This document shows, in pieces, positions 1-64,000 of a stretch of 64,000 nucleotides of DNA; within the stretch, counting starts at the first letter, position 1, and each line of letters begins with the position of its first letter. The translations under genes were made by a program, and so were the position numbers. The stretch is taken from positions 1 through 64,000 of the forward strand of contig CANRIX010000003.1 in assembly GCA_947630765.1 (NCBI GenBank), read 5' to 3'. The notes beneath the pieces were generated by a model that made no database searches, was not told the DNA's origin, and saw only the letters and a list, made by a program, of their open reading frames with translations. Origin of the DNA: an uncultured Clostridia bacterium (lineage in GTDB: Bacteria > Bacillota > Clostridia > Oscillospirales > CAG-382).

Positions 1-241
1 GCGCAGCTCGGTTAGTTTACCACATCCCGAACCGTTTGTCAAGGGGTTTTTGCAAAAAATTTCGACTTTTTTTCGTCAAACCTTCCGCTCCCCTCGCGGC
101 GTATTCGTATTCTATCACGCTTTTAGGGCTTTGTCAAGCCCCATTTTACGACATTCTTTCCCAATTCCACACCGATTTTTCGGGCATTCTGCATAACGGG
201 TCGGTTTTTTGCCCACACTCCAAGCGAAAGGAGACGTTTCC

Positions 242-718
242 ATGACCGCTATCTTTATCCGCACCATTTTCATGTATGTTTCCATGATGCTGGTCGTCCG
301 GCTGATGGGAAAACGGCAGATCGGGGAACTGCAAATGACCGAATTCATCTCCGCCGTCCTGCTTTCGGAGATCGCCGCCCTGCCGATCACCGACCGGGAC
401 ATTCCGCTGCTCTACGGCATTCTGCCGCTGTTCGTCATCGGCTCGTTCGAGGTCGTCCTCGCCCTGCTCTGCCGGAAGTGCCGACCGCTCCGCCGCCTGC
501 TGGAAGGCAAGCCGATCGAGCTGGTCCACAACGGGCACTACCTCCAGCGCAACCTGACGCGCACCCGTATCTCGCAGGAGGAGGTCGAAGCGCAGATCCG
601 CATCAACGGCTACCGAGGCATCGAGGAGGTGGACTGCGTTTTCCTCGAGCAAACCGGCAAGATAAGCGTTCTACCCGTCAGGAACGCCCAAAACAGCGGC
701 GGAAATCCCAGCGCCTGA
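242..718 (+). CDS. DUF421 / YetF-like membrane protein
   Basis: ORF 209-718; likely start ATG 242 after GAAAGGAG; 'MTAIFIRTIFMYVSMMLVVRLMGKRQIGELQMTEFISAVLLSEIAALPITD' is typical of DUF421. Confidence 0.85.
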   Translation: MTAIFIRTIFMYVSMMLVVRLMGKRQIGELQMTEFISAVLLSEIAALPITDRDIPLLYGILPLFVIGSFEVVLALLCRKCRPLRRLLEGKPIELVHNGHYLQRNLTRTRISQEEVEAQIRINGYRGIEEVDCVFLEQTGKISVLPVRNAQNSGGNPSA

Positions 719-743
719 ACGCCGAAAGGAGTCTTATATAAAT

Positions 744-1091
744 ATGAAGCAATTTTTGCTCGCCGTCCTGCTGCTCGTGCTCGCCGTCACGCTGACCATC
801 GTCAACGCCGCCGTCGTCCGGCGGGACGTCGACCGCCTGTCCGCCCTTGCCGCGCAGGACGACACCGAGCGGCTCTGCGCCGAGCTTGCGGAACGCGACG
901 GCTTCCTCTCGCTGACCGTCCACCACGCCCTGCTCGAACAGATCCGCCAGCAGGCGAACGCCATGAACGCCTACCGCTCCGCCGACGAGGAGGGAATGCG
1001 GGCGGACTACCGCTCCGCCAAGGAGACCCTGTTCATGCTCCTCGACGAGATCCGCGTCGGAGAAAAATGCAGTATTGTTAACATTTTTTGA
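744..1091 (+). CDS. small DUF4363-like membrane-anchored protein
   Basis: 115 aa ORF with N-terminal TM helix directly downstream of the DUF421 gene; DUF4363-like pattern. Confidence 0.6.
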   Translation: MKQFLLAVLLLVLAVTLTIVNAAVVRRDVDRLSALAAQDDTERLCAELAERDGFLSLTVHHALLEQIRQQANAMNAYRSADEEGMRADYRSAKETLFMLLDEIRVGEKCSIVNIF

Positions 1092-1092
1092 C

Positions 1093-1121
1093 TTGACATT
1101 TGCTCCCATATGGAGTATCTT
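1093..1121 (+). promoter_or_regulatory. sigma-A-like promoter (TTGACA-N17-TATCTT)
   Basis: Consensus -35 and near-consensus -10 with 17 bp spacer, upstream of rpe. Confidence 0.5.
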
Positions 1122-1385
1122 ATTTCTACACCGTTTTTCGGCTTTTACAACTTTTTGACAACTTGCTGCAGACTTCCTGCGCACCGGCGTGCTACAATGG
1201 ACCCGTAAGAAGCGCCCGCGGCCGCGCCGGAAAAGAGCGCGGCCGGAGACGCCGTATGGTCTGCGGCGGGTCCGGCGGTATTCGGTTCATTCCCGCGCTG
1301 CTTCGACGTCCTTGCCGCCCTCTCCGCCGCCTGTTGTCTGAACCTGTATTCAGTATATGGAACCGCACACCGAAAGGGGTACCCT

Positions 1386-2069
1386 ATGGACAAGCCAAAT
1401 TCCGACAAAATTCTACTCGCCCCCTCCCTGCTCGCCGCCGATTTCTCCCGGCTCGGCGAACAGCTGGCAGAAGTCCGGCGCGGGGGCGCCGCCTATCTGC
1501 ATCTCGACGTGATGGACGGGCTGTTCGTGCCGAACATCTCCTTCGGCGTGCCGGTCGTCAAGTCCCTGCGCCCGCATTCCGACCTGGTTTTTGACGTACA
1601 TCTGATGATCGACCACCCGGAGCGTTACCTTTCCGCCTTCGTGTCCGCCGGAGCGGACATCCTGACGATCCACTACGAAGCTACGGCGCATCCACGGGAA
1701 GCGCTCGAACAGATCCGCTCCCTCGGCGTGCAGGCGAGCATTTCCGTCAAGCCGGACACCCCGGTGGAAGTGCTTTACGACCTTCTGCCGCTGTGCGACA
1801 TGGTACTGATCATGACGGTCGAACCCGGCTTCGGCGGGCAGAAATTCCGCCCGGAGCAGCTTGAAAAGGTCCGCAAACTCGTCCGCGAGCGGGAAGCGCG
1901 GGGGCTGTCCTTCCGCATCCAGGCGGACGGCGGGATCGGCGCGGAAAACGCGCGGGAATGCGCGGAAGCGGGCGTGGACGTCCTGGTCGCCGGAAGCAGC
2001 GTTCTGGGACAGCCGGACCCGTGCGAAGCGGCCCGCGCCGTCCTCCGTGCGGCAGAAGGGAGGGATTGA
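1386..2069 (+). CDS. rpe: ribulose-phosphate 3-epimerase
   Basis: 'LAPSLLAADFSRLGEQLAEV...HLDVMDGLFVPNISFG...MTVEPGFGGQKF...ADGGI' hallmark motifs. Confidence 0.97.
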   Translation: MDKPNSDKILLAPSLLAADFSRLGEQLAEVRRGGAAYLHLDVMDGLFVPNISFGVPVVKSLRPHSDLVFDVHLMIDHPERYLSAFVSAGADILTIHYEATAHPREALEQIRSLGVQASISVKPDTPVEVLYDLLPLCDMVLIMTVEPGFGGQKFRPEQLEKVRKLVREREARGLSFRIQADGGIGAENARECAEAGVDVLVAGSSVLGQPDPCEAARAVLRAAEGRD

Positions 2070-2072
2070 CCC

Positions 2073-3074
2073 GTGGCACGCAAAACGAAAAAAGCCAGCC
2101 CCTACCTCTATGTCGCGATCGGGCTGATCGCCGTCGCGGTCATACTGCTGGTCACGATCCTGGTGCTTTCCGTCACTGAATACGGCGAACCCGGCGAATC
2201 TTCCGTCCCGGTCAGCGTCGGATCCCCGATCCCGTCGGAGCCGAACGAAAGCCAGACCCCGTCCGTCCAAACGTCCAGCGAGCCGCCGGTTTCCGTCGCC
2301 GAATCGTCGGACGAAAGCGAAGCGTCCAGCCAGCCTGTCAGCGTCGAACCGCCGGTTTCCAACGCGGGCGACTTGTCCGAACAGCCGGAAACGGCGAAAG
2401 CGTACGAGCAGACGGTCGGCAAGGCCTATTCCATCGACATGAACCCTTACGAGCAGTACGTCTGCCCGGCTGACCCGATGGAATACGTCTTCCTCGTCGA
2501 TGCGTCGCACACGCTTGCAGCGGACTTCGAGCCGGCGGACCTCGTGTATATCAAGGACATGAAGCCGGGACGCCCGGACTATTACAGCAAGATGCGCGCC
2601 GTCGCGGAAAAGGCGCTCGAAGCGTTCTTGGAGGAAGGGCGCATGTACGGCATCGACGACGTGCTGGTCTCCAACGGCTACCGCTCCTACGGCAGCCAGG
2701 CGAACCTGTTCAACAGCTATATCGCCGAGGAGCGTGCGGCGCACCCGGACGAAACCGACGAGCAGATCGAAGCCCGCGTACTGGTCTATTCCCTGCGCCC
2801 CGGCACGAGCGAGCACCAGAGCGGTCTTTGCGTGGATATGCACAACCAGAAAAGCACCGACCTGTCCTTCGCCGGGACGGAAGCGGCCAAGTGGTTGGAA
2901 GCAAACTGCTACCGCTTCGGGTTCATCCTGCGCTACCCGGAGGACAAGGAGGACATCACCACCGTCATGTTCGAGCCGTGGCACTTCCGCTTTGTCGGGC
3001 GCGAGGCGGCGACCGAAATGCACGAACTGGGCATGTGCCTCGAGGAATACTGCGACTACAAGGGGATCCGCTGA
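2073..3074 (+). CDS. M15 family D-alanyl-D-alanine carboxypeptidase (VanY-like)
   Basis: N-terminal TM, Ser/Pro-rich linker, 'SNGYRSYGSQANLFNSY...PGTSEHQSGLCVDMH...EPWHFRFVG'. Confidence 0.93.
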   Translation: MARKTKKASPYLYVAIGLIAVAVILLVTILVLSVTEYGEPGESSVPVSVGSPIPSEPNESQTPSVQTSSEPPVSVAESSDESEASSQPVSVEPPVSNAGDLSEQPETAKAYEQTVGKAYSIDMNPYEQYVCPADPMEYVFLVDASHTLAADFEPADLVYIKDMKPGRPDYYSKMRAVAEKALEAFLEEGRMYGIDDVLVSNGYRSYGSQANLFNSYIAEERAAHPDETDEQIEARVLVYSLRPGTSEHQSGLCVDMHNQKSTDLSFAGTEAAKWLEANCYRFGFILRYPEDKEDITTVMFEPWHFRFVGREAATEMHELGMCLEEYCDYKGIR

Positions 3075-3129
3075 GCCCGCACCCGCCGGAACGCCTTTGC
3101 ATATGCTACCTGTGAAGGGAGGATATGAC

Positions 3130-3222
3130 ATGGCTTGCTTCGATTCGCTCTTTGGCAACGGCAACAACTGCTGGTGGATCATCATCCTGATCGCGATCGT
3201 ACTTTGCTGCTGCTGCGGCTAA
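3130..3222 (+). CDS. 30-aa Cys-rich membrane peptide (MACFDSLFGNGNNCWWIIILIAIVLCCCCG)
   Basis: Short ORF preceded by GGAGG; one TM helix ending in CCCCG; followed by a terminator. Confidence 0.6.
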   Translation: MACFDSLFGNGNNCWWIIILIAIVLCCCCG

Positions 3223-3258
3223 AGGCTCCCGGCATATGCTTGCTGCATACCCAAGAAA

Positions 3259-3296
3259 GGCCCTCGCTCCCCCTGCGGAGCGGGGACCTTTTTTTG
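3259..3296 (+). terminator. Rho-independent terminator
   Basis: CTCGCTCCccctgcGGAGCGGGG followed by a T7 tract. Confidence 0.7.
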
Positions 3297-3339
3297 CCGT
3301 ATTGAGGAGGGACGTTTTTGCCGTGCAGAGGGGGAACGT

Positions 3340-3361
3340 TTGGGGGTGCCGGCACCCCCAA
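3340..3361. repeat. perfect 22-bp palindrome TTGGGGGTGCCGGCACCCCCAA
   Basis: Direct inspection; within a GC-rich hairpin-dense intergenic segment (3300-3500). Confidence 0.9.
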
Positions 3362-3536
3362 GCCCCCCTGACGCGCATTTGGCTGTCAACGGGGTTGACC
3401 CCCGAATGCGGGGCGTTTGCGAAATTTTTCCTTTCCGCCCCGAAGTTTCGCCCGTCGAAAAAACGCTCCGAGCGGTTTTCCGTATGCCGTCGCGTCCCGT
3501 TGGCAATACTACCCATGAAAGGACGTGACGAAAAGG

Positions 3537-3644
3537 ATGAAACAGCCGTTTGTGATCAAGGCGCTGTATGTGGCGGTGCCGGCGGCGGTGATGTCGGCGG
3601 CGGTGGCGCTGTTCCGCTATATCGCGGTGCTGATGGGAATGTGA
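3537..3644 (+). CDS. 35-aa predicted membrane micropeptide (MKQPFVIKALYVAVPAAVMSAAVALFRYIAVLMGM)
   Basis: Short ORF with one hydrophobic helix, between terminator and DUF6062 promoter; RBS plausible but weak. Confidence 0.35.
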   Translation: MKQPFVIKALYVAVPAAVMSAAVALFRYIAVLMGM

Positions 3645-3658
3645 CCCGAAATTCCCCC

Positions 3659-3687
3659 TTGATTTTTTGCGGAAAGTTCGGTATAAT
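3659..3687 (+). promoter_or_regulatory. promoter for DUF6062 gene (TTGATT-N17-TATAAT)
   Basis: Consensus -10, 17 bp spacer. Confidence 0.65.
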
Positions 3688-3720
3688 AAAGAAAAGGAAG
3701 CAAAAAGGAAGGGATTTCCC

Positions 3721-4419
3721 GTGAGAGAACACATTTACACGATCGAGATCAACGACGCGTTCGACAAAAAGAACGGCACCTGCCCGCTATGCCTGCTGTA
3801 CGCGAAGCTGGAGGAGGCGGAGCTGGACCTGATCCTCGGTGCTTCAATGATGGAGCCGGAGGTCCGCAAGGTGACCAACCGCAAGGGGTTCTGCGGGCGG
3901 CACTACCAGAAGATGTTCCCCCGCAAGAACCGGCTGGGCATGGCGCTGACGCTGGAAAGCCACCTCGACGAGCTGAAAAAAGAGCTCAAACCGGGCGGAC
4001 TGCTTGCGCGGGACGCGGCGGAAAAGGGCGTCCGGCGGGCAGAAGAGCTCGGGCAGACCTGCTACGTCTGCGACCGCATCGAGGAAAAATTCTCGCGAGT
4101 GCTGGTCAACACCGCCGACCTGCACGCCGAGGAATCCGATTTCCGCAAGAAATTCAACGAGCAGAGCCACCTCTGCCTGCCCCACTACGCCCGGCTCCTG
4201 CGGACCGCCGCGAAGTGCCTCGACAAGAAAGCGTACAGCGACTTCGCCGAGGACGCCGCCAAGCTCGAAAGCGCCTACGTTTCCAAACTCAAAGACGACA
4301 TTTCTTGGTTCTGCAAGAAGTTCGACTACAACTTTGAAAACGAGCCGTGGTACGACTCCAAGGACGCGGTCGAGCGCTCCATCCGCTTCCTTTCCGGCAA
4401 CGTCGAACTCAAGGGCTGA
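3721..4419 (+). CDS. DUF6062 family protein
   Basis: GTG start after GGAAGGGA; 'CPLCLLYAKLEEAELDLILGASMMEPEVRKVTNRKGFCGRHYQKMF...CYVCDRI' CxxC pattern. Confidence 0.75.
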   Translation: MREHIYTIEINDAFDKKNGTCPLCLLYAKLEEAELDLILGASMMEPEVRKVTNRKGFCGRHYQKMFPRKNRLGMALTLESHLDELKKELKPGGLLARDAAEKGVRRAEELGQTCYVCDRIEEKFSRVLVNTADLHAEESDFRKKFNEQSHLCLPHYARLLRTAAKCLDKKAYSDFAEDAAKLESAYVSKLKDDISWFCKKFDYNFENEPWYDSKDAVERSIRFLSGNVELKG

Positions 4420-4455
4420 TTTTATGCCACACCGAAATTGACATAATTCGCCGAA

Positions 4456-4572
4456 TTTTCCACAGGAGTTTTCCACTTTTCCACAGAGTTTTCCACATTA
4501 CAAACCGCGTCAGGACAGGCTTTCGGGGTTGAAAAAGGGAAAACTGTCCACTTTTCCACAGAGTTTTCCACA
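4456..4572 (+). repeat. cluster of six TTTTCCAC[A/T] 9-mers (DnaA-box-like)
   Basis: 9-mers at 4456, 4469, 4477, 4489, 4552 and 4564, same strand; 22-bp direct repeat CTTTTCCACAGAGTTTTCCACA at 4476-4497 and 4551-4572. Confidence 0.85.
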
Positions 4573-4612
4573 AAAACGCATGGGATTATGTAAATCGACG
4601 TAAAAGAAAACC

Positions 4613-4645
4613 AAAAACCGGGGAGCCGTTTTCCCCGGTTTTTTC
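4613..4645. terminator. bidirectional terminator between convergent genes
   Basis: AAACCGGGGAgccgTTTTCCCCGGTTTTTT, with A-tract 5' and T-tract 3'. Confidence 0.8.
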
Positions 4646-4659
4646 GTCAGAGCGTTGGA

Positions 4660-5361
4660 CTATTCGGCTGTTTCCTGAACGATGCGGTCGCGCAGGGTTT
4701 TGACCAAACTGTCGAGTTCCGCGTCGTCGGCGCGCCAGAATTCGACCGGGTCGCCGGTCTTGAGCGTGATGCGGACGCGCTTGTACTCCGCAAGCTCGTG
4801 CAGCCCGTCCGGGCGAAACGCCTCGACCTGCGCGATGTTGTCAAACAGGACGGTACGGAGCAGCTCCTCCTGCTTCCCGTCGACCAGTCCGATGGACAGC
4901 GAGCCGATAAAGACCCGGTTCCGATCGAGCAGGTAAGCCGCGAACGAGATACGGTCGGTCCTGCGGTGGGTATCCTGCCCGACGCGCAGGCGCATGCCCT
5001 CGCCGTAGAGAAAATTGCGGGAATAGCAGATGCGATCCTCGGGAACGGCGACCGGGGCTTTGCCGCGTCCGTTTCCGCGATTCAGTTCCGTGTTGACATA
5101 GTCCGTGTATCGGGCGCGGAACGTCTTTTCGAGGTCGTTGCAGACGCCGTCGTACTCCCGATCCGTGACCGAGCGCGTGCTCGCGACGATCGAAACGACG
5201 ACCGCGATGACGCCGATCGGACCGACGATCCAGTACAGCCACCAGATCCGCAGGAACAGCAGTCCCGCGCAGGCGACCGCCACGATAGCGCCGATCTTGG
5301 AGATCCAGCCCATCGTCGCGCCTGAGAAGTACCGCTCGTTTTGTTTGGTGTCGATTTGCAT
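4660..5361 (-). CDS. hypothetical membrane protein with two TM helices
   Basis: 233 aa ORF; helices 'IGAIVAVACAGLLFLRIWWLYWIVGPIGVIAVVVSIVAS'; own promoter 5387-5415. Confidence 0.75.
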   Translation of the reverse strand: MQIDTKQNERYFSGATMGWISKIGAIVAVACAGLLFLRIWWLYWIVGPIGVIAVVVSIVASTRSVTDREYDGVCNDLEKTFRARYTDYVNTELNRGNGRGKAPVAVPEDRICYSRNFLYGEGMRLRVGQDTHRRTDRISFAAYLLDRNRVFIGSLSIGLVDGKQEELLRTVLFDNIAQVEAFRPDGLHELAEYKRVRITLKTGDPVEFWRADDAELDSLVKTLRDRIVQETAE

Positions 5362-5386
5362 TCGATTTCACCGCCTTTCGGGGTAC

Positions 5387-5415
5387 AGTATAGCATAATC
5401 TGCCCCGTCTGTCAA
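5387..5415 (-). promoter_or_regulatory. promoter (TTGACA-N17-TATACT), TATGC extended -10
   Basis: Perfect -35, near-perfect -10, 17 bp spacer upstream of 5361. Confidence 0.85.
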
Positions 5416-5484
5416 TCAATTTTCGGTTGAACGGGACAAAAAGTTTCGCGGAAGCGGGCGGGAAGAAAAACACGGAATTCCCAC

Positions 5485-5513
5485 TTGCATTTTGCCGAAG
5501 AATGTGCTATACT
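5485..5513 (+). promoter_or_regulatory. promoter for trkA (TTGCAT-N17-TATACT), TGTGC extended -10
   Basis: 17 bp spacer, extended -10. Confidence 0.8.
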
Positions 5514-5551
5514 GTTCTGAAAGAACGAACGGGGGGACGGGAAGCGGTCCT

Positions 5552-6904
5552 ATGGAAATCATCATCATCGGCGGCGGAAGCGTCGGGGCGGCCATCTGCT
5601 CGCAGCTCGCGACGGAAAAGCACAATATCACGGTCGTCGACCGCGACGCGTCGGCGCTCAACGAGATCGCCAACCTCTGCGACGTGTTCGGCGTCGAGGG
5701 GAACGGCGCGGACGTCGGCGTCCTGCGGAAAGCCGGCGCGGAAAAGGCGGACCTGCTGATCGCCGTCACGTCGAGCGACGAGGTCAACATTCTCTGCTGC
5801 GCGGCAGCGAAGAAGCTCGGCACGGGCCACACGATCGCCCGCGTCCGCAACCCGGAATATTCCGAGCTGATGCAGCTGATGCGCAGCGAAATGAGCCTTT
5901 CCATGACCATCAACCCCGAGCTCGCCGTCGCCCGCGAGATCTACCGTATGCTCCGCTTCCCCGCCGCCGCGAAGATCAACGCCCTCTGCCGCGGGCGGGT
6001 GGAAATGGCGGAATTCCGCGTGCCGGAGTCCTCACCGATCTGCGGGCAGACGCTCAACGACCTGCGCGCAAAGCTGCAGATCCGCTTCGTCGTCTGCGGC
6101 GTCCTACGCGGGGAACAGGTGTTCATCCCGTCCGGCGATTTTCGCGTCGAAGCGGGCGACCTGATCTGCGTGACCGTCCCGGACGAGGAAACCACCGAGT
6201 TCTTCACCGCCCTCGGCGGACGCAAAAAACCGATGCGGAACATCCTCATCGTCGGCGGCGGACGGGTCACCTACTACCTCGAAGCGCTTATGGAGAAGGG
6301 GCGGTACAACTCCACGGTCATCGAAAAGGACGAAACCCTCTGCCAGTCCATCGCCGAGCGGTTCGACTGCACGGTCATACACGGCAACGGCGTCCGGCAG
6401 GAGCTGCTGCTCGAGGAGGGGCTCGACCACTGCGACGCATTGCTCGCCCTGTCGGACCGGGACGAGGAAAACGCCATTGTTTCCATGTACGCCAAGACGC
6501 GTGGAGTCTCCAAGGCGGTCACGCTTATCCGGGCAATGCCCTACGTCGATTTCTTCAAGGGCGTCGGGCTTGACAGCATCGTTTCCCCCCGCACCTCGAC
6601 CGCCACGCATATCCTGCGCTTCGTCCGTTCCATGACCAGCGTGCGGGATTCGGAGATCGAATCCCTGCACAGACTGCTTTCCGGGCAGGTGGAAGCGCTG
6701 GAATTCATCGTCAAGGAGGATATTCGCGGACTGACCGACGTCCCGCTCAAGCAGCTCCGCTTCCGCAAGGGGGTCCTCATCGCCTGCATCGTCCATCAAG
6801 AGCGAATCCTCATCCCGACCGGCGACGACGTCATCAGCAGCGGCGACACGGTCATCGTCATCACCGGCGAGCGGGTCCGGGGCATTCGGGATATCCTTTC
6901 CTAA
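5552..6904 (+). CDS. trkA: Trk potassium uptake regulatory protein TrkA
   Basis: Two tandem RCK_N/RCK_C units ('MEIIIIGGGSVGAAICSQLA...', 'NILIVGGGRVTYYLEALME'); upstream of trkH. Confidence 0.95.
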   Translation: MEIIIIGGGSVGAAICSQLATEKHNITVVDRDASALNEIANLCDVFGVEGNGADVGVLRKAGAEKADLLIAVTSSDEVNILCCAAAKKLGTGHTIARVRNPEYSELMQLMRSEMSLSMTINPELAVAREIYRMLRFPAAAKINALCRGRVEMAEFRVPESSPICGQTLNDLRAKLQIRFVVCGVLRGEQVFIPSGDFRVEAGDLICVTVPDEETTEFFTALGGRKKPMRNILIVGGGRVTYYLEALMEKGRYNSTVIEKDETLCQSIAERFDCTVIHGNGVRQELLLEEGLDHCDALLALSDRDEENAIVSMYAKTRGVSKAVTLIRAMPYVDFFKGVGLDSIVSPRTSTATHILRFVRSMTSVRDSEIESLHRLLSGQVEALEFIVKEDIRGLTDVPLKQLRFRKGVLIACIVHQERILIPTGDDVISSGDTVIVITGERVRGIRDILS

Positions 6905-6906
6905 GT

Positions 6907-8370
6907 ATGAATTACCGCATGGTCGGATACCTGCTGGGTATCATCCTCTTTATCGAAGCGGCGCTGCTGGCCGTGCCGATGCTGACGGCATGGATCTACG
7001 GGGAGACGCTGCTGCCGTTCCTGTTCGCGGCGCTGCTGCTGCTGCTCGCGGCGATCCCGGCGCTGTTCTGCAAGCCGACGGAGAACCGCATCTACGCGAA
7101 GGAAGGGTTCGTCGTCGTTGGCGCGGCGTGGCTGCTGCTTTCGGCGTTCGGGGCGCTGCCGTTCGTGTTTTCCGGCGCGATCCCCCACTATATCGACGCG
7201 TTCTTTGAAACCGTTTCCGGCTTTACGACGACCGGGGCGACCGTTCTGACCGAGATCGAATCCCTGCCGAGAGGGATCCTGCTCTGGCGGAGCTTTACGC
7301 ACTGGATCGGCGGCATGGGCGTGCTGGTGTTCATGCTCGCGATCCTGCCGTCCGCCGGCGGACAGGCGATCCACCTGCTGCGCGCGGAAACCACCGGGCC
7401 GACCAAGGGCAAGCTGGTCCCGAAGCTGCGGCATACGGCGCTGATCCTCTACGCGCTCTACTTCGCGCTGACCGTCCTGCAAACGGTGCTCCTGCTGCTC
7501 GCGGGACTGCCGCTGTTCGACGCGGTCACGACGGCGTTCGGCACGGCGGGGACCGGCGGATTTTCCGTCCGCAACGCCTCCATCGCCGCCTACAACAACC
7601 CGGCGGCGGAATGGATCGTCGCGACCTTCATGCTGCTGTTCGGCGTGAACTTCAACATCTACTTCCTGCTCCTGCTGCGCCGGGTCCGAACCGTCCTGCG
7701 CAACGCGGAACTGCGGGTGTACCTGCTGATCGCCGGGACGGCGACGCTGCTCGTCGCGCTCAACACCGCGCGTCTTTTCCAAGGCGTCGAGCCCTGCCTG
7801 CGCACGGCGTTCTTCCAGGTCACGACCATCATGTCCACGACCGGCTTCGTCACGACCGATTACAACCTCTGGCCGGACCTTTCTAAGACCATTCTCGTCA
7901 CGCTGATGATCATCGGCGGGTGCGCCGGTTCGACGGCGGGCGGTCTGAAGGTCTCGCGGGTGATGCTGATCGTCAAGAATATGGCGCGGGAGGTCAAGCA
8001 CATCATCAAGCCCCGCTCGGTCAACGTCGTCAAGCAGGACGGCGACGCCGTTTCGGTGGATACGCTGCACCACGTCAGCAACTACGTCACCATCTACGTT
8101 TTCATCATCATCGTCACGACGCTTCTGCTGTCCATCGACGGCTTCGGGCTGGAAACCAACCTGACCGCGACCCTCGCCTGCATCAACAACATCGGACCGG
8201 GACTGGGCATGGTCGGCCCGGTCGGCAATTTCGCCGCGTTCTCGTACGTTTCCAAGATCCTCCTGTCGCTCAATATGCTCATCGGGCGTTTAGAGATCCT
8301 GCCGCTGCTGATCTTCTTCACCCCGGCGACGTGGAATTTCAAGGGCTTCCGCCGCCTGCACAAAGCCTGA
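6907..8370 (+). CDS. trkH: TrkH/KtrB-type potassium transporter
   Basis: 'FFETVSGFTTTGATVL...WRSFTHWIGGMGVLVF...TAFGTAGTGGFS...GGCAGSTAGGLK' filter motifs. Confidence 0.96.
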   Translation: MNYRMVGYLLGIILFIEAALLAVPMLTAWIYGETLLPFLFAALLLLLAAIPALFCKPTENRIYAKEGFVVVGAAWLLLSAFGALPFVFSGAIPHYIDAFFETVSGFTTTGATVLTEIESLPRGILLWRSFTHWIGGMGVLVFMLAILPSAGGQAIHLLRAETTGPTKGKLVPKLRHTALILYALYFALTVLQTVLLLLAGLPLFDAVTTAFGTAGTGGFSVRNASIAAYNNPAAEWIVATFMLLFGVNFNIYFLLLLRRVRTVLRNAELRVYLLIAGTATLLVALNTARLFQGVEPCLRTAFFQVTTIMSTTGFVTTDYNLWPDLSKTILVTLMIIGGCAGSTAGGLKVSRVMLIVKNMAREVKHIIKPRSVNVVKQDGDAVSVDTLHHVSNYVTIYVFIIIVTTLLLSIDGFGLETNLTATLACINNIGPGLGMVGPVGNFAAFSYVSKILLSLNMLIGRLEILPLLIFFTPATWNFKGFRRLHKA

Positions 8371-8436
8371 AAAATGCGGAATATCCGGCAAATTCTGTCG
8401 GGTTGCCCGTCTATCGAACGTCAAATGGGGGCAGGC

Positions 8437-8626
8437 ATACAATAAAAATCGTTTCGGAGGCGGACATGCGCCGACTCCGAAACTCCTCAAGAGAAAAATG
8501 GCGATGGCGGCGTCAGAAGTGGCGCAAGCCGAGCCATTTTTCGACGAAAGGGGAGTATTCGGGGGGAAAACGCAGAGCAAGGCGACGCGTAGCGGAGACG
8601 ACGTGATTGTGGTTCCCACCCGAAAA
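8437..8626 (+). repeat. dispersed structured intergenic element, copy 1
   Basis: Strongly similar to 30175-30381; 5' 'ATACAATAAAAAT', conserved GGCGGACATGCGCC loop and 'GCGTCAGAA[G/T]TGGCGCAAGCCGAGCC', 3' 'CACCCGAAAA'. Confidence 0.9.
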
Positions 8627-8629
8627 CTA

Positions 8630-8658
8630 TTGACAAAGTGGGAGAATTGTGCTATACT
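8630..8658 (+). promoter_or_regulatory. promoter (TTGACA-N17-TATACT), TGTGC extended -10
   Basis: Starts 3 bp after the end of repeat copy 1. Confidence 0.85.
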
Positions 8659-8703
8659 TCTCGGACTATGAAAATATAGAAAGTAAAATGGGAGGGGAAC
8701 GCG

Positions 8704-9417
8704 ATGGCGAACGGATCGGACAAGCGGATCGGACGCATGGGCGAAGCGGCGTGGCTCTTCGGCGTCCTGCTGTGCTCGCTCGGGGTGTGCCTGTCTGCGA
8801 AAAGCGGATTCGGCGTGTCGATGGTCGTCGCGCCGGCGTATGTGCTGCACCGCTTCCTGTCGCCGCACTTCGCGTGGGTGACGTTCGGGGCGGCGGAATA
8901 CCTGCTGCAGGGCGTCCTGCTGGTCGCCCTGTGCGTTTCCATGCGGCGGTTCAAAAGGAAGTACCTGCTGTCCTTCGGCACCGCCGTCGTTTACGGCTTT
9001 GCGCTGGACGGTTGGCGATTGTTGTTCGGGACGGCGGTCTGCCCGCTCCTTTGGCAGCGGATCGCCTGCTGCGCCGCCGGGGCGTGCATCACGGCGTTCT
9101 CCATCGCCCTCTACCTGCGCACCTACCTGCCGCAGCAGGTCTACGAGCTGTTCGTCAAGGAGCTGACCGAACGCTACAACCTCCGCCTCGGGCGGGTGAA
9201 ATGGTTGTACGACGCGTCCTCCCTGCTGTTCGCCATCCTGCTAATGCTCGCGCTGTTCCGGCGCTTCTCGACGGATATGATCGGCGTCGGGACGCTGCTG
9301 CTGACCGTCGTCAACACCCCGCTGATCACCCTGTCCAGCAAGCTGCTGGACCGTTTCTGCAGGTTCGACCCCGCCTTCCCGCGCTTCCGGGCGCAATTCG
9401 ATAAGCTCTTCAACTGA
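8704..9417 (+). CDS. YczE/YyaS/YitT-like integral membrane protein (DUF6198-like)
   Basis: Multi-TM; 'GVLLCSLGVCLSAKSGFGVSMVVAPAYVL'. Confidence 0.7.
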   Translation: MANGSDKRIGRMGEAAWLFGVLLCSLGVCLSAKSGFGVSMVVAPAYVLHRFLSPHFAWVTFGAAEYLLQGVLLVALCVSMRRFKRKYLLSFGTAVVYGFALDGWRLLFGTAVCPLLWQRIACCAAGACITAFSIALYLRTYLPQQVYELFVKELTERYNLRLGRVKWLYDASSLLFAILLMLALFRRFSTDMIGVGTLLLTVVNTPLITLSSKLLDRFCRFDPAFPRFRAQFDKLFN

Positions 9418-9436
9418 ACGACGCAAAGGAGTTCTT

Positions 9437-11230
9437 ATGCTGTTCGGGAAACAAATCAACCGCTACTACCGCAAGTACGCGCCGGCACTGCTGCTCGGAC
9501 TGCTCGCGCTGGTGATCGTGGACTACTTCCAACTGGTCGTGCCGGAGCTGTACCAAATGGTCATCAACGGTATCAACGACGGCACCGTGACGGTCGACGG
9601 CGTGACGCACGCCTTCGACATGGACTTCCTGCTGACGGAGATCTGCCGCCCGCTCCTGTTCACCATCCTGATGATCGTTTCCGGGCGTTTCCTGTGGCGC
9701 ATCTGCTTCTTCGGGTCCGGCGTCCGCATGGAAACCGACCTGCGGGGGCGTATGTTCGACCATTGCAAGGACCTGTCCCCGCAGTACTACCAGGTCAACA
9801 AGGTCGGCACGCTGATGTCGCTGTTCACCAACGACCTCGAAACCGTGCAGGACTGCTTCGGCTCCGGGGTGCTGATGTTCTGCGACGCGCTCTTCCTCGG
9901 TGTCATGGCGCTGGTCAAAATGGCGCGGATGAACCCGCTTCTGACCCTGCTTTCGATGATCCCGATGGCGTTTCTGGTTTCCCTCGCGTCTATCGTCGGC
10001 AAGCGGATGCGGGAGAAGTGGGAGAAGCGGCAGGAGGCGTTCTCCGCCCTCTCCGACTATTCGCAGGAGAGCTTTTCCGGCATCGCGGTCATCAAGGCGT
10101 TCGTCAAGGAGACCGTCGAACTCATGGGCTTCCATAAGCGCAACGTGGAGAACGAGGAAACCAACATCGCCTACACCCGCATCTCGACCAAGGTCAATAT
10201 TTCCGTCACGCTGTTCGTGGAATCGGTCATCTGCGTCATTCTCGGCTACGGCGGGTACCTCGTGCACGAGGGGATCTTCAACCCCGGGCAGCTCGTGGAA
10301 TTCATCGGGTATTTCAATTCCATCGTCTGGCCGATCATGGCGATCTCCCAGCTGATCGAGATGCAGTCCCGCGGCAAGGCGTCCCTCGGGCGCATCACCG
10401 AACTGCTGACGGCGAAGATCGACGTCGCGGACGGCCCGGACGTGCGGGACGTCCCGCCGCTGACCGGCGAGATCGAATGCCGGCACCTGACCTTCCGCTA
10501 TCCCGGCGCGAGCATCGACGCGCTGACCGACGTGTCCTTCACCATCCACGCCGGGGAAAACGTCGGCGTCATCGGAAAAACCGGCGCGGGCAAGACCACG
10601 CTCGTCGACCTGCTGTTACGCACCTACAACCTGCCGGACGGGACGGTGTTCCTCGACGGGACGGACGTCAATCGGATCCCGATCCGCACCGTGCGGAAGT
10701 ACGCCGCCTACGTCCCGCAGGACAACTTTCTGTTTTCGGACACCATCGCCAACAACATCTCCTTCGCGTCCGACAGCGACGACCAAGCCGCCGTCCGCGC
10801 GTCCGCGGAGCTCGCCGACGTCCACGACAACATCGCCGAATTCCAGCACGGCTACGAGACCGTGCTCGGCGAACGCGGCGTGACCGTTTCGGGCGGGCAG
10901 AAGCAGCGCATCTCAATCGCCCGGGCGCTCATGAAGGACGCGAGCATTCTGATCCTCGACGACTCGGTCTCCGCCGTCGACGTCAAGACGGAAAAACGCA
11001 TCCTCGAAAACCTCCGCCGCGTGCGGCAGGGCAAAACCACCATCCTGATCGCCCACCGCATCAGCACGGTCGAGCGTATGGATAAAATCCTATTTCTGGA
11101 GGACGGCAGGCTGACGGCGGTCGGCTCCCACGCGGAGCTGTACGAATCCTGCCCGTCCTACCGCACCATGGTCGAGCTGCAGCGCCTTGACGACGCGCAG
11201 GCCGCGGAAGGGGGCGAGTCCCGTGTTTGA
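9437..11230 (+). CDS. ABC transporter, fused permease/ATP-binding
   Basis: Walker A 'GKTGAGKTTL', signature 'VSGGQKQRISIARAL', Walker B 'ILILDDSVSAVD'. Confidence 0.95.
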   Translation: MLFGKQINRYYRKYAPALLLGLLALVIVDYFQLVVPELYQMVINGINDGTVTVDGVTHAFDMDFLLTEICRPLLFTILMIVSGRFLWRICFFGSGVRMETDLRGRMFDHCKDLSPQYYQVNKVGTLMSLFTNDLETVQDCFGSGVLMFCDALFLGVMALVKMARMNPLLTLLSMIPMAFLVSLASIVGKRMREKWEKRQEAFSALSDYSQESFSGIAVIKAFVKETVELMGFHKRNVENEETNIAYTRISTKVNISVTLFVESVICVILGYGGYLVHEGIFNPGQLVEFIGYFNSIVWPIMAISQLIEMQSRGKASLGRITELLTAKIDVADGPDVRDVPPLTGEIECRHLTFRYPGASIDALTDVSFTIHAGENVGVIGKTGAGKTTLVDLLLRTYNLPDGTVFLDGTDVNRIPIRTVRKYAAYVPQDNFLFSDTIANNISFASDSDDQAAVRASAELADVHDNIAEFQHGYETVLGERGVTVSGGQKQRISIARALMKDASILILDDSVSAVDVKTEKRILENLRRVRQGKTTILIAHRISTVERMDKILFLEDGRLTAVGSHAELYESCPSYRTMVELQRLDDAQAAEGGESRV

Positions 11231-13115
11231 ATGGTATCCGCTCCTGCTCGTCGGGGGCATCGTCGGGGCGTTCGCCCTGCTGTTCTCCCTCGCGTACCTC
11301 GCCATCCGCCGCCAAAAGGAAGCCATCGGCTTCGACCGCAACATGAAGGACGGCGAGATCGTCCGGCGCCTGCTGCACTACGCCCGCCCGCACGTCCGGC
11401 AGCTGCTTATCGTGCTGCTGGTCATGCTGTTCTCCATCGCCTACGATATCCTCTCCCCGCTGCTCATCGGGCAGATCGAGGAGCTCATCAAGAACGACTT
11501 CCCGCTCTCGCGTCTCTTCGCGTCCGTCGCGGTCTACGCGGGCATCCTGCTGGTCTCCCTCGCCTGCACCTATATCCAGGCGATCCTGCTCCAGATCATC
11601 GGGCAGAAGATCCTCTCCCGGCTCCGCGAGGACCTGTTCGCCCATATCGAATCCCTCTCCCACGGGCAGCTCAACGAGATCCCGGTCGGCAAGCTGGTCA
11701 CGCGTGTCACCAACGACACCAACGCCATTTCGATGATGTTCACCAACATCCTCGTGAATCTGGTGAAGAACTGCTTTGTCATCCTCGGCGTGCTGACGGC
11801 GATGCTCTGTCTGAACTACCTGCTGACGCTGATGGTGCTGTGCTTCGTGCCGTTCATCGTGCTGTTCACGGTGGTGTTCCGCAAATTCAGCCGCAAGGCA
11901 TACCGCAAGGTCAAGGACGGCACGACCGACATCAACACCTTCCTGTCGGAGAACCTCTCCGGCATGAAGATCATCCAGATCTTCAACCGCGAGCCGGAAA
12001 AGAAGGCGGAATTCGACGGCAAGAACGCCGCCCTCGGCAAGGCAAAGCAGCAGCAGATCTTCGTATTCGGCATCTTCCGCCCCCTGGTCTATATGCTGTA
12101 CATCTCCTCAGTGCTCTGCCTGCTCTACCTCGGCGGACGGGGGGTCATCCGCGACGTCAGCTTCCTCGGGCAGACCATCAACAGCGGGACGGTCGTCTCC
12201 TTCTATATGTTCATTTCCCGCTTCTTCAACCCGATCCAGAACCTCGCCGAGCAGTTTAATTGGCTGCAATCGGCGTTCGCCTCGGCGGAAAAGATCTTCT
12301 CCATCTTCGACCTCGTCCCCGACGTGCAGGACGCCCCGGACGCCGTCGAGCTCCCGCCCCTGCGCGGGGAGATCGAGTTCCGGCACGTCTGGTTCGCCTA
12401 TGTGCCGGGCGAATGGGTGCTCAAGGACGTGTCCTTCCGGGTGGAAGCCGGGCAGATGGTCGCCTTCGTCGGTTCGACCGGCTCGGGCAAAAGCACGATC
12501 CTTTCCCTGCTCTGCCGCAATTACGACATCCAGCAGGGCGAGATCCTCGTCGACGGCGTGGACATCCGCACGGTGAAAATTTCCTCCCTCCGCCGCCAGC
12601 TCGGGCAGATGCTGCAGGACGTGTTCCTGTTCTCCGGGACCATTCGTTCCAATATCCTCCTGCGCAAGGAGGGCGTTTCGGACGAGGAGGTCATGGAGGT
12701 CTGCCGCTACGTCAACGCCGACCACTTCATCGACCGCCTGCCCGCGGGACTGGACGAGGAAGTCCGCGAACGCGGCAACAATTTCTCCGCCGGACAGCGG
12801 CAATTGCTCTCCTTCGCCCGCACGCTGCTCCACCGCCCCGCGGTCATGATCCTCGACGAAGCGACCGCGAACATCGACACGGAAACGGAACTGCTGATCC
12901 AGGATTCGCTCGAAAAGATGGCGAACATCGGCACCATGCTCATCGTCGCGCACCGCCTTTCGACGGTCCAGCACGCCGATCGGATCCTCGTGCTGTCCCA
13001 CGGCGAGATCGTCGAGCAGGGCACCCACCAGCAATTGCTGGAGCAGAAGGGCCGGTATTACGAGCTCTACAAGCTGCAATATACCAAAAAGCAGCTGCAA
13101 TCCGAAGCAGGATGA
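11223..13115 (+). CDS. ABC transporter, fused permease/ATP-binding (probable heterodimer partner)
   Basis: GTG start overlaps the previous stop; Walker A 'GSTGSGKSTI', 'FSAGQRQLLSFARTL', 'MILDEATANID'. Confidence 0.94.
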   Translation: MFEWYPLLLVGGIVGAFALLFSLAYLAIRRQKEAIGFDRNMKDGEIVRRLLHYARPHVRQLLIVLLVMLFSIAYDILSPLLIGQIEELIKNDFPLSRLFASVAVYAGILLVSLACTYIQAILLQIIGQKILSRLREDLFAHIESLSHGQLNEIPVGKLVTRVTNDTNAISMMFTNILVNLVKNCFVILGVLTAMLCLNYLLTLMVLCFVPFIVLFTVVFRKFSRKAYRKVKDGTTDINTFLSENLSGMKIIQIFNREPEKKAEFDGKNAALGKAKQQQIFVFGIFRPLVYMLYISSVLCLLYLGGRGVIRDVSFLGQTINSGTVVSFYMFISRFFNPIQNLAEQFNWLQSAFASAEKIFSIFDLVPDVQDAPDAVELPPLRGEIEFRHVWFAYVPGEWVLKDVSFRVEAGQMVAFVGSTGSGKSTILSLLCRNYDIQQGEILVDGVDIRTVKISSLRRQLGQMLQDVFLFSGTIRSNILLRKEGVSDEEVMEVCRYVNADHFIDRLPAGLDEEVRERGNNFSAGQRQLLSFARTLLHRPAVMILDEATANIDTETELLIQDSLEKMANIGTMLIVAHRLSTVQHADRILVLSHGEIVEQGTHQQLLEQKGRYYELYKLQYTKKQLQSEAG

Positions 13116-13126
13116 ACCATTTTTCG

Positions 13127-13156
13127 GACCCGACGCGCCGTCGGGTCTTTCTTTTT
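13127..13156 (+). terminator. Rho-independent terminator
   Basis: GACCCGACGcgcCGTCGGGTC then TTTCTTTTT. Confidence 0.9.
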
Positions 13157-13187
13157 GCGGATTTGTTCAAAATCGTTAAAAAAATAC

Positions 13188-13216
13188 TTGCCAAACCCGA
13201 AAAAATATGCTATAAA
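13188..13216 (+). promoter_or_regulatory. promoter (TTGCCA-N17-TATAAA), TATGC extended -10
   Basis: 17 bp spacer; upstream of 13262. Confidence 0.75.
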
Positions 13217-13261
13217 GGAATTGGGGGTCCGAAGGGAAACAAAGAATAGGAGAAAGCATCC

Positions 13262-15169
13262 ATGAAAAAGCCGCACTTTTCCGTGAGACGCGTCTTTTCG
13301 ACGCTGCTCGCACTCCTTTTGTCGCTCTCGGCGCTCGCGGTCGTACCGTCCGCCGCCCCGGCAAAGGAGCCAAACGCAACGTATGACGTCCCGTTTGCCG
13401 AAGAATCCCCCGTCATTGACGGCGACGTCTCCGTCAAGGAATACGGAAGCCCGATGGTGGACTGGCTGGTCGCCGACGGCGCCGTCGACGGGATCGTCCT
13501 GTCCGATTACCTCATCGAGGACGACGCCGACCTGGAGATCGAGTTCTATTCCGTCTGGACGGATACCGACCTTTACCTCGCGTGGAAGGTCCACACGAAG
13601 TACGACTACCGCATCCCGGACGGCATCGCAGACAACAATATGTTCAACTACTGCTGCGTGCAGTTCATCCTGACGCCGGGTGCGCCGGACAACTCGAAGA
13701 AGGTCTACCAGACCGCCGAATGGTCGGGCGACTACCTTGAGATCGGGATGTGCCAGCGCAGCGACGGGCTTTCCTATAAGGTCTGCTGGAGCCAGCCGAC
13801 GGCGGCGGGAAACGCCCTGAAACTGAATGACTGGGAATTCGCCGGTTCGCGTGACGACGACAAGGAGATCACGACCTACGAATGCCGTCTGCCGCTGGAC
13901 AAGACCGGCATCGAAGCGAAGGGAGACGGCGCACAATTCGGGCTGACCTGGGCGGTCGGCGCGCAGGAGGACTACACAAAGACCAAAGGGCTTATCGAAT
14001 GGCAGGACGCGATCATCAGCGGCAAGAACGCCGATAACGCGGCCGTCATGACCATGACCGGCTCCGGCGAAGGGCAGCAGAACGTGGAACTCGGCGTCGC
14101 CTCCCGCGAAAAGATGCCCCACGGCGACCTGCCGGACGGTCTGGAGGAGTCTCTTCTCCAAATCACCCTACTCGACCACCCTTCCGCCTCCGAGCAGATT
14201 ACCCTGCTTTCTTCGCCGGACAAGGTGAATGAATACAACCCCAACTACTCCCAAACGCTCCTGCTGCGTCCGGAGGAGGACGACGGAGAACTCGAAGGCT
14301 ACTACACGCTTCTCGAAAGCATCAACGGGTCCGGCAGCGCCGTTACATTCCAGGAAACACCACAGAAGGGCGACCTCGTCCTGCTGGTCCATTCGGACGA
14401 TACCGCCGGAAGCACGGACGCCGGCAAAGCCCGTGCGCTCGCAAAGGATCTCGCCGTCGGGCAGCGGTTCTACCTCCACGGCGTGGAATGGAAGAACGAT
14501 TCGCTTTCCTTCAAGTACAACAATGCGCAGCTCGCCGTCGTCGAGGACGATTCCATGAAGCTGATCGGCACATGGAAGTCCGCCGACGGGAAACTGCTCG
14601 TGCTGCAGTCCGGCGGAAAGGGGACGCAGGACGGCAAGGAGATCACCTGGGCGCTCGCGGAAGAAGGAAAACTGACCCTCGACGGCAAAACCGTCGCATA
14701 TGCGCTTGACGGAGAAAAATTGACCCTCGACGGGGTGGAATACACGTCCGTCGTGCCGGGCAACTACACCAAGCTGCAGGCCGCCTGCAACACCGCGAAA
14801 GCCGAACTGGCGAAGACGACCGTTTACACCGCCGAAAGCCTCGACGCCCTGCAAAAGGCGTATGACGAGGCGCAGAAAGTCGTCGAAGCGACCTACGCCG
14901 CCGATGAGCAGAGCAAGATCGACGACGCGGAAAAGGCGCTGCAAGCCGCAATCAAAGCGCTCGTCAAGCAAGAAACGGACGGTTCCTCGTCCGCGTCCTC
15001 GCAGGCGTCCTCGCAATCGACCGCCGCAAGCGCGTCGTCCGCGGACGCTTCGGACGGTGAAGGCGGCGGTTTGTCCGGCGGAATGATCGCGCTCATCGTG
15101 ATCCTCGCGGTCGCGGTGGTCGCCGCGGTCGTGGTCATCATCGTCGTCGTTCGGAAGAAGAAAGCGTAA
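13262..15169 (+). CDS. secreted membrane-anchored surface protein; CBM9/DOMON-like N-term, FIVAR-like repeat, C-terminal TM
   Basis: Signal peptide; 'PVIDGDVSVKEYGSPMVDW...FYSVWTDTDLYLAWKV'; Ser-rich linker; 'GGMIALIVILAVAVVAAVVVIIVVVRKKKA'. Confidence 0.75.
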   Translation: MKKPHFSVRRVFSTLLALLLSLSALAVVPSAAPAKEPNATYDVPFAEESPVIDGDVSVKEYGSPMVDWLVADGAVDGIVLSDYLIEDDADLEIEFYSVWTDTDLYLAWKVHTKYDYRIPDGIADNNMFNYCCVQFILTPGAPDNSKKVYQTAEWSGDYLEIGMCQRSDGLSYKVCWSQPTAAGNALKLNDWEFAGSRDDDKEITTYECRLPLDKTGIEAKGDGAQFGLTWAVGAQEDYTKTKGLIEWQDAIISGKNADNAAVMTMTGSGEGQQNVELGVASREKMPHGDLPDGLEESLLQITLLDHPSASEQITLLSSPDKVNEYNPNYSQTLLLRPEEDDGELEGYYTLLESINGSGSAVTFQETPQKGDLVLLVHSDDTAGSTDAGKARALAKDLAVGQRFYLHGVEWKNDSLSFKYNNAQLAVVEDDSMKLIGTWKSADGKLLVLQSGGKGTQDGKEITWALAEEGKLTLDGKTVAYALDGEKLTLDGVEYTSVVPGNYTKLQAACNTAKAELAKTTVYTAESLDALQKAYDEAQKVVEATYAADEQSKIDDAEKALQAAIKALVKQETDGSSSASSQASSQSTAASASSADASDGEGGGLSGGMIALIVILAVAVVAAVVVIIVVVRKKKA

Positions 15170-15195
15170 AACTTTTTCGGGGGGGCAAACGCACA

Positions 15196-15230
15196 GGAAG
15201 GTTCGATTTTCGGGCCTTCCTTTCTTTTTT
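15196..15230 (+). terminator. Rho-independent terminator
   Basis: GGAAGG...CCTTCC then TTTCTTTTTT. Confidence 0.75.
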
Positions 15231-15318
15231 GGCGGTCGTATTTTGCCGCAAATGCGCACGTTCGCGGCGTTTTGCCCGGAAACCGTCCCCGCCGTGATGA
15301 ATTTTTTCGCCGTACCTC

Positions 15319-15347
15319 TTGCAAATGCCGTCGAGTTGTGCTAAAAT
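15319..15347 (+). promoter_or_regulatory. promoter for comEB (TTGCAA-N17-TAAAAT), TGTGC extended -10
   Basis: 17 bp spacer. Confidence 0.75.
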
Positions 15348-15370
15348 AGAGAAATGGAGGAGATTACGGT

Positions 15371-15856
15371 ATGGAGCGAAAGAGCAAGATCAATTACTAC
15401 CTCGACATCGCCCAAACGGTCGCGACGCGGTCGACCTGCCTGCGCAAGCATTACGGTGCCATCATCGTGCGGAACGATGTCATCGTGTCGACCGGCTACA
15501 ACGGCGCACCGCGCGGACGGCAGAACTGCTCGGACATCGGCGGCTGTCTGCGGGACAAACTCAACATCCCACGCGGCGAACGCTACGAGCTCTGCCGCTC
15601 GGTTCACGCGGAGGCGAACGCGATCATCTCCGCCGCCCGGGAAAGTATGCTCGGCGCGGACCTCTACCTCTGCTGCGTCGACCCGCGTTCCGGCGCGACG
15701 GTCCCCGGCACGACGAGCTGCCAGATGTGCAAGCGGCTGGTCATCAACGCGGGGATCCGGCGGGTGTACGTCCGCGAGGACGGGGACGCGTATTCCGTCT
15801 ATGAAGTCGAGGACTGGATCAAAAACGACGACAGCCTCGGGCAGATCGGGTACTGA
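15371..15856 (+). CDS. comEB: deoxycytidylate deaminase family (ComEB-like)
   Basis: 'SVHAEANAIISAAR...PGTTSCQMCKRLVINAGI' (HAE, CxxC). Confidence 0.93.
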   Translation: MERKSKINYYLDIAQTVATRSTCLRKHYGAIIVRNDVIVSTGYNGAPRGRQNCSDIGGCLRDKLNIPRGERYELCRSVHAEANAIISAARESMLGADLYLCCVDPRSGATVPGTTSCQMCKRLVINAGIRRVYVREDGDAYSVYEVEDWIKNDDSLGQIGY

Positions 15857-15871
15857 AAAGGAGAAAAAAAC

Positions 15872-16567
15872 ATGTCAAAGCGCCTTCGCGCCCTGTCCGC
15901 CCTGCTTCTGTGCTTCGCGCTGCTGCTCGCGTCCTGCGGTGAAAAATGGGAGCCGACTGAGCTCGGTTTCCGCAATGAAACGACCGGCGTCGAATACGTC
16001 GCCTGCAACGTCATCGCGGTCAAGCCGATCGTCCGGGCAAGTTCCGAGCCATACTGCGAAGTGGACGGTGTGCCGTACTACGCGATCCGCGACGAAGAGC
16101 CGGAACAGTTCCTGTGCGATTACGACGAAAAGAGCCAAAGCAGCATCGTCTACCGCAGCAAGGATCTGCCGGACGTCACGATCGAAAACTTCAACGCCAT
16201 CGCCGCGTGGCTGATGCTCGACGGTGCCATGCCGCTGATGGTCGCGCAGCTGTACGCGGACGACGAATACCTCGCCGAGGAACTGCGCGGACAGAACCCC
16301 TCGCAGGACACGGCGCTGGTCCGCCTAATCACGGACGCGCTGGTCAACGGACAAGCGCGGAACGTCCCGCAGGACACCTATTCCGACGACGACCTCTACT
16401 ATTTCCGCCTGCTAAGCGCCGATTACCCCGGACTGTACTACAGCGTCTGCTTCTTCGGGGATATCTACGGGCGCTACTATGTGCAGGACATGGCGACCTT
16501 CCGCATCGCGGACGCCCCGCCGGAAATCGTCGCGTGGATCGTCGGAGCGAACGGAGATGCGATATGA
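15872..16567 (+). CDS. hypothetical lipoprotein
   Basis: Lipobox 'LLLASC'. Confidence 0.75.
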   Translation: MSKRLRALSALLLCFALLLASCGEKWEPTELGFRNETTGVEYVACNVIAVKPIVRASSEPYCEVDGVPYYAIRDEEPEQFLCDYDEKSQSSIVYRSKDLPDVTIENFNAIAAWLMLDGAMPLMVAQLYADDEYLAEELRGQNPSQDTALVRLITDALVNGQARNVPQDTYSDDDLYYFRLLSADYPGLYYSVCFFGDIYGRYYVQDMATFRIADAPPEIVAWIVGANGDAI

Positions 16568-16956
16568 AACGAAAAACCGTATGCCTGCTTCTGGCGCTGC
16601 TCGCGCTCCTGCCGGGTTGTCAGGCGAAATACTACCGGGAAACCTCCTCGGAGACGCTCTCCGTCGAGTCCCTGACGGATTCCGTCCCGCCGTTCGTGTT
16701 CGGGCAAAACGGATTCTACGACACCGCTTCGGACGCAGAGTATCTGCCCGTGCCGAAGGTGGAAGCGAAGGAACGGGGCGAGGAATACTTCTCCGACGGT
16801 GAAAAGACGCTCTACCGGGTGGAAGGGCTGCACGAAAGCTACTTCCTCATGGACGACGAAGGGGTCGTCTATAAGAACGCCTCCCTGCCGTGGATGGTCG
16901 AACCGGGCGAGGACGGCTGGGAAGACGACTATCCCGCCCTGACCTATGTCGGTTGA
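16564..16956 (+). CDS. hypothetical lipoprotein
   Basis: 'MKRKTVCLLLALLALLPGC'; ATGA overlap with the upstream gene. Confidence 0.75.
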   Translation: MKRKTVCLLLALLALLPGCQAKYYRETSSETLSVESLTDSVPPFVFGQNGFYDTASDAEYLPVPKVEAKERGEEYFSDGEKTLYRVEGLHESYFLMDDEGVVYKNASLPWMVEPGEDGWEDDYPALTYVG

Positions 16957-17383
16957 ACTATATCCGCTGACGGCGGAACGCGTGCCGGAGGCGGCGGAAG
17001 TCGAAAAAGCCTGCCTCGAAACCGCGTGGAGCGCCCGCCAGCTCGCGGAATTGCCCCCGGAAGCGGTCTATCTGACCGCCGTCGCGGACGGACGGGTCTG
17101 CGGGGTCGGGTGTATGTACTGCGTCGGCGGCGAAGCGGAGCTGCAGAACCTCGCGGTCCTGCCGGAGTACCGGCGGCGCGGGGTGGCGCAAGCCCTGCTC
17201 GAAAGGCTGTTCGACGAAGCGCGGAAACGGGGCTGTGCAAGCGTATTTTTGGAGGTCGACGGCGGCAATCTCGCCGCACGGGAACTCTACCGCAAAAACG
17301 GCTTCCGGCAGGTCGGCGTGCGGCGCGGATTCTACCGCGGACGGGACGCGCTGCTGCTTCGGAAAGGATTGGAAACACCTTGA
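16946..17383 (+). CDS. rimI: ribosomal-protein-alanine N-acetyltransferase RimI
   Basis: GNAT fold 'LQNLAVLPEYRRRGVAQALLERLFDEA...FLEVDGGNLAARELYRKNGF'; overlaps tsaD. Confidence 0.93.
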   Translation: MSVELYPLTAERVPEAAEVEKACLETAWSARQLAELPPEAVYLTAVADGRVCGVGCMYCVGGEAELQNLAVLPEYRRRGVAQALLERLFDEARKRGCASVFLEVDGGNLAARELYRKNGFRQVGVRRGFYRGRDALLLRKGLETP

Positions 17384-18399
17384 AACTACTCGGAATCGAA
17401 TCCTCCTGCGACGAAACCGCCGCGGCGGTCGTGGAGGACGGGCGGAAGCTGCTTTCCTCCGTCGTCGCGACGCAGGTGGAGATCCACGCCCTCTACGGCG
17501 GCGTGGTGCCGGAAATCGCCTCCCGCGCCCATACGGAAGCGCTCTGGGGCGTGACCGAGCAGGCGCTGTCGGAAGCGGGGCTGACCCTCGCGGAGATCGA
17601 CGCGGTCGCCGTCACCCATGCCCCCGGCCTGATCGGGGCGCTGCTGACCGGCGTATCCTTCGCGAAAGGGCTTGCGCTCGCGTCCGGCAAGCCGCTCGTC
17701 CCGGTGCACCACCTGCGCGGGCACGTCGCGGCGGTCTACCTGGTTTCCCCGGGGCTGGAGCCGCCGTTCGCGGCGCTTTGCGTGTCCGGCGGGAACACCG
17801 AACTGCTCGCGGTGGAGGGGTATACGTCCTACCGGCAGGTCGGCACGACGCGGGACGACGCGGCGGGCGAAGCGTTCGACAAGTGTGCGCGGGTGCTGGG
17901 GCTTCCCTATCCGGGCGGCGCCGCCATGGATAAGCTCGCGTCCGCGGGAAATGCGGACGCCTACCCGTTCCCGGAAGGAAACGTCAACGGCTGCCCGTTC
18001 GATTTCTCCTTCTCCGGGCTGAAGACCGCCGTCATCAACACGGTCCACACCGCGACCCAGCGCGGGCAGACGCTCGACGACGCCTTCCGCGCGGACATCG
18101 CCGCGTCCTTCACCAAGGCCGTCGTGCGGACGCTGACCGACCGGCTCGAACTGCTGTTGCAGAGCGAACCGACCCTGCGGGACGTGGTGCTCTGCGGCGG
18201 CGTGGCGGCGAACTCGCACCTGCGTTCCGCCTGCGCGGACCTCGCGTCCAAATACGGGCGGACGCTGCACCTGCCGCCGCTGAAGCTGTGCGGCGACAAC
18301 GCCGCGATGATCGCGTCGCAGGGGTACTACGAACTGCTCGCCGGGCATACCGCCGGCGCGACGCTCAACGCCCACGCGACCCTGTCGATCGGCGAATAA
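17380..18399 (+). CDS. tsaD: tRNA N6-adenosine threonylcarbamoyltransferase TsaD
   Basis: 'LGIESSCDETAAAVV...ALYGGVVPEIASRAH...LCGGVAANSHLR'; TTG start overlapping the rimI stop. Confidence 0.96.
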   Translation: MKLLGIESSCDETAAAVVEDGRKLLSSVVATQVEIHALYGGVVPEIASRAHTEALWGVTEQALSEAGLTLAEIDAVAVTHAPGLIGALLTGVSFAKGLALASGKPLVPVHHLRGHVAAVYLVSPGLEPPFAALCVSGGNTELLAVEGYTSYRQVGTTRDDAAGEAFDKCARVLGLPYPGGAAMDKLASAGNADAYPFPEGNVNGCPFDFSFSGLKTAVINTVHTATQRGQTLDDAFRADIAASFTKAVVRTLTDRLELLLQSEPTLRDVVLCGGVAANSHLRSACADLASKYGRTLHLPPLKLCGDNAAMIASQGYYELLAGHTAGATLNAHATLSIGE

Positions 18400-18415
18400 G
18401 GAGGAAAACGGACGG

Positions 18416-19222
18416 ATGGACGGCAATCTGCCCCGCTGGGCGAAGCGGGCGAAGGAACTGGACCTGCTGCGCGGACTCGCGGTGCTGCTGATGATCGCCG
18501 ACCACTTCTTTTTCGACCTTTGGGGGCTTCTGCCGGATCTTTTTTCGACCTATCCGAAACCTCTCGAAACGCTCGGGCGGTCCTACTGGAACTGGGAAGT
18601 CCGCGCCGTCGTGCGGCCGGTCGTGCTGTTCGTGTTCTTCGCGCTGACCGGGGTCTGCTGCTCCTTTTCGCGCAGCAATCTCGCACGTGGGGGCAAGCTG
18701 TTCGCGGTCGCGATGGTGCTGACCGGCGGGACCTTCGTCGTCGGAAAGCTGACCGATTCCCCGGACCTGACCATCGCTTGCGGCGTACTGCACTGCATCT
18801 CGATCGCCCTGCTGCTGGTCGGGCTCTGCGAAAAGCTCCGCATGAACAAATGGGTCTATCTCGCCGTCGGGCTTTCGCTTTGGGGGTTCGGCGTCGCCGT
18901 CGACCTGCTGGTCCAGCCGGGGCTGACGCCTTACGGCGCGGAGCCGCTGCTCCCGCTGCTGGTGAAGTCCTTCTTCGGGTTTGCGATGTGCGGGTCGGAC
19001 AGTTTCTCCTTCCCGCTGGTCTGCGGACAGATCTTCGTCGGGGTGTTCCTCGGAAAACAGTTCTACCCCGAACGGAAGTCCCTGCTCAAAAGCCCCTACC
19101 GCAACCACCCGCTGACCTTTCTCGGGCGGCACAGCCTGTGGGTCTATTTCGCCCACCAACTGCTCCTGCCGGTGCTGACGGCGGGGGTGCTGCTCGCGAT
19201 GGGGTACACGCTGGCCCTTTAA
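18416..19222 (+). CDS. DUF1624/heparan-alpha-glucosaminide N-acetyltransferase-like membrane protein
   Basis: 'ELDLLRGLAVLLMIADHFFFDLW' N-terminus and multiple TMs. Confidence 0.85.
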   Translation: MDGNLPRWAKRAKELDLLRGLAVLLMIADHFFFDLWGLLPDLFSTYPKPLETLGRSYWNWEVRAVVRPVVLFVFFALTGVCCSFSRSNLARGGKLFAVAMVLTGGTFVVGKLTDSPDLTIACGVLHCISIALLLVGLCEKLRMNKWVYLAVGLSLWGFGVAVDLLVQPGLTPYGAEPLLPLLVKSFFGFAMCGSDSFSFPLVCGQIFVGVFLGKQFYPERKSLLKSPYRNHPLTFLGRHSLWVYFAHQLLLPVLTAGVLLAMGYTLAL

Positions 19223-19247
19223 TTCTCTGTGAAAAGGTGATGCTTCC

Positions 19248-20855
19248 ATGGCGGAAAGCCTGTACGAACGCCTGGCGAACAACCGGGACAGTTCCTCCCC
19301 GGCGCTCTACTACGAAAACAAACGCATTTCCTACCCCGTTCTCCTGCACCGGGTGCGCCAAATGGCGGGCTGGCTCCGCCGCCTCGGCGTGAAAAAGGGG
19401 GACGTCGTGACGGTGTCCCTGCCGAACATTCCGGCGTGCGTCTACGCGCTGTACGCGCTGAACATGGTCGGGGCGGTGCAGAACATCATTCACCCGCTTT
19501 CCCCGGTTTCGGAGGTCATTCGCACCGCCGACGACACGGACAGCACGCTCGTCCTGCTGCTTTCGACGACCTATCGCGAGAATCGGGAGCTGTTCCGCGC
19601 AAGCAAGCGTCGGTTCGCCTTCGCGAACCCCATGTACGAGCATTCCCTGCATATGCGCCTGCTCTGCCGGCTGCAATACGGCGCCGTCCCGGAGAGCGAC
19701 CGAATCTTCGACCTCGACCGCTTCCGCCGGGAAGCGGAATGCACCGCATGCACCCCGCCGGACAGCGCCTCTCCGTCCGTCCTGTTGCATTCCGGCGGGA
19801 CGACCGGGTACCCGAAGACCATCGAACTGAGCGACGACGCGATCAATTCTCTCGTCGCGAAGGCCGACGACCTGCTGCCGAACGGCATGAAGAACCGTTC
19901 CATGCTCGCGGTCCTGCCCGCCTTCCACGGGTTCGGGCTGGGAATGGGGATCCACGCCCCGCTCTTCTGGGGGGAATCCTGCGCCCTGATGACCCGCTTC
20001 AGCCTCAAAAAGACCGTCCGCTGGATCAACGAGGGAAAGATCAACTTCATCATCGGCGTGCCGCTGCTCTATCAGAAGCTGATGAAGGAGCCGTCCTTCC
20101 TGAGCGCACGGCTGGACCGGCTGGAATGTGCGTTCATCGGCGGCGACAACGTCCCGCAAAGCCTGATCACGTCCTTCAACCGGCTCATGGAGGAGAAAGG
20201 CTCCCCCTGCCGGATGCTGGAGGGGTACGGGCTGACCGAAACCGTCACGGTCTGCACGGTCAATACGATCGCGAACTTCCGCGCTTCTTCCGTCGGGAAG
20301 CCGCTGCGCGGGATCGCGCTTTCGATCCGCGACGAGGACGAAAATCCCCTGCCGACCGGCGAAATCGGCGAAGTCTACGTCGCCGGGGACACACTGATGA
20401 ACGGCTATCGGAACGACCCGGAAGCGACCGCCCGTACCATCCGAACGCTCGACGGAAAAACGTGGATCCGCACCGGCGACCTCGGGTACCTCGACGAGGA
20501 CGGCTACCTGTTCCTCAAGGGGCGCAAGAAGCGGGTGTTCAAGGTCGCTGGGATCAACGTCTACCCCGCCGAGGTCGAACGCATCGCGACGGACCTGCAG
20601 GAGGACGTCTACGACGCCGCCTTCGTGCTGTTTGAAACGCCGAAACCCCATACGGTGCTGTTCCTGGTGCGGAACAAGCATTCCGAGCGGAGCGAGGAGG
20701 AAATTCGCTCCATCCTGCGTGCCCGGCTGGAGGAACGGCTGCTGAAGTACAGCCTGCCGCAGCGCATCGTCTTTCTCGACGACTTCCCCAAGACTGCGGT
20801 CGGAAAGACCGATCACAAGGCGTTCCGCGACGTCGGCGAGGAGGAGAACGCATGA
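19248..20855 (+). CDS. AMP-dependent acyl-CoA synthetase/ligase
   Basis: 'LLHSGGTTGYPKTIELS', 'EGYGLTETVTV', 'GDLGYLDEDGYLFLKGRKKRVFKVAGINVYPAEVE'. Confidence 0.94.
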   Translation: MAESLYERLANNRDSSSPALYYENKRISYPVLLHRVRQMAGWLRRLGVKKGDVVTVSLPNIPACVYALYALNMVGAVQNIIHPLSPVSEVIRTADDTDSTLVLLLSTTYRENRELFRASKRRFAFANPMYEHSLHMRLLCRLQYGAVPESDRIFDLDRFRREAECTACTPPDSASPSVLLHSGGTTGYPKTIELSDDAINSLVAKADDLLPNGMKNRSMLAVLPAFHGFGLGMGIHAPLFWGESCALMTRFSLKKTVRWINEGKINFIIGVPLLYQKLMKEPSFLSARLDRLECAFIGGDNVPQSLITSFNRLMEEKGSPCRMLEGYGLTETVTVCTVNTIANFRASSVGKPLRGIALSIRDEDENPLPTGEIGEVYVAGDTLMNGYRNDPEATARTIRTLDGKTWIRTGDLGYLDEDGYLFLKGRKKRVFKVAGINVYPAEVERIATDLQEDVYDAAFVLFETPKPHTVLFLVRNKHSERSEEEIRSILRARLEERLLKYSLPQRIVFLDDFPKTAVGKTDHKAFRDVGEEENA

Positions 20856-21718
20856 AACTGCTGCTGCTGCCCCACCCGCTGCGGGCGGAAACCGTAGCGT
20901 TCTGCGCCGAATTGGCGGGATTCCTCAAGCGAAACGGGCACACCGCCTGCGCCCTGCCGGACGGGATCCAACCGCTGCGGCAGGCGGGCGCGGACCTGCC
21001 CGCGTTCGACGGGCAGGCGGACCTCGCGGCGGTCGCCGGCGGGGACGGCGCGGTGCTGCGGAGCGTGCGGGCGCTGCTCGCGTATGACCTGCCGGTCTGG
21101 GCGGTCAATTTCGGTCGCGTCGGCTACCTGACCGACTGCGAACCGGCGGACGCATTCGCGTCCTTCCGCAAACTGCTCGCCGGGGACTGCCTGATCGAGC
21201 GCCGCATCCTGCTGGAAGGCGAAGCGGAAAATCCCGGCGAACCGCCGCGCCGCTTCCTCGCGCTCAACGAGGCGGTCATTCACCGTTCGGCGCTCTCGCG
21301 GGCGCTCCGGCTGGAGCTCTCCGTCGATCAAAACCTGCTGCAGACCTTCCCGGCGGACGGTCTGATCGTCGCGACGCCGACCGGCTCGACGGCGTACAAC
21401 CTGTCCGCGGGCGGACCGATCCTGATGCCGGAATCCGGCAACCTCGTCGTGACCCCGGTCTGTCCGTACACCCTCAACAACCGCTCGCTGGTCGTGCCGG
21501 GGACGGACACGGTCGGCGTCCGCGTTTCCCTGCCCCCGCCGGAAGGCGGCGGGGAGGACGGGCTTCCCCTGCTGACCGCCGACGGCTGCGAAAAGCTGCC
21601 GCTGCGCGACGGGGCGCTCGTCACGGTGCGGCAGGCAGAAAAGACATTCCGTCTGGTCCGCACGTCCCGCGACAGCTTCTGCCGCACGCTTCAGCAAAAA
21701 CTCGCCAGAACCCTCTGA
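20852..21718 (+). CDS. nadK: NAD kinase
   Basis: 'AVAGGDGAVLRSVR', 'VNFGRVGYLTD', 'ATPTGSTAYNLSAGGPIL'. Confidence 0.95.
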   Translation: MKLLLLPHPLRAETVAFCAELAGFLKRNGHTACALPDGIQPLRQAGADLPAFDGQADLAAVAGGDGAVLRSVRALLAYDLPVWAVNFGRVGYLTDCEPADAFASFRKLLAGDCLIERRILLEGEAENPGEPPRRFLALNEAVIHRSALSRALRLELSVDQNLLQTFPADGLIVATPTGSTAYNLSAGGPILMPESGNLVVTPVCPYTLNNRSLVVPGTDTVGVRVSLPPPEGGGEDGLPLLTADGCEKLPLRDGALVTVRQAEKTFRLVRTSRDSFCRTLQQKLARTL

Positions 21719-21756
21719 ACCAAGCCCTTCGGAAGTAAAGAAAGGATCAACCGTTT

Positions 21757-22608
21757 ATGTACCGCATCGTTTCCAAAACCCCCCTCAACCCCACCGTCAC
21801 CCGCATGGAGATCGAAGCCCCGTTCGTCGCCCGCAAGGCGAAGCCCGGGCAGTTCATCATCCTGCGCGTGGACGAAAACGGGGAACGCATTCCGCTGACC
21901 GTCGCCGGGTGCGACCGCGAAGCGGGGACCGTGGAGATCATCTTCCAGGTCGTCGGCGCGACCACCGAACTGCTCAACCGCAAGCAAGCGGGCGAATCCA
22001 TTCAGGATTTCGTCGGCCCGCTCGGCGTTCCGTCCAAGCTCGACGGACTGAAAAACGTCTGCATCGTCGGCGGCGGCGTCGGCTGCGCCATCGCCCTGCC
22101 GCTCGCCCGTGCGCTGCACGAAGCGGGCGCGAAGGTCACGTCCGTCATCGGCTTCCGAAGCAAGGACCTGCTGATTTTGGAGGACGACTTCCGCGCCGTT
22201 TCCGACCGGCTGTTCGTCATGACCGACGACGGTTCCTACGGCGAAAAAGGCAACGTCTGCGTCCCGCTGAACGACCTGTTCGCGCAAGGCGAGACCTTCG
22301 ACGAGATCATCGCGATCGGTCCGCTGATCATGATGAAATTCGTCGTCGAAGCCGCCCGACCGACCGGGATCCCCTGCACGGTCTCGATGAACCCGATCAT
22401 GATCGACGGCACCGGCATGTGCGGCGGCTGCCGCCTGACCCTGCACCGCGACGGCAAGCCGGTCACGAAGTTTGCCTGCGTAGACGGGCCGGACTTCAAC
22501 GGGTACGAGGTGGACTTCGACGAAGCGATGTCCCGCGGAACGATGTACCGGGAATTCGAGCAGGAAGCCCGCGAGCGGGTCTGCAACCTCTACCGCACCC
22601 AAGGCTGA
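21757..22608 (+). CDS. NfnA/SudB-like FAD/NAD-binding subunit
   Basis: Ferredoxin-reductase-like fold and C-terminal 'MCGGCRLTLHRDGKPVTKFACVDGPDF' 2Fe-2S motif; paired with 22631. Confidence 0.92.
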   Translation: MYRIVSKTPLNPTVTRMEIEAPFVARKAKPGQFIILRVDENGERIPLTVAGCDREAGTVEIIFQVVGATTELLNRKQAGESIQDFVGPLGVPSKLDGLKNVCIVGGGVGCAIALPLARALHEAGAKVTSVIGFRSKDLLILEDDFRAVSDRLFVMTDDGSYGEKGNVCVPLNDLFAQGETFDEIIAIGPLIMMKFVVEAARPTGIPCTVSMNPIMIDGTGMCGGCRLTLHRDGKPVTKFACVDGPDFNGYEVDFDEAMSRGTMYREFEQEARERVCNLYRTQG

Positions 22609-22630
22609 AGCGCAAGAAAGGAAGAAACCC

Positions 22631-24052
22631 ATGTCTGTCAAACCGAATCTTTCCCCGAAAAAGAATCCGATGCCCTCGCAGCCGCCGGAGGTGCGCGCCC
22701 ACAACTTCCTGGAAGTCGCGACCGGCTACGACGAAGCGACCGCCGTCGACGAAGCGCTGCGGTGCCTGCATTGTAAAAATATGCCCTGCGTATCCGGCTG
22801 CCCGGTCAACGTGGAGATCCCGGCGTTCATCGAAAAGGTCAAGGAGGGCGACTTCGAGGGCGCCTACCAGATCATCAGCCGCACCTCCTCCCTGCCCGCC
22901 GTCTGCGGACGGGTCTGCCCGCAGGAAACGCAGTGCGAAGCGAAATGCGTTCGCGGGATAAAGGGCGAGCCGGTCGGGATCGGTCACCTGGAGCGGTTCG
23001 TCGCCGATTGGCACAACCTCCACAGCGATCAACCGGTCGAGCGTCCCGCCCCGAACGGGCATCAGGTCGCCGTCGTCGGTTCCGGCCCCGCGGGGCTGAC
23101 CTGCGCGGGGGACCTGGCGAAGAAGGGGTACGCCGTGACCGTCTTTGAAGCGCTGCACACCGCCGGCGGCGTGCTGGTCTACGGGATCCCGGAGTTCCGC
23201 CTGCCGAAGGAGATCGTCCGCAAGGAGGTCGAAAACCTCTCGGCGCTCGGCGTGGACGTGCAGACGAATATGGTCGTCGGCAAGACGCTGACCGTCGACG
23301 AGCTGTTTGAAATGGGCTTTGAAGCGGTGTTCATCGGCTCCGGCGCGGGACTGCCGAACTTCATGGGCATTCCGGGCGAAAGCCTGAAGGGCGTCTATTC
23401 CGCCAACGAATTCCTGACCCGCAGCAACCTGATGAAGGCCTACGAGGAGCACCCGGTCACGCCGATCCGCAAGGGCGGCAGGGTCGCCGTCGTCGGCGGC
23501 GGCAACGTCGCGATGGACGCGGCGCGGACGGCGCTCCGGCTGGGAGCGGAAAAGGTGTACATCGTCTACCGGCGTTCCATGGAGGAGCTTCCCGCCCGTC
23601 GGGAGGAGGTCGAGCACGCGGAAGAGGAAGGCATCGAGTTCCGCCTGCTCAATAACCCGGTCGAGGTGCTCGGCTACGAGAACCCGTCCGACCGCCGTGA
23701 CCCGAAAAACGGCTGCGTGACCGGGCTGAAATGTATCCGCATGGAGCTCGGCGAACCCGACGAGCGGGGTCGCCGCCGTCCCGTCCCGGTGCCGGGCAGC
23801 GAGTTCGTGCTGGACGTGGACACCGTCGTCATCGCCATCGGCACGTCCCCGAACCCGCTGATCAAGTCCACGACGGAGGGGCTTTCGGTCAATCCACGCG
23901 GGGGCATCATCGTCGAGGAAGCGACCGGCGCGACCACGCGGGAGGGCGTGTTCGCCGGCGGAGACGCGGTGACCGGCGCGGCGACCGTCATTTCCGCCAT
24001 GGGCGCGGGCAAGGTCGCGGCGAAAGCAATCGGCGAATTCCTCTCGAAATAA
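22631..24052 (+). CDS. GltD/NfnB-like NADPH-dependent oxidoreductase
   Basis: 'ALRCLHCKNMPCVSGCPVNVEIPAFI', 'VAVVGSGPAGLTCAGDLAKKGY', 'GVFAGGDAVTGAATVI'. Confidence 0.95.
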   Translation: MSVKPNLSPKKNPMPSQPPEVRAHNFLEVATGYDEATAVDEALRCLHCKNMPCVSGCPVNVEIPAFIEKVKEGDFEGAYQIISRTSSLPAVCGRVCPQETQCEAKCVRGIKGEPVGIGHLERFVADWHNLHSDQPVERPAPNGHQVAVVGSGPAGLTCAGDLAKKGYAVTVFEALHTAGGVLVYGIPEFRLPKEIVRKEVENLSALGVDVQTNMVVGKTLTVDELFEMGFEAVFIGSGAGLPNFMGIPGESLKGVYSANEFLTRSNLMKAYEEHPVTPIRKGGRVAVVGGGNVAMDAARTALRLGAEKVYIVYRRSMEELPARREEVEHAEEEGIEFRLLNNPVEVLGYENPSDRRDPKNGCVTGLKCIRMELGEPDERGRRRPVPVPGSEFVLDVDTVVIAIGTSPNPLIKSTTEGLSVNPRGGIIVEEATGATTREGVFAGGDAVTGAATVISAMGAGKVAAKAIGEFLSK

Positions 24053-24066
24053 ACCTGATTTTGGCG

Positions 24067-24116
24067 TTCCGCCGGGGCTTTTGACGGCTCCGGCGGAAAA
24101 TTTTTCCCCTTTTTTA
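24067..24116 (+). terminator. Rho-independent terminator
   Basis: TTCCGCCGG...CCGGCGGAA followed by T-rich tract. Confidence 0.8.
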
Positions 24117-24137
24117 GAAAAAATCATTAGAAACCTA

Positions 24138-24166
24138 TTGACAATCACATGATTATGTGCTATTAT
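24138..24166 (+). promoter_or_regulatory. promoter (TTGACA-N17-TATTAT) with CACATGATTATGTG inverted repeat in the spacer
   Basis: Perfect -35; 5-bp-arm inverted repeat 24146-24159. Confidence 0.75.
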
Positions 24167-24190
24167 CGTATGCGAAGGGAGGCGCAGGGA

Positions 24191-25081
24191 ATGGAACTGC
24201 AATTTCGGAACATCTGCAAGAGCTTCGGGGAGAAACGCGTCCTGCGGGAGGTCAGTTTTACCGCCGAAGGCGGGAAGGCGTTCGGTCTGCTCGGGCGGAA
24301 CGGCGCGGGAAAAACCACGTCCATTCGGATCCTTATGAACGTCTTTCCGGCGGACAGCGGGGAGGTCCTGCTCGACGGCGAACCGATCCGGCGGGAGATC
24401 CGCACGTTCGGCTACCTGCCGGAGGAACGCGGGCTTTACCCGAAGAAAAAGGTGCTCGAACAGCTCACCTATTTCGCCGAACTCAAGGGCATGGCGCGAA
24501 AGGACGCGATCCGCGCCGTCGACGGCTGGCTGGAACGGCTCGGCATGGCGGACTGCCGGAACAAGCGGCTGGACACCCTCTCGAAAGGCAACCAGCAGAA
24601 GATCCAGCTGATCACCGCCCTCGCGCACGATCCGCCGATCATCATCCTCGACGAGCCGTTTTCCGGGCTCGACCCGGTCAACGCACGGCTGCTCAAGGAC
24701 GTCGTGCGGGAGGAGATCGCCCGGGGGAAGATCGTCCTGTTTTCCAGCCACCAGATGAACTATATCGAGGAATTCTGCGACAGCATCGCCATCCTCAACG
24801 GCGGGAAGGTCGTGCTTTCCGGCAATCTGCAGAAGATCAAGCGGGCGTACCCCCGCGACCGGCTGACCGTCCGTTCCCGGCAATGCGGGGAGATTTGCGC
24901 CCTGCTCGGCGAACGCTGTACGCCGGACGGTCCCGACGGACTGCTGATCCGCCTGGATTCCCCCGACGACAAGCCGGAGGTCATGCGGACGCTGACGGAG
25001 CGGTTCGACCTCGACGAGCTGCGCGTCTTTGAACCGTCGCTCAACGACATTTTCGTCTCCTGCGCGACCGAAAAGGCGTAG
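24191..25081 (+). CDS. ABC transporter ATP-binding protein (NatA-like)
   Basis: 'GLLGRNGAGKTTSIRIL', 'LSKGNQQKIQLI', 'IIILDEPFSGLDP'. Confidence 0.94.
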   Translation: MELQFRNICKSFGEKRVLREVSFTAEGGKAFGLLGRNGAGKTTSIRILMNVFPADSGEVLLDGEPIRREIRTFGYLPEERGLYPKKKVLEQLTYFAELKGMARKDAIRAVDGWLERLGMADCRNKRLDTLSKGNQQKIQLITALAHDPPIIILDEPFSGLDPVNARLLKDVVREEIARGKIVLFSSHQMNYIEEFCDSIAILNGGKVVLSGNLQKIKRAYPRDRLTVRSRQCGEICALLGERCTPDGPDGLLIRLDSPDDKPEVMRTLTERFDLDELRVFEPSLNDIFVSCATEKA

Positions 25082-25102
25082 GGGGAAGGAGGGAACCGAC
25101 CC

Positions 25103-26350
25103 ATGAGACAGTTTCGGAAGATCTTTCGCTTTGAAACGGTCAATCTGCTGACCAAAAAGGTGTATATCGGCGTGACGCTGTTCCTGATCGCCGTCATCGT
25201 CTGCGTGACCTTCTTTCCGCGTGTCGCGGCGCTTTTCGCGGACGACGAAGAAGAACAGAGCGGGACGGCGGAAGCGCTGCTGGTCGCCGGCGTGCCGGAG
25301 GGCGGCGAGGAAACCGTCCGGCAGGTGTTTTCCGGCGCGTTCCCCGGCGCGGTCGTGCAGATTCGGAACGACGTGCCGAACCGGGACGAATTGGATGGAC
25401 TGCTGACCGACGGCGGGATTTCCTGCGCCTTCCTGCTCGACGGCTGGACGTCCTACACCTACTGCGTCGAGAACCTCTCGATGTACGATTACAACACCAC
25501 CGTCGCGGACGAGGCGCTGCAGACCGCCTACCGCATGAACGCCCTGACCGCGAGCGGCGTCCCCGCCGACGAAGCGGCGAACATCCTCTCGACGCCCGTG
25601 ACCCACGAAACGCTCGCCATCCGGGCGGTCCAGGCGGAAAATTACCTCTACACCTACGTCATGATCTTCGCCCTGTACATCGTCATCATGGTCTACGGGC
25701 AGATCATCGCGTCCAACGTCGCCGCCGAGAAGAGCTCGCGGGCGATGGAACTGCTGATCACCAGCGTCGACCCGCTCAGCATGATGTTCGGCAAGGTGCT
25801 CGCGTCCTGTCTCGCCGGGTTCGTGCAGCTCGCGGCGGTGTTCGGGACCGCCCTCGTCTGCTTCCGGCTCAACGCGTCCGAATGGGAGGACCTGCCGGTC
25901 ATCGGGGGGCTGTTCAATATCCCCGGCGGGCTGTTCGCCTACCTGCTGCTGTTCTTCGTGCTCGGTTTCCTGTTCTACGCGTTCCTCTACGGGGCGGTCG
26001 GCTCGACGGTTTCCAAGCTCGAGGACGCGAACACGGCGGTCATGCCGGTCACGATGCTGTTCGTCATCACATTCGTCGTCGTCATGACCGGCATCAGCGG
26101 GGACGCCATGATCGACGGGACGATGATGCGCGTCTTCTCGTTCCTGCCGTTCTCATCGCCGATGGCGATGTTCGCCCGTATCGCGATGGGGCAGGTCGCG
26201 GTCTGGGAGATCGTCCTGTCGCTGTCCCTGCTGACCGCCTCGGTCGTCGGGGTCGGCGTGCTCTCTGCGAAGATCTACCGGGTCGGCGTCCTGCTGTACG
26301 GCGCACGCCCGAAGCTGCGCGACCTGCTCAAAGCGGTGCGGAACGCATGA
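25103..26350 (+). CDS. ABC-2 type permease (NatB-like)
   Basis: Multi-TM, 'QIIASNVAAEKSSRAMELLITSVDPLSMMFGKVLA'. Confidence 0.9.
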   Translation: MRQFRKIFRFETVNLLTKKVYIGVTLFLIAVIVCVTFFPRVAALFADDEEEQSGTAEALLVAGVPEGGEETVRQVFSGAFPGAVVQIRNDVPNRDELDGLLTDGGISCAFLLDGWTSYTYCVENLSMYDYNTTVADEALQTAYRMNALTASGVPADEAANILSTPVTHETLAIRAVQAENYLYTYVMIFALYIVIMVYGQIIASNVAAEKSSRAMELLITSVDPLSMMFGKVLASCLAGFVQLAAVFGTALVCFRLNASEWEDLPVIGGLFNIPGGLFAYLLLFFVLGFLFYAFLYGAVGSTVSKLEDANTAVMPVTMLFVITFVVVMTGISGDAMIDGTMMRVFSFLPFSSPMAMFARIAMGQVAVWEIVLSLSLLTASVVGVGVLSAKIYRVGVLLYGARPKLRDLLKAVRNA

Positions 26351-26859
26351 AAAAACACCTGTACCTGCTCGGCGGTCCGATGGGCGTCGGAAAAACCACC
26401 GTCTGCCGCCTGCTGCAAGGGCGTCTGCCGAACTGCGTCTTTCTGGACGGCGACTGGTGCTGGGACGCTCGCCCGTTCACCGTCAACGAAGAAACCAAGC
26501 GGATGGTGCTGGACAATATTCGCCATTTGTTGGGGAATTTCCTGCGATGCACCGCCTATGAAAACGTCCTGTTCTGCTGGGTCCTGCAGGAGCAGACCGT
26601 CTGGGACGAACTGCTCTCCCTGCGGGAAGCCGCGGACGTCGACGTGACCTGCGCCGCCCTGCTCTGTTCGCCGGACGCGCTCAAAGACCGCCTGCGTCGG
26701 GACATCGACGCGGGACTGCGTCAGCCGGACGTCCTCGCGCGAAGTCTGGAACGGCTCCCGCTCTACCGCGACCTGCGCGTCCCCACGCTGGACACCACCA
26801 CCCTCACGCCGGAACAAGCGGCAAACGCCGTCCTGCACATGGCAACGAAAACCCCGTAA
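26347..26859 (+). CDS. P-loop kinase-like NTPase
   Basis: 'LYLLGGPMGVGKTTVCRLL' Walker A; ATGA overlap with the permease. Confidence 0.8.
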   Translation: MKKHLYLLGGPMGVGKTTVCRLLQGRLPNCVFLDGDWCWDARPFTVNEETKRMVLDNIRHLLGNFLRCTAYENVLFCWVLQEQTVWDELLSLREAADVDVTCAALLCSPDALKDRLRRDIDAGLRQPDVLARSLERLPLYRDLRVPTLDTTTLTPEQAANAVLHMATKTP

Positions 26860-26876
26860 GGAAAGGAGTGAACCCT

Positions 26877-27983
26877 ATGCCGTTCACCACGGAAGAACAG
26901 CAACGCTACGCAAGACACTTCGTCCTGCGGGAGATCGGCCCGGACGGGCAGGAAAAACTTCGCTCGTCGAAGGTGCTCGTCATCGGCGCGGGGGCGCTGG
27001 GCGGGACGGCCCTGCTCTACCTCGCGGCGGCCGGGGTCGGCACGCTCGGCGTCGCGGAATTCGACCGCGTGGAGCTGTCCAACCTCCAGCGGCAGACCCT
27101 CTACACCGCTTCCGACGTCGGGCGGGACAAGCTCGACGCCGTCGTCGCGGCGATCCGCGAGCGCAACCCGTATGTGACCGTCGTCCCCCACCGCGGACGG
27201 GTCACCCCGGAGACCCTGCCCGCCCTGCTCGAACCCTACGACTTCGTGCTGGACTGTACCGACCGCTTTGAAACCAAATTCCTCATCAATGACGCCTGCG
27301 TTTTGGGGCGTAAACCCTATTGCCACGCCGGGGTGCTTCGGTTCGAGGGGCAGGTGCTGACCTATCTGCCCGGAAAAGGTCCCTGCCTGCGGTGCCTGCT
27401 CGGGAGCGTCCCGACCGGCGCGCCGACCTGCGCGGAGAGCGGCGTACTCGGGGCGGTGACCGGGGTCGTCGGCAGTCTGCAGGCGCTCGAAGCGGTCAAG
27501 TACCTGCTCGGCGTCGGGGAACTGCTGGTGGGGCGGGTGTTTCGGTTCGACGGGCTGACGATGGAGGTCCGCGTTTCCCCGTTCCCGCACCGCGACCCGG
27601 ACTGCCCGGTCTGCGGCGAGCATCCGACCGTCCGTTCCCTGACGGCGTCCGGCGTCCGCGAACAGTACGACCCCGCCGGCTGCGGGACCGAAGAACCGGC
27701 GCGGGAAATGGATTTCCGCACGTTCCTCCGCACCCGGACGGAAAGCGACCTGCTGCTCGACGCACGGGAGGACGGACTGCGGAAATTCGGCGGCATCCCC
27801 GGGTCGCTTCCCTACCCGGCGGACGACGGGGGACTGCCGACGGACCGCCGCATCTTCGTCTACTGCCAGACCGGCGAAAAGAGCGCTTCCCTGGTGCGCC
27901 GACTGGCCTCGCGGGGGCTCGACGCCTACAACCTGACCGGCGGATTCCGCGCGTACCTGCGTTTGGACGATTCCACGTCTTGA
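26877..27983 (+). CDS. HesA/MoeB/ThiF family E1-like protein fused to C-terminal rhodanese
   Basis: 'GAGALGGTALLYLAAAGVGTLGVAEFDRVELSNLQRQ', CxxC pairs, 'APTCAESGVLG', rhodanese 'FVYCQTGEKS'. Confidence 0.9.
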   Translation: MPFTTEEQQRYARHFVLREIGPDGQEKLRSSKVLVIGAGALGGTALLYLAAAGVGTLGVAEFDRVELSNLQRQTLYTASDVGRDKLDAVVAAIRERNPYVTVVPHRGRVTPETLPALLEPYDFVLDCTDRFETKFLINDACVLGRKPYCHAGVLRFEGQVLTYLPGKGPCLRCLLGSVPTGAPTCAESGVLGAVTGVVGSLQALEAVKYLLGVGELLVGRVFRFDGLTMEVRVSPFPHRDPDCPVCGEHPTVRSLTASGVREQYDPAGCGTEEPAREMDFRTFLRTRTESDLLLDAREDGLRKFGGIPGSLPYPADDGGLPTDRRIFVYCQTGEKSASLVRRLASRGLDAYNLTGGFRAYLRLDDSTS

Positions 27984-28008
27984 CAGGTCGAAAAATTTGT
28001 GCTATAGT
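27980..28008 (+). promoter_or_regulatory. promoter (TTGACA-N17-TATAGT), TGTGC extended -10
   Basis: Overlaps the stop of the E1 gene; palindrome CTGTATACAG at 28011-28020. Confidence 0.8.
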
Positions 28009-28050
28009 GACTGTATACAGAATGTTGATCGGGAAGGAGCCCCTATTGCC

Positions 28051-29115
28051 ATGAAACAGTTCCGCATCGCCATCCTCGGACAAGGCCGGAGCGGCCGCGA
28101 CATCCACGGGATGCACCTGCAAAAGGACACCGAGCGCTTCCGCGTCGTCGCCGTCGTCGACCTGCTCGAAAAGCGTCGCGAACGGGCGGCCCAGGAGTAC
28201 GGCTGCGACGTATACGAGGATTACACCGCCCTGTTCGACCGGGACGACATCGATTTGGTGGTCAATTCCACCCCAAGCCACCTGCATTACGCCATTTCCA
28301 AGGATCTGCTCGAACACGGCTTCAACGTCCTGTGCGAGAAGCCCTGCGTCCCGACGGTCGCGGAATTCGACGACCTGTGCGAAACGGCGAAGCGGAAAAA
28401 CGTGCATTTTCTGGTCTTTCAGCAGAGTCGGTTCGCCGATTACTTCCTGCAGGTCAAGAAGGTCATCGCCTCCGGCAAGCTCGGACGCATCGTGCATATC
28501 GGTATCCAATTCAACGGCTTTGCCCGCCGCTGGGACTGGCAGTGCTGCCTCGACCGCAACGGCGGCAACCTCGCCAACACCGGACCGCATCCGCTGGATC
28601 AGGCGCTCAATCTGCTGGACGCATACGACCAGGAGCTGGGCATTTTCTGCAAAATGGATCGCTGCAACACCTTCGGCAACGCCGAGGACTACGTCAAGCT
28701 GATCCTGACCGCCCCCGACCGTCCGCTGATCGACCTCGACATCTCCTCCTGCGACGCCTACCCGTCCTACACCTACAAAGTGGAAGGCACGCGGGGCACG
28801 CTCAAGGGGGATATGAAGCGACTGGAATGGAAGTATTTCAAGGAGGAGGAAGCCCCCAAGCAGACCCTCATCCGCACGCCGCTCTACGTCGACGAGGAGC
28901 AGCACCCCGCCTACTGCGTCGAACAGCTCAAGTGGTACGAGGAAAGCTGGGAGGGCGACCCGCAGGCGCCGTTCATCGCCGCCGTGCAGACCTATTACGA
29001 TCAGGTCTACGAGCTTCTTTCCAACGGACGCGAGCACGACATCAAGCTCTATCAGGTCCGCCAGCAGCTTGACGTCATCCGCAAGTGCCACGAGAGGAAC
29101 CCCCAGATCAACTGA
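28051..29115 (+). CDS. Gfo/Idh/MocA family oxidoreductase
   Basis: 'FRIAILGQGRSGRDIHGMHL...VVNSTPSHLHYAISKDLLEHGFNVLCEKP'. Confidence 0.94.
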   Translation: MKQFRIAILGQGRSGRDIHGMHLQKDTERFRVVAVVDLLEKRRERAAQEYGCDVYEDYTALFDRDDIDLVVNSTPSHLHYAISKDLLEHGFNVLCEKPCVPTVAEFDDLCETAKRKNVHFLVFQQSRFADYFLQVKKVIASGKLGRIVHIGIQFNGFARRWDWQCCLDRNGGNLANTGPHPLDQALNLLDAYDQELGIFCKMDRCNTFGNAEDYVKLILTAPDRPLIDLDISSCDAYPSYTYKVEGTRGTLKGDMKRLEWKYFKEEEAPKQTLIRTPLYVDEEQHPAYCVEQLKWYEESWEGDPQAPFIAAVQTYYDQVYELLSNGREHDIKLYQVRQQLDVIRKCHERNPQIN

Positions 29116-29130
29116 CGCGGGAGGTATGGT

Positions 29131-30105
29131 ATGGTTTCCCCGTTCTACCGTGCGATCCGTTCCGCCTACCGGCAGAAGGTCTATCCCCGTGCCGACGGGG
29201 ACGGTGCGGTGTTCTATTACGACGTGGGGGATTTTCCCGGGCTCACGCGGCGGGACTACCCCTTCCGTTCCTCGCGCGGGCACGCGCTCGCCGGGTGGCT
29301 GTACTTCCGCGGGGAGGTGCGGACCGACCGGCTGGTCGTGTTCGACCACGGCATCGGTTCCGGGCACCGGGGGTATTTGCGGGAGATCGAACTGCTGACC
29401 CGGCAGGGGTACACGGTGTTCGCCTACGACCACACCGGCTGTATGGAGTCCGGCGGGGAGGATACCGGCGGGCTGTGCCAGTCGCTGATCGACCTCGACG
29501 ACCTGCTGACTACCCTGAAGGCCGACCCGGCGTTCCGCGAAACGGACTTTTCGGTCGTCGGGCACAGCTGGGGCGGGTTCGCCGCGCTCAACATCGCCGC
29601 GTTTCACCCGGACGTGACGCACGCCGTCGCGTTCGCGGGCTTCCGTTCGCTCGCCTGTATCCTCGGGCAGACGCTCGACCGTTTCCCGCTGAAACGGTAC
29701 TGCAGGCGCATCCTGCGCGAGGAATGCGACCGAAATCCGCGCTACGCCGAGATCGACGCGCTGGAAACGCTTCGGAACGCGAAAACCAGGGTGCTGATCG
29801 CGCATTCCGCCGACGACCCGGTTGTCAGCTTCGAGCGGAACTTCCTGCCGCTGCAGCACGAACTGGGGGAGCGGGACAACCTGACCTTCCTGCGCGTCGA
29901 CGGCAAGCGGCACAACCCGCACTACACGCGCGACGCCGTCGCCTACAAGGACGCGTTCTTCAAGGAATACCGCGATGCGCAGAAGCGGCACGCCCTGACG
30001 ACCGACGCAGAAAAAACCGCCTTCCGCACTCGGTACGACTGGGCGCGCATGACGGCGCAAGACGAAACCGTTTGGCAGACCGTGTGTGAATTTCTGGAAT
30101 CCTGA
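29131..30105 (+). CDS. alpha/beta hydrolase
   Basis: 'VVGHSWGGFAALNIAAF' nucleophile elbow; 'IAHSADDPVVS'; 'DGKRHNPHY'. Confidence 0.9.
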   Translation: MVSPFYRAIRSAYRQKVYPRADGDGAVFYYDVGDFPGLTRRDYPFRSSRGHALAGWLYFRGEVRTDRLVVFDHGIGSGHRGYLREIELLTRQGYTVFAYDHTGCMESGGEDTGGLCQSLIDLDDLLTTLKADPAFRETDFSVVGHSWGGFAALNIAAFHPDVTHAVAFAGFRSLACILGQTLDRFPLKRYCRRILREECDRNPRYAEIDALETLRNAKTRVLIAHSADDPVVSFERNFLPLQHELGERDNLTFLRVDGKRHNPHYTRDAVAYKDAFFKEYRDAQKRHALTTDAEKTAFRTRYDWARMTAQDETVWQTVCEFLES

Positions 30106-30119
30106 AACGCATAAAAATC

Positions 30120-30154
30120 GGACGGCATGAATCGCTCATGCCGTCCTTTCGTTT
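30120..30154. terminator. Rho-independent terminator
   Basis: Perfect 11-bp stem GGACGGCATGA/TCATGCCGTCC then TTTCGTTT. Confidence 0.9.
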
Positions 30155-30174
30155 GTCAAAAATTCCAAAGAGAA

Positions 30175-30381
30175 ATACAATAAAAATATCGCCCCGTAGG
30201 CGGACATGCGCCGCCGAAGGGGCACCTTAAGAGAAAACCGGCGAAGGCGGCGTCAGAATTGGCGCAAGCCGAGCCGATTTTCGACGAAAGGGGGGGTAAT
30301 TCGGGGGGAAAACACAGAGCAAGGAGGAGCTGCGACAAAGTCGCTAGCGACGCCGCCGTGATTGTGTTTGCCACCCGAAAA
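30175..30381 (+). repeat. dispersed structured intergenic element, copy 2
   Basis: Similar to 8437-8626 end to end; overlaps the 3' end of the DUF1284 CDS. Confidence 0.9.
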
Positions 30382-30781
30382 GCATACGCGTTTCCCAGCG
30401 GCTTTTTCCCGTGCAGAGCGATTCCCACTGACACCCGCCGCAGACGGACGGACGCTTCCCCGGCGAAAGGACGCGCTCCTGCACCCGCCGGACGAAATCG
30501 CCGAACGGCAAAACCGCATCCTCCCGCAAACCGCACAACGCCAACACGGCGCGGTCATATCCCGCGACCTTCTCCGCCTGTGCGCACACGCCGCCGACGT
30601 TATTCGGGCAGGCGGAACAGACGCAGTCCGTCCCGACGGTCAGCGTCACCGGCGTTTCCGCCGTCAGGACGTCCAGCAGTTCCGCCATGTGGCGGGAAAA
30701 CCCGTCGCTGTACCCGTGCCCCGCAAAGTACGCGAGGCACATCCCGTGGTGCGGCCGCAGCCGCAAACCTTCACCGCACAT
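30344..30781 (-). CDS. DUF1284 family protein (Cys-rich)
   Basis: 'LRLRPHHGMCLAYFAGHGYSDGFSRHM...CPNNVGGVC...CGGCQWESLC'; overlaps the bioY stop. Confidence 0.85.
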   Translation of the reverse strand: MCGEGLRLRPHHGMCLAYFAGHGYSDGFSRHMAELLDVLTAETPVTLTVGTDCVCSACPNNVGGVCAQAEKVAGYDRAVLALCGLREDAVLPFGDFVRRVQERVLSPGKRPSVCGGCQWESLCTGKSRWETRMLFGWQTQSRRRR

Positions 30782-31316
30782 ACTTCCGCAGCCGTTCCGT
30801 CAGCAGAAGCGCCAGGGCGACCTTCACAAGGTCCGGCAGCAGGAACGGGAACACGCACCAGCTCATGGCGACCCAGAACCCGACCGGCTCGCCGGTCCGC
30901 AAATAGACCGCCATATACCACAGCGTCCCGAACAGGTAGCAGAGCGCAAGCCCCAGCACCATGCCGATCGCCTGCACCCAAAGCCGCCTCCCGAGCAGTT
31001 TTTCGAGCAGCCACATCGTCAGCCCGGTCAGCAGGAACCCGAGCATATACCCACCCGTTTCGCCGAGCAAAATGCCGGCTCCGCCGGTGAATCCCGCCAG
31101 CACCGGCACGCCCATCGCCGCCAGCAGCAGATACAGCAAAATCGCCATCGTCCCCCGCTTTCCGCCCAGCAAACCGACGGTCAGGCACACCCCGAGCGTC
31201 TGCAGCGTGAACGGAATGGTCGTCGGCACGGAAATCCACGAGCAAGCCGCGAGCAGGGCGGCGAACACCGCGATATACGCGATGTCGACCGTCGAAAGCC
31301 CCTTTTTTTCCGCCAA
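30771..31316 (-). CDS. bioY: biotin transporter BioY
   Basis: 'VPTTIPFTLQTLGVCLTVGLLGGKRGTMAILLYLLLAAMGVPVLAGFTGG...GGYMLGF'. Confidence 0.95.
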   Translation of the reverse strand: MAEKKGLSTVDIAYIAVFAALLAACSWISVPTTIPFTLQTLGVCLTVGLLGGKRGTMAILLYLLLAAMGVPVLAGFTGGAGILLGETGGYMLGFLLTGLTMWLLEKLLGRRLWVQAIGMVLGLALCYLFGTLWYMAVYLRTGEPVGFWVAMSWCVFPFLLPDLVKVALALLLTERLRKYVR

Positions 31317-31348
31317 GGAAACCCCTCCTTCGTTTCGTTTCGCCCTTT

Positions 31349-31377
31349 AGTATACCGGATTTTGTTCCAATTGTCAA
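31349..31377 (-). promoter_or_regulatory. bioY promoter (TTGACA-N17-TATACT)
   Basis: Perfect -35, near-perfect -10, 17 bp spacer. Confidence 0.85.
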
Positions 31378-31403
31378 CCCTTTTTTGAAAATTTGGTTTA
31401 CAT
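31371..31403. promoter_or_regulatory. candidate BirA operator TTGTCAACC-N15-GGTTTACAT
   Basis: Close to the Firmicute BirA box (TTGTNAACC-N14-16-GGTTNACAA); overlaps the bioY -35. Confidence 0.7.
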
Positions 31404-31493
31404 TTTGGGTTCCGTCGGAGGACGGTTCGCGATTTTTCGTGATTCCGCCCTGTTTTTTCGGTTTTTCCCCGTTTCATTTCTCGCGTCCGGCGC

Positions 31494-31522
31494 TTGATTT
31501 TCGTTCCCCGCTGTGATACAAT
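31494..31522 (+). promoter_or_regulatory. promoter (TTGATT-N17-TACAAT)
   Basis: 17 bp spacer upstream of 31565. Confidence 0.65.
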
Positions 31523-31564
31523 ATGATAGAGAAAAATTCACAAAGGGAAAGAGAAACGCAACAT

Positions 31565-33031
31565 ATGAACAGCTATCAGGTCGCGGTCATCGGTGCGGGC
31601 GTCGTCGGGAGCCTCGTCGCACGGGAATTGACGAAATACGACCTTTCCGTCGCGCTCGTCGAAGCGCGGGAGGACGTCGCAACCGGCGCGACGGCGGCGA
31701 ACAGCTCCATCGTCCACGGCGGATTCGATCCGGAACCCGGCACATTGAAAGCGTCCCTGAACGTGAAGGGGACGGCGATGATGCCCGCGCTCGCCGCAGA
31801 ATTGGGGGTGTCCTACCGCAACAACGGGTCGTTGGTGCTCGCCTTCTCGGAAAATGAGATGGAAACGGTGCGTGCGCTGTACGAACGCGGACGCATCAAC
31901 GGCGTGCCGGCGGATTCGCTGTCCGTCCTCGGGCGGGAGGAACTGCGCAGGCTGGAGCCGAACGTGTCCGACGAAGCGGTCGGCGCCCTGCGGAGCGCTT
32001 CCGCCGGGATCGTCTGCCCCTACGGGCTTGCGATCGCCGCCGCCGGAAACGCCGCCGACAACGGCGCGTCGCTATACCTGTCCTCCCCGGTCACGGCGAT
32101 CACGAAGCGGGACGGCAAGTTCCTCGTCACCGCCGGGCCGCATACGATCCAAGCCGACTACCTCGTCAACTGCGCCGGACTGTACGCCGACCGCGTCGCC
32201 CGCCTGATCGGCGACGACAGCTTCACCCTGCGCCCCCGCAAGGGCGAGTACCTGCTGTTCGACAAATCCGAGGGCAATCTGACTGGGCACACGCTGTTCC
32301 AGGTGCCGACGGACGCCGGGAAGGGCGTGCTGGTCACGCCGACGGTGGACGGCAACCTGCTGATCGGCCCGACGTCGGTCTTTTCGGACGACCGCACGGA
32401 CAAGTCCACGTCCGCCGACGGGCTCGCCTACGTCCGCGAAACGGCGGGGAGATCCGTCAAGGGGCTGAACTTCCGGCAGGTCATCACGTCCTTCTGCGGG
32501 CTTCGCGCCGTCCCCGACGGGGCGGGGCAGGATTTCATCATCCGCTTTTCCGAACGCGACGGGCATTTCCTGCACTGCGCCGGGATCGAGTCGCCGGGGC
32601 TTTCCGCCTCCCCCGCCATCGCCGTTTACGTCGCGGACCTGCTGCGGGACGCGGGGCTTCCGATGCGCCCGAATCCGCGTTTCGACCCCTGCCGAAAGTC
32701 CGACCATTGGTTCCGCCGGTTGTCCGCGGCGGAAAAAAACGAGGTCATTCGCAAGGACCCCCGCTACGGGCGGGTGGTCTGCCGGTGCGAAACCGTCACG
32801 GAAGGCGAGATCGTCGAGGCGATCCACCGCGCCCCACAGGCGACCACGCTCGACGCGCTCAAGCGCCGCCTGCGTAGCGGCATGGGACGGTGTCAAGGCG
32901 GATTCTGCACGCCGCTGCTGGTCGAACTGCTTGCGAAAGAGACCGGCAAAGCCCCGACGGAACTTTGTAAAGGCGCGCCGGGCAGTCTGTTGCTGGCGGG
33001 AACGCTGAAGAAGGGAGCGGAACAGGCGTGA
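31565..33031 (+). CDS. FAD-dependent oxidoreductase (GlpA/GlpO-like) with C-terminal BFD-like [2Fe-2S] domain
   Basis: 'QVAVIGAGVVGSLVARELTKYDLSVALVEA...', C-term 'VVCRCETVTEGEIVEAI...GMGRCQGGFC'. Confidence 0.92.
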   Translation: MNSYQVAVIGAGVVGSLVARELTKYDLSVALVEAREDVATGATAANSSIVHGGFDPEPGTLKASLNVKGTAMMPALAAELGVSYRNNGSLVLAFSENEMETVRALYERGRINGVPADSLSVLGREELRRLEPNVSDEAVGALRSASAGIVCPYGLAIAAAGNAADNGASLYLSSPVTAITKRDGKFLVTAGPHTIQADYLVNCAGLYADRVARLIGDDSFTLRPRKGEYLLFDKSEGNLTGHTLFQVPTDAGKGVLVTPTVDGNLLIGPTSVFSDDRTDKSTSADGLAYVRETAGRSVKGLNFRQVITSFCGLRAVPDGAGQDFIIRFSERDGHFLHCAGIESPGLSASPAIAVYVADLLRDAGLPMRPNPRFDPCRKSDHWFRRLSAAEKNEVIRKDPRYGRVVCRCETVTEGEIVEAIHRAPQATTLDALKRRLRSGMGRCQGGFCTPLLVELLAKETGKAPTELCKGAPGSLLLAGTLKKGAEQA

Positions 33032-34281
33032 AAACAGAGATTGCCATCATCGGCGCCGGTCCTGCGGGGCTTGCCGCCGCCGTCGCCGCCTACGACGCGG
33101 GCGTGAAGGATTTGCTCCTGCTCGAACGCGACGCCGCCCCCGGCGGGATTTTGCAGCAGTGTATCCACAACGGGTTCGGACTGCACCGCTACGGCGAGGA
33201 ACTGACCGGCCCGGAATACGCCGCGCGGGACGTCGCGGAGGTCCGCAAGCGGAACATTCCGATCCTGACCGAAACCATGGTGCTGTCCGTCGCCCCCGAC
33301 CGCACGGTCACGGCGATGAACCGCCAAAACGGCATCTTCACGGTCGAAGCGAAAGCGGTCGTCCTCGCGATGGGCTGCCGCGAACGCCCTCGCGGTGCGC
33401 TGAACATTCCCGGCGACCGTCCGAGCGGCATCTACACCGCCGGGACCGCCCAGCGATTCGTCAATATCCAGGGCGTCCTGCCGGGGAAGGAGATCGTCAT
33501 TCTCGGGTCCGGCGACATCGGACTGATCATGGCCCGCCGCATGACGCTCGAAGGGGCGCACGTGCACGCCGTCTGCGAACTCATGCCCTATTCCGGCGGG
33601 CTCAACCGCAACATCGTCCAATGCCTGCGGGATTTCGACATTCCGCTGCTGCTCAGCCATACCGTCTCCCGCATCCACGGGAACGGGCGGCTGACCGGCG
33701 TTTCCGTCGCGGAAGTGGACGAAAACCGTCGCGTCAAGCCGGAAACCGAGCGGTACATCCCCTGCGACACGCTGCTGCTCTCCTGCGGTCTGCTGCCGGA
33801 AAACGAGCTGAGCAAGGGCGCAGGCGTCCCGCTCGACCCGGTCACGGGCGGCGCGTCCGTCAACGAGCGGCGGGAAACCGCCGTTCCGGGCGTATTCGCC
33901 TGCGGAAACGTGCTGCACGTCCACGATCTGGTGGACTTCGTCTCGGAGGAGGCGCATCTGGCGGGCGAAAGCGCCGCGAAGTGGGTGCTGTCCGGCGCGG
34001 CGGAACGCGCGGAGCGCTCGATTTCCGTCCGCGCAAACGGAAAAGTGCGCTACACCGTTCCGCAGCGGATCGAATCGCCGGAAGCGCCGGTGCGGCTGTT
34101 CTTCCGCGTCGGGAGCGTCGCGGACAACGCGGTGCTGACCGTCAAAAGCGGGCAGACCGTGCTCGCGACCAAAAAGAAGCGCCGCATGACGCCGGGCGAG
34201 ATGGAATCCTTTGAACTGTCCCCCGCCGTCCTGCGCACGGCGTTCGACGCCGGAGAACCCCTGACCGTTTCGGTCGATTGA
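33028..34281 (+). CDS. NAD(P)/FAD-dependent oxidoreductase (GlpB-like partner)
   Basis: 'IAIIGAGPAGLAAAVAAYDAG...'; ATGA overlap with the previous gene. Confidence 0.92.
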   Translation: MKTEIAIIGAGPAGLAAAVAAYDAGVKDLLLLERDAAPGGILQQCIHNGFGLHRYGEELTGPEYAARDVAEVRKRNIPILTETMVLSVAPDRTVTAMNRQNGIFTVEAKAVVLAMGCRERPRGALNIPGDRPSGIYTAGTAQRFVNIQGVLPGKEIVILGSGDIGLIMARRMTLEGAHVHAVCELMPYSGGLNRNIVQCLRDFDIPLLLSHTVSRIHGNGRLTGVSVAEVDENRRVKPETERYIPCDTLLLSCGLLPENELSKGAGVPLDPVTGGASVNERRETAVPGVFACGNVLHVHDLVDFVSEEAHLAGESAAKWVLSGAAERAERSISVRANGKVRYTVPQRIESPEAPVRLFFRVGSVADNAVLTVKSGQTVLATKKKRRMTPGEMESFELSPAVLRTAFDAGEPLTVSVD

Positions 34282-34308
34282 TTCTGTTTGCCAAGGGAGA
34301 TGCCCCAC

Positions 34309-34662
34309 ATGAAAACCCGTGAACTGACCTGCATCGTCTGCCCGATGGGCTGCTCGCTGCGGGTGGAACTGACCGACGAAGGCGAAGTCGCTTCCGTCGC
34401 CGGCAACACCTGCCCCCGCGGGGCGGCATACGCCAGGGACGAGGTGCTGCACCCGGTCCGCACCCTGACGACGACGGTCCGCGCCGCCGGGACCGACCGA
34501 CCGCTCCCGGTCAAAACCGACCGCCCGATCCCCAAGGATCGCCTGTTCGACGCGATGGAACGCGTCAATGCCCTGCGGGTCGAAACCCCGGTCCGCATCG
34601 GGGACGTCCTGCTCGACGACCTGTTCGGCGCAAAGCTGGTCGCCACGGCGGACCTACTCTAA
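34309..34662 (+). CDS. DUF1667 protein
   Basis: 'ELTCIVCPMGCSLRVELTDEGEVASVAGNTCPRGAAYARDE'. Confidence 0.92.
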   Translation: MKTRELTCIVCPMGCSLRVELTDEGEVASVAGNTCPRGAAYARDEVLHPVRTLTTTVRAAGTDRPLPVKTDRPIPKDRLFDAMERVNALRVETPVRIGDVLLDDLFGAKLVATADLL

Positions 34663-34684
34663 AGGAAAAGGAACCACACCGTAC

Positions 34685-36082
34685 ATGCGTCTTACCAAAC
34701 CCCAAACCCGACCGACCGTCTCGCCGGCGGAAAACAAGATGGGCGTCCTGCCGGAGGGAAAGCTGCTGTTCAACATGGCGCTGCCGCTGATCGCTTCCAT
34801 GCTCGTGCAGGCGCTCTACAACGTCGTCGACAGCGTCTACGTTTCAAACTACTCCGAAACCGCCCTGACGGCGCTCTCGCTCGCCTTCCCCGTCCAGAAT
34901 ATGCAGATCGCCTTCTCGACCGGGGTCGCGGTCGGCGTCAATTCGCTGCTCTCCCGCTCGCTCGGCGAGGGGAATCAGGACAGAGCGAACCGTTCCGCCG
35001 GAAACGGCATGCTGCTGTCCGGCATCACCGTCCTGCTGTTCATGGTGTTCGGTGCGCTCGGCGTCACCGGCAATCACCCGTTCATCGCTATGCAGTCGGG
35101 CGTCGAAGCGACGGTCCTCGACGGCTCGGTCTATGTGACCATCTGCTGCCTGTTCTCGCTCGGGCTGTTCGCCGAAGTGCTGTTTGAACGAATGCTGCAA
35201 TCCTCCGGGCGGACGGTCTACACCATGATCACCCAAGGCACGGGCGCGTTGCTGAACATCATCCTCGACCCGATCTTCATCTTCGGCTACTTCGGTCTGC
35301 CCAAACTCGGCGTGGCGGGCGCCGCCATCGCGACGGTCATCGGGCAGTGGGTCGCTGCGGCTATGGCGCTGTTCTTCAACCTCAAAAAGAACCCGGACAT
35401 CCACCTCCGCCTGTCCTACTGCAAACCCCGTTCGGACGTCATGCGGGGGATCCTCTCGGTCGGCTTCCCGTCGACGGTCATGATGGCGATCAGCTCGGTC
35501 ATGAACTTCGGCATGAACCAGATCCTGCAGGGCTTCAGCGAAACGGCGACCGGCGTGTTCGGCGTCTATTACAAGCTGCAGAGCTTCTTCTTCATGCCCG
35601 TGTTCGGGCTGAACAACGCGACCATCTCCATCGTCGCCTATAACTACGGCTACCGCAAGCCCAAGCGGATCCTGCGGACCCTGCGCCTGTCCTGCACGGT
35701 CGCGCTGTGCATCATGCTCGTGGGGCTTGCCGTGTTCCGATTCTTCCCGGATTTCCTGCTCGGCTTCTTCCACCCGTCCGAGGAATTCCTCGCCATCGGT
35801 CGGGAAGCGCTCCGCATCATCTGCTTCAATTTCCCGCTCGCCGCGTTCGGCATCGCGCTCGGCGCGAGCTTCCAGGCGATGGGCAAAGGGTCCTACGCGA
35901 CGGTCATCTCGCTCTGCCGGCAGCTGATCGTGCTGCTCCCTGCGGCGTACCTGCTGAGCCTGACAAACCAGGTGGACAACGTCTGGTGGGCGTTCCCGAT
36001 CTCCGAATTCGTCAGTCTGGTCATCACCGTCCTGTTCTTCCTGCGGATCTACCGCAAAAAGATCCGCCCGCTGGAAGAATAA
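34685..36082 (+). CDS. MATE family efflux transporter
   Basis: 12-TM; 'LPLIASMLVQALYNVVDSVYVSNYSETALTALSLAFPVQN'. Confidence 0.94.
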   Translation: MRLTKPQTRPTVSPAENKMGVLPEGKLLFNMALPLIASMLVQALYNVVDSVYVSNYSETALTALSLAFPVQNMQIAFSTGVAVGVNSLLSRSLGEGNQDRANRSAGNGMLLSGITVLLFMVFGALGVTGNHPFIAMQSGVEATVLDGSVYVTICCLFSLGLFAEVLFERMLQSSGRTVYTMITQGTGALLNIILDPIFIFGYFGLPKLGVAGAAIATVIGQWVAAAMALFFNLKKNPDIHLRLSYCKPRSDVMRGILSVGFPSTVMMAISSVMNFGMNQILQGFSETATGVFGVYYKLQSFFFMPVFGLNNATISIVAYNYGYRKPKRILRTLRLSCTVALCIMLVGLAVFRFFPDFLLGFFHPSEEFLAIGREALRIICFNFPLAAFGIALGASFQAMGKGSYATVISLCRQLIVLLPAAYLLSLTNQVDNVWWAFPISEFVSLVITVLFFLRIYRKKIRPLEE

Positions 36083-36096
36083 TCGTTTGCGAAGAA

Positions 36097-36129
36097 AAAG
36101 CCGACCGGGATTTCCCCGGTCGGTTTTTG
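36097..36129. terminator. bidirectional terminator
   Basis: AAAAGCCGACCGGGgatttCCCCGGTCGGTTTTT between convergent genes. Confidence 0.9.
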
Positions 36130-36140
36130 TCTATCCTTTT

Positions 36141-36929
36141 TCACCCTTGCGCGGGCAGGAGCGCGCAAAGCGTGCGGCAGAACGCCGAAATCGCGTCCCC
36201 CGTCGACCGTTTCGCCTGATTCGCCGCGTTCCCGGCGGTTTTCAGCGCTTCCCGACGCGCATTCGACCCGTTCGACGCTGAAAACAACGCGTAACCGTCC
36301 ACGGCGATGTACCCCTCCGAGAGCTGTTCCGCCGTCAACCAGTCGCCGTCGGAATGGGTCAGCCCCTTGCGGCGGGTGTCGTAGCGCCCGGTGTCCCCCG
36401 GCATCGGGTCGATGATCAGGTACTTCCCGCTCGCCGGGTCGTAACCGACCGCCGCCATGAAATGCCCCGGGACGTGCAGCGCCGCCGTCCCGCCGGAAAG
36501 CAGGTGGTCGACCAGCGCACGCGAACGGATGTCCCCGCCCTGAAAGGCGCTCGCCGTGTAGCCGTATGCCTCGCCGTATTCCCGGGTGGAATAGTAGAAG
36601 ATCGAGCGGTAACTTCCCTCGAACCCGGCGTTGAACAGCCCCGCCCGGTTCGCCCAGAACGCGACCTCGACCAGATCCATCTCCTTGCCGGTCAGGTAGT
36701 AGACCGCGTTGCACAGCGTCGCCACGCCGCAGGCGGACTGCACGATATTCAGCGTCCCGACCTGCACGTCCTTCCAGCGGTCGTCGCATTGCAGGTATGT
36801 GAACGCCAGCCCGGCGCCGCCGTCCGCGCCCGCAGAGACGCAAAAGACCCCGCACAGCACCGCCGCGCACAGCAACAGGCAGCATATCCGCTTTTTCACC
36901 GCGATCCCCTCCTTTTTTTGAATTTGCAC
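36141..36929 (-). CDS. secreted C39-like cysteine peptidase family protein
   Basis: Signal peptide; 'VQSACGVATLCNAVYYLTG...HFMAAVGYDPASGKYLIIDP'. Confidence 0.8.
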   Translation of the reverse strand: MQIQKKEGIAVKKRICCLLLCAAVLCGVFCVSAGADGGAGLAFTYLQCDDRWKDVQVGTLNIVQSACGVATLCNAVYYLTGKEMDLVEVAFWANRAGLFNAGFEGSYRSIFYYSTREYGEAYGYTASAFQGGDIRSRALVDHLLSGGTAALHVPGHFMAAVGYDPASGKYLIIDPMPGDTGRYDTRRKGLTHSDGDWLTAEQLSEGYIAVDGYALFSASNGSNARREALKTAGNAANQAKRSTGDAISAFCRTLCALLPAQG

Positions 36930-36933
36930 GGGC

Positions 36934-38079
<1,146 letters not shown>

Positions 38080-39963
38080 CTAACGGTCGAAATACCCCTC
38101 GATCTCCCGCTTGGACAGGCTTTTCAGGACCGGTCTGCCGTGCGGACAGTAGCGCAGGGACGGATTTTCAAGCAGCTGTTCGACGATCCATTCGTTGTGC
38201 GCCGGGTCGTTCGGGATCCCCGCCTTCAGCGCCGCCTTGCAGGCGACGGTGAACAGGGCGCGGTCGCACTTCTCTTCGAACGACACCCGGCTTCCGTCGG
38301 TCAGTTCGGACGCGAAGCCTTCGAGCAGCGTCCGCAGTTCCTTGGTTCCCGCGAGCGACGCGGGAACCGCGCGGACCAGCACCGTGTCCCCGCCGAACGG
38401 CTCGACCTCGAAGCCGAATTCCGCCAAATACGGCGCGTTCTCGCAAAGCACCGCCGCGTCCCCGGGCGGGAGCGTCAGCGGAATGCCGGTCAGCAGCCCC
38501 TGCGAACGGACCTGCTTGCGGGACGCGAGCTGCTCGTAAAGGATGCGTTCGTGGGCAGCGTGCTTGTCGATGACCAGCACCTCGTCCGCCGTTTCGACGA
38601 ACAGGAACGCATCGTAGGCTTCCCCGATAAGCTTGTGGTACGGGCGGTCATCCATCTTCTGCTGCGGATCCTCCGGCAGGAGCGTCCCCTGCGCGGGGGC
38701 GTCCGGCTGCTCCCCGCCGGTCGGTTCTTCCGGCTGCGCGACGCGCAGCGGCGTCCCCATCTGCAGGTCCTCCAGCCCGATGTCCGCCCGGAACCCCTTC
38801 GGTTCGTCGTTTTTTTTCGGCGCGGACGCGGAAAACAGCGACGGCTTCGGGAACGGTTCACGCGGTCCGGCGGTTTTCGTCGACTTCGCAGGGTTTGCAG
38901 GCTCCGCCGTCCGCTTCGGGACGTTTTCCGGCGCCGCAGACGGCGAAACCGCTTCCTCCGGCTGCTCCGCCGGCTGCGTGGACGCGGTCAAGCGGTTGCG
39001 CACCGCGTAATAGACCGCCGAAAAGACCGGCCGCTCGTCGGCGAACTTGATCTCCAGCTTCGCGGGATGTACGTTCACGTCCGTCAACCCCAGCGGCAGC
39101 TCCACAAACAGCACCGCGCCCGGATACTTCCCGTGCGGCAAATACGAACGGAACGCCTCCTCGAGCGCCGCCATAACGGTTTTCGAGCGGACCGGGCGAC
39201 CGTTGATGAAGAACAATTGCATCGACCGACTGCCCCGCGCCTGCTCCGGCGGCGTGACGTAGCCGAACGCGCGAACGCCGTCGAGCGAATAGTCCACGGG
39301 CAGAAGCCCGGCGGCAAACCCCTTGCCGTACACCGCGTACACCGCCGCAAGCAATTTGCCGTCCCCGGCGGTGAAGAACCGTCGTTCCCCCTCGACCGAA
39401 ACGGTAAACGACACGTCCGGGCGGGAGAGCGCCGCGCCGGCGGCGACCGAAAGGCAGGCGGACGCTTCGGAAGCGTCCCGCTTGAGGAACTTCTGCCGGG
39501 CGGGGGTGTTGTAGAACAGGTCGCGGACGATGACGCTCGTGCCGTCCGGGCAGCCGGTATCCGTCATGACGACCCCGTTTTCGTCCGAGGTCAGGCGGCT
39601 CCCCGCCGTTTCGCCGACCGAGTGGGAGATGATCTCCATGCGCGACACCGAGCTGATCGCGGCGAGCGCCTCCCCGCGGAACCCGTAGGTGGCGATCTCG
39701 CTCAGGTCCGAACCGTCGCAAATCTTGGAAGTCGCGTGGCGCAGCAGCGCCTTGGGCATATCGTCGCGGGCAATTCCTCCCCCGTTGTCCGTCACCCGCA
39801 GGAACGTCCGACCGCCCCCCTTGATCTCCACCGAGATCCGGGATGCGCCCGCGTCCAGCGCATTTTCCAGCAGCTCCTTGAGCGCACTGGCCGGTCGGTC
39901 GACGACCTCGCCCGCCGCGATGCGGTTGGCGGTCTGCGCGTCGAGAATGTTGATGACGCCCAT
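38080..39963 (-). CDS. mutL: DNA mismatch repair protein MutL
   Basis: 'INILDAQTANRIAAGEVVDRPASALKELLENALDAGA'; C-term 'IDKHAAHERILYE'. Confidence 0.97.
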   Translation of the reverse strand: MGVINILDAQTANRIAAGEVVDRPASALKELLENALDAGASRISVEIKGGGRTFLRVTDNGGGIARDDMPKALLRHATSKICDGSDLSEIATYGFRGEALAAISSVSRMEIISHSVGETAGSRLTSDENGVVMTDTGCPDGTSVIVRDLFYNTPARQKFLKRDASEASACLSVAAGAALSRPDVSFTVSVEGERRFFTAGDGKLLAAVYAVYGKGFAAGLLPVDYSLDGVRAFGYVTPPEQARGSRSMQLFFINGRPVRSKTVMAALEEAFRSYLPHGKYPGAVLFVELPLGLTDVNVHPAKLEIKFADERPVFSAVYYAVRNRLTASTQPAEQPEEAVSPSAAPENVPKRTAEPANPAKSTKTAGPREPFPKPSLFSASAPKKNDEPKGFRADIGLEDLQMGTPLRVAQPEEPTGGEQPDAPAQGTLLPEDPQQKMDDRPYHKLIGEAYDAFLFVETADEVLVIDKHAAHERILYEQLASRKQVRSQGLLTGIPLTLPPGDAAVLCENAPYLAEFGFEVEPFGGDTVLVRAVPASLAGTKELRTLLEGFASELTDGSRVSFEEKCDRALFTVACKAALKAGIPNDPAHNEWIVEQLLENPSLRYCPHGRPVLKSLSKREIEGYFDR

Positions 39964-39987
39964 GCGAAACTCCCTCCCTTCGCCGTA

Positions 39988-42549
39988 TTACAGCATCTTT
40001 TTGAGCGAAAACAACAGATTCATCGCCTCGTAAGGCGTCAGTTCATTCAAGTCCGTCGCCCGCAGCTTGTCCGCGACGGCGGACGCCGAAAGGTCGTCGA
40101 ACGTGACCGTCCCGTCGTCTGCGGCAGGCGCACTGCGGACCTGCGGAACGCCGTTCTGCTCCAGCAGCTGCTTCAAAATCTGCTTGGCGCGGTTCACGAC
40201 CGGCGACGGCACCCCCGCGAGCGCGGCGACCTCGATGCCGTAACTGTCGTCCGCCGCACCGCGCACGATCTTGCGCAGGAACATGATGTCGTTCCCGCGC
40301 TTCTTCGCGGCGATGTGGTAGTTCACGACCCCGGGAAGCTCCCCTTCGAGGTCGGTCAGTTCGTGGTAGTGCGTCGCGAACAGGGTCTTTGCGCCCAGTT
40401 TGCCGCAGGTGTGCTCGGCCACCGCCCGGGCGATGGACATCCCGTCGTAGGTCGAGGTGCCCCGCCCGATCTCGTCGTAGATGATCAGGCTTTTCGGGGT
40501 CGCGTTCTGCAGAATCCCGGCGACCTCGCTCATTTCGAGCATGAACGTCGAATTGCCGGACGCGAGGTCGTCGGACGCGCCGATGCGGGTGAAGATGCGG
40601 TCGACGATGCCGATCCGCGCCTGCTGCGCCGGAACGAAACTGCCCATCTGCGCCAGCAGCGTGATCAGCGCGACCTGCCGCATATAGGTCGATTTGCCCG
40701 CCATATTCGGACCGGTGATCAGCAGCAGCCGGTCCTTCCCGTTGAGCAGGCAGTCGTTCGGCACGAAGTATTCGTTCTCCAAAAACCGCTCGACGACCGG
40801 GTGCCGCCCGCCCTTGATCTCAATGACGTCCGAATCGTCCACCTCCGGGCAGACGTACCCCGACTCCCGGGCGATCTCGGCGAGCGAACACAGCACGTCC
40901 AGCTCCGCCATCGCGGCCGCCGTCTCCTGCAAACGCTCCAGCGATTCCAGCACGAAATCCCGCAGCGAGCAGAAAATCTCATACTCCAACGCGCTGTCGC
41001 GCTCCTTCGCACCCAGCACGCGGGACTCCATCTCCTTCAGTTCCGGCGTGACGAACCGCTCGCCGGTCGTCAGCGTCTGCCGGCGGACGTAATCGTCCGG
41101 CACCTGCGCGAGGGCGGACTTGGAAATCTCTATGTAGTAGCCGAAGACCCGGTTATATCCCACTTTCAGCGAGCGAATGCCGGTGCGTTCCCGCTCGGAT
41201 TCCTCGATCTTCGTCAGCCAGCTTTTGCCGTCATCCATCATCGAGCGAAGCTCGTCCACGGCGGCGTTGCAGCCGGCCTTGATGATCCCGCCCTCCTTGA
41301 CGGTCATCGCCGGGTCCTCGGAAATGGTCTTTCCGATCGCCTCGGAAACCGCTTCCAGCGCGTCCAGCCGCTCCCGCAGGCCGCATATCCGCAGGGACTT
41401 GCAGGGTTCGAGCAGTTCCTTGACCTCCGGGATGCGCGTCAGCGTGTGTTCGAGCGCCTTGAGGTCGCGAGCGTTGGCGGTGCCGTATACCAGTTTGGTG
41501 CTCAGCCGTTCCACGTCCACCGTGCCGCGCAGGCGCGACATCAGCTCGCCCCGCAGAATGGAATCGTCGAACAGCTCCTGCACCGCCATCTGCCGGGTGC
41601 AAATGGACTTGCAATTGAGCAGCGGACGGTCCAGCCACTTCCGCAGAAGCCGCCCGCCGGCCGCCGTGCGGGTGCGGTCGATCGCCCAGAGCAGACTTCC
41701 CTTGCGCTCGCCGCTCCGAAGCGTTTCGCACAGTTCGAGGTTCCGCCGCGAACAGCTGTCGATCCCGAGGAAGCTCTCGCTGTCGTAGAACGTCGGGGTT
41801 TTGAGGTAGTGCAGGTCGATCTGCTGGGTCCGGCGCAGCAGCGAAAGCAATGCCCCCATGGCGCAGAGCGCGTAAGTCGCGTCGCTTTCCGGCACGTCGC
41901 ACAGTTCGCGGAAGCTCTCCGACGCCTTTTCCGGCTCGAACAGCTCGTCCGGCAGGACGGTCAGCACCGCGTGGAACCGCTCCGCCAGCTTCGCACCCAA
42001 CCCCTCGCGCACGGACTCCGCGCAGACCAGTTCGCGCGGGGCATACGCCGCAAGCTCGGAGATCAATCGCTCCTCCGCCTTCCCGCCGAGCAGTTCCGTC
42101 GCCGACGCGTCGCCGGTCGAAACGTCCGCAAACGCGGCGCCGACGCCGTCCGAACCGACGCAGACGCAGCAAATATAGTTATTTTCCCGCTCCTTGAGGT
42201 ACCCGCCTTCAAAGACCGTCCCCGCCGTGACGACGCGGGTGACGCCCCGCTTGACGAGCCCTTTGGCGGTCGACGGGTCCTCGAGCTGATCGACGATCGC
42301 GGCACGGTAGCCCTTGCTCACCAGCTTGGCGAGGTACTGGTCCAGCGCATGGTGGGGCACCCCGCACATCGGCGCACGCTCCTCCAGCCCGCAGTCCTTC
42401 CCGGTCAACACCAGATCCAGCTCGCGGGACGCCACCTTCGCGTCCTCAAAGAACAGCTCGTAGAAATCCCCGATCCGCATCAGCAGCAGGCAGTCCGGGT
42501 TCTGCTCCTTGAACTGCCGATACTGCACCATCAACGGCGAAAGCGCCAT
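39988..42549 (-). CDS. mutS: DNA mismatch repair protein MutS
   Basis: 'SPLMVQYRQFKEQNPDCLLLMRIGDFYELF', 'ITGPNMAGKSTYMRQVALI'. Confidence 0.98.
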   Translation of the reverse strand: MALSPLMVQYRQFKEQNPDCLLLMRIGDFYELFFEDAKVASRELDLVLTGKDCGLEERAPMCGVPHHALDQYLAKLVSKGYRAAIVDQLEDPSTAKGLVKRGVTRVVTAGTVFEGGYLKERENNYICCVCVGSDGVGAAFADVSTGDASATELLGGKAEERLISELAAYAPRELVCAESVREGLGAKLAERFHAVLTVLPDELFEPEKASESFRELCDVPESDATYALCAMGALLSLLRRTQQIDLHYLKTPTFYDSESFLGIDSCSRRNLELCETLRSGERKGSLLWAIDRTRTAAGGRLLRKWLDRPLLNCKSICTRQMAVQELFDDSILRGELMSRLRGTVDVERLSTKLVYGTANARDLKALEHTLTRIPEVKELLEPCKSLRICGLRERLDALEAVSEAIGKTISEDPAMTVKEGGIIKAGCNAAVDELRSMMDDGKSWLTKIEESERERTGIRSLKVGYNRVFGYYIEISKSALAQVPDDYVRRQTLTTGERFVTPELKEMESRVLGAKERDSALEYEIFCSLRDFVLESLERLQETAAAMAELDVLCSLAEIARESGYVCPEVDDSDVIEIKGGRHPVVERFLENEYFVPNDCLLNGKDRLLLITGPNMAGKSTYMRQVALITLLAQMGSFVPAQQARIGIVDRIFTRIGASDDLASGNSTFMLEMSEVAGILQNATPKSLIIYDEIGRGTSTYDGMSIARAVAEHTCGKLGAKTLFATHYHELTDLEGELPGVVNYHIAAKKRGNDIMFLRKIVRGAADDSYGIEVAALAGVPSPVVNRAKQILKQLLEQNGVPQVRSAPAADDGTVTFDDLSASAVADKLRATDLNELTPYEAMNLLFSLKKML

Positions 42550-42593
42550 CGCATACCCCTCCTTTTTCGCAAAAAATCCGACGCAAAACCGGC

Positions 42594-42992
42594 TTAACCG
42601 CAGCCTTTACAGCTCGAACAGTTGCCGGAGCAGGCGCCGCCCTCGACGGCTTCCGGCCGCACGATGGACTGCACGCCCCGGTCGATCTCCGCGAGAATGC
42701 GGGAGACCTCCTCCTCCGCCTGCTGCATGGCGACCATATGCTCGTTCCGCATGATCTCGTCGTAAAGCTCCTTGAGCCTGCCGGTGATCTGGGCGATCAA
42801 TTCCTGATCCCGTTCCGGCTTCGCGCCCTCGTCCCGCAGAAGCTGCCCTTCGACGTTGTACTGGTTGACGAGGGCGATCAGATGCCCGTCCGCCACATAC
42901 GCGTCCTTGGCTTCCCGATACCGGGTCACCGCTTCGCAATTCCGCAGTGCGTCGAGGAAAACCTCCAGATCCTTCTTCCAGCTTTCGTTCAT
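42594..42992 (-). CDS. YlbF/YmcA (RicA-like) family protein with Cys-rich tail
   Basis: 'FLDALRNCEAVTRYREAKDAYVADGHLIALVNQYN'; C-term 'CSGNCSSCKGCG'; between mutS and miaB as in many Firmicutes. Confidence 0.88.
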   Translation of the reverse strand: MNESWKKDLEVFLDALRNCEAVTRYREAKDAYVADGHLIALVNQYNVEGQLLRDEGAKPERDQELIAQITGRLKELYDEIMRNEHMVAMQQAEEEVSRILAEIDRGVQSIVRPEAVEGGACSGNCSSCKGCG

Positions 42993-43011
42993 TTTGATTT
43001 CCTTTCCGTTT

Positions 43012-44385
43012 TCAAACGACCGTCCCGGACAGCGCATACTGCCGCGACGATTGGATTTTCACCTCGCAGAACCGCCCCGCGGGGACCGGGCGGTCGAAGG
43101 TGACGATCTTATTCTGCCCGCACCGACCGGTCGGTATCCCGTTTTCGTCGGTCCCGTCGGACAGCACCCGCAGGGTCTTCCCGACGTAGCGGTCGTTCCG
43201 CTTCTGGGCGACCTCGTTCTGCACGGCGGACAGGTATTCGAACCGCTTCACCTGCTCCTCGTGCGGGATCTGCCCGTCCATCTTCGCCGCACGCGTACCG
43301 GCACGCGGGGAAAACAGGAACGTGAACAGCATATCGAACTCCACCTGTCGGACCAGTTCGACGGTTTCGAGGAATTCCGCTTCCGTTTCCGTCGGGAACC
43401 CGATGATGACGTCCGACGTCAGCGATACGTCCGGCATCGCGTCGCGGATCTTCAGCGCCTTTTCGAGGTACTGCGCACGGGTGTAGCGCCGGTTCATCTC
43501 CGCAAGCACCCGGTCGCTGCCGGATTGGAACGGCAGGTGGAAGTGCTTGGCGATCTTTTGGTTCCGCGCCATGACCGCAATCAGCTCGTCCGACGCGTCC
43601 TTCGGGTGGGAAGTCATGAACCGCATCCAGAAGTCGCCGTCGATCTGCGAAGCGCGCTCCAGCAACGCCGGAAACGACAGCTCGCCGCGGTAGGAATTGA
43701 CGTTCTGCCCGAGCAATTGGATGTCCCGGCAGCCGCTTTCGGCGAGCTCCCGGACCTCCCGCAGCACCGCGTCCGACGGTCGGCTGCGCTCCCGCCCGCG
43801 CACGTACGGGACGATGCAGTAGGAGCAGAAGTTGTCGCAGCCGTACATGATGCTCACGAGCGCCCGGTAGGGGCTGGTTCGCTTGACCGGCGTGCCCTCG
43901 CTCAGCTCGCCGAATTGATCGTGCGGCAGGTCGTTGACGTACTGCTTCTGCCCGCCCCCGGCGAGCGCGTTCGCCACGATCTCCGGCACCTTGTGGAGCA
44001 GGTCCGTGCCGAACACGAAGTCAACGTAGGGGTAGCTTCGTTTCAGCTGTTCGCGCCGATGCGCCTCCTGCGCCATGCAGCCGCACATCCCGAGCAGCAG
44101 CGACGGACGGCGCTCCTTTTCCTTTTTCAGCGAGCCGATGACCCCCAGCACCCGCTTTTCCGCGTGTTCGCGCACCGCGCAGGTGTTGAGGATCACCAGA
44201 TCCGCCTCGGAAAGCGTTTCGGTCAATGTGTAGCCGCAGGCGTCCAGCGCCCCGGCGATCCGTTCGCCGTCCGCTTCGTTCTGCTGGCAGCCGAACGTGC
44301 GCACCAGCGCCTTTTTTCCGGCAAGCCGCCCCCGCAGCGAGGACGCAATCTCCGCCTGCCGACGAATTTCCTCCTGTGGGATCAT
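43012..44385 (-). CDS. miaB: tRNA-2-methylthio-N6-dimethylallyladenosine synthase MiaB
   Basis: 'TFGCQQNEADGERI', 'SIMYGCDNFCSYCIVPYVRGRERSR', TRAM tail. Confidence 0.96.
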   Translation of the reverse strand: MIPQEEIRRQAEIASSLRGRLAGKKALVRTFGCQQNEADGERIAGALDACGYTLTETLSEADLVILNTCAVREHAEKRVLGVIGSLKKEKERRPSLLLGMCGCMAQEAHRREQLKRSYPYVDFVFGTDLLHKVPEIVANALAGGGQKQYVNDLPHDQFGELSEGTPVKRTSPYRALVSIMYGCDNFCSYCIVPYVRGRERSRPSDAVLREVRELAESGCRDIQLLGQNVNSYRGELSFPALLERASQIDGDFWMRFMTSHPKDASDELIAVMARNQKIAKHFHLPFQSGSDRVLAEMNRRYTRAQYLEKALKIRDAMPDVSLTSDVIIGFPTETEAEFLETVELVRQVEFDMLFTFLFSPRAGTRAAKMDGQIPHEEQVKRFEYLSAVQNEVAQKRNDRYVGKTLRVLSDGTDENGIPTGRCGQNKIVTFDRPVPAGRFCEVKIQSSRQYALSGTVV

Positions 44386-45164
44386 TTCGACGAAAACCGG
44401 GTCGCGGCGCAGAGCAGTTTTTCCCGCAGCGACGGCCCATAGGGTCCTTTCTCAAAATCGTCCCGGATCACCCGGCCCGCCGACGCGGACGCGTGCAGGA
44501 ATTCGCTCCCGCCGAGCGAAAGCGCCATATGCCCGGGGAAAAATAGCAGGTCGCCCGGTTTGACGTCCGCAAGCGGGATCTCCCGCAGGGAATCGTTCTT
44601 CTCAAACGACGCGTCCCGCCAGATCGTAAGCCCGTTGAGCCGGTACGCCATGAAGCACAGCCCCGAACAGTCCACGCCGTACGGCGAACGCCCGCCCCAG
44701 CGGTACTGCACGCCGAGGTAGCCGAGTCCCTGCGCGACGATCCCCGCCCGCAAGTCCTCCTCCGTCCCCAAGCCGGTCGGCAGGGGGCGCAGGTGCTCCT
44801 TATGGACGTACCAGACGCGCTTCGACGGCAAAACCGCAAATCCGTAACGCTTTTCCGTGTCGGAATAGCCGACGTCCAGCCGCGCCCCGCGCGGAAGGGT
44901 CATCATCGGGCGGTAAAAATTGCGGTTCTCGCAAAGCAGGTCGCAAAACGGCACGTCGACCATCCGATTCGGGGCGTGCAGCGGCTCGGTCAGCGCACGA
45001 CGCTCCACCCAGCCCCGGTAACCGTAATCCGTGCGGACGCGCGCGAACGCGCCGCTCTCCTCCAAAAGTTCGCAGGTCTCGCCGAACAGCAGTTCATCCA
45101 CCTGCTCGCTCATCAGATCCGGCGCCTCCGTCATGGAAGCGACCGGGTAACAAACCGTCATCAT
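44382..45164 (-). CDS. NlpC/P60 family endopeptidase with SH3 domains
   Basis: 'LGVQYRWGGRSPYGVDCSGLCFMAYRLNG...PGDLLFFPGHMALSLG...FLHAS'. Confidence 0.93.
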   Translation of the reverse strand: MMTVCYPVASMTEAPDLMSEQVDELLFGETCELLEESGAFARVRTDYGYRGWVERRALTEPLHAPNRMVDVPFCDLLCENRNFYRPMMTLPRGARLDVGYSDTEKRYGFAVLPSKRVWYVHKEHLRPLPTGLGTEEDLRAGIVAQGLGYLGVQYRWGGRSPYGVDCSGLCFMAYRLNGLTIWRDASFEKNDSLREIPLADVKPGDLLFFPGHMALSLGGSEFLHASASAGRVIRDDFEKGPYGPSLREKLLCAATRFSSK

Positions 45165-45194
45165 GCGTCGGAATGCTCCTTTTCTCGTGGATTT

Positions 45195-46370
45195 TCAGGC
45201 ATGAACGGCGTTTTCCGTCCGCCACGCCTGCGCGACCGCCTGCGCGACCGCCGGACAGACGCGCGGGTCGAACGCGTCCGGCAGGATCCGATCCGCCGAA
45301 AGTTCCTCCGCCGGAACCACCGACGCGAGCGCGTAAGCCGCCGCGACCTGCATTCCCTCGGTGATGCGCTTCGCCCGCGCGTCCAGCGCACCGCGGAAGA
45401 TCCCGGGGAAGGCGAGGACGTTGTTGACCTGGTTCGGGTAGTCGCTCCGCCCGGTCCCGATCACGGCGGCGCCGGCCGCCTTCGCTTCCTCCGGCAGGAT
45501 CTCCGGCGTCGGGTTCGCCATCGCGAACACGATCGCCCCGTCCCGCATGCTGCGCACCATTTCCGGCTTCAGCACCCCCGCCGCGGATACGCCGACGAAC
45601 AGGTCCGCCCCCGCGACCGCTTCCGCAAGCCCCCCGCGCTTTCCGGCGCGGTTGGTCCAGTCCAGCAGCCGCGAACGCTCCGGGTCCAGCCCGGACATGC
45701 CCGGATAGAGGATCCCGTCGCGGTCGCAGTAGACGACGTCCCGGATCCCCAGCGCGTGCAGCATTCGCCCGATGGCGACGCCCGCCGCGCCCGCGCCGCA
45801 GATGGCGGCTTCCGCGTCCTCCAGCCGCTTGCCGACGACGCGCAGGGCGTTGAGCACCCCGGCGGCGACCACGACCGCCGTCCCGTGCTGGTCGTCGTGG
45901 AAGATCGGAATATCCGAAACCTCCTGCAGCCGCCGCTCGATCTCAAAGCATCGCGGTGCGGAAATATCCTCCAGATTCACCCCGCCGAACGACCCGAGCA
46001 GCAGTTCGACCGTGCGGACGAACTCGTCCGGGTCCTTGCTGCGCACGCAGAGCGGGACCGCGTCCACCCCGCCGAACTCCTTGAACAGCAGGCACTTCCC
46101 CTCCATGACCGGCATTCCGGCTTCCGGACCGATGTCGCCCAATCCCAGCACGGCGCTCCCGTCGGTGATGACGGCGACGGTGTTCCACCGCCGGGTCAGC
46201 TCGTAGGACAGCGAGGGGTCCTTTTGGATCGCGAGGCAGGGTTCCGCCACCCCCGGCGTGTACGCCAAACTCAACGCTTCCCGCGTCGAGGCGTTCGTGC
46301 GGGGGGACACCTCGATCTTGCCCTTCCATTCGTAATGCTTTCGCAGGGATTCCTCCCGAATATCGCTCAT
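45195..46370 (-). CDS. NAD(P)-dependent malic enzyme
   Basis: 'LSLAYTPGVAEPCLAI', 'DGSAVLGLGDIGPEAGMPVMEGK', 'IFHDDQHGTAVVV'. Confidence 0.96.
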   Translation of the reverse strand: MSDIREESLRKHYEWKGKIEVSPRTNASTREALSLAYTPGVAEPCLAIQKDPSLSYELTRRWNTVAVITDGSAVLGLGDIGPEAGMPVMEGKCLLFKEFGGVDAVPLCVRSKDPDEFVRTVELLLGSFGGVNLEDISAPRCFEIERRLQEVSDIPIFHDDQHGTAVVVAAGVLNALRVVGKRLEDAEAAICGAGAAGVAIGRMLHALGIRDVVYCDRDGILYPGMSGLDPERSRLLDWTNRAGKRGGLAEAVAGADLFVGVSAAGVLKPEMVRSMRDGAIVFAMANPTPEILPEEAKAAGAAVIGTGRSDYPNQVNNVLAFPGIFRGALDARAKRITEGMQVAAAYALASVVPAEELSADRILPDAFDPRVCPAVAQAVAQAWRTENAVHA

Positions 46371-46472
46371 ACGGTTCCTTTCCTTCTTCAAAAAACAACT
46401 TTTTTCCTGTTGTAAGCCGTGCGTTTTCCGCGCAGACTAACCGTTGTAAAGCCCGACCCTCACACGAAAGGA

Positions 46473-47891
46473 ATGGTCAAACTGTACGTTTTCAAAAAAT
46501 GCACCCTGTTCCTGCTGGCGCTGCTGGTCCTGCTGACGCCGTTTTCGGTCTCGGCGGACGCGAATGCACGGCAGAACTGGTTCTTCAAAACCGTCGAGGG
46601 CGGACGCCCGGTCCTGCTCGGCGGGAGCGACCTGCCGACGAAATACGGCGTGCTCGCGCTGGGCAACCCGGACGACAAGGTCGTCTACCTGACCTTCGAC
46701 GCCGGCTATGAAAACGGGAACGTCGCCCGCGTCCTCGACGCCCTGCAGAAACACCACGCACCCGGCGCCTTCTTCATCCTGCCGGGGCTTATCAAATACA
46801 ACCCCGAAATCGTCCTGCGCATGACGGAGGAGGGGCACACGGTCTGCAACCACAGCACCTCCCACAAGGACGTTTCCTCCATCCGCGACGCGGAGAGCCT
46901 GCGCAAGGAGCTTTCCGGCGTGGAGGACCGCTACCGCGAACTGACCGGGAAAGAGATGGCGAAGTATTTCCGACCGCCGGAAGGCAGTTTCTCGGAAACC
47001 ACGCTCGCGCTCTGCACCGAACTCGGCTACCGAACGGTGTTCTGGTCGTTCGCTTACGCCGATTGGGACAACAACGCCCAAATGGACGAGGCGAAAGCGA
47101 AGGAAAAACTGCTTTCCGCCCTGCACCCCGGGGAAGTCCTGCTGCTGCACCCGACGTCCGCGACCAACGCGGCGATCCTCGACGACCTGCTGACCGAGAT
47201 CGAGTCCCGCGGCTACCGCTTCGGCACGCTCGACGAACTGGCTTCTGACGTTTCCGCACGGCGGACCGCGTCAGAAACCGACGGGACGTCCTTCCGCGAG
47301 AACCCCGACGCGGGCAAATACCTCGCGCTGACCTTCGACGACGGACCGCACCCGACGCAGACCGACGAGATCCTCGCTGTGCTCGCGAAATACGACGTCA
47401 AGGCGACCTTCTTCGAGATCGGCGAAAACATCGCCGCCAACCCGGAGATCGCCAAACGCGTATGCGAAGCGGGGCACGAGATCGGCAACCACACCTACTC
47501 CCACCCGAACCTTTCCAAACTGAGCGCGGACGCGCTTCGGAAGGAGATCACGGACACGCAGACCCTGCTCGAGGAGCAGTGCGGCGTGACGCCGACGCTC
47601 TTCCGTCCGCCGGGCGGGAACGGGACCGCCGAAACCGTCAAACTGGTCACGGAACTCGGCTACCGCTACGTCCTCTGGTCGTGGAGGGTGGACACCCGCG
47701 ATTGGGAGGCCGTCCCGGTCGACAGCGTCGTGAACACGGTCCTCAACAACGTCAAGGGCGGGGACGTCGTGCTGTTCCACGATTACGTCGTCGGCAAAAG
47801 CCCTACGGCGAAGGCGCTGGAGATCCTCATTCCCGCCCTGCGCGAACAGGGGTACGCGTTCGTCACGGTGTCCGAGCTGATGTCCCTCTGA
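46473..47891 (+). CDS. polysaccharide deacetylase with two tandem NodB domains
   Basis: NodB1 'LTFDAGYENG...HSTSHK...RPPEGSFS' and NodB2 'LTFDDGPHPTQT...NHTYSHPNL...RPPGGNG'; signal peptide. Confidence 0.93.
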   Translation: MVKLYVFKKCTLFLLALLVLLTPFSVSADANARQNWFFKTVEGGRPVLLGGSDLPTKYGVLALGNPDDKVVYLTFDAGYENGNVARVLDALQKHHAPGAFFILPGLIKYNPEIVLRMTEEGHTVCNHSTSHKDVSSIRDAESLRKELSGVEDRYRELTGKEMAKYFRPPEGSFSETTLALCTELGYRTVFWSFAYADWDNNAQMDEAKAKEKLLSALHPGEVLLLHPTSATNAAILDDLLTEIESRGYRFGTLDELASDVSARRTASETDGTSFRENPDAGKYLALTFDDGPHPTQTDEILAVLAKYDVKATFFEIGENIAANPEIAKRVCEAGHEIGNHTYSHPNLSKLSADALRKEITDTQTLLEEQCGVTPTLFRPPGGNGTAETVKLVTELGYRYVLWSWRVDTRDWEAVPVDSVVNTVLNNVKGGDVVLFHDYVVGKSPTAKALEILIPALREQGYAFVTVSELMSL

Positions 47892-47902
47892 ACCCTCTCT
47901 CT

Positions 47903-47931
47903 ATTATACCGAATCCCTTGCGAAAAATCAA
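47903..47931 (-). promoter_or_regulatory. antisense promoter-like sequence (TTGATT-N17-TATAAT)
   Basis: Perfect -10, 4/6 -35, 17 bp spacer on the minus strand, reading into the 3' end of the deacetylase gene. Confidence 0.55.
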
Positions 47932-47986
47932 CCGTTTTCCGCAAAAAAAGCGGTGATTTTCCCGCAAAACGGATAGAAACGGCAAA

Positions 47987-48026
47987 CCCGACCGACGGGG
48001 TCCTCGCCCCTTCGGTCGGGTCTTTT
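47987..48026. terminator. terminator hairpin
   Basis: CCCGACCGAcGGGGtcctcgCCCCtTCGGTCGGG then TCTTTT. Confidence 0.75.
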
Positions 48027-48030
48027 GCGG

Positions 48031-48309
48031 CTATCCGTACAGGACGTGCGCTAAATACAGCGCTAAGAACAGAGCGGAAACGCACAGCGGAACGGCGGAC
48101 AGCACCCTTGCGAGCCTGCTGCTCTTTCTGTTGCAAACCAGCGAAACGACGCCGAACACGCTGCCGACGATGCACCCGACGATCAGTCCGCCCAAAATCG
48201 CCTCGGACAGCTCCGGCTCGACCAGACACAGAACCGCAACGGCGGCGAGCGGCGACGCGACGGCGCAAAAAGCCGTTGCAAGCGTGATCTTCTTCCGCAT
48301 TCCGTTCAT
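48031..48309 (-). CDS. hypothetical small membrane protein
   Basis: About 92 aa with three predicted TM helices. Confidence 0.65.
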   Translation of the reverse strand: MNGMRKKITLATAFCAVASPLAAVAVLCLVEPELSEAILGGLIVGCIVGSVFGVVSLVCNRKSSRLARVLSAVPLCVSALFLALYLAHVLYG

Positions 48310-48310
48310 A

Positions 48311-50035
48311 TTATGTCTCCTCGCACGCCGCTTTGCGCGAAAGGATCGCACGGACGGCGTCGACGTCCAGCTTCGGCTCCCGACGATCGGTGTAAAGCCC
48401 GTTCTGCTCCTGCTCGATGTCGGTCAACTGCGTGTAGCAGAAGCCGAACAGACGCGGATTGTCGAGCAATGCGTCGGTCAGCCCCCGCAGGCGTTCGAGG
48501 AACTCCCGCTTGGTTTTCGGCGTGTCGCCATAGCCCCAGCCGTCCGTCGGATTCCCCTCCGACCAGCGGATCCCGCCGTATTCGCTGATAAACACCGGCT
48601 GTCCGCCGTAGGACTGCCGCTCGCGGAAGCCGTCCGCCAGTTCCCCGCCGGACGCGAACGAGGCATAGCGTTCGCGCAGGGCGGACGGGTCCTGCCCGTA
48701 GTCGTGCAGGTCGTAGACGTCGGTTTCGACGTGGAAATTCCCGCTCGTGTCGATGCACGGGCGCGTCGGGTCGACGGCACGGGTCACGCGGTAGACCAGC
48801 GAGAGGAGCGGGTCGTACTGCTTCCGCCCGTCCCGGTCCCAGGTTTCGTTGAACGGACACCAGCCGACGATCGACGGGTGGTTGCCATCCCGCTCCAGTT
48901 CGGCGATCCATTCGGGCAGAAACCCGTAAACGCTTTCCGGCCGGGTGTGGTCCAGCCCCCAGCTCGCGTATTCGCCCCAGACGAGGTATCCCTCGCGGTC
49001 GCAATGATAGAGGAAACGCTCCTCGAACACCTTCTGGTGCAGCCGTGCGCCGTTGAAACCGAGCGCCTTGGCAAGCTGTAAATCCCGCAAAAGGTCCGCG
49101 TCCGTCGGCGCCGTGTACACCCCGTCCGGGTAGAACCCCTGGTCCAGCACCAGCCGCTGGAACACCGGCTTCCCGTTGAGCAAGAACCGCCCGTCCGCGT
49201 CGAACCCGACGTCCCGCAGGGCGAAATAGCTCTCGACAACGTCCTCGCCGAAGGTCACTTTCAGGTCGTACAGCCGACCCGCTCCGACCTCCCACAGGTG
49301 CGTTTCCGACAGCGGAATCGACACGGTAAACGCCCCGCAGACGTCCTCCAGCTTCGCCCGCCCGACCTCGCGCCCCGCGTAGGACGCGACTGCCTCGACC
49401 GACCCCCGACCGCGCACTTTTCCGCACAGCGTCAGCGACCCGCCCCGCGCGTCCGGGTACTGCCGCAGGGAAACCAGGTACGCCTGCGGCGTAAATTCCA
49501 GCCAGACCGTCTGCCAAATGCCGGTCATGCGGGTATAATCGCAGCCGTGGGAAGCGTACTCCTCGCTCTGCTTGCCACGCGGCACCATCGGGTCCCGCAC
49601 GTCGTCCGCCGCGCAGACCGTCAGGTCGTTCTCCCCGACCCGCAGGAAGTCCGTGACCTCGAAGCAGAATGAAACGTACCCCCCGACGTGCGTGCCGACC
49701 CGTTTTCCGTTCAGGTAGACCGTGCAGGTGTGGTCGACCGCGCCGAAATGCAGGAACGCCCGTCCCCGCAGGTCGTCCGCCCCCACTTCGACCGTCCGCT
49801 TGTACCAGACCGCGTTGAGGAAATCCGTATGTTCGACCCCGGACAGCCTGCTTTCCGGGCAGAACGGCACCGTGATCTGCCCGCCGTAACGGGCGTCCGG
49901 GCGGTGCAGACCGCGGCTTTCGCCGCTTTTCCCCTGGTCGATTGCAAACGCCCAGACCCCGTTGAGGTTCTGCCAGCGCTCCCGGCGGAATTGCGGACGC
50001 GGGTACTCCGGACGCGGTACGGAATGTTGTTTCAT
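48311..50035 (-). CDS. glycoside hydrolase family 2 (beta-galactosidase/glucuronidase-like)
   Basis: 'EYPRPQFRRERWQNLNGVWAFAID', 'NHPSIVGWCPFNETWD', 'VFISEYGGIRW'; ORF extension upstream of 50035 rejected. Confidence 0.92.
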   Translation of the reverse strand: MKQHSVPRPEYPRPQFRRERWQNLNGVWAFAIDQGKSGESRGLHRPDARYGGQITVPFCPESRLSGVEHTDFLNAVWYKRTVEVGADDLRGRAFLHFGAVDHTCTVYLNGKRVGTHVGGYVSFCFEVTDFLRVGENDLTVCAADDVRDPMVPRGKQSEEYASHGCDYTRMTGIWQTVWLEFTPQAYLVSLRQYPDARGGSLTLCGKVRGRGSVEAVASYAGREVGRAKLEDVCGAFTVSIPLSETHLWEVGAGRLYDLKVTFGEDVVESYFALRDVGFDADGRFLLNGKPVFQRLVLDQGFYPDGVYTAPTDADLLRDLQLAKALGFNGARLHQKVFEERFLYHCDREGYLVWGEYASWGLDHTRPESVYGFLPEWIAELERDGNHPSIVGWCPFNETWDRDGRKQYDPLLSLVYRVTRAVDPTRPCIDTSGNFHVETDVYDLHDYGQDPSALRERYASFASGGELADGFRERQSYGGQPVFISEYGGIRWSEGNPTDGWGYGDTPKTKREFLERLRGLTDALLDNPRLFGFCYTQLTDIEQEQNGLYTDRREPKLDVDAVRAILSRKAACEET

Positions 50036-50049
50036 GGCAAAAATTCCTT

Positions 50050-51144
50050 TCAAAGTATTGTCGGACAAAGCACGAACGACGTGTCCCACGCGGGAACGCA
50101 GGGACGCTTGCGGAAATACAGCTCGCTTCGGTAGCAGAAGCGCTTGAGCAGGAGCGGCAGGTCGAGCAGGTCGTCCGCGCGGTGGTACGCCGAAACGCAG
50201 ACCGACGGGCGGCAGGCGGTCAGCAGGTTCGCGCCCCCGCGCAGGACCGCCGCGTCCATCCCTTCCGCGTCGACGCGTATGCTCCCGACCGGCGCACCGT
50301 CCGCCGCGTTGACCGTCGGGTAGCCGCAAACCGTGTCCAGCCTGCAGACCGACACCGGCACCCCGTCCGCCTGCAGGCGCGACCCGCGCCCGTGCGGCGC
50401 AAGCGACGCGTCCCCGTCCGTTTCGCCGCAGGCGAGCGGGAAGCAGCGCACCCGCGACGGGTCGGTCCCGTCCCGCAGACGCCGAAAGACCTCCGGGTTC
50501 GGCTCGAACGCCCAAACCCCCGCACAGTGCGGATTGACCGCGAGGTAGTCCCGCGCCGTCCGCCCGTCGTAGGCGCCGACGTCGAGGTGCAATTTCCCGT
50601 GGGCGAAATACCCGTCCGGCGGGGTCTCGCAGGAAAGTTCCGTGTGCGCGAGCAGATGCGCCGGGTCGCCGGTCATCTGAAACGCCAGCACGTCGCGGAA
50701 CAGCGCGCGGGACAGGTCGTCCGACAGCCAGCCGTACACCCTTTCCGCGTCCGCGGACTGCTCGCGCAGCCTTTCGCGGTCGAACATCCCGTCCCCGTAC
50801 ACTGGGAATGGAGGTGTCCGCAGCAAATGCCGTTCCGCAAGCGGACGAAGCAGCGAAACCGCCTCCGCCCCCTCTACCCCGAAGCAGAGCAGCACGGCGA
50901 CGCGCCCTTCCCGCCGCTCGACCTCCGCAAGCGTCCCGACCGGGAACCCCCGAAACGTCAGCCCGTCCCGGACGAACCCGTCCGACGCGAACACCCCGCA
51001 CGCCCGGATCCCCAGCCGGTCGAGGTAGGCAAGCGTCTTGTCCGCCCCGTCGCCGATACCGTAAAGGTAGACCGGCAGACCCGCTTCCCGCAGCGTTTCC
51101 GGCAGGGACGGCAGCGAAAGCAGGTCGGAAAGCGGAAACGCCAT
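50050..51144 (-). CDS. FkbM family methyltransferase with N-terminal Rossmann-like domain
   Basis: 'LHLDVGAYDGRTARDYL...VWAFEPNPEVFRRLR...SIRVDAEGMDAAVLRGG'; ATGA overlap with 51144. Confidence 0.82.
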   Translation of the reverse strand: MAFPLSDLLSLPSLPETLREAGLPVYLYGIGDGADKTLAYLDRLGIRACGVFASDGFVRDGLTFRGFPVGTLAEVERREGRVAVLLCFGVEGAEAVSLLRPLAERHLLRTPPFPVYGDGMFDRERLREQSADAERVYGWLSDDLSRALFRDVLAFQMTGDPAHLLAHTELSCETPPDGYFAHGKLHLDVGAYDGRTARDYLAVNPHCAGVWAFEPNPEVFRRLRDGTDPSRVRCFPLACGETDGDASLAPHGRGSRLQADGVPVSVCRLDTVCGYPTVNAADGAPVGSIRVDAEGMDAAVLRGGANLLTACRPSVCVSAYHRADDLLDLPLLLKRFCYRSELYFRKRPCVPAWDTSFVLCPTIL

Positions 51145-52052
51145 CACAGATCGTCCGCCCGATAGGACTTGAACCCCTCCCCGAACACGGCGGACGCGCC
51201 CGCGACGATCATGAACGCGTTCGGGTCGCAGGAAGCGACAAGCTCCCGGGCGTAGGGCAGGTCCTTCGGGCGCATCACGCACAGCAGCACCCGCTTTTCC
51301 TTCCCGCTGTACGCCCCGTACCCCTGCAGGAAGGTCACGCCCCGGTTCTGCTTGTTCATCAGCAGGGAAGCGAGTTCGTCCGGCTTATCCCCGACGATAT
51401 ACACCATTCTCGCTTCGTCCGAGCCGTAAAGCACGATGTTGATCAAATAGGTCGAAACCAAAATCCCGATCGCCGCGTACAGGGCGACGTCCAGGTTCCC
51501 GAACGCCACGGCCGTCACGGCGATGATGACCGTGTCCAGCGAGAGCTGCAGGATCCCGGTCTTAATGTAGGGAAACCGGGCGTGCAGCAGCATCGTGACG
51601 ATGTCCATTCCCCCGGACGACGCCCCGGCACGGTAGAGCAGCCCCATCCCGGTGCCCATGAGCGCCCCGCCGGCAAGCGCGGCCAGGATCGGCTGCTCCG
51701 TCAGCGGCCCCCAGGACGAAAACAGGTCGATGAGCGGCGAGGAAATCACCAGCATCCCGATCGTCATGCCGAGGAACCGAGCGCCGAACTTCCACATCCC
51801 GATCACCATCAGCGGAATGTTCAAAAGCAAAATCAAAATCCCGGTGCCGATCGGCAGCACCTGACTGAGCAGCAGCGCGATCCCGGCGACCCCGCCCGCA
51901 GACAGCCGGTTCGGCTCCAAAAAGAACCCCATCCCGACCGCGTAGACCAGCGACCCCACCAACGCCATCAGCACCCGGAACGCCGCATGTGCAGCGGCCT
52001 TGCGCCTGCGCAGCCGTGCGTCCGACACCTTTTTTCGCTTCTTCATACACAA
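51144..52052 (-). CDS. YitT family membrane protein (DUF161/DUF2179)
   Basis: 'GSLVYAVGMGFFLEPNRLSAGGVAGIALLLS...GASSGGMDIV'. Confidence 0.92.
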   Translation of the reverse strand: MCMKKRKKVSDARLRRRKAAAHAAFRVLMALVGSLVYAVGMGFFLEPNRLSAGGVAGIALLLSQVLPIGTGILILLLNIPLMVIGMWKFGARFLGMTIGMLVISSPLIDLFSSWGPLTEQPILAALAGGALMGTGMGLLYRAGASSGGMDIVTMLLHARFPYIKTGILQLSLDTVIIAVTAVAFGNLDVALYAAIGILVSTYLINIVLYGSDEARMVYIVGDKPDELASLLMNKQNRGVTFLQGYGAYSGKEKRVLLCVMRPKDLPYARELVASCDPNAFMIVAGASAVFGEGFKSYRADDL

Positions 52053-52078
52053 GCCACCTATTCTATCATACTACCTTT

Positions 52079-52107
52079 ATCTTACCCCATTTTTCGCTCC
52101 TTGTCAA
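52079..52107 (-). promoter_or_regulatory. promoter (TTGACA-N17-TAAGAT)
   Basis: 17 bp spacer upstream of the YitT gene. Confidence 0.75.
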
Positions 52108-52150
52108 TCGCCTTGCGGAAAAAACGAAAAAAAGTCGGGAAGAACCCGAA

Positions 52151-52210
52151 ATACAATCAAAATACTGTTTCGGAGACGGACATGTAGCCGACATCGGCGG
52201 CGCGACCGCG
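52151..52210 (+). repeat. dispersed intergenic element, truncated relic copy 3
   Basis: 'ATACAATCAAAATACTGTTTCGGAGACGGACATGTAGCCGACATCGGCG' aligns with the 5' hairpin of copy 1 only. Confidence 0.65.
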
Positions 52211-52229
52211 TCCCCCCCAAAAAAAAGAA

Positions 52230-52258
52230 TTGACACCTCCCCCCAAATGTGCTAAACT
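52230..52258 (+). promoter_or_regulatory. promoter (TTGACA-N17-TAAACT), TGTGC extended -10
   Basis: 17 bp spacer upstream of the second MATE gene. Confidence 0.8.
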
Positions 52259-52287
52259 GTTACGGAAACTTCCCAAAGGAGCGCGTC

Positions 52288-53685
52288 ATGAACCACGACC
52301 TGACCGCGGGCAAGCCCGCCCGCGTCCTCTTTCGCTTCACCCTCCCGCTGTTCGGCAGTATGCTGCTGCAGCAGCTTTACAGCATCGTCGACAGCCTCGT
52401 CGCCGGCAAGCTGATCGACGAGCAGGCGCTCGCCGCCGTCAGCGACTCGTTCGAGGTCACGCTGATCTACCTCGCGTTCGCGTTCGGGTGCAACATCGGC
52501 TGTTCCGTCGTCGCGTCCCAGCTGTTCGGCGCGGGACGGAAAAAGGACCTCAAGACGGCGGTCCACACGACCTTCGTTTTCACCGCCGTCCTCTGCGGAC
52601 TGCTGACGGTCGGCGGACTGCTCGCCGGAAAGCTCCTGCTGCGGGCGATCGACACGCCGGAAAACGTCCTGCCGGACGCGCTCGCCTACCTCGACGTCTA
52701 CACGGTCGGACTGCTCCCGCAATTCTTCTACAACATCGCCACCGGCGTCTTTTCCGCCCTCGGCGATTCCCGCACGCCGTTCCTGTTCCTCGCCGGCTCA
52801 TCCGTCGCGAACATCGGCATGGACGTGCTGTTCGTCGCCGCGTTCGACTGGGGCGTACCGGGCGTCGCGTGGGCGACGGTGCTCTGCCAAACGGTCAGCT
52901 GCGTCCTCGCGCTCGCCGCGCTCTTCCGCCGTCTGCACAGGCTCGGCGGGGAGAAAGGCGCCCTGTTCTCCTTCCCGCTCTTCCGCCGCATCGTTTCCGT
53001 CGCGGTCCCCGGGACCCTGCAGCAGAGCTTCATCTCCGTCGGCAACCTGTTCATCCAGAAAGCCGTCAACGGCTACATTCCCCCCGAAACCCTCACGCTA
53101 TCGGCGGACTTTTCGCAGGCCGCCTTCTCGCAGGCGATGATGGCGGGCTACGGCGCCGCCGTCAAGCTCAACACCCTGACCGTCAACTGCCTGTCCACGG
53201 TCGCGAACGGCGTCTCCAACTTCACCGGGCAGAACATCGGGGCGGGCAAGCAGGACCGCGTCAGAGCCGGCTGCCGTGCGGCGATCGGGATCGCGCTCGG
53301 GTTTGCCGCCGCCTTCACGTTCCTCTACCTCGCGTTCGGCGGCCCGCTGATCGGGCTGTTCCTCGAGGACGGCAGCGGGGCGCAGGCGCTCCGCGTCGGG
53401 CAGTCCTTCCTGCGCATCGTTTCGCCGTTCTACGCGGTCGTCGGGGTCAAATTGGTGCTGGACGGGCTGTTCCGCGGTGCGGGCGCGACCGGCTGCTTCA
53501 CGGCGACCACGTTCACCGACCTGATCCTGCGGGTGCTGCTCGCCATGGTCCTGCCGCTGTACGTCCTGTCGGAAACCGGCGCGGGCATCTGGGCGGCGTG
53601 GCCGGTCGGCTGGGCGGTCTCCTGCGGGCTCGGGTGCTGGTTCTATTTTCGCGGCAAATGGAAGAAAAACGCTCTCGCACTGTGA
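52288..53685 (+). CDS. MATE family efflux transporter
   Basis: 'LFRFTLPLFGSMLLQQLYSIVDSLVAGKLIDEQALAAV'. Confidence 0.94.
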   Translation: MNHDLTAGKPARVLFRFTLPLFGSMLLQQLYSIVDSLVAGKLIDEQALAAVSDSFEVTLIYLAFAFGCNIGCSVVASQLFGAGRKKDLKTAVHTTFVFTAVLCGLLTVGGLLAGKLLLRAIDTPENVLPDALAYLDVYTVGLLPQFFYNIATGVFSALGDSRTPFLFLAGSSVANIGMDVLFVAAFDWGVPGVAWATVLCQTVSCVLALAALFRRLHRLGGEKGALFSFPLFRRIVSVAVPGTLQQSFISVGNLFIQKAVNGYIPPETLTLSADFSQAAFSQAMMAGYGAAVKLNTLTVNCLSTVANGVSNFTGQNIGAGKQDRVRAGCRAAIGIALGFAAAFTFLYLAFGGPLIGLFLEDGSGAQALRVGQSFLRIVSPFYAVVGVKLVLDGLFRGAGATGCFTATTFTDLILRVLLAMVLPLYVLSETGAGIWAAWPVGWAVSCGLGCWFYFRGKWKKNALAL

Positions 53686-53706
53686 TTTTTCCGTCATTCG
53701 GGATGT

Positions 53707-55416
53707 TCAACCGAGCGAAACGCGCTTCCATAGGGTCCCATCGTGACGGTACACGCCGACCGGGCGCCACGCGCTGCCGTCGGTGCTGAACGCGCCGGAG
53801 ACCTCGGCGAAAAGCGACTGCTTTCCGGCGCGGAAAAGCGGCAGCCGCGCCCCGCCGACGGATTCGCTGTCAACCGCACCGCCCAGCGACAGGTATACCG
53901 CGCTTTCCCCGCGTCCACGGGGCAGTGACGCGCAGGACAGTGCGCCATGTGCCGCGCCGACGAGAAAGACGTCCTCCCCCGCCGACCACGCGCAGATCCG
54001 CCGCCCAGCGCTGCGCAGACACACACGTGCGCACTCCGCCGCACGCGGATCGTAGATTCGCAGCCCGCACGGGTCCCGCAGACAGACGAACCCGTCAACC
54101 GCGCCCTCGACCCGCAGCGCGTCCGCGCCGTCCGGCCGCCAGACGCCGAAGGTTTCCGACCGCAGATCGAACGTGACCGCCGAACCGTCCGCCGCGCGGA
54201 CGCCGGTATACGCCACCCCCTTCTGTGCGACCGCAAGCCCGCCGTCCCCGCCGCCGGCAAAAGCGCCCGCCGCGACCGGCGAAAGCCCCTGCCAATCGGC
54301 GCGGAACACCCGAAGGTCCGACGGCTCGCCTTTTGCGTCCGCTGAATTGGTATACAGCAGTAGTTCCTCCGGCGCACCCGGTTCGCTCGCGACCGCCACG
54401 CCGCCGGACAGCACATCCCGCGCTTCCACACCCAATTCGCCGCAGAGCTGCCCGTCGCCGCTCCCGCAATCGAACCGATACAGACCGACCGACCGCCCTG
54501 CGGCAAACAGCAGGTACACGCACTTCTCCCCCGCGCAAAAGTCCAGCACCCGCACGTCGCCCGGCGACGGGAACGGCTGCTTCCCCGCCGACGCGCGTTC
54601 GACGCGTCCGTCCGGCGAAAAATGCAGCAGCCGCAGTCCCCAGCTGCCGCCCTCCCGCTGCAGACCGCACGCGAAAAGACCGCCCGACCCGTCCGCCGTC
54701 CAGCGCAGAATCCGTGTCCCCGCCTCGGCGCGGCCGATGGGCAGCCGCCGCCACGCCGGCGTGACGCAATCCGCCGTGATCCGCTCCGGCGAAACCGCTG
54801 TCCGCACCCAAAGCAGGTCCGTTTCCCGCGGCGGGCGCTCCCCGCAGGCGACGGACAGTCCGCGCGCCGTCCCGGTGATGCGGTTTCCCGCCGCGTCGTG
54901 CGCCGTCACGCCCGCAAGCAGCGCGTCCGGCGTGACCGTGTCCCCCGTCAGGTCGATTTCCGGCACAGCGACGATCAGATCCTGCGGGACGAACGTATGC
55001 GCGAACGGGTACACACCGTTCTTCCGAATCGTAAACGGTCCCTCGTAGCAATCCACCCGATTTTCGCCGCTAAAATCCGACCGCAGCGCGGCGCAAACGT
55101 CGTTGGTGCGCAGGCGGCAGGTGAAGCCGTTCCCGTTCCGGCCCGCGCCCTCCACCGAAAGCAGGAGCGGTCGACCGTCCCCGCCGAACGGCGGCGGAAG
55201 CAGGCAGCCGGAAAGCCGACCGTCCCCGCCTCGAAGCGGACGCAATTGCATCGCCATCGGCGCTTCGCCGGTGTGCCGCAGCAACAGCGTCCGCGACAGC
55301 CCGTCCCAACCCTCGTCGAACGCGACCGCGCACGCGAGTTTGCCGTCCCGGTCCGACGGGAGCCGCTCGACCGTCAGTTTTGTACCGTCCACGCGCAGCT
55401 GCAAAAGGTCCGCCAT
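53707..55416 (-). CDS. phage-tail-like N-terminus fused to beta-propeller-like repeats; orphan
   Basis: 'AVAFDEGWDGLSRTLLLRHTG' and 'VTPDALLAGVTAHDAAGNRITGTARG' resemble phage tail/baseplate proteins; rest reads as WD/PQQ-like blades. Confidence 0.55.
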   Translation of the reverse strand: MADLLQLRVDGTKLTVERLPSDRDGKLACAVAFDEGWDGLSRTLLLRHTGEAPMAMQLRPLRGGDGRLSGCLLPPPFGGDGRPLLLSVEGAGRNGNGFTCRLRTNDVCAALRSDFSGENRVDCYEGPFTIRKNGVYPFAHTFVPQDLIVAVPEIDLTGDTVTPDALLAGVTAHDAAGNRITGTARGLSVACGERPPRETDLLWVRTAVSPERITADCVTPAWRRLPIGRAEAGTRILRWTADGSGGLFACGLQREGGSWGLRLLHFSPDGRVERASAGKQPFPSPGDVRVLDFCAGEKCVYLLFAAGRSVGLYRFDCGSGDGQLCGELGVEARDVLSGGVAVASEPGAPEELLLYTNSADAKGEPSDLRVFRADWQGLSPVAAGAFAGGGDGGLAVAQKGVAYTGVRAADGSAVTFDLRSETFGVWRPDGADALRVEGAVDGFVCLRDPCGLRIYDPRAAECARVCLRSAGRRICAWSAGEDVFLVGAAHGALSCASLPRGRGESAVYLSLGGAVDSESVGGARLPLFRAGKQSLFAEVSGAFSTDGSAWRPVGVYRHDGTLWKRVSLG

Positions 55417-55486
55417 GCCGCCCGCCCCCTTTTCACGAAATACATCTTCTGCTTAAAAGTATAGAGAGCAAAGCGCAAAAACATGC

Positions 55487-55517
55487 GCAAAAACGGGCAG
55501 GAAAAACTTCCTGCCCG
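55487..55517 (-). terminator. Rho-independent terminator (minus strand)
   Basis: CGGGCAGGAA/TTCCTGCCCG stem followed by TTTTTGCG on the minus strand. Confidence 0.75.
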
Positions 55518-55566
55518 GCAAAACATTTATTTTTGCAAATCGATTCTATCCAACACCGATTCGACG

Positions 55567-55599
55567 CAAAAAACAGCCGCAGGGATTTCCCTGCGGCTG
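55567..55599 (-). terminator. Rho-independent terminator of the cohesin-like gene
   Basis: CAGCCGCAGGGaaatCCCTGCGGCTG then T6 on the minus strand. Confidence 0.9.
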
Positions 55600-55649
55600 T
55601 TTTCTCAGAACGGTTTCCCGTTCATTCGTTTTTGGTTTTCAGACCCGAA

Positions 55650-57644
55650 TTACCGTCTGACCTTGATAACCGTGACAGCACCCGCGATCGCGACGATCCC
55701 GAGGACCGCGAAGATCAGGATACCGGCATCGCCCGGCTTGGACGGCGTGGTCGAGGTCGAAGCCTCGCTGCTGGAGGAAGACTCTTCAACCGGTTCCGCA
55801 TAGGAATCGACCGTGTAGCTGCCTTCGCCCTTGTAGTTCGTAATGTCGGAGTTTTCCGCATCGTTCGGCATATACGTCGACTTAGCATCTTCACTATCAA
55901 CATACACACCAACGGCTTTAGCGTCAGTCAGAACCTCGAACGTAAAGCACAGCTCGAAGTTATCCGCGCTCACCTCATCGAACGGCGGTTCCGTGCACGT
56001 ATATTCGACAGAAATGATTCCGGTCGGCTTGCCGTCAACATCGGGTTCGACCTTCACCAGGTTCTCCCAAGTAGAACCCGGGACCTTAACTTCGCATTTG
56101 AGAGAGTTGTTCGGATTCACTTCCGTCGTCAACTTCAGAACTTCCGGATCGTAATGCAACGCTGCCGTGAAGCTCTGCATGTGAACGCCTTCCTTGATGT
56201 CCTTAACCTTCAGGGTGACCGTGTAGACCAGCTTGCCGGCGTCGTTCTTTTCGAGCTTGGAGGTAAGATCGACCTTGAAGTCCGCGTTCTCGACAGGCGT
56301 GACCTTCTCAGCCAGTTCCTTCTTGAGTTCCTCAGCGGGATCCGGCTTCTCCGGTTCCGGCTCTACGGTGTAGGTGCCGAGAGTAAGGTCAGCAACGGTG
56401 TACTTCGTGTAGTGCGCGTTGGTAGCCCACGGCGTATCGACGCCGCCCTCGCTGGCAACATCGTACTTGTGGTCGTTCAGAACATTGTAACCGTCGCCAT
56501 CCTTACCAAAGTGGTTGTCGGAATAGGAGGTCGCCATACGGAAGACATCGCCAATGTTGAACAGGGACTTCTTGATGGAAATCTCATAAACGCTATCGGT
56601 TTCCGTCTTGGCCATAACCGCAGTAGCATCCGTCGTGAGGGTCTTGGCCTTGTAAATGCCCAAGGAACCATCGTTCTCAACAAGGATATCGAGCAGCGTA
56701 TCGAGGACAGCCATCGCGCCGTCCTTGCCGTAAGCCGCGACATCCTCATCGGGCGTGAAATAGAAGCGGAAATGCGTACCCGAAGAAACCTTAGCGTCCA
56801 TCGTATCGGCAACGCTGCAGTTGTGCGGCAGCGCATTGACCTTCACGGCAACATAGACGTTCTCTTCATCGGCGCGAACCGCAAACTGGTATTCGAGATC
56901 GCCGAGAGCAACCTTTTCGGGATCGTCCTTAGGCTGCACCTGCTGCGTACCAGTCTCGGTGTTGACAGTCTTCCATTCCGCCTTGGTCCAGCCGGTATCT
57001 TCCAGCTTACCATCGACGACGATTTCTTCCTTCACTTCGACAGGCTCCGCAGAGGAGGTGTCTTCGGAGGGTTCCTCGGTGCTCGGAGCAGCGCCCTTGT
57101 ACAGGGTGACGCTCTTCTCATCATCAGCAAGGACAGCAGTCCAGCCGGCAGAGGAAACGTCGCTCTGCGTGTTCGCGCCAGCGCCAACGTTCGGCTTTTC
57201 AACATCAGACCCGGTGGCGCTATTGATTCCGCCAGCCTTTGCGAGGTCAAAGATGAACTTAAGAAGGTCTGTATTCTTATCGCTGTTGCCGCCGTGGTGG
57301 GAAACAACCGCAAATCCGCCCGCCGGAACCGTTACCGTGTGGACAAATTTATTGGCAGAATCCTCAGAAGCCTTGACAATCTGCGAGGCAAGAGAGGAAA
57401 TTTTGCCGTCCTTGTTGACGACAATGGTGTAAGCCCAACGAAGATTCGCAGCATCGGAATCAATGACCAGGTCTTTGTCCGCATTCGCTTTGAAAAGCGT
57501 AATGGTTCCATCGCCGGTCACCGCGCCCGTATCCTGGTTGAAGTCGACTTTCAGCGACGCGACGTCTTCCGCAGACGCGAAAACGACGCAGATGCTGGAA
57601 ATGACCATGACAAGCACAAGCGCGAGTGCAAGTGTCTTTTTCAT
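55650..57644 (-). CDS. membrane-anchored surface protein, CBM9/DOMON-like plus cohesin-like domains
   Basis: Signal peptide; 'FAVRADEENVYVAVKVNA'; 'VYTVTLKVKDIKEGVHMQSFTAALHYDPEVLKL...FELCFTFEVLTDA'; Ser/Thr linker; C-terminal TM plus KVRR. Confidence 0.75.
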   Translation of the reverse strand: MKKTLALALVLVMVISSICVVFASAEDVASLKVDFNQDTGAVTGDGTITLFKANADKDLVIDSDAANLRWAYTIVVNKDGKISSLASQIVKASEDSANKFVHTVTVPAGGFAVVSHHGGNSDKNTDLLKFIFDLAKAGGINSATGSDVEKPNVGAGANTQSDVSSAGWTAVLADDEKSVTLYKGAAPSTEEPSEDTSSAEPVEVKEEIVVDGKLEDTGWTKAEWKTVNTETGTQQVQPKDDPEKVALGDLEYQFAVRADEENVYVAVKVNALPHNCSVADTMDAKVSSGTHFRFYFTPDEDVAAYGKDGAMAVLDTLLDILVENDGSLGIYKAKTLTTDATAVMAKTETDSVYEISIKKSLFNIGDVFRMATSYSDNHFGKDGDGYNVLNDHKYDVASEGGVDTPWATNAHYTKYTVADLTLGTYTVEPEPEKPDPAEELKKELAEKVTPVENADFKVDLTSKLEKNDAGKLVYTVTLKVKDIKEGVHMQSFTAALHYDPEVLKLTTEVNPNNSLKCEVKVPGSTWENLVKVEPDVDGKPTGIISVEYTCTEPPFDEVSADNFELCFTFEVLTDAKAVGVYVDSEDAKSTYMPNDAENSDITNYKGEGSYTVDSYAEPVEESSSSSEASTSTTPSKPGDAGILIFAVLGIVAIAGAVTVIKVRR

Positions 57645-57690
57645 AACGTGATTTTTCTCCTTTTTGCATTGGTTTCTTTTTTGTAAACTT

Positions 57691-57719
57691 ATTTTAACAC
57701 AAAAAATTCGTTTTGTAAA
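57691..57719 (-). promoter_or_regulatory. promoter (TTTACA-N17-TAAAAT)
   Basis: 17 bp spacer upstream of 57644. Confidence 0.65.
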
Positions 57720-57788
57720 GGGGGTAACGCGATTTTTTTGCAAAAAATTTCGGAAATTTCTGCAAGGTGGGTTCCTACACAGAATCCG

Positions 57789-59000
57789 TCACTTTTCGCC
57801 GCTTTCACCCCAATACGACGCCGCCAAACGTCGGAACGCCGGCAGGGAGCGGCGAATCTGCTCGGTGGAGACGCAGTAGGACACCCGGACGTACCCTTCG
57901 CAGCCGAAGCTGTCGGACGGGACCAGCAGCAGCTCGTATGCCCGCGCACGGTCGCAAAACGCGTTCGCGTCCGGCTCCGGCGACTCGACGAACAGATAGA
58001 ACGCACCGTCCGGGCGGACGCAGCGGAAGCCCATTTCGACCAGCGACCCGTACAGCAGATCCCGGTTCCGACGGTAGGCTTCCAGATCCCCGGAAGCCCC
58101 CAGCACACGCGGCAGCATCGCCTGCATCATGCTCGGCGCACAGACGTACCCGAGCGCACGCCCCGCGCCGCACACCGCCGCGTAGACCGCGTCCCGCTCC
58201 GGCATCCGATTGCAGACGGCGATATAGCCGATCCGTTCGCCGGGCAGGGAGAGCGATTTGCTGTAAGAATAGCAGACCAGCGTATGGTCGTAGAGCGACG
58301 TCAGGTACGGGGCTTCCGCGTCCGGGTCGTAGACCAGTTCGCGGTAGGGCTCGTCCGAAAGCAGGTAGATCGGGCGTCCGTACTGCGCCGAACGCTCGCG
58401 CAGCAGGTCGCAGAGGGTGTGCAGGGTGTGCGGCGTCAGCAGGGCGCCGGTCGGGTTGTTGGGGGAATTGACGATGATCGCCTTGGTTTTGGGGTTCAAA
58501 ATCGCACGCAGGGCGGGAAAGTCGATCTGGAAAGCGGTTTTTTCGGCGGGAACCACCCGGACGACCGCGCCCGCCTGCTCCGCAAAGACCCGGTATTCCG
58601 GGAAAAACGGCGCGATAACGACGACCTCGTCGCCCGGTTCGACCAGCGCGTGCAGGGAAACGGTCAGCGACGCCGCCGCGCCGCAAGTCAAGTACAGGTC
58701 GTCCTTGCCGATCCCGATTTCTTCGCCGAAACGACGGTGCAGGTCGTCGGCGATGGCGCTTCGCGCCGCTTCCGCGCCTTGGGCGGACGTGTAGCCGTGC
58801 AGGGCGACCGGGTCGCCGTCCAGCAGGGTGCGCAGGGCGTTCCCGACCTCCGCCGGGGCGGGCACGCTCGGGTTGCCGAGGCTGAAATCAAAGACGTTCT
58901 CCCTGCCGATCTCCGCGGCACGGCGGTTGCCGTATTCAAAAGTTTCGCGGATCACGGAGCGGACTTCGCCGAGTTTTCGCATGGATTCGTTGACGGACAT
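57789..59000 (-). CDS. PLP-dependent class I/II aminotransferase
   Basis: 'FDFSLGNPSVPAP', 'NSPNNPTGALLT', 'SYSKSLSLPGERIGY'. Confidence 0.95.
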   Translation of the reverse strand: MSVNESMRKLGEVRSVIRETFEYGNRRAAEIGRENVFDFSLGNPSVPAPAEVGNALRTLLDGDPVALHGYTSAQGAEAARSAIADDLHRRFGEEIGIGKDDLYLTCGAAASLTVSLHALVEPGDEVVVIAPFFPEYRVFAEQAGAVVRVVPAEKTAFQIDFPALRAILNPKTKAIIVNSPNNPTGALLTPHTLHTLCDLLRERSAQYGRPIYLLSDEPYRELVYDPDAEAPYLTSLYDHTLVCYSYSKSLSLPGERIGYIAVCNRMPERDAVYAAVCGAGRALGYVCAPSMMQAMLPRVLGASGDLEAYRRNRDLLYGSLVEMGFRCVRPDGAFYLFVESPEPDANAFCDRARAYELLLVPSDSFGCEGYVRVSYCVSTEQIRRSLPAFRRLAASYWGESGEK

Positions 59001-59034
59001 GGCGGTTTCCCCTTTTTTTCCTTATTATATAGGG

Positions 59035-59063
59035 ATTATAGCACGGTTCCTTCCGTTTTGCAA
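59035..59063 (-). promoter_or_regulatory. promoter (TTGCAA-N17-TATAAT), CGTGC extended -10
   Basis: 17 bp spacer upstream of the aminotransferase. Confidence 0.75.
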
Positions 59064-59085
59064 TAATTTTCAAAAAAATATTCGC

Positions 59086-59113
59086 AAAAAGGGGAGGACT
59101 TTCGCCCTCCCCC
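59086..59113 (-). terminator. Rho-independent terminator
   Basis: GGGGAGGgcgaaagtCCTCCCC then TTTTT on the minus strand, downstream of the lipoprotein gene. Confidence 0.8.
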
Positions 59114-59127
59114 TCGGTTTGTCAAAA

Positions 59128-60405
59128 TCAGTTCTTTTCCCGGTAGTTCCGCATATTCTCCAGCAGCAGTGCCACGTCCTCGCGGGTCAGCTCGCCGTCC
59201 GCGTCCAGTAGACCGTCGCGGGCGGACAGAATGCCGGAGGAATCGGCGGACACCAGCGCCGCGCACGCCCACGCCGGGGTGGAGTCCAGATCCGAGAAGG
59301 TCTGCTTGGCGGAAAGCGCCGGGACGTCCAGCAGCGCCGTCGCCATGAACGCGGCGTCCGCCGCCGTGACGGGTTCGTCCGGGCGGAACAGCCCATTTTC
59401 GAGGTGCACCGCGCCCAGTTCGATGCCCTTCCGCAGGAAGCCGCGCTTGCCCGCCGTGAGCGCGTCGTCGTCCGCCGCTTCGCAGTCCGCCGTCGCCGTG
59501 ACGCCGTCCGCCTGCCCGCATGCGCAGAGCATCATGACGAGGCAGTCGATTTTGCTGACCGGCTTTTCCGGCTCAAACAGGTAGCCGTCCGCGCCGGTGC
59601 GGTAGGTCATCACCTCGTCCGCGCAGAGCCGGATCGCCGCGTTATGCGCCGGGGAGCCGGTCATGTCGACGAAGTGCAGCCCGGTCTTGTTCTTTTCGAC
59701 CGAAAACGTGACCGTTTTTTCCGGGGCGGACGCACCGTAGCGGTCGGACGCGACGTAGGAAAAGTCGTCCTTGCCGGTAAATCCCTCGTTCGGGGTGTAG
59801 ACGACGGACGCGCCGTCGAGCGTCAGCGTCCCGTGGCGGGGGTAGACCGTCACGCGGTAGGTCACGCCGTCGCCGTTCGGGTCGGGTGCGGTCAGCGAGG
59901 TGTAGCAGGCGACGGATTCGTAGGTTTCCGCCGTCGCGTCCTCCGCCGCAGGCGGGAAGTTTTCGCCGTCGAGCAGGGCGACCGTGCAGGTCAGCTCGCG
60001 GTTTTCCCAGCCGTCCGCTTTGGCGGTGAAGGTGAAGGTCGCTTCCGCGGGGGCGTTCTCCCCGCCCGACGCCGGAAGGAATTTCAGGTAATCCAGCGAG
60101 GACGCCGGGATGGTCTGTCCGGCGAGGACCGCCGAACCGTTGAGCAGAAGCAGTCCGCTTTCCGCCGCCGGAAGCGAATTGACGACGATGTACTCGGTCC
60201 CTTCCCCGGTCAGGTCGCAGAAATCCGTGCGGCTGAACGCAAGGTCGGCGTATCGCGGTGTGCAGAGCACGAGCGACGTCTGCCCGCGCAGCAGGTCGAG
60301 TGCGGGGGAAAGTGCGGCGGAGGTGCCGGACGTCCCGGTCGGGTCCGTCCCGCAGGCGGACAGGGCGAACGCGGCAAGCAATAGCATACAGATGAACCGT
60401 TTCAC
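59128..60405 (-). CDS. lipoprotein with cadherin/VCBS-like domain and SLH-like repeats
   Basis: GTG start, lipobox 'ALSAC'; 'GTLTLDGASVVYTPNEGFTGKDDFSYVASDRYG'; 'FSDLDSTPAWACAALVSADSSGIL'. Confidence 0.75.
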   Translation of the reverse strand: MKRFICMLLLAAFALSACGTDPTGTSGTSAALSPALDLLRGQTSLVLCTPRYADLAFSRTDFCDLTGEGTEYIVVNSLPAAESGLLLLNGSAVLAGQTIPASSLDYLKFLPASGGENAPAEATFTFTAKADGWENRELTCTVALLDGENFPPAAEDATAETYESVACYTSLTAPDPNGDGVTYRVTVYPRHGTLTLDGASVVYTPNEGFTGKDDFSYVASDRYGASAPEKTVTFSVEKNKTGLHFVDMTGSPAHNAAIRLCADEVMTYRTGADGYLFEPEKPVSKIDCLVMMLCACGQADGVTATADCEAADDDALTAGKRGFLRKGIELGAVHLENGLFRPDEPVTAADAAFMATALLDVPALSAKQTFSDLDSTPAWACAALVSADSSGILSARDGLLDADGELTREDVALLLENMRNYREKN

Positions 60406-60436
60406 AAAAAACACCGTTCCTTTCGAGAACAGCTTA

Positions 60437-60465
60437 TTGCAATTCCAGTCAAAATATGCTATACT
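60437..60465 (+). promoter_or_regulatory. promoter (TTGCAA-N17-TATACT), TATGC extended -10
   Basis: 17 bp spacer upstream of the sirtuin. Confidence 0.75.
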
Positions 60466-60503
60466 CAAAAAAAGTGTGCGAAAAAAGAAAGGCGGGTCCC
60501 ACC

Positions 60504-61253
60504 ATGAAACCGATCACCGACCGCAAAATCGCGTCCGACGCCCTGCGCGACGCCCTCTCCCACGCGACGCATACCGTTTTCTTCGGCGGGGCGGGCGTTT
60601 CCACCGAAAGCGGCATCCCGGATTTTCGGTCCGCCGACGGGCTTTACCGCCGGGAAAGCCGCATTCCGCCCGAGATCATCCTCAGCCGGTCCTTTTTCGA
60701 CGCGTATCCGGCGGATTTCTTCGCGTTCTACCGCGAAAACCTGCTTTCCCCGAACGCCAAGCCCAATCCCGCCCACCTCGCGCTCGCGAAGCTGGAACGG
60801 GAAGGTCGTTTGGACGCGGTCGTGACCCAGAACATCGACGGACTGCACCAGGCGGCGGGCAGCAAACGGGTCTACGAGCTGCACGGCTCGGTCGAACGGA
60901 ACCGCTGTATGCGCTGCGGCAAGCGGTACGGGGTCGAAACGGTCGCCGACCCGTCGTCCGACGTGCCGCGCTGTGCGTGCGGCGGGATCATCAAGCCGGA
61001 CGTCGTGCTGTACGAGGAACCGCTCGACGACGACACGGTGCGCGGTGCGGTCAGAGCGATTGCACGGGCGGACACGCTGCTGGTCGCGGGGACGTCGCTG
61101 CGGGTCTACCCCGCCGCCGGATTGCTGCAATACTTCGCCGGGAAACGGCTGCTCCTCGTCAACTACGACGAAACCGACTGGGACGACCGCGCGACGCTCT
61201 GTATCCGCCGCCCGATCGGCGAACTGCTCGCCGACGCCGTCGGGATTGCGTAA
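60504..61253 (+). CDS. NAD-dependent protein deacylase, sirtuin family
   Basis: '[19 protein letters not shown]', '[24 protein letters not shown]', CxxC zinc pairs. Confidence 0.96.
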
Positions 61254-61273
61254 ACGTCCCACCCGAACGAAAA

Positions 61274-61316
61274 AACCGGGGTCCGTACCGTATGCCGTAC
61301 AGATCCCGGTTTCCTT
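61274..61316 (+). terminator. Rho-independent terminator
   Basis: AACCGGG..GTAC..GTAC..CCCGGTT followed by TCCTTT. Confidence 0.6.
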
Positions 61317-61343
61317 TAGTTCCACTCCGAAAGCCCTGTGATT

Positions 61344-61934
61344 TCAAGGCATTCCTGTTTCGATTGTCATCTGTTTCTCCAATGTGAGTACGTTATCCCT
61401 GCGTAAAAACAACTCACCCTTTTCATTTTCATAAAACAACGTCAACATATCCTCGGATGCCCCATATAAGAACAAATCCGGGACCAGATTCTGTAGTTGC
61501 ATCCGTTCTTTATAAGAAGTTTTCGTAAGCAGATTATGACTCCTATCGCATCGCTCTATCCACAGTTTTTGATATGCGCTTTTATCTATGATGCGATTTC
61601 CCAAATGCTTTATATGGGATAACTTGAATCTCTTGCACCAATCAATATCCTCTTTATACAGCATTTGCCCAACTGGATTCGTAACAATCTCATCAGTATC
61701 ATAGACTACCGGCAAAACAAAAACACCGTTTTTGTAAGCAACATATGCCCTTGTATGACCGTCTGTAAGTGTATATGTATCGTTCCCAAAATCATGAACT
61801 GGCAAGGGCTGAAAATCGTTCATATGCCGTGGATCAAACCATTTCGTTACAGATGAGATCTTTTCCGAACTAAGATATATTTGACTAAGACCGAGCAGAT
61901 CAATATTTATCAACTTTATTCCACGGAATTCCAT
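61344..61934 (-). CDS. hypothetical protein with ParB/Srx-like motif, in an AT-rich island
   Basis: 'DTYTLTDGHTRAYVAYKNG'; visibly AT-rich against a GC-rich background. Confidence 0.7.
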   Translation of the reverse strand: MEFRGIKLINIDLLGLSQIYLSSEKISSVTKWFDPRHMNDFQPLPVHDFGNDTYTLTDGHTRAYVAYKNGVFVLPVVYDTDEIVTNPVGQMLYKEDIDWCKRFKLSHIKHLGNRIIDKSAYQKLWIERCDRSHNLLTKTSYKERMQLQNLVPDLFLYGASEDMLTLFYENEKGELFLRRDNVLTLEKQMTIETGMP

Positions 61935-61960
61935 TTTTTCAAATTCCTTTTCTATATTTT

Positions 61961-61980
61961 CCTACCCTATAACGGGTAGG
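61961..61980. repeat. inverted repeat CCTACCC-N6-GGGTAGG
   Basis: Perfect 7-bp arms about 27 bp upstream of the 61934 start. Confidence 0.8.
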
Positions 61981-62030
61981 AACAGTCTAAGATTTTAATA
62001 GATTCAAATCTCGATTTCTATGTTTGCTTG

Positions 62031-63335
62031 TCAAGTCCCGGTTCGCTTTCCCTCGTCTTTTGCGGTCGATTCCGTAAACGTATACTTCATAAGAATCCTT
62101 CCGAACAGCAGGCAGACGGCGATCCCGACGATCCCGAGAAGAAACATGACGAGAGCGGCGCCGGAGCCTTTTCCCACGCCGAAGGCGCCCGCGAGCAGTC
62201 CGTCCGGCTTTGCCCGCGCCATCCACGGTTCGCAAACCTTGTCCACCAGGAACCCGCCGACAAACGTGCCGATCGGAATGGTGAAAAACTGCATCGTGTT
62301 CCGGCAGGAATACACGCGTCCCTGCATTTCCGGCGGAATGGTGCTGCGCAGGATCACGTCGAGGTTCGCGCTCATGATCGGGACGACGGACCAACCGACG
62401 ACCTGGGCGACGCACCACCATACCGGCGTCCGCGCAAACGCGAGGATGAAATTTTCCGTACCCAAAGAAAACAGCATCGTCAGCCAAATGACCCGAATGC
62501 GGTTTTTCGGCGCGGGAAGTACGGTTGCCGCGAGGCTTCCGATCAGCGTCGCGATGCCGGCGCACGACGTGACGATGCCCAGCACCGCTTTTCCGCCGTT
62601 TTCACGGGAAAGCACATAGGGCGGAAGCACCGCGTCAAACGCGGATGCCGCGAAATTCACGCCCGCAAGGAACAGGATCAGCCAAAGCAGCAACCCGTTC
62701 CGGCGCAAATAGGACAAACCGGCTTTCGCGCTCGAAAAAACGGTCTCCTTCGCGCCGTCAACGCGTTGCTTTTCCAGCGGCGGGATCCGCACGAAACCCG
62801 CCAACGCCGCAAACGCCGCCGCGAAGGTCGCAAGGTCCACGGCGATCACGCCGTCCATGCCCGTGGCCGCGTAAAGGGACGTCGCGATGACAGGATGTAA
62901 AATCGTGACGAGCGCGTTTGAAAACGACCGCAGACCGCTCGTCCGCTGATACTGCGCCTTCGGCGTGATCTGCGTCATGGCCACTTCGCCGGCGGGCTGC
63001 TGCACCGTATTCATCAGGCCGCTCACCGCATTCAACGCGTACAGATGGACCGGGCGCAGGGCGTCGATTTTCAGCAGAATCAGAACCAGAACGGTGCATC
63101 CGGCGGCGAACGTGTCGCAGAAAAGCATGGTCCGCTTTTTATCCCATCGGTCGGAAAGCGCCCCGGCAAAAATGCTTGTCAGCACATACGGCGTATAGGA
63201 ACAGATGGACAGAAGCGCCGTTTGCAGGGCCGAGCCGGTCTTTTCGTACAGCCATACCGTCAGCGCGAACCCCGTCATGGCGCTGCCGAGCTGGGAAAGC
63301 GACTGCGTCGACCATAGGATCAAAAAGGGTTTCAT
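62031..63335 (-). CDS. MFS transporter (MefA/enterobactin-exporter-like)
   Basis: 'FLILWSTQSLSQLGSAMTGFALTVWLYEKTGSALQTALL...SIFAGALSDRWDKK'. Confidence 0.94.
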   Translation of the reverse strand: MKPFLILWSTQSLSQLGSAMTGFALTVWLYEKTGSALQTALLSICSYTPYVLTSIFAGALSDRWDKKRTMLFCDTFAAGCTVLVLILLKIDALRPVHLYALNAVSGLMNTVQQPAGEVAMTQITPKAQYQRTSGLRSFSNALVTILHPVIATSLYAATGMDGVIAVDLATFAAAFAALAGFVRIPPLEKQRVDGAKETVFSSAKAGLSYLRRNGLLLWLILFLAGVNFAASAFDAVLPPYVLSRENGGKAVLGIVTSCAGIATLIGSLAATVLPAPKNRIRVIWLTMLFSLGTENFILAFARTPVWWCVAQVVGWSVVPIMSANLDVILRSTIPPEMQGRVYSCRNTMQFFTIPIGTFVGGFLVDKVCEPWMARAKPDGLLAGAFGVGKGSGAALVMFLLGIVGIAVCLLFGRILMKYTFTESTAKDEGKRTGT

Positions 63336-63784
63336 TTTTGATTGTCTGCCGCTTGCAGCCTGCAATGCAGTTCGTACAGGGCGGTTCGGTTTGAATCCCA
63401 TTGACATTTCGACCGTGCTTCGTCATACGGCAGCCAAACGCACGCAGTATGTTCGTGGGACAGCTTGATCTCTTCCGCACAGGCAAAGCCGAACGCATAT
63501 TCCGGCACGACGTAGGTATCCGGCACCCAGCTGCACAGATCCTTTTTCGGGAAACTATCGGTGGGGATGCAGCACATGGATTTCAGCCGCACCATGTTTT
63601 CGGCGTGGATCCCGCTTTCCTCGAAAACCTCACGCACCGCGGCCTGCAGGGGCGTTTCGTCATCTTCGCCGCCGCCGGCAAGGAATTGCCACTGGTCAAA
63701 ATCCGCACGGTGAAAGACGCAGTAAAGGGGGTTCCCGTCCACGATCCGATAGGGGATCGCCAGGATTTGAAACGGCGCTCTCAT
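63332..63784 (-). CDS. NUDIX hydrolase
   Basis: 'GGGEDDETPLQAAVREVFEESGI' Nudix box; ATGA overlap with the MFS gene. Confidence 0.94.
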   Translation of the reverse strand: MRAPFQILAIPYRIVDGNPLYCVFHRADFDQWQFLAGGGEDDETPLQAAVREVFEESGIHAENMVRLKSMCCIPTDSFPKKDLCSWVPDTYVVPEYAFGFACAEEIKLSHEHTACVWLPYDEARSKCQWDSNRTALYELHCRLQAADNQK

Positions 63785-63812
63785 CTTTCCCTCCGTAAAA
63801 TTGATTCCGTAT

Positions 63813-64000
63813 CTATTCCGACGTTTTTGCCTGCGATGCGCGGAAGGAGTCGCCGTTGAACTGGCAGATATGTTCGATCGCCTGCTCCTGCGTCAGCTCG
63901 TCCGCCGAAAGCGCTTCCCCGCTCCCCACGAGACGGCACTGCAGTCCGGCGCTCGCCAGCGCACGGACCTCGTCCGCCGTGAACAGGTAGTAGAACCACC
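63813..64000 (-). CDS. C-terminal fragment of an unidentified CDS truncated by the window edge
   Basis: Minus-strand open frame 'WFYYLFTADEVRALASAGLQCRLVGSGEALSADELTQEQAIEHICQFNGDSFRASQAKTSE*'. Confidence 0.55.
   Translation of the reverse strand, partial: WFYYLFTADEVRALASAGLQCRLVGSGEALSADELTQEQAIEHICQFNGDSFRASQAKTSE

Follow-up and report, generated by a model that had tools for sequence, protein, structure and literature searches.

A folded, modular and mobile intergenic repeat family in Clostridia, probably of the MITE/BOX-like type

Two intergenic segments of the window (the whole analysed stretch of 64,000 nucleotides) belong to a repeat family with ~65 copies in a 2.1 Mb Clostridia MAG, and we consider it probable that this is a non-coding, non-autonomous mobile family of MITE/BOX-like character, in which the folded + strand is selected. 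The initial annotation had recognised the two segments and their paired stems; beyond that, the element proved to be mobile, located at gene 3' ends by terminators, and modular, with modules swapped between copies.

Anatomy and distribution of the family

Re-reading of 8437-8626 and 30175-30381 confirmed the architecture that had been described as common to them, including the stems and loops. The two segments are real, but the element extends ~25 nt beyond the left end given earlier, to GTYTRTCRAA, which is weakly conserved, and a third hairpin, P3, missing from the earlier description, is present in both copies. The features are as follows.

8378..8402, + strand: intrinsic-terminator remnant of the TrkH-like gene, which lies upstream of copy 1 and ends at 8370
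8409..8628, + strand: copy 1, complete, running from the 5' extension GTCTATCGAA, which is weakly conserved, through CACCCGAAAA, by alignment of the copies with their 5' flanks
8451..8483, + strand: copy 1, hairpin P1 (GTTTCGGAGGCGGACATGCGCCGACTCCGAAAC), by covariance-model R1 match and covariation
8493..8542, + strand: copy 1, hairpin P2, core GGCGTCAG-NAN-TGGCGCAAGCC, by covariation
8558..8624, + strand: copy 1, hairpin P3 (TTCGGGGGG...CCACCCGAA), whose internal loop is AGAGCAA/GCGATTG and whose tip varies
30120..30146, + strand: hairpin of an intrinsic terminator (GGACGGCATG...CATGCCGTCC, followed by TTTCGT), which borders copy 2 on its left side and is kept in G014
30151..30383, + strand: copy 2, whole element, from GTTTGTCAAAAATTCC through CACCCGAAAA
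30191..30223, + strand: copy 2, hairpin P1 (GCCCCGTAGGCGGACATGCGCCGCCGAAGGGGC), by covariance-model match
30233..30282, + strand: copy 2, hairpin P2
30300..30379, + strand: copy 2, hairpin P3

The outer stem of P1 is GTTTCGGA/TCCGAAAC in copy 1 and GCCCC/GGGGC in copy 2; the second stem, GAAAAATGGC/GCCATTTTTC and GAAAACCGGC/GCCGATTTTC, respectively, has a loop common to both, GGCGTCAGAA[G/T]TGGCGCAAGCCGA. The P1 cap GGCGGACATGCGCC, also common to both window copies and formerly called invariant, is conserved but only near-invariant, as GGCGGGCATGTACC and GGCGGACATGAGCC are also found. Relative to shuffles, the two window segments fold with z values of -7.0 and -6.3; for copy 1, folding is poorer on the reverse strand (z -4.0). 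The element length is ~190-430 bp across carriers, and no ORF was seen in its interior.

Only these two copies lie within the window, and the family is much larger genome-wide. In line with the initial reading, the host genome (G000) contains many further copies: a DNA search gave at least 42 matches (40 of 81 candidates scored), the core pattern gave 63 real copies balanced between the strands (1 for the reversed-pattern control), and covariance model R1 (P1+P2) gave 66 matches. R1 also had 41 matches in G001 and 31 in G014, both rabbit-gut MAGs of the same genus, and zero in 20 other same-genus genomes or in sampled relatives. Exact matches to the core pattern came from the rabbit-gut MAGs Lapin-032 bin93 and Lapin-012 bin103 (probably G001 and G014) and Lapin-026 bin80 (G060), the last with ~33 copies that are diverged and longer. 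A scan of 397 genomes of the order found at least 8 distant copies in G087, which belongs to another family and has an identical P1 cap, and one copy with recognisable P1 in G182; all carriers other than the window genome are incomplete MAGs. A weak match in G333 is not full-element-like and was set aside as probably due to chance, and exact core matches in Paenibacillus, Burkholderiaceae and Acidobacteria (n=3), with unrelated surroundings, were likewise taken as chance. The viral collection searched gave no match. The earlier impression that the element belongs to no recognised family held as well, with no match to any Rfam family (HEARO, group II intron, OLE and others) at the gathering threshold and E <= 10, and none to an IS end.

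Structural constraint and modular variation

Strong covariation over many copies supports the initial proposal that an RNA/DNA structure is under selection and that the copies are not a decaying duplication. Among 29 diverse copies, 93.4% of cells are paired, compared with 37-49% when the partners are slid, double changes occur at 12 pairs, and the covariation score is 0.238 (0.099 when shuffled). Across the 79 aligned copies, each of the five outer P1 pairs is always formed when neither letter is missing, and most of these pairs vary among two or three Watson-Crick types; in P2, one pair is U·G in 79/79. P2 is more stable on the + strand in 126/126 copies (mean -29.4 versus -21.1 kcal/mol on the - strand) and P3 in 101/118, and the non-consensus pairs include 40 G·U but 16 A·C. 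The asymmetry of P2 and P3, the fixed U·G pair and the excess of G·U together mark the + strand as the constrained one; the folded + strand is under selection, as RNA or as single-stranded DNA.

The copies differ in their hairpin content, since some of them carry extra hairpins at fixed positions, namely, in the P1 tip (GCTCCAAACAC..GTGTTTGGAGC), between P2 and P3 (GACGTGCCGAC..GTCGGCACGTC), and in P3 both at its base (GCTATTCAAAGCGGC..GCCGCTTTGAATGAG) and in its tip. Where the window genome and G001/G014 have orthologous sites, flank identity is mostly 85-97%, and the element identity averages 0.89 versus 0.864 (sd 0.03) for random pairs; it is also patchy by hairpin (P1 1.0, P2 0.92 and P3 0.82 between C2:104618 and L092). 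Because element identity is barely above that of random pairs and patchy by hairpin, we infer that ectopic gene conversion may occur among the copies.

Several further variants were noted. In the P3 tip of L064:66 and L093:1073, a small hairpin (GACGAAGTC or GACGCAGTCGCAC) stands in tandem 3-4 times, a possible slippage hotspot. G060 copies (L170-L199, L233-L252) contain a large additional branched domain, together with a segment, AATCCCACCACCGCGC..GCGCGGTCCCCCTCCCTTTGACAAGGGAGG, that is also a separate repeat in flanking DNA; several contigs stop inside it, and the G060 elements appear to be nested, with a repeat inside a repeat. A 5' variant, AACGCGAAGCGTTTACAAT, is found in window genome copies such as C5:28791, C14:19583 and C16:35029 after apparent 3'-end remnants of another element, which suggests former head-to-tail tandems; a stretch similar to it, CGCGAAGCG, is present at the 5' end in G087.

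Mobility, insertion address and candidate partners

The family is mobile, since close species differ in which sites are occupied. G001 and G014 lack copy 1 at the orthologous site, and the TrkH-like gene upstream of it has an unbroken terminator there (GGAATATCCGGCAAAAAACGTCGGATATTCCTTTTTTT), 3' half and T-run included; in the window, this terminator has lost its second half, and the element comes next. Copy 2 is absent from its site in G014, and G001 has other DNA at that position. The empty sites of both window copies are not clean, in that local sequence is also lost or altered. For C10:20944, the corresponding site in L111 has no element and immediately follows a terminator. A DUF1284-like gene (assigned by eye; reading frame 30344-30781, - strand), convergent with copy 2, runs into the element; with the insertion it lost its stop codon, a TGA in G014, and its C terminus is now extended by ~15 codons read from the element.

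Copies usually settle between a gene end and its intrinsic terminator. According to gene orientations from a dicodon-model gene caller, 52/62 copies of the window genome and 45/58 copies of the relatives (97/120 in total) have a convergent gene on their right, and in most of these cases its stop codon adjoins the 3' end of the element. A hairpin is present in the left flank of 51/99 copies versus the right flank of 24/99; in G060 and G087, 15/31 left flanks and 10/15 right flanks have one within 50 nt, compared with 17% of control windows.

In several copies, the terminator hairpin is itself contained in flanking direct repeats. These measure 36 bp at C12:76973 of the window genome (CGCAAAGAACGGAACGATTTTCACCGTTCCGTTCCC), 29 bp at L173, 24 bp at L179 and, as judged by eye, ~32 bp at L196 and L237; L195 has 20 bp exact within ~39 imperfect, again with the terminator hairpin inside, and L267 and L273 (G087) have ~35 bp imperfect hairpins as flanking repeats. 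The longest common flank substring has a control mean of 6.8, on which the comparison rests, because the control maximum of 29 may arise when the shuffle returns a copy's own flank; in the own-lineage set, shuffled flank pairs never exceed 11. Most own-lineage copies have no flanking duplication above control, and the search for short target duplications in that set gave one strong case only. As for terminal inverted repeats, a weak pair, TGTCGAAAAAG / TGTCGATAAAG, occurs in G060-type copies only (TGTCGA...TCGACA), and clear ones were not seen in the window clade.

Searches of the carriers for Y1 transposase, reverse transcriptase, TnpB and rve gave no partner that has matching ends or is present in all carriers. 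Y1 transposase seemed carrier-associated (G000, G014 and G060; absent from 5 non-carriers), but none is encoded in G001, and an IS200/IS605-derived origin was rejected because the ends of the Y1 elements in those three genomes are unrelated to the family. The TnpB domain is below cut-off in every carrier, and the family does not qualify as omegaRNA. Reverse transcriptase (retron, DGR, group II intron) was discarded as a partner, RVT_1 being found in the window genome only and absent from the other three carriers, and the rve matches, IS3-, IS30- and IS481-like by eye, lack TGT...ACA ends and do not extend to G060. The window genome has two DGR-like RVT_1 genes in prophage-like contexts (G000:C1:237834 and C2:53223; L230, L231). 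It also has an IS200/IS605-type Y1 transposase gene that seems interrupted by another insertion (G000:C24:77-322 and C15:54831-54968; L227, L228).

Alternative explanations and relation to known systems

A non-autonomous mobile family would be served by a hypothetical trans-acting enzyme that recognises the folded + strand, with P1 as the conserved handle; P1 is proposed for this role because it is the part common to the distant family, its cap being identical in G087. Insertion would take place at terminators, perhaps during extrusion of the terminator palindrome, and a palindrome extruded on insertion would yield a duplication that spans the hairpin. Ectopic gene conversion would then reshuffle the hairpin modules while the paired stems are retained. 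That the family represents a new class of bacterial mobile element is quite unlikely; in such a class, the element's own folded transcript or single strand would steer insertion to intrinsic terminators, the extruded hairpin would be recognised and wholly duplicated, and the P1 ACATG hairpin would be a cross-family signature.

The copies might instead be trans-acting or antisense small RNA genes, transcribed from the 5' end into an RNA with a host role, e.g., on convergent-gene 3' ends, with dispersal being secondary. RNA-like covariation, + strand preference, conserved loops, the orientation of the element 3' end toward the 3' end of the convergent gene, and a -10-like hexamer just upstream of P1 (TACAAT here, TATAAT in G060) would all fit; however, the distance from hexamer to P1 is inconsistent between clades (~9 nt here, ~3 nt in G060) and no conserved -35 box is present, and the promoter reading of TACAAT was dropped for these reasons. 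In addition, the element 3' end is without a terminator, and absence from 20 same-genus genomes argues against a core host function, making small RNA genes an unlikely explanation. SINE-like retrotransposition, with the folded RNA copied by a reverse transcriptase in trans, could account for RNA-like structure without an ORF and for long direct repeats of variable length (24-36 bp), but it is very unlikely given that RVT_1 is confined to the two DGR-like genes of the window genome and that no poly-A-like or 5'-truncated copies were characterised.

Through its - strand, the element could serve the adjoining gene as a sense-strand 3'UTR or terminator element, considering that a copy usually follows a gene's stop codon directly, antisense to the gene, and that a T-rich stretch follows P1 on this strand. 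The - strand folds worse, however (P2 is better in 0/126 copies), and its A·C mismatch is fixed; the T-run and the stem do not adjoin, and the sites are empty in close relatives, all of which renders this highly improbable. Neutral decay of duplicates, with apparent covariation produced by copied ready-made stems, has almost negligible probability: module swapping moves paired stems together and so reduces the number of independent compensatory events, but there are many fully paired stem types with near-fixed loops in three species, the covariation far exceeds that of slid and shuffled controls, and the same P1 is kept in the distant family.

Considered as a non-autonomous mobile family, the repeats have counterparts in several known systems. 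BOX elements of Streptococcus pneumoniae are small, ORF-less, high-copy intergenic repeats of composite modular build and extensive RNA-like fold, for which a trans mobiliser is not known (PMC3049150). The likeness is one of modular design (boxA-boxB-boxC in BOX); unlike in BOX, hairpin modules here are inserted into hairpins, and the site is between stop codon and intrinsic terminator. The bcr1 repeats of the Bacillus cereus group are ~150 bp long, lineage specific and folded, with dozens of copies and mobile-element traits (cited in PMC2267715). By description rather than by sequence, the two families are alike in size class, copy number, lineage restriction, fold and mobility. The bcr1 target duplication is short (TTTAT), in contrast to the 24-36 bp hairpin-containing repeats of the present family.

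Bacterial MITEs (PMC10969869) are likewise non-autonomous and ORF-less, with flanking duplications, of which clear long ones accompany a minority of copies here, and probable mobilisation in trans; the present element is short, has 30-66 copies per genome and no transposase ORF, and differs from MITEs in its strong structural selection on one strand, no parent IS having been found. The long-duplication group of the IS1202 family has target duplications of 16-28 bp, outer ends 5'-TGT...ACA-3' and a TnsB-like transposase (PMC10132070), and the long duplications of the present family and the TGTCGA...TCGACA ends of its G060-type copies resemble it. Unlike in that group, no TnsB-like transposase was seen here, and rve is without a match in G060. 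Group IIC introns are structured RNA elements beside intrinsic terminators; group II introns are not known to leave long duplications, and the present family is without an Rfam match or an ORF. In the way it works, the family is like BOX/bcr1-type structured MITEs, with no identified sequence or enzyme in common.

BOX and bcr1-type repeats have been known for decades, and their mobiliser and a clear reason for their folds are still lacking. The family described here is favourable for solving such repeats, as it offers close species with empty and filled sites and a recognisable insertion address, the gene end beside an intrinsic terminator. Its hairpin-containing duplications constrain the insertion chemistry, and its natural module swaps separate the variable from the essential parts of the element. 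In the carrier genomes, dozens of gene 3' ends have been remodelled by this one element.
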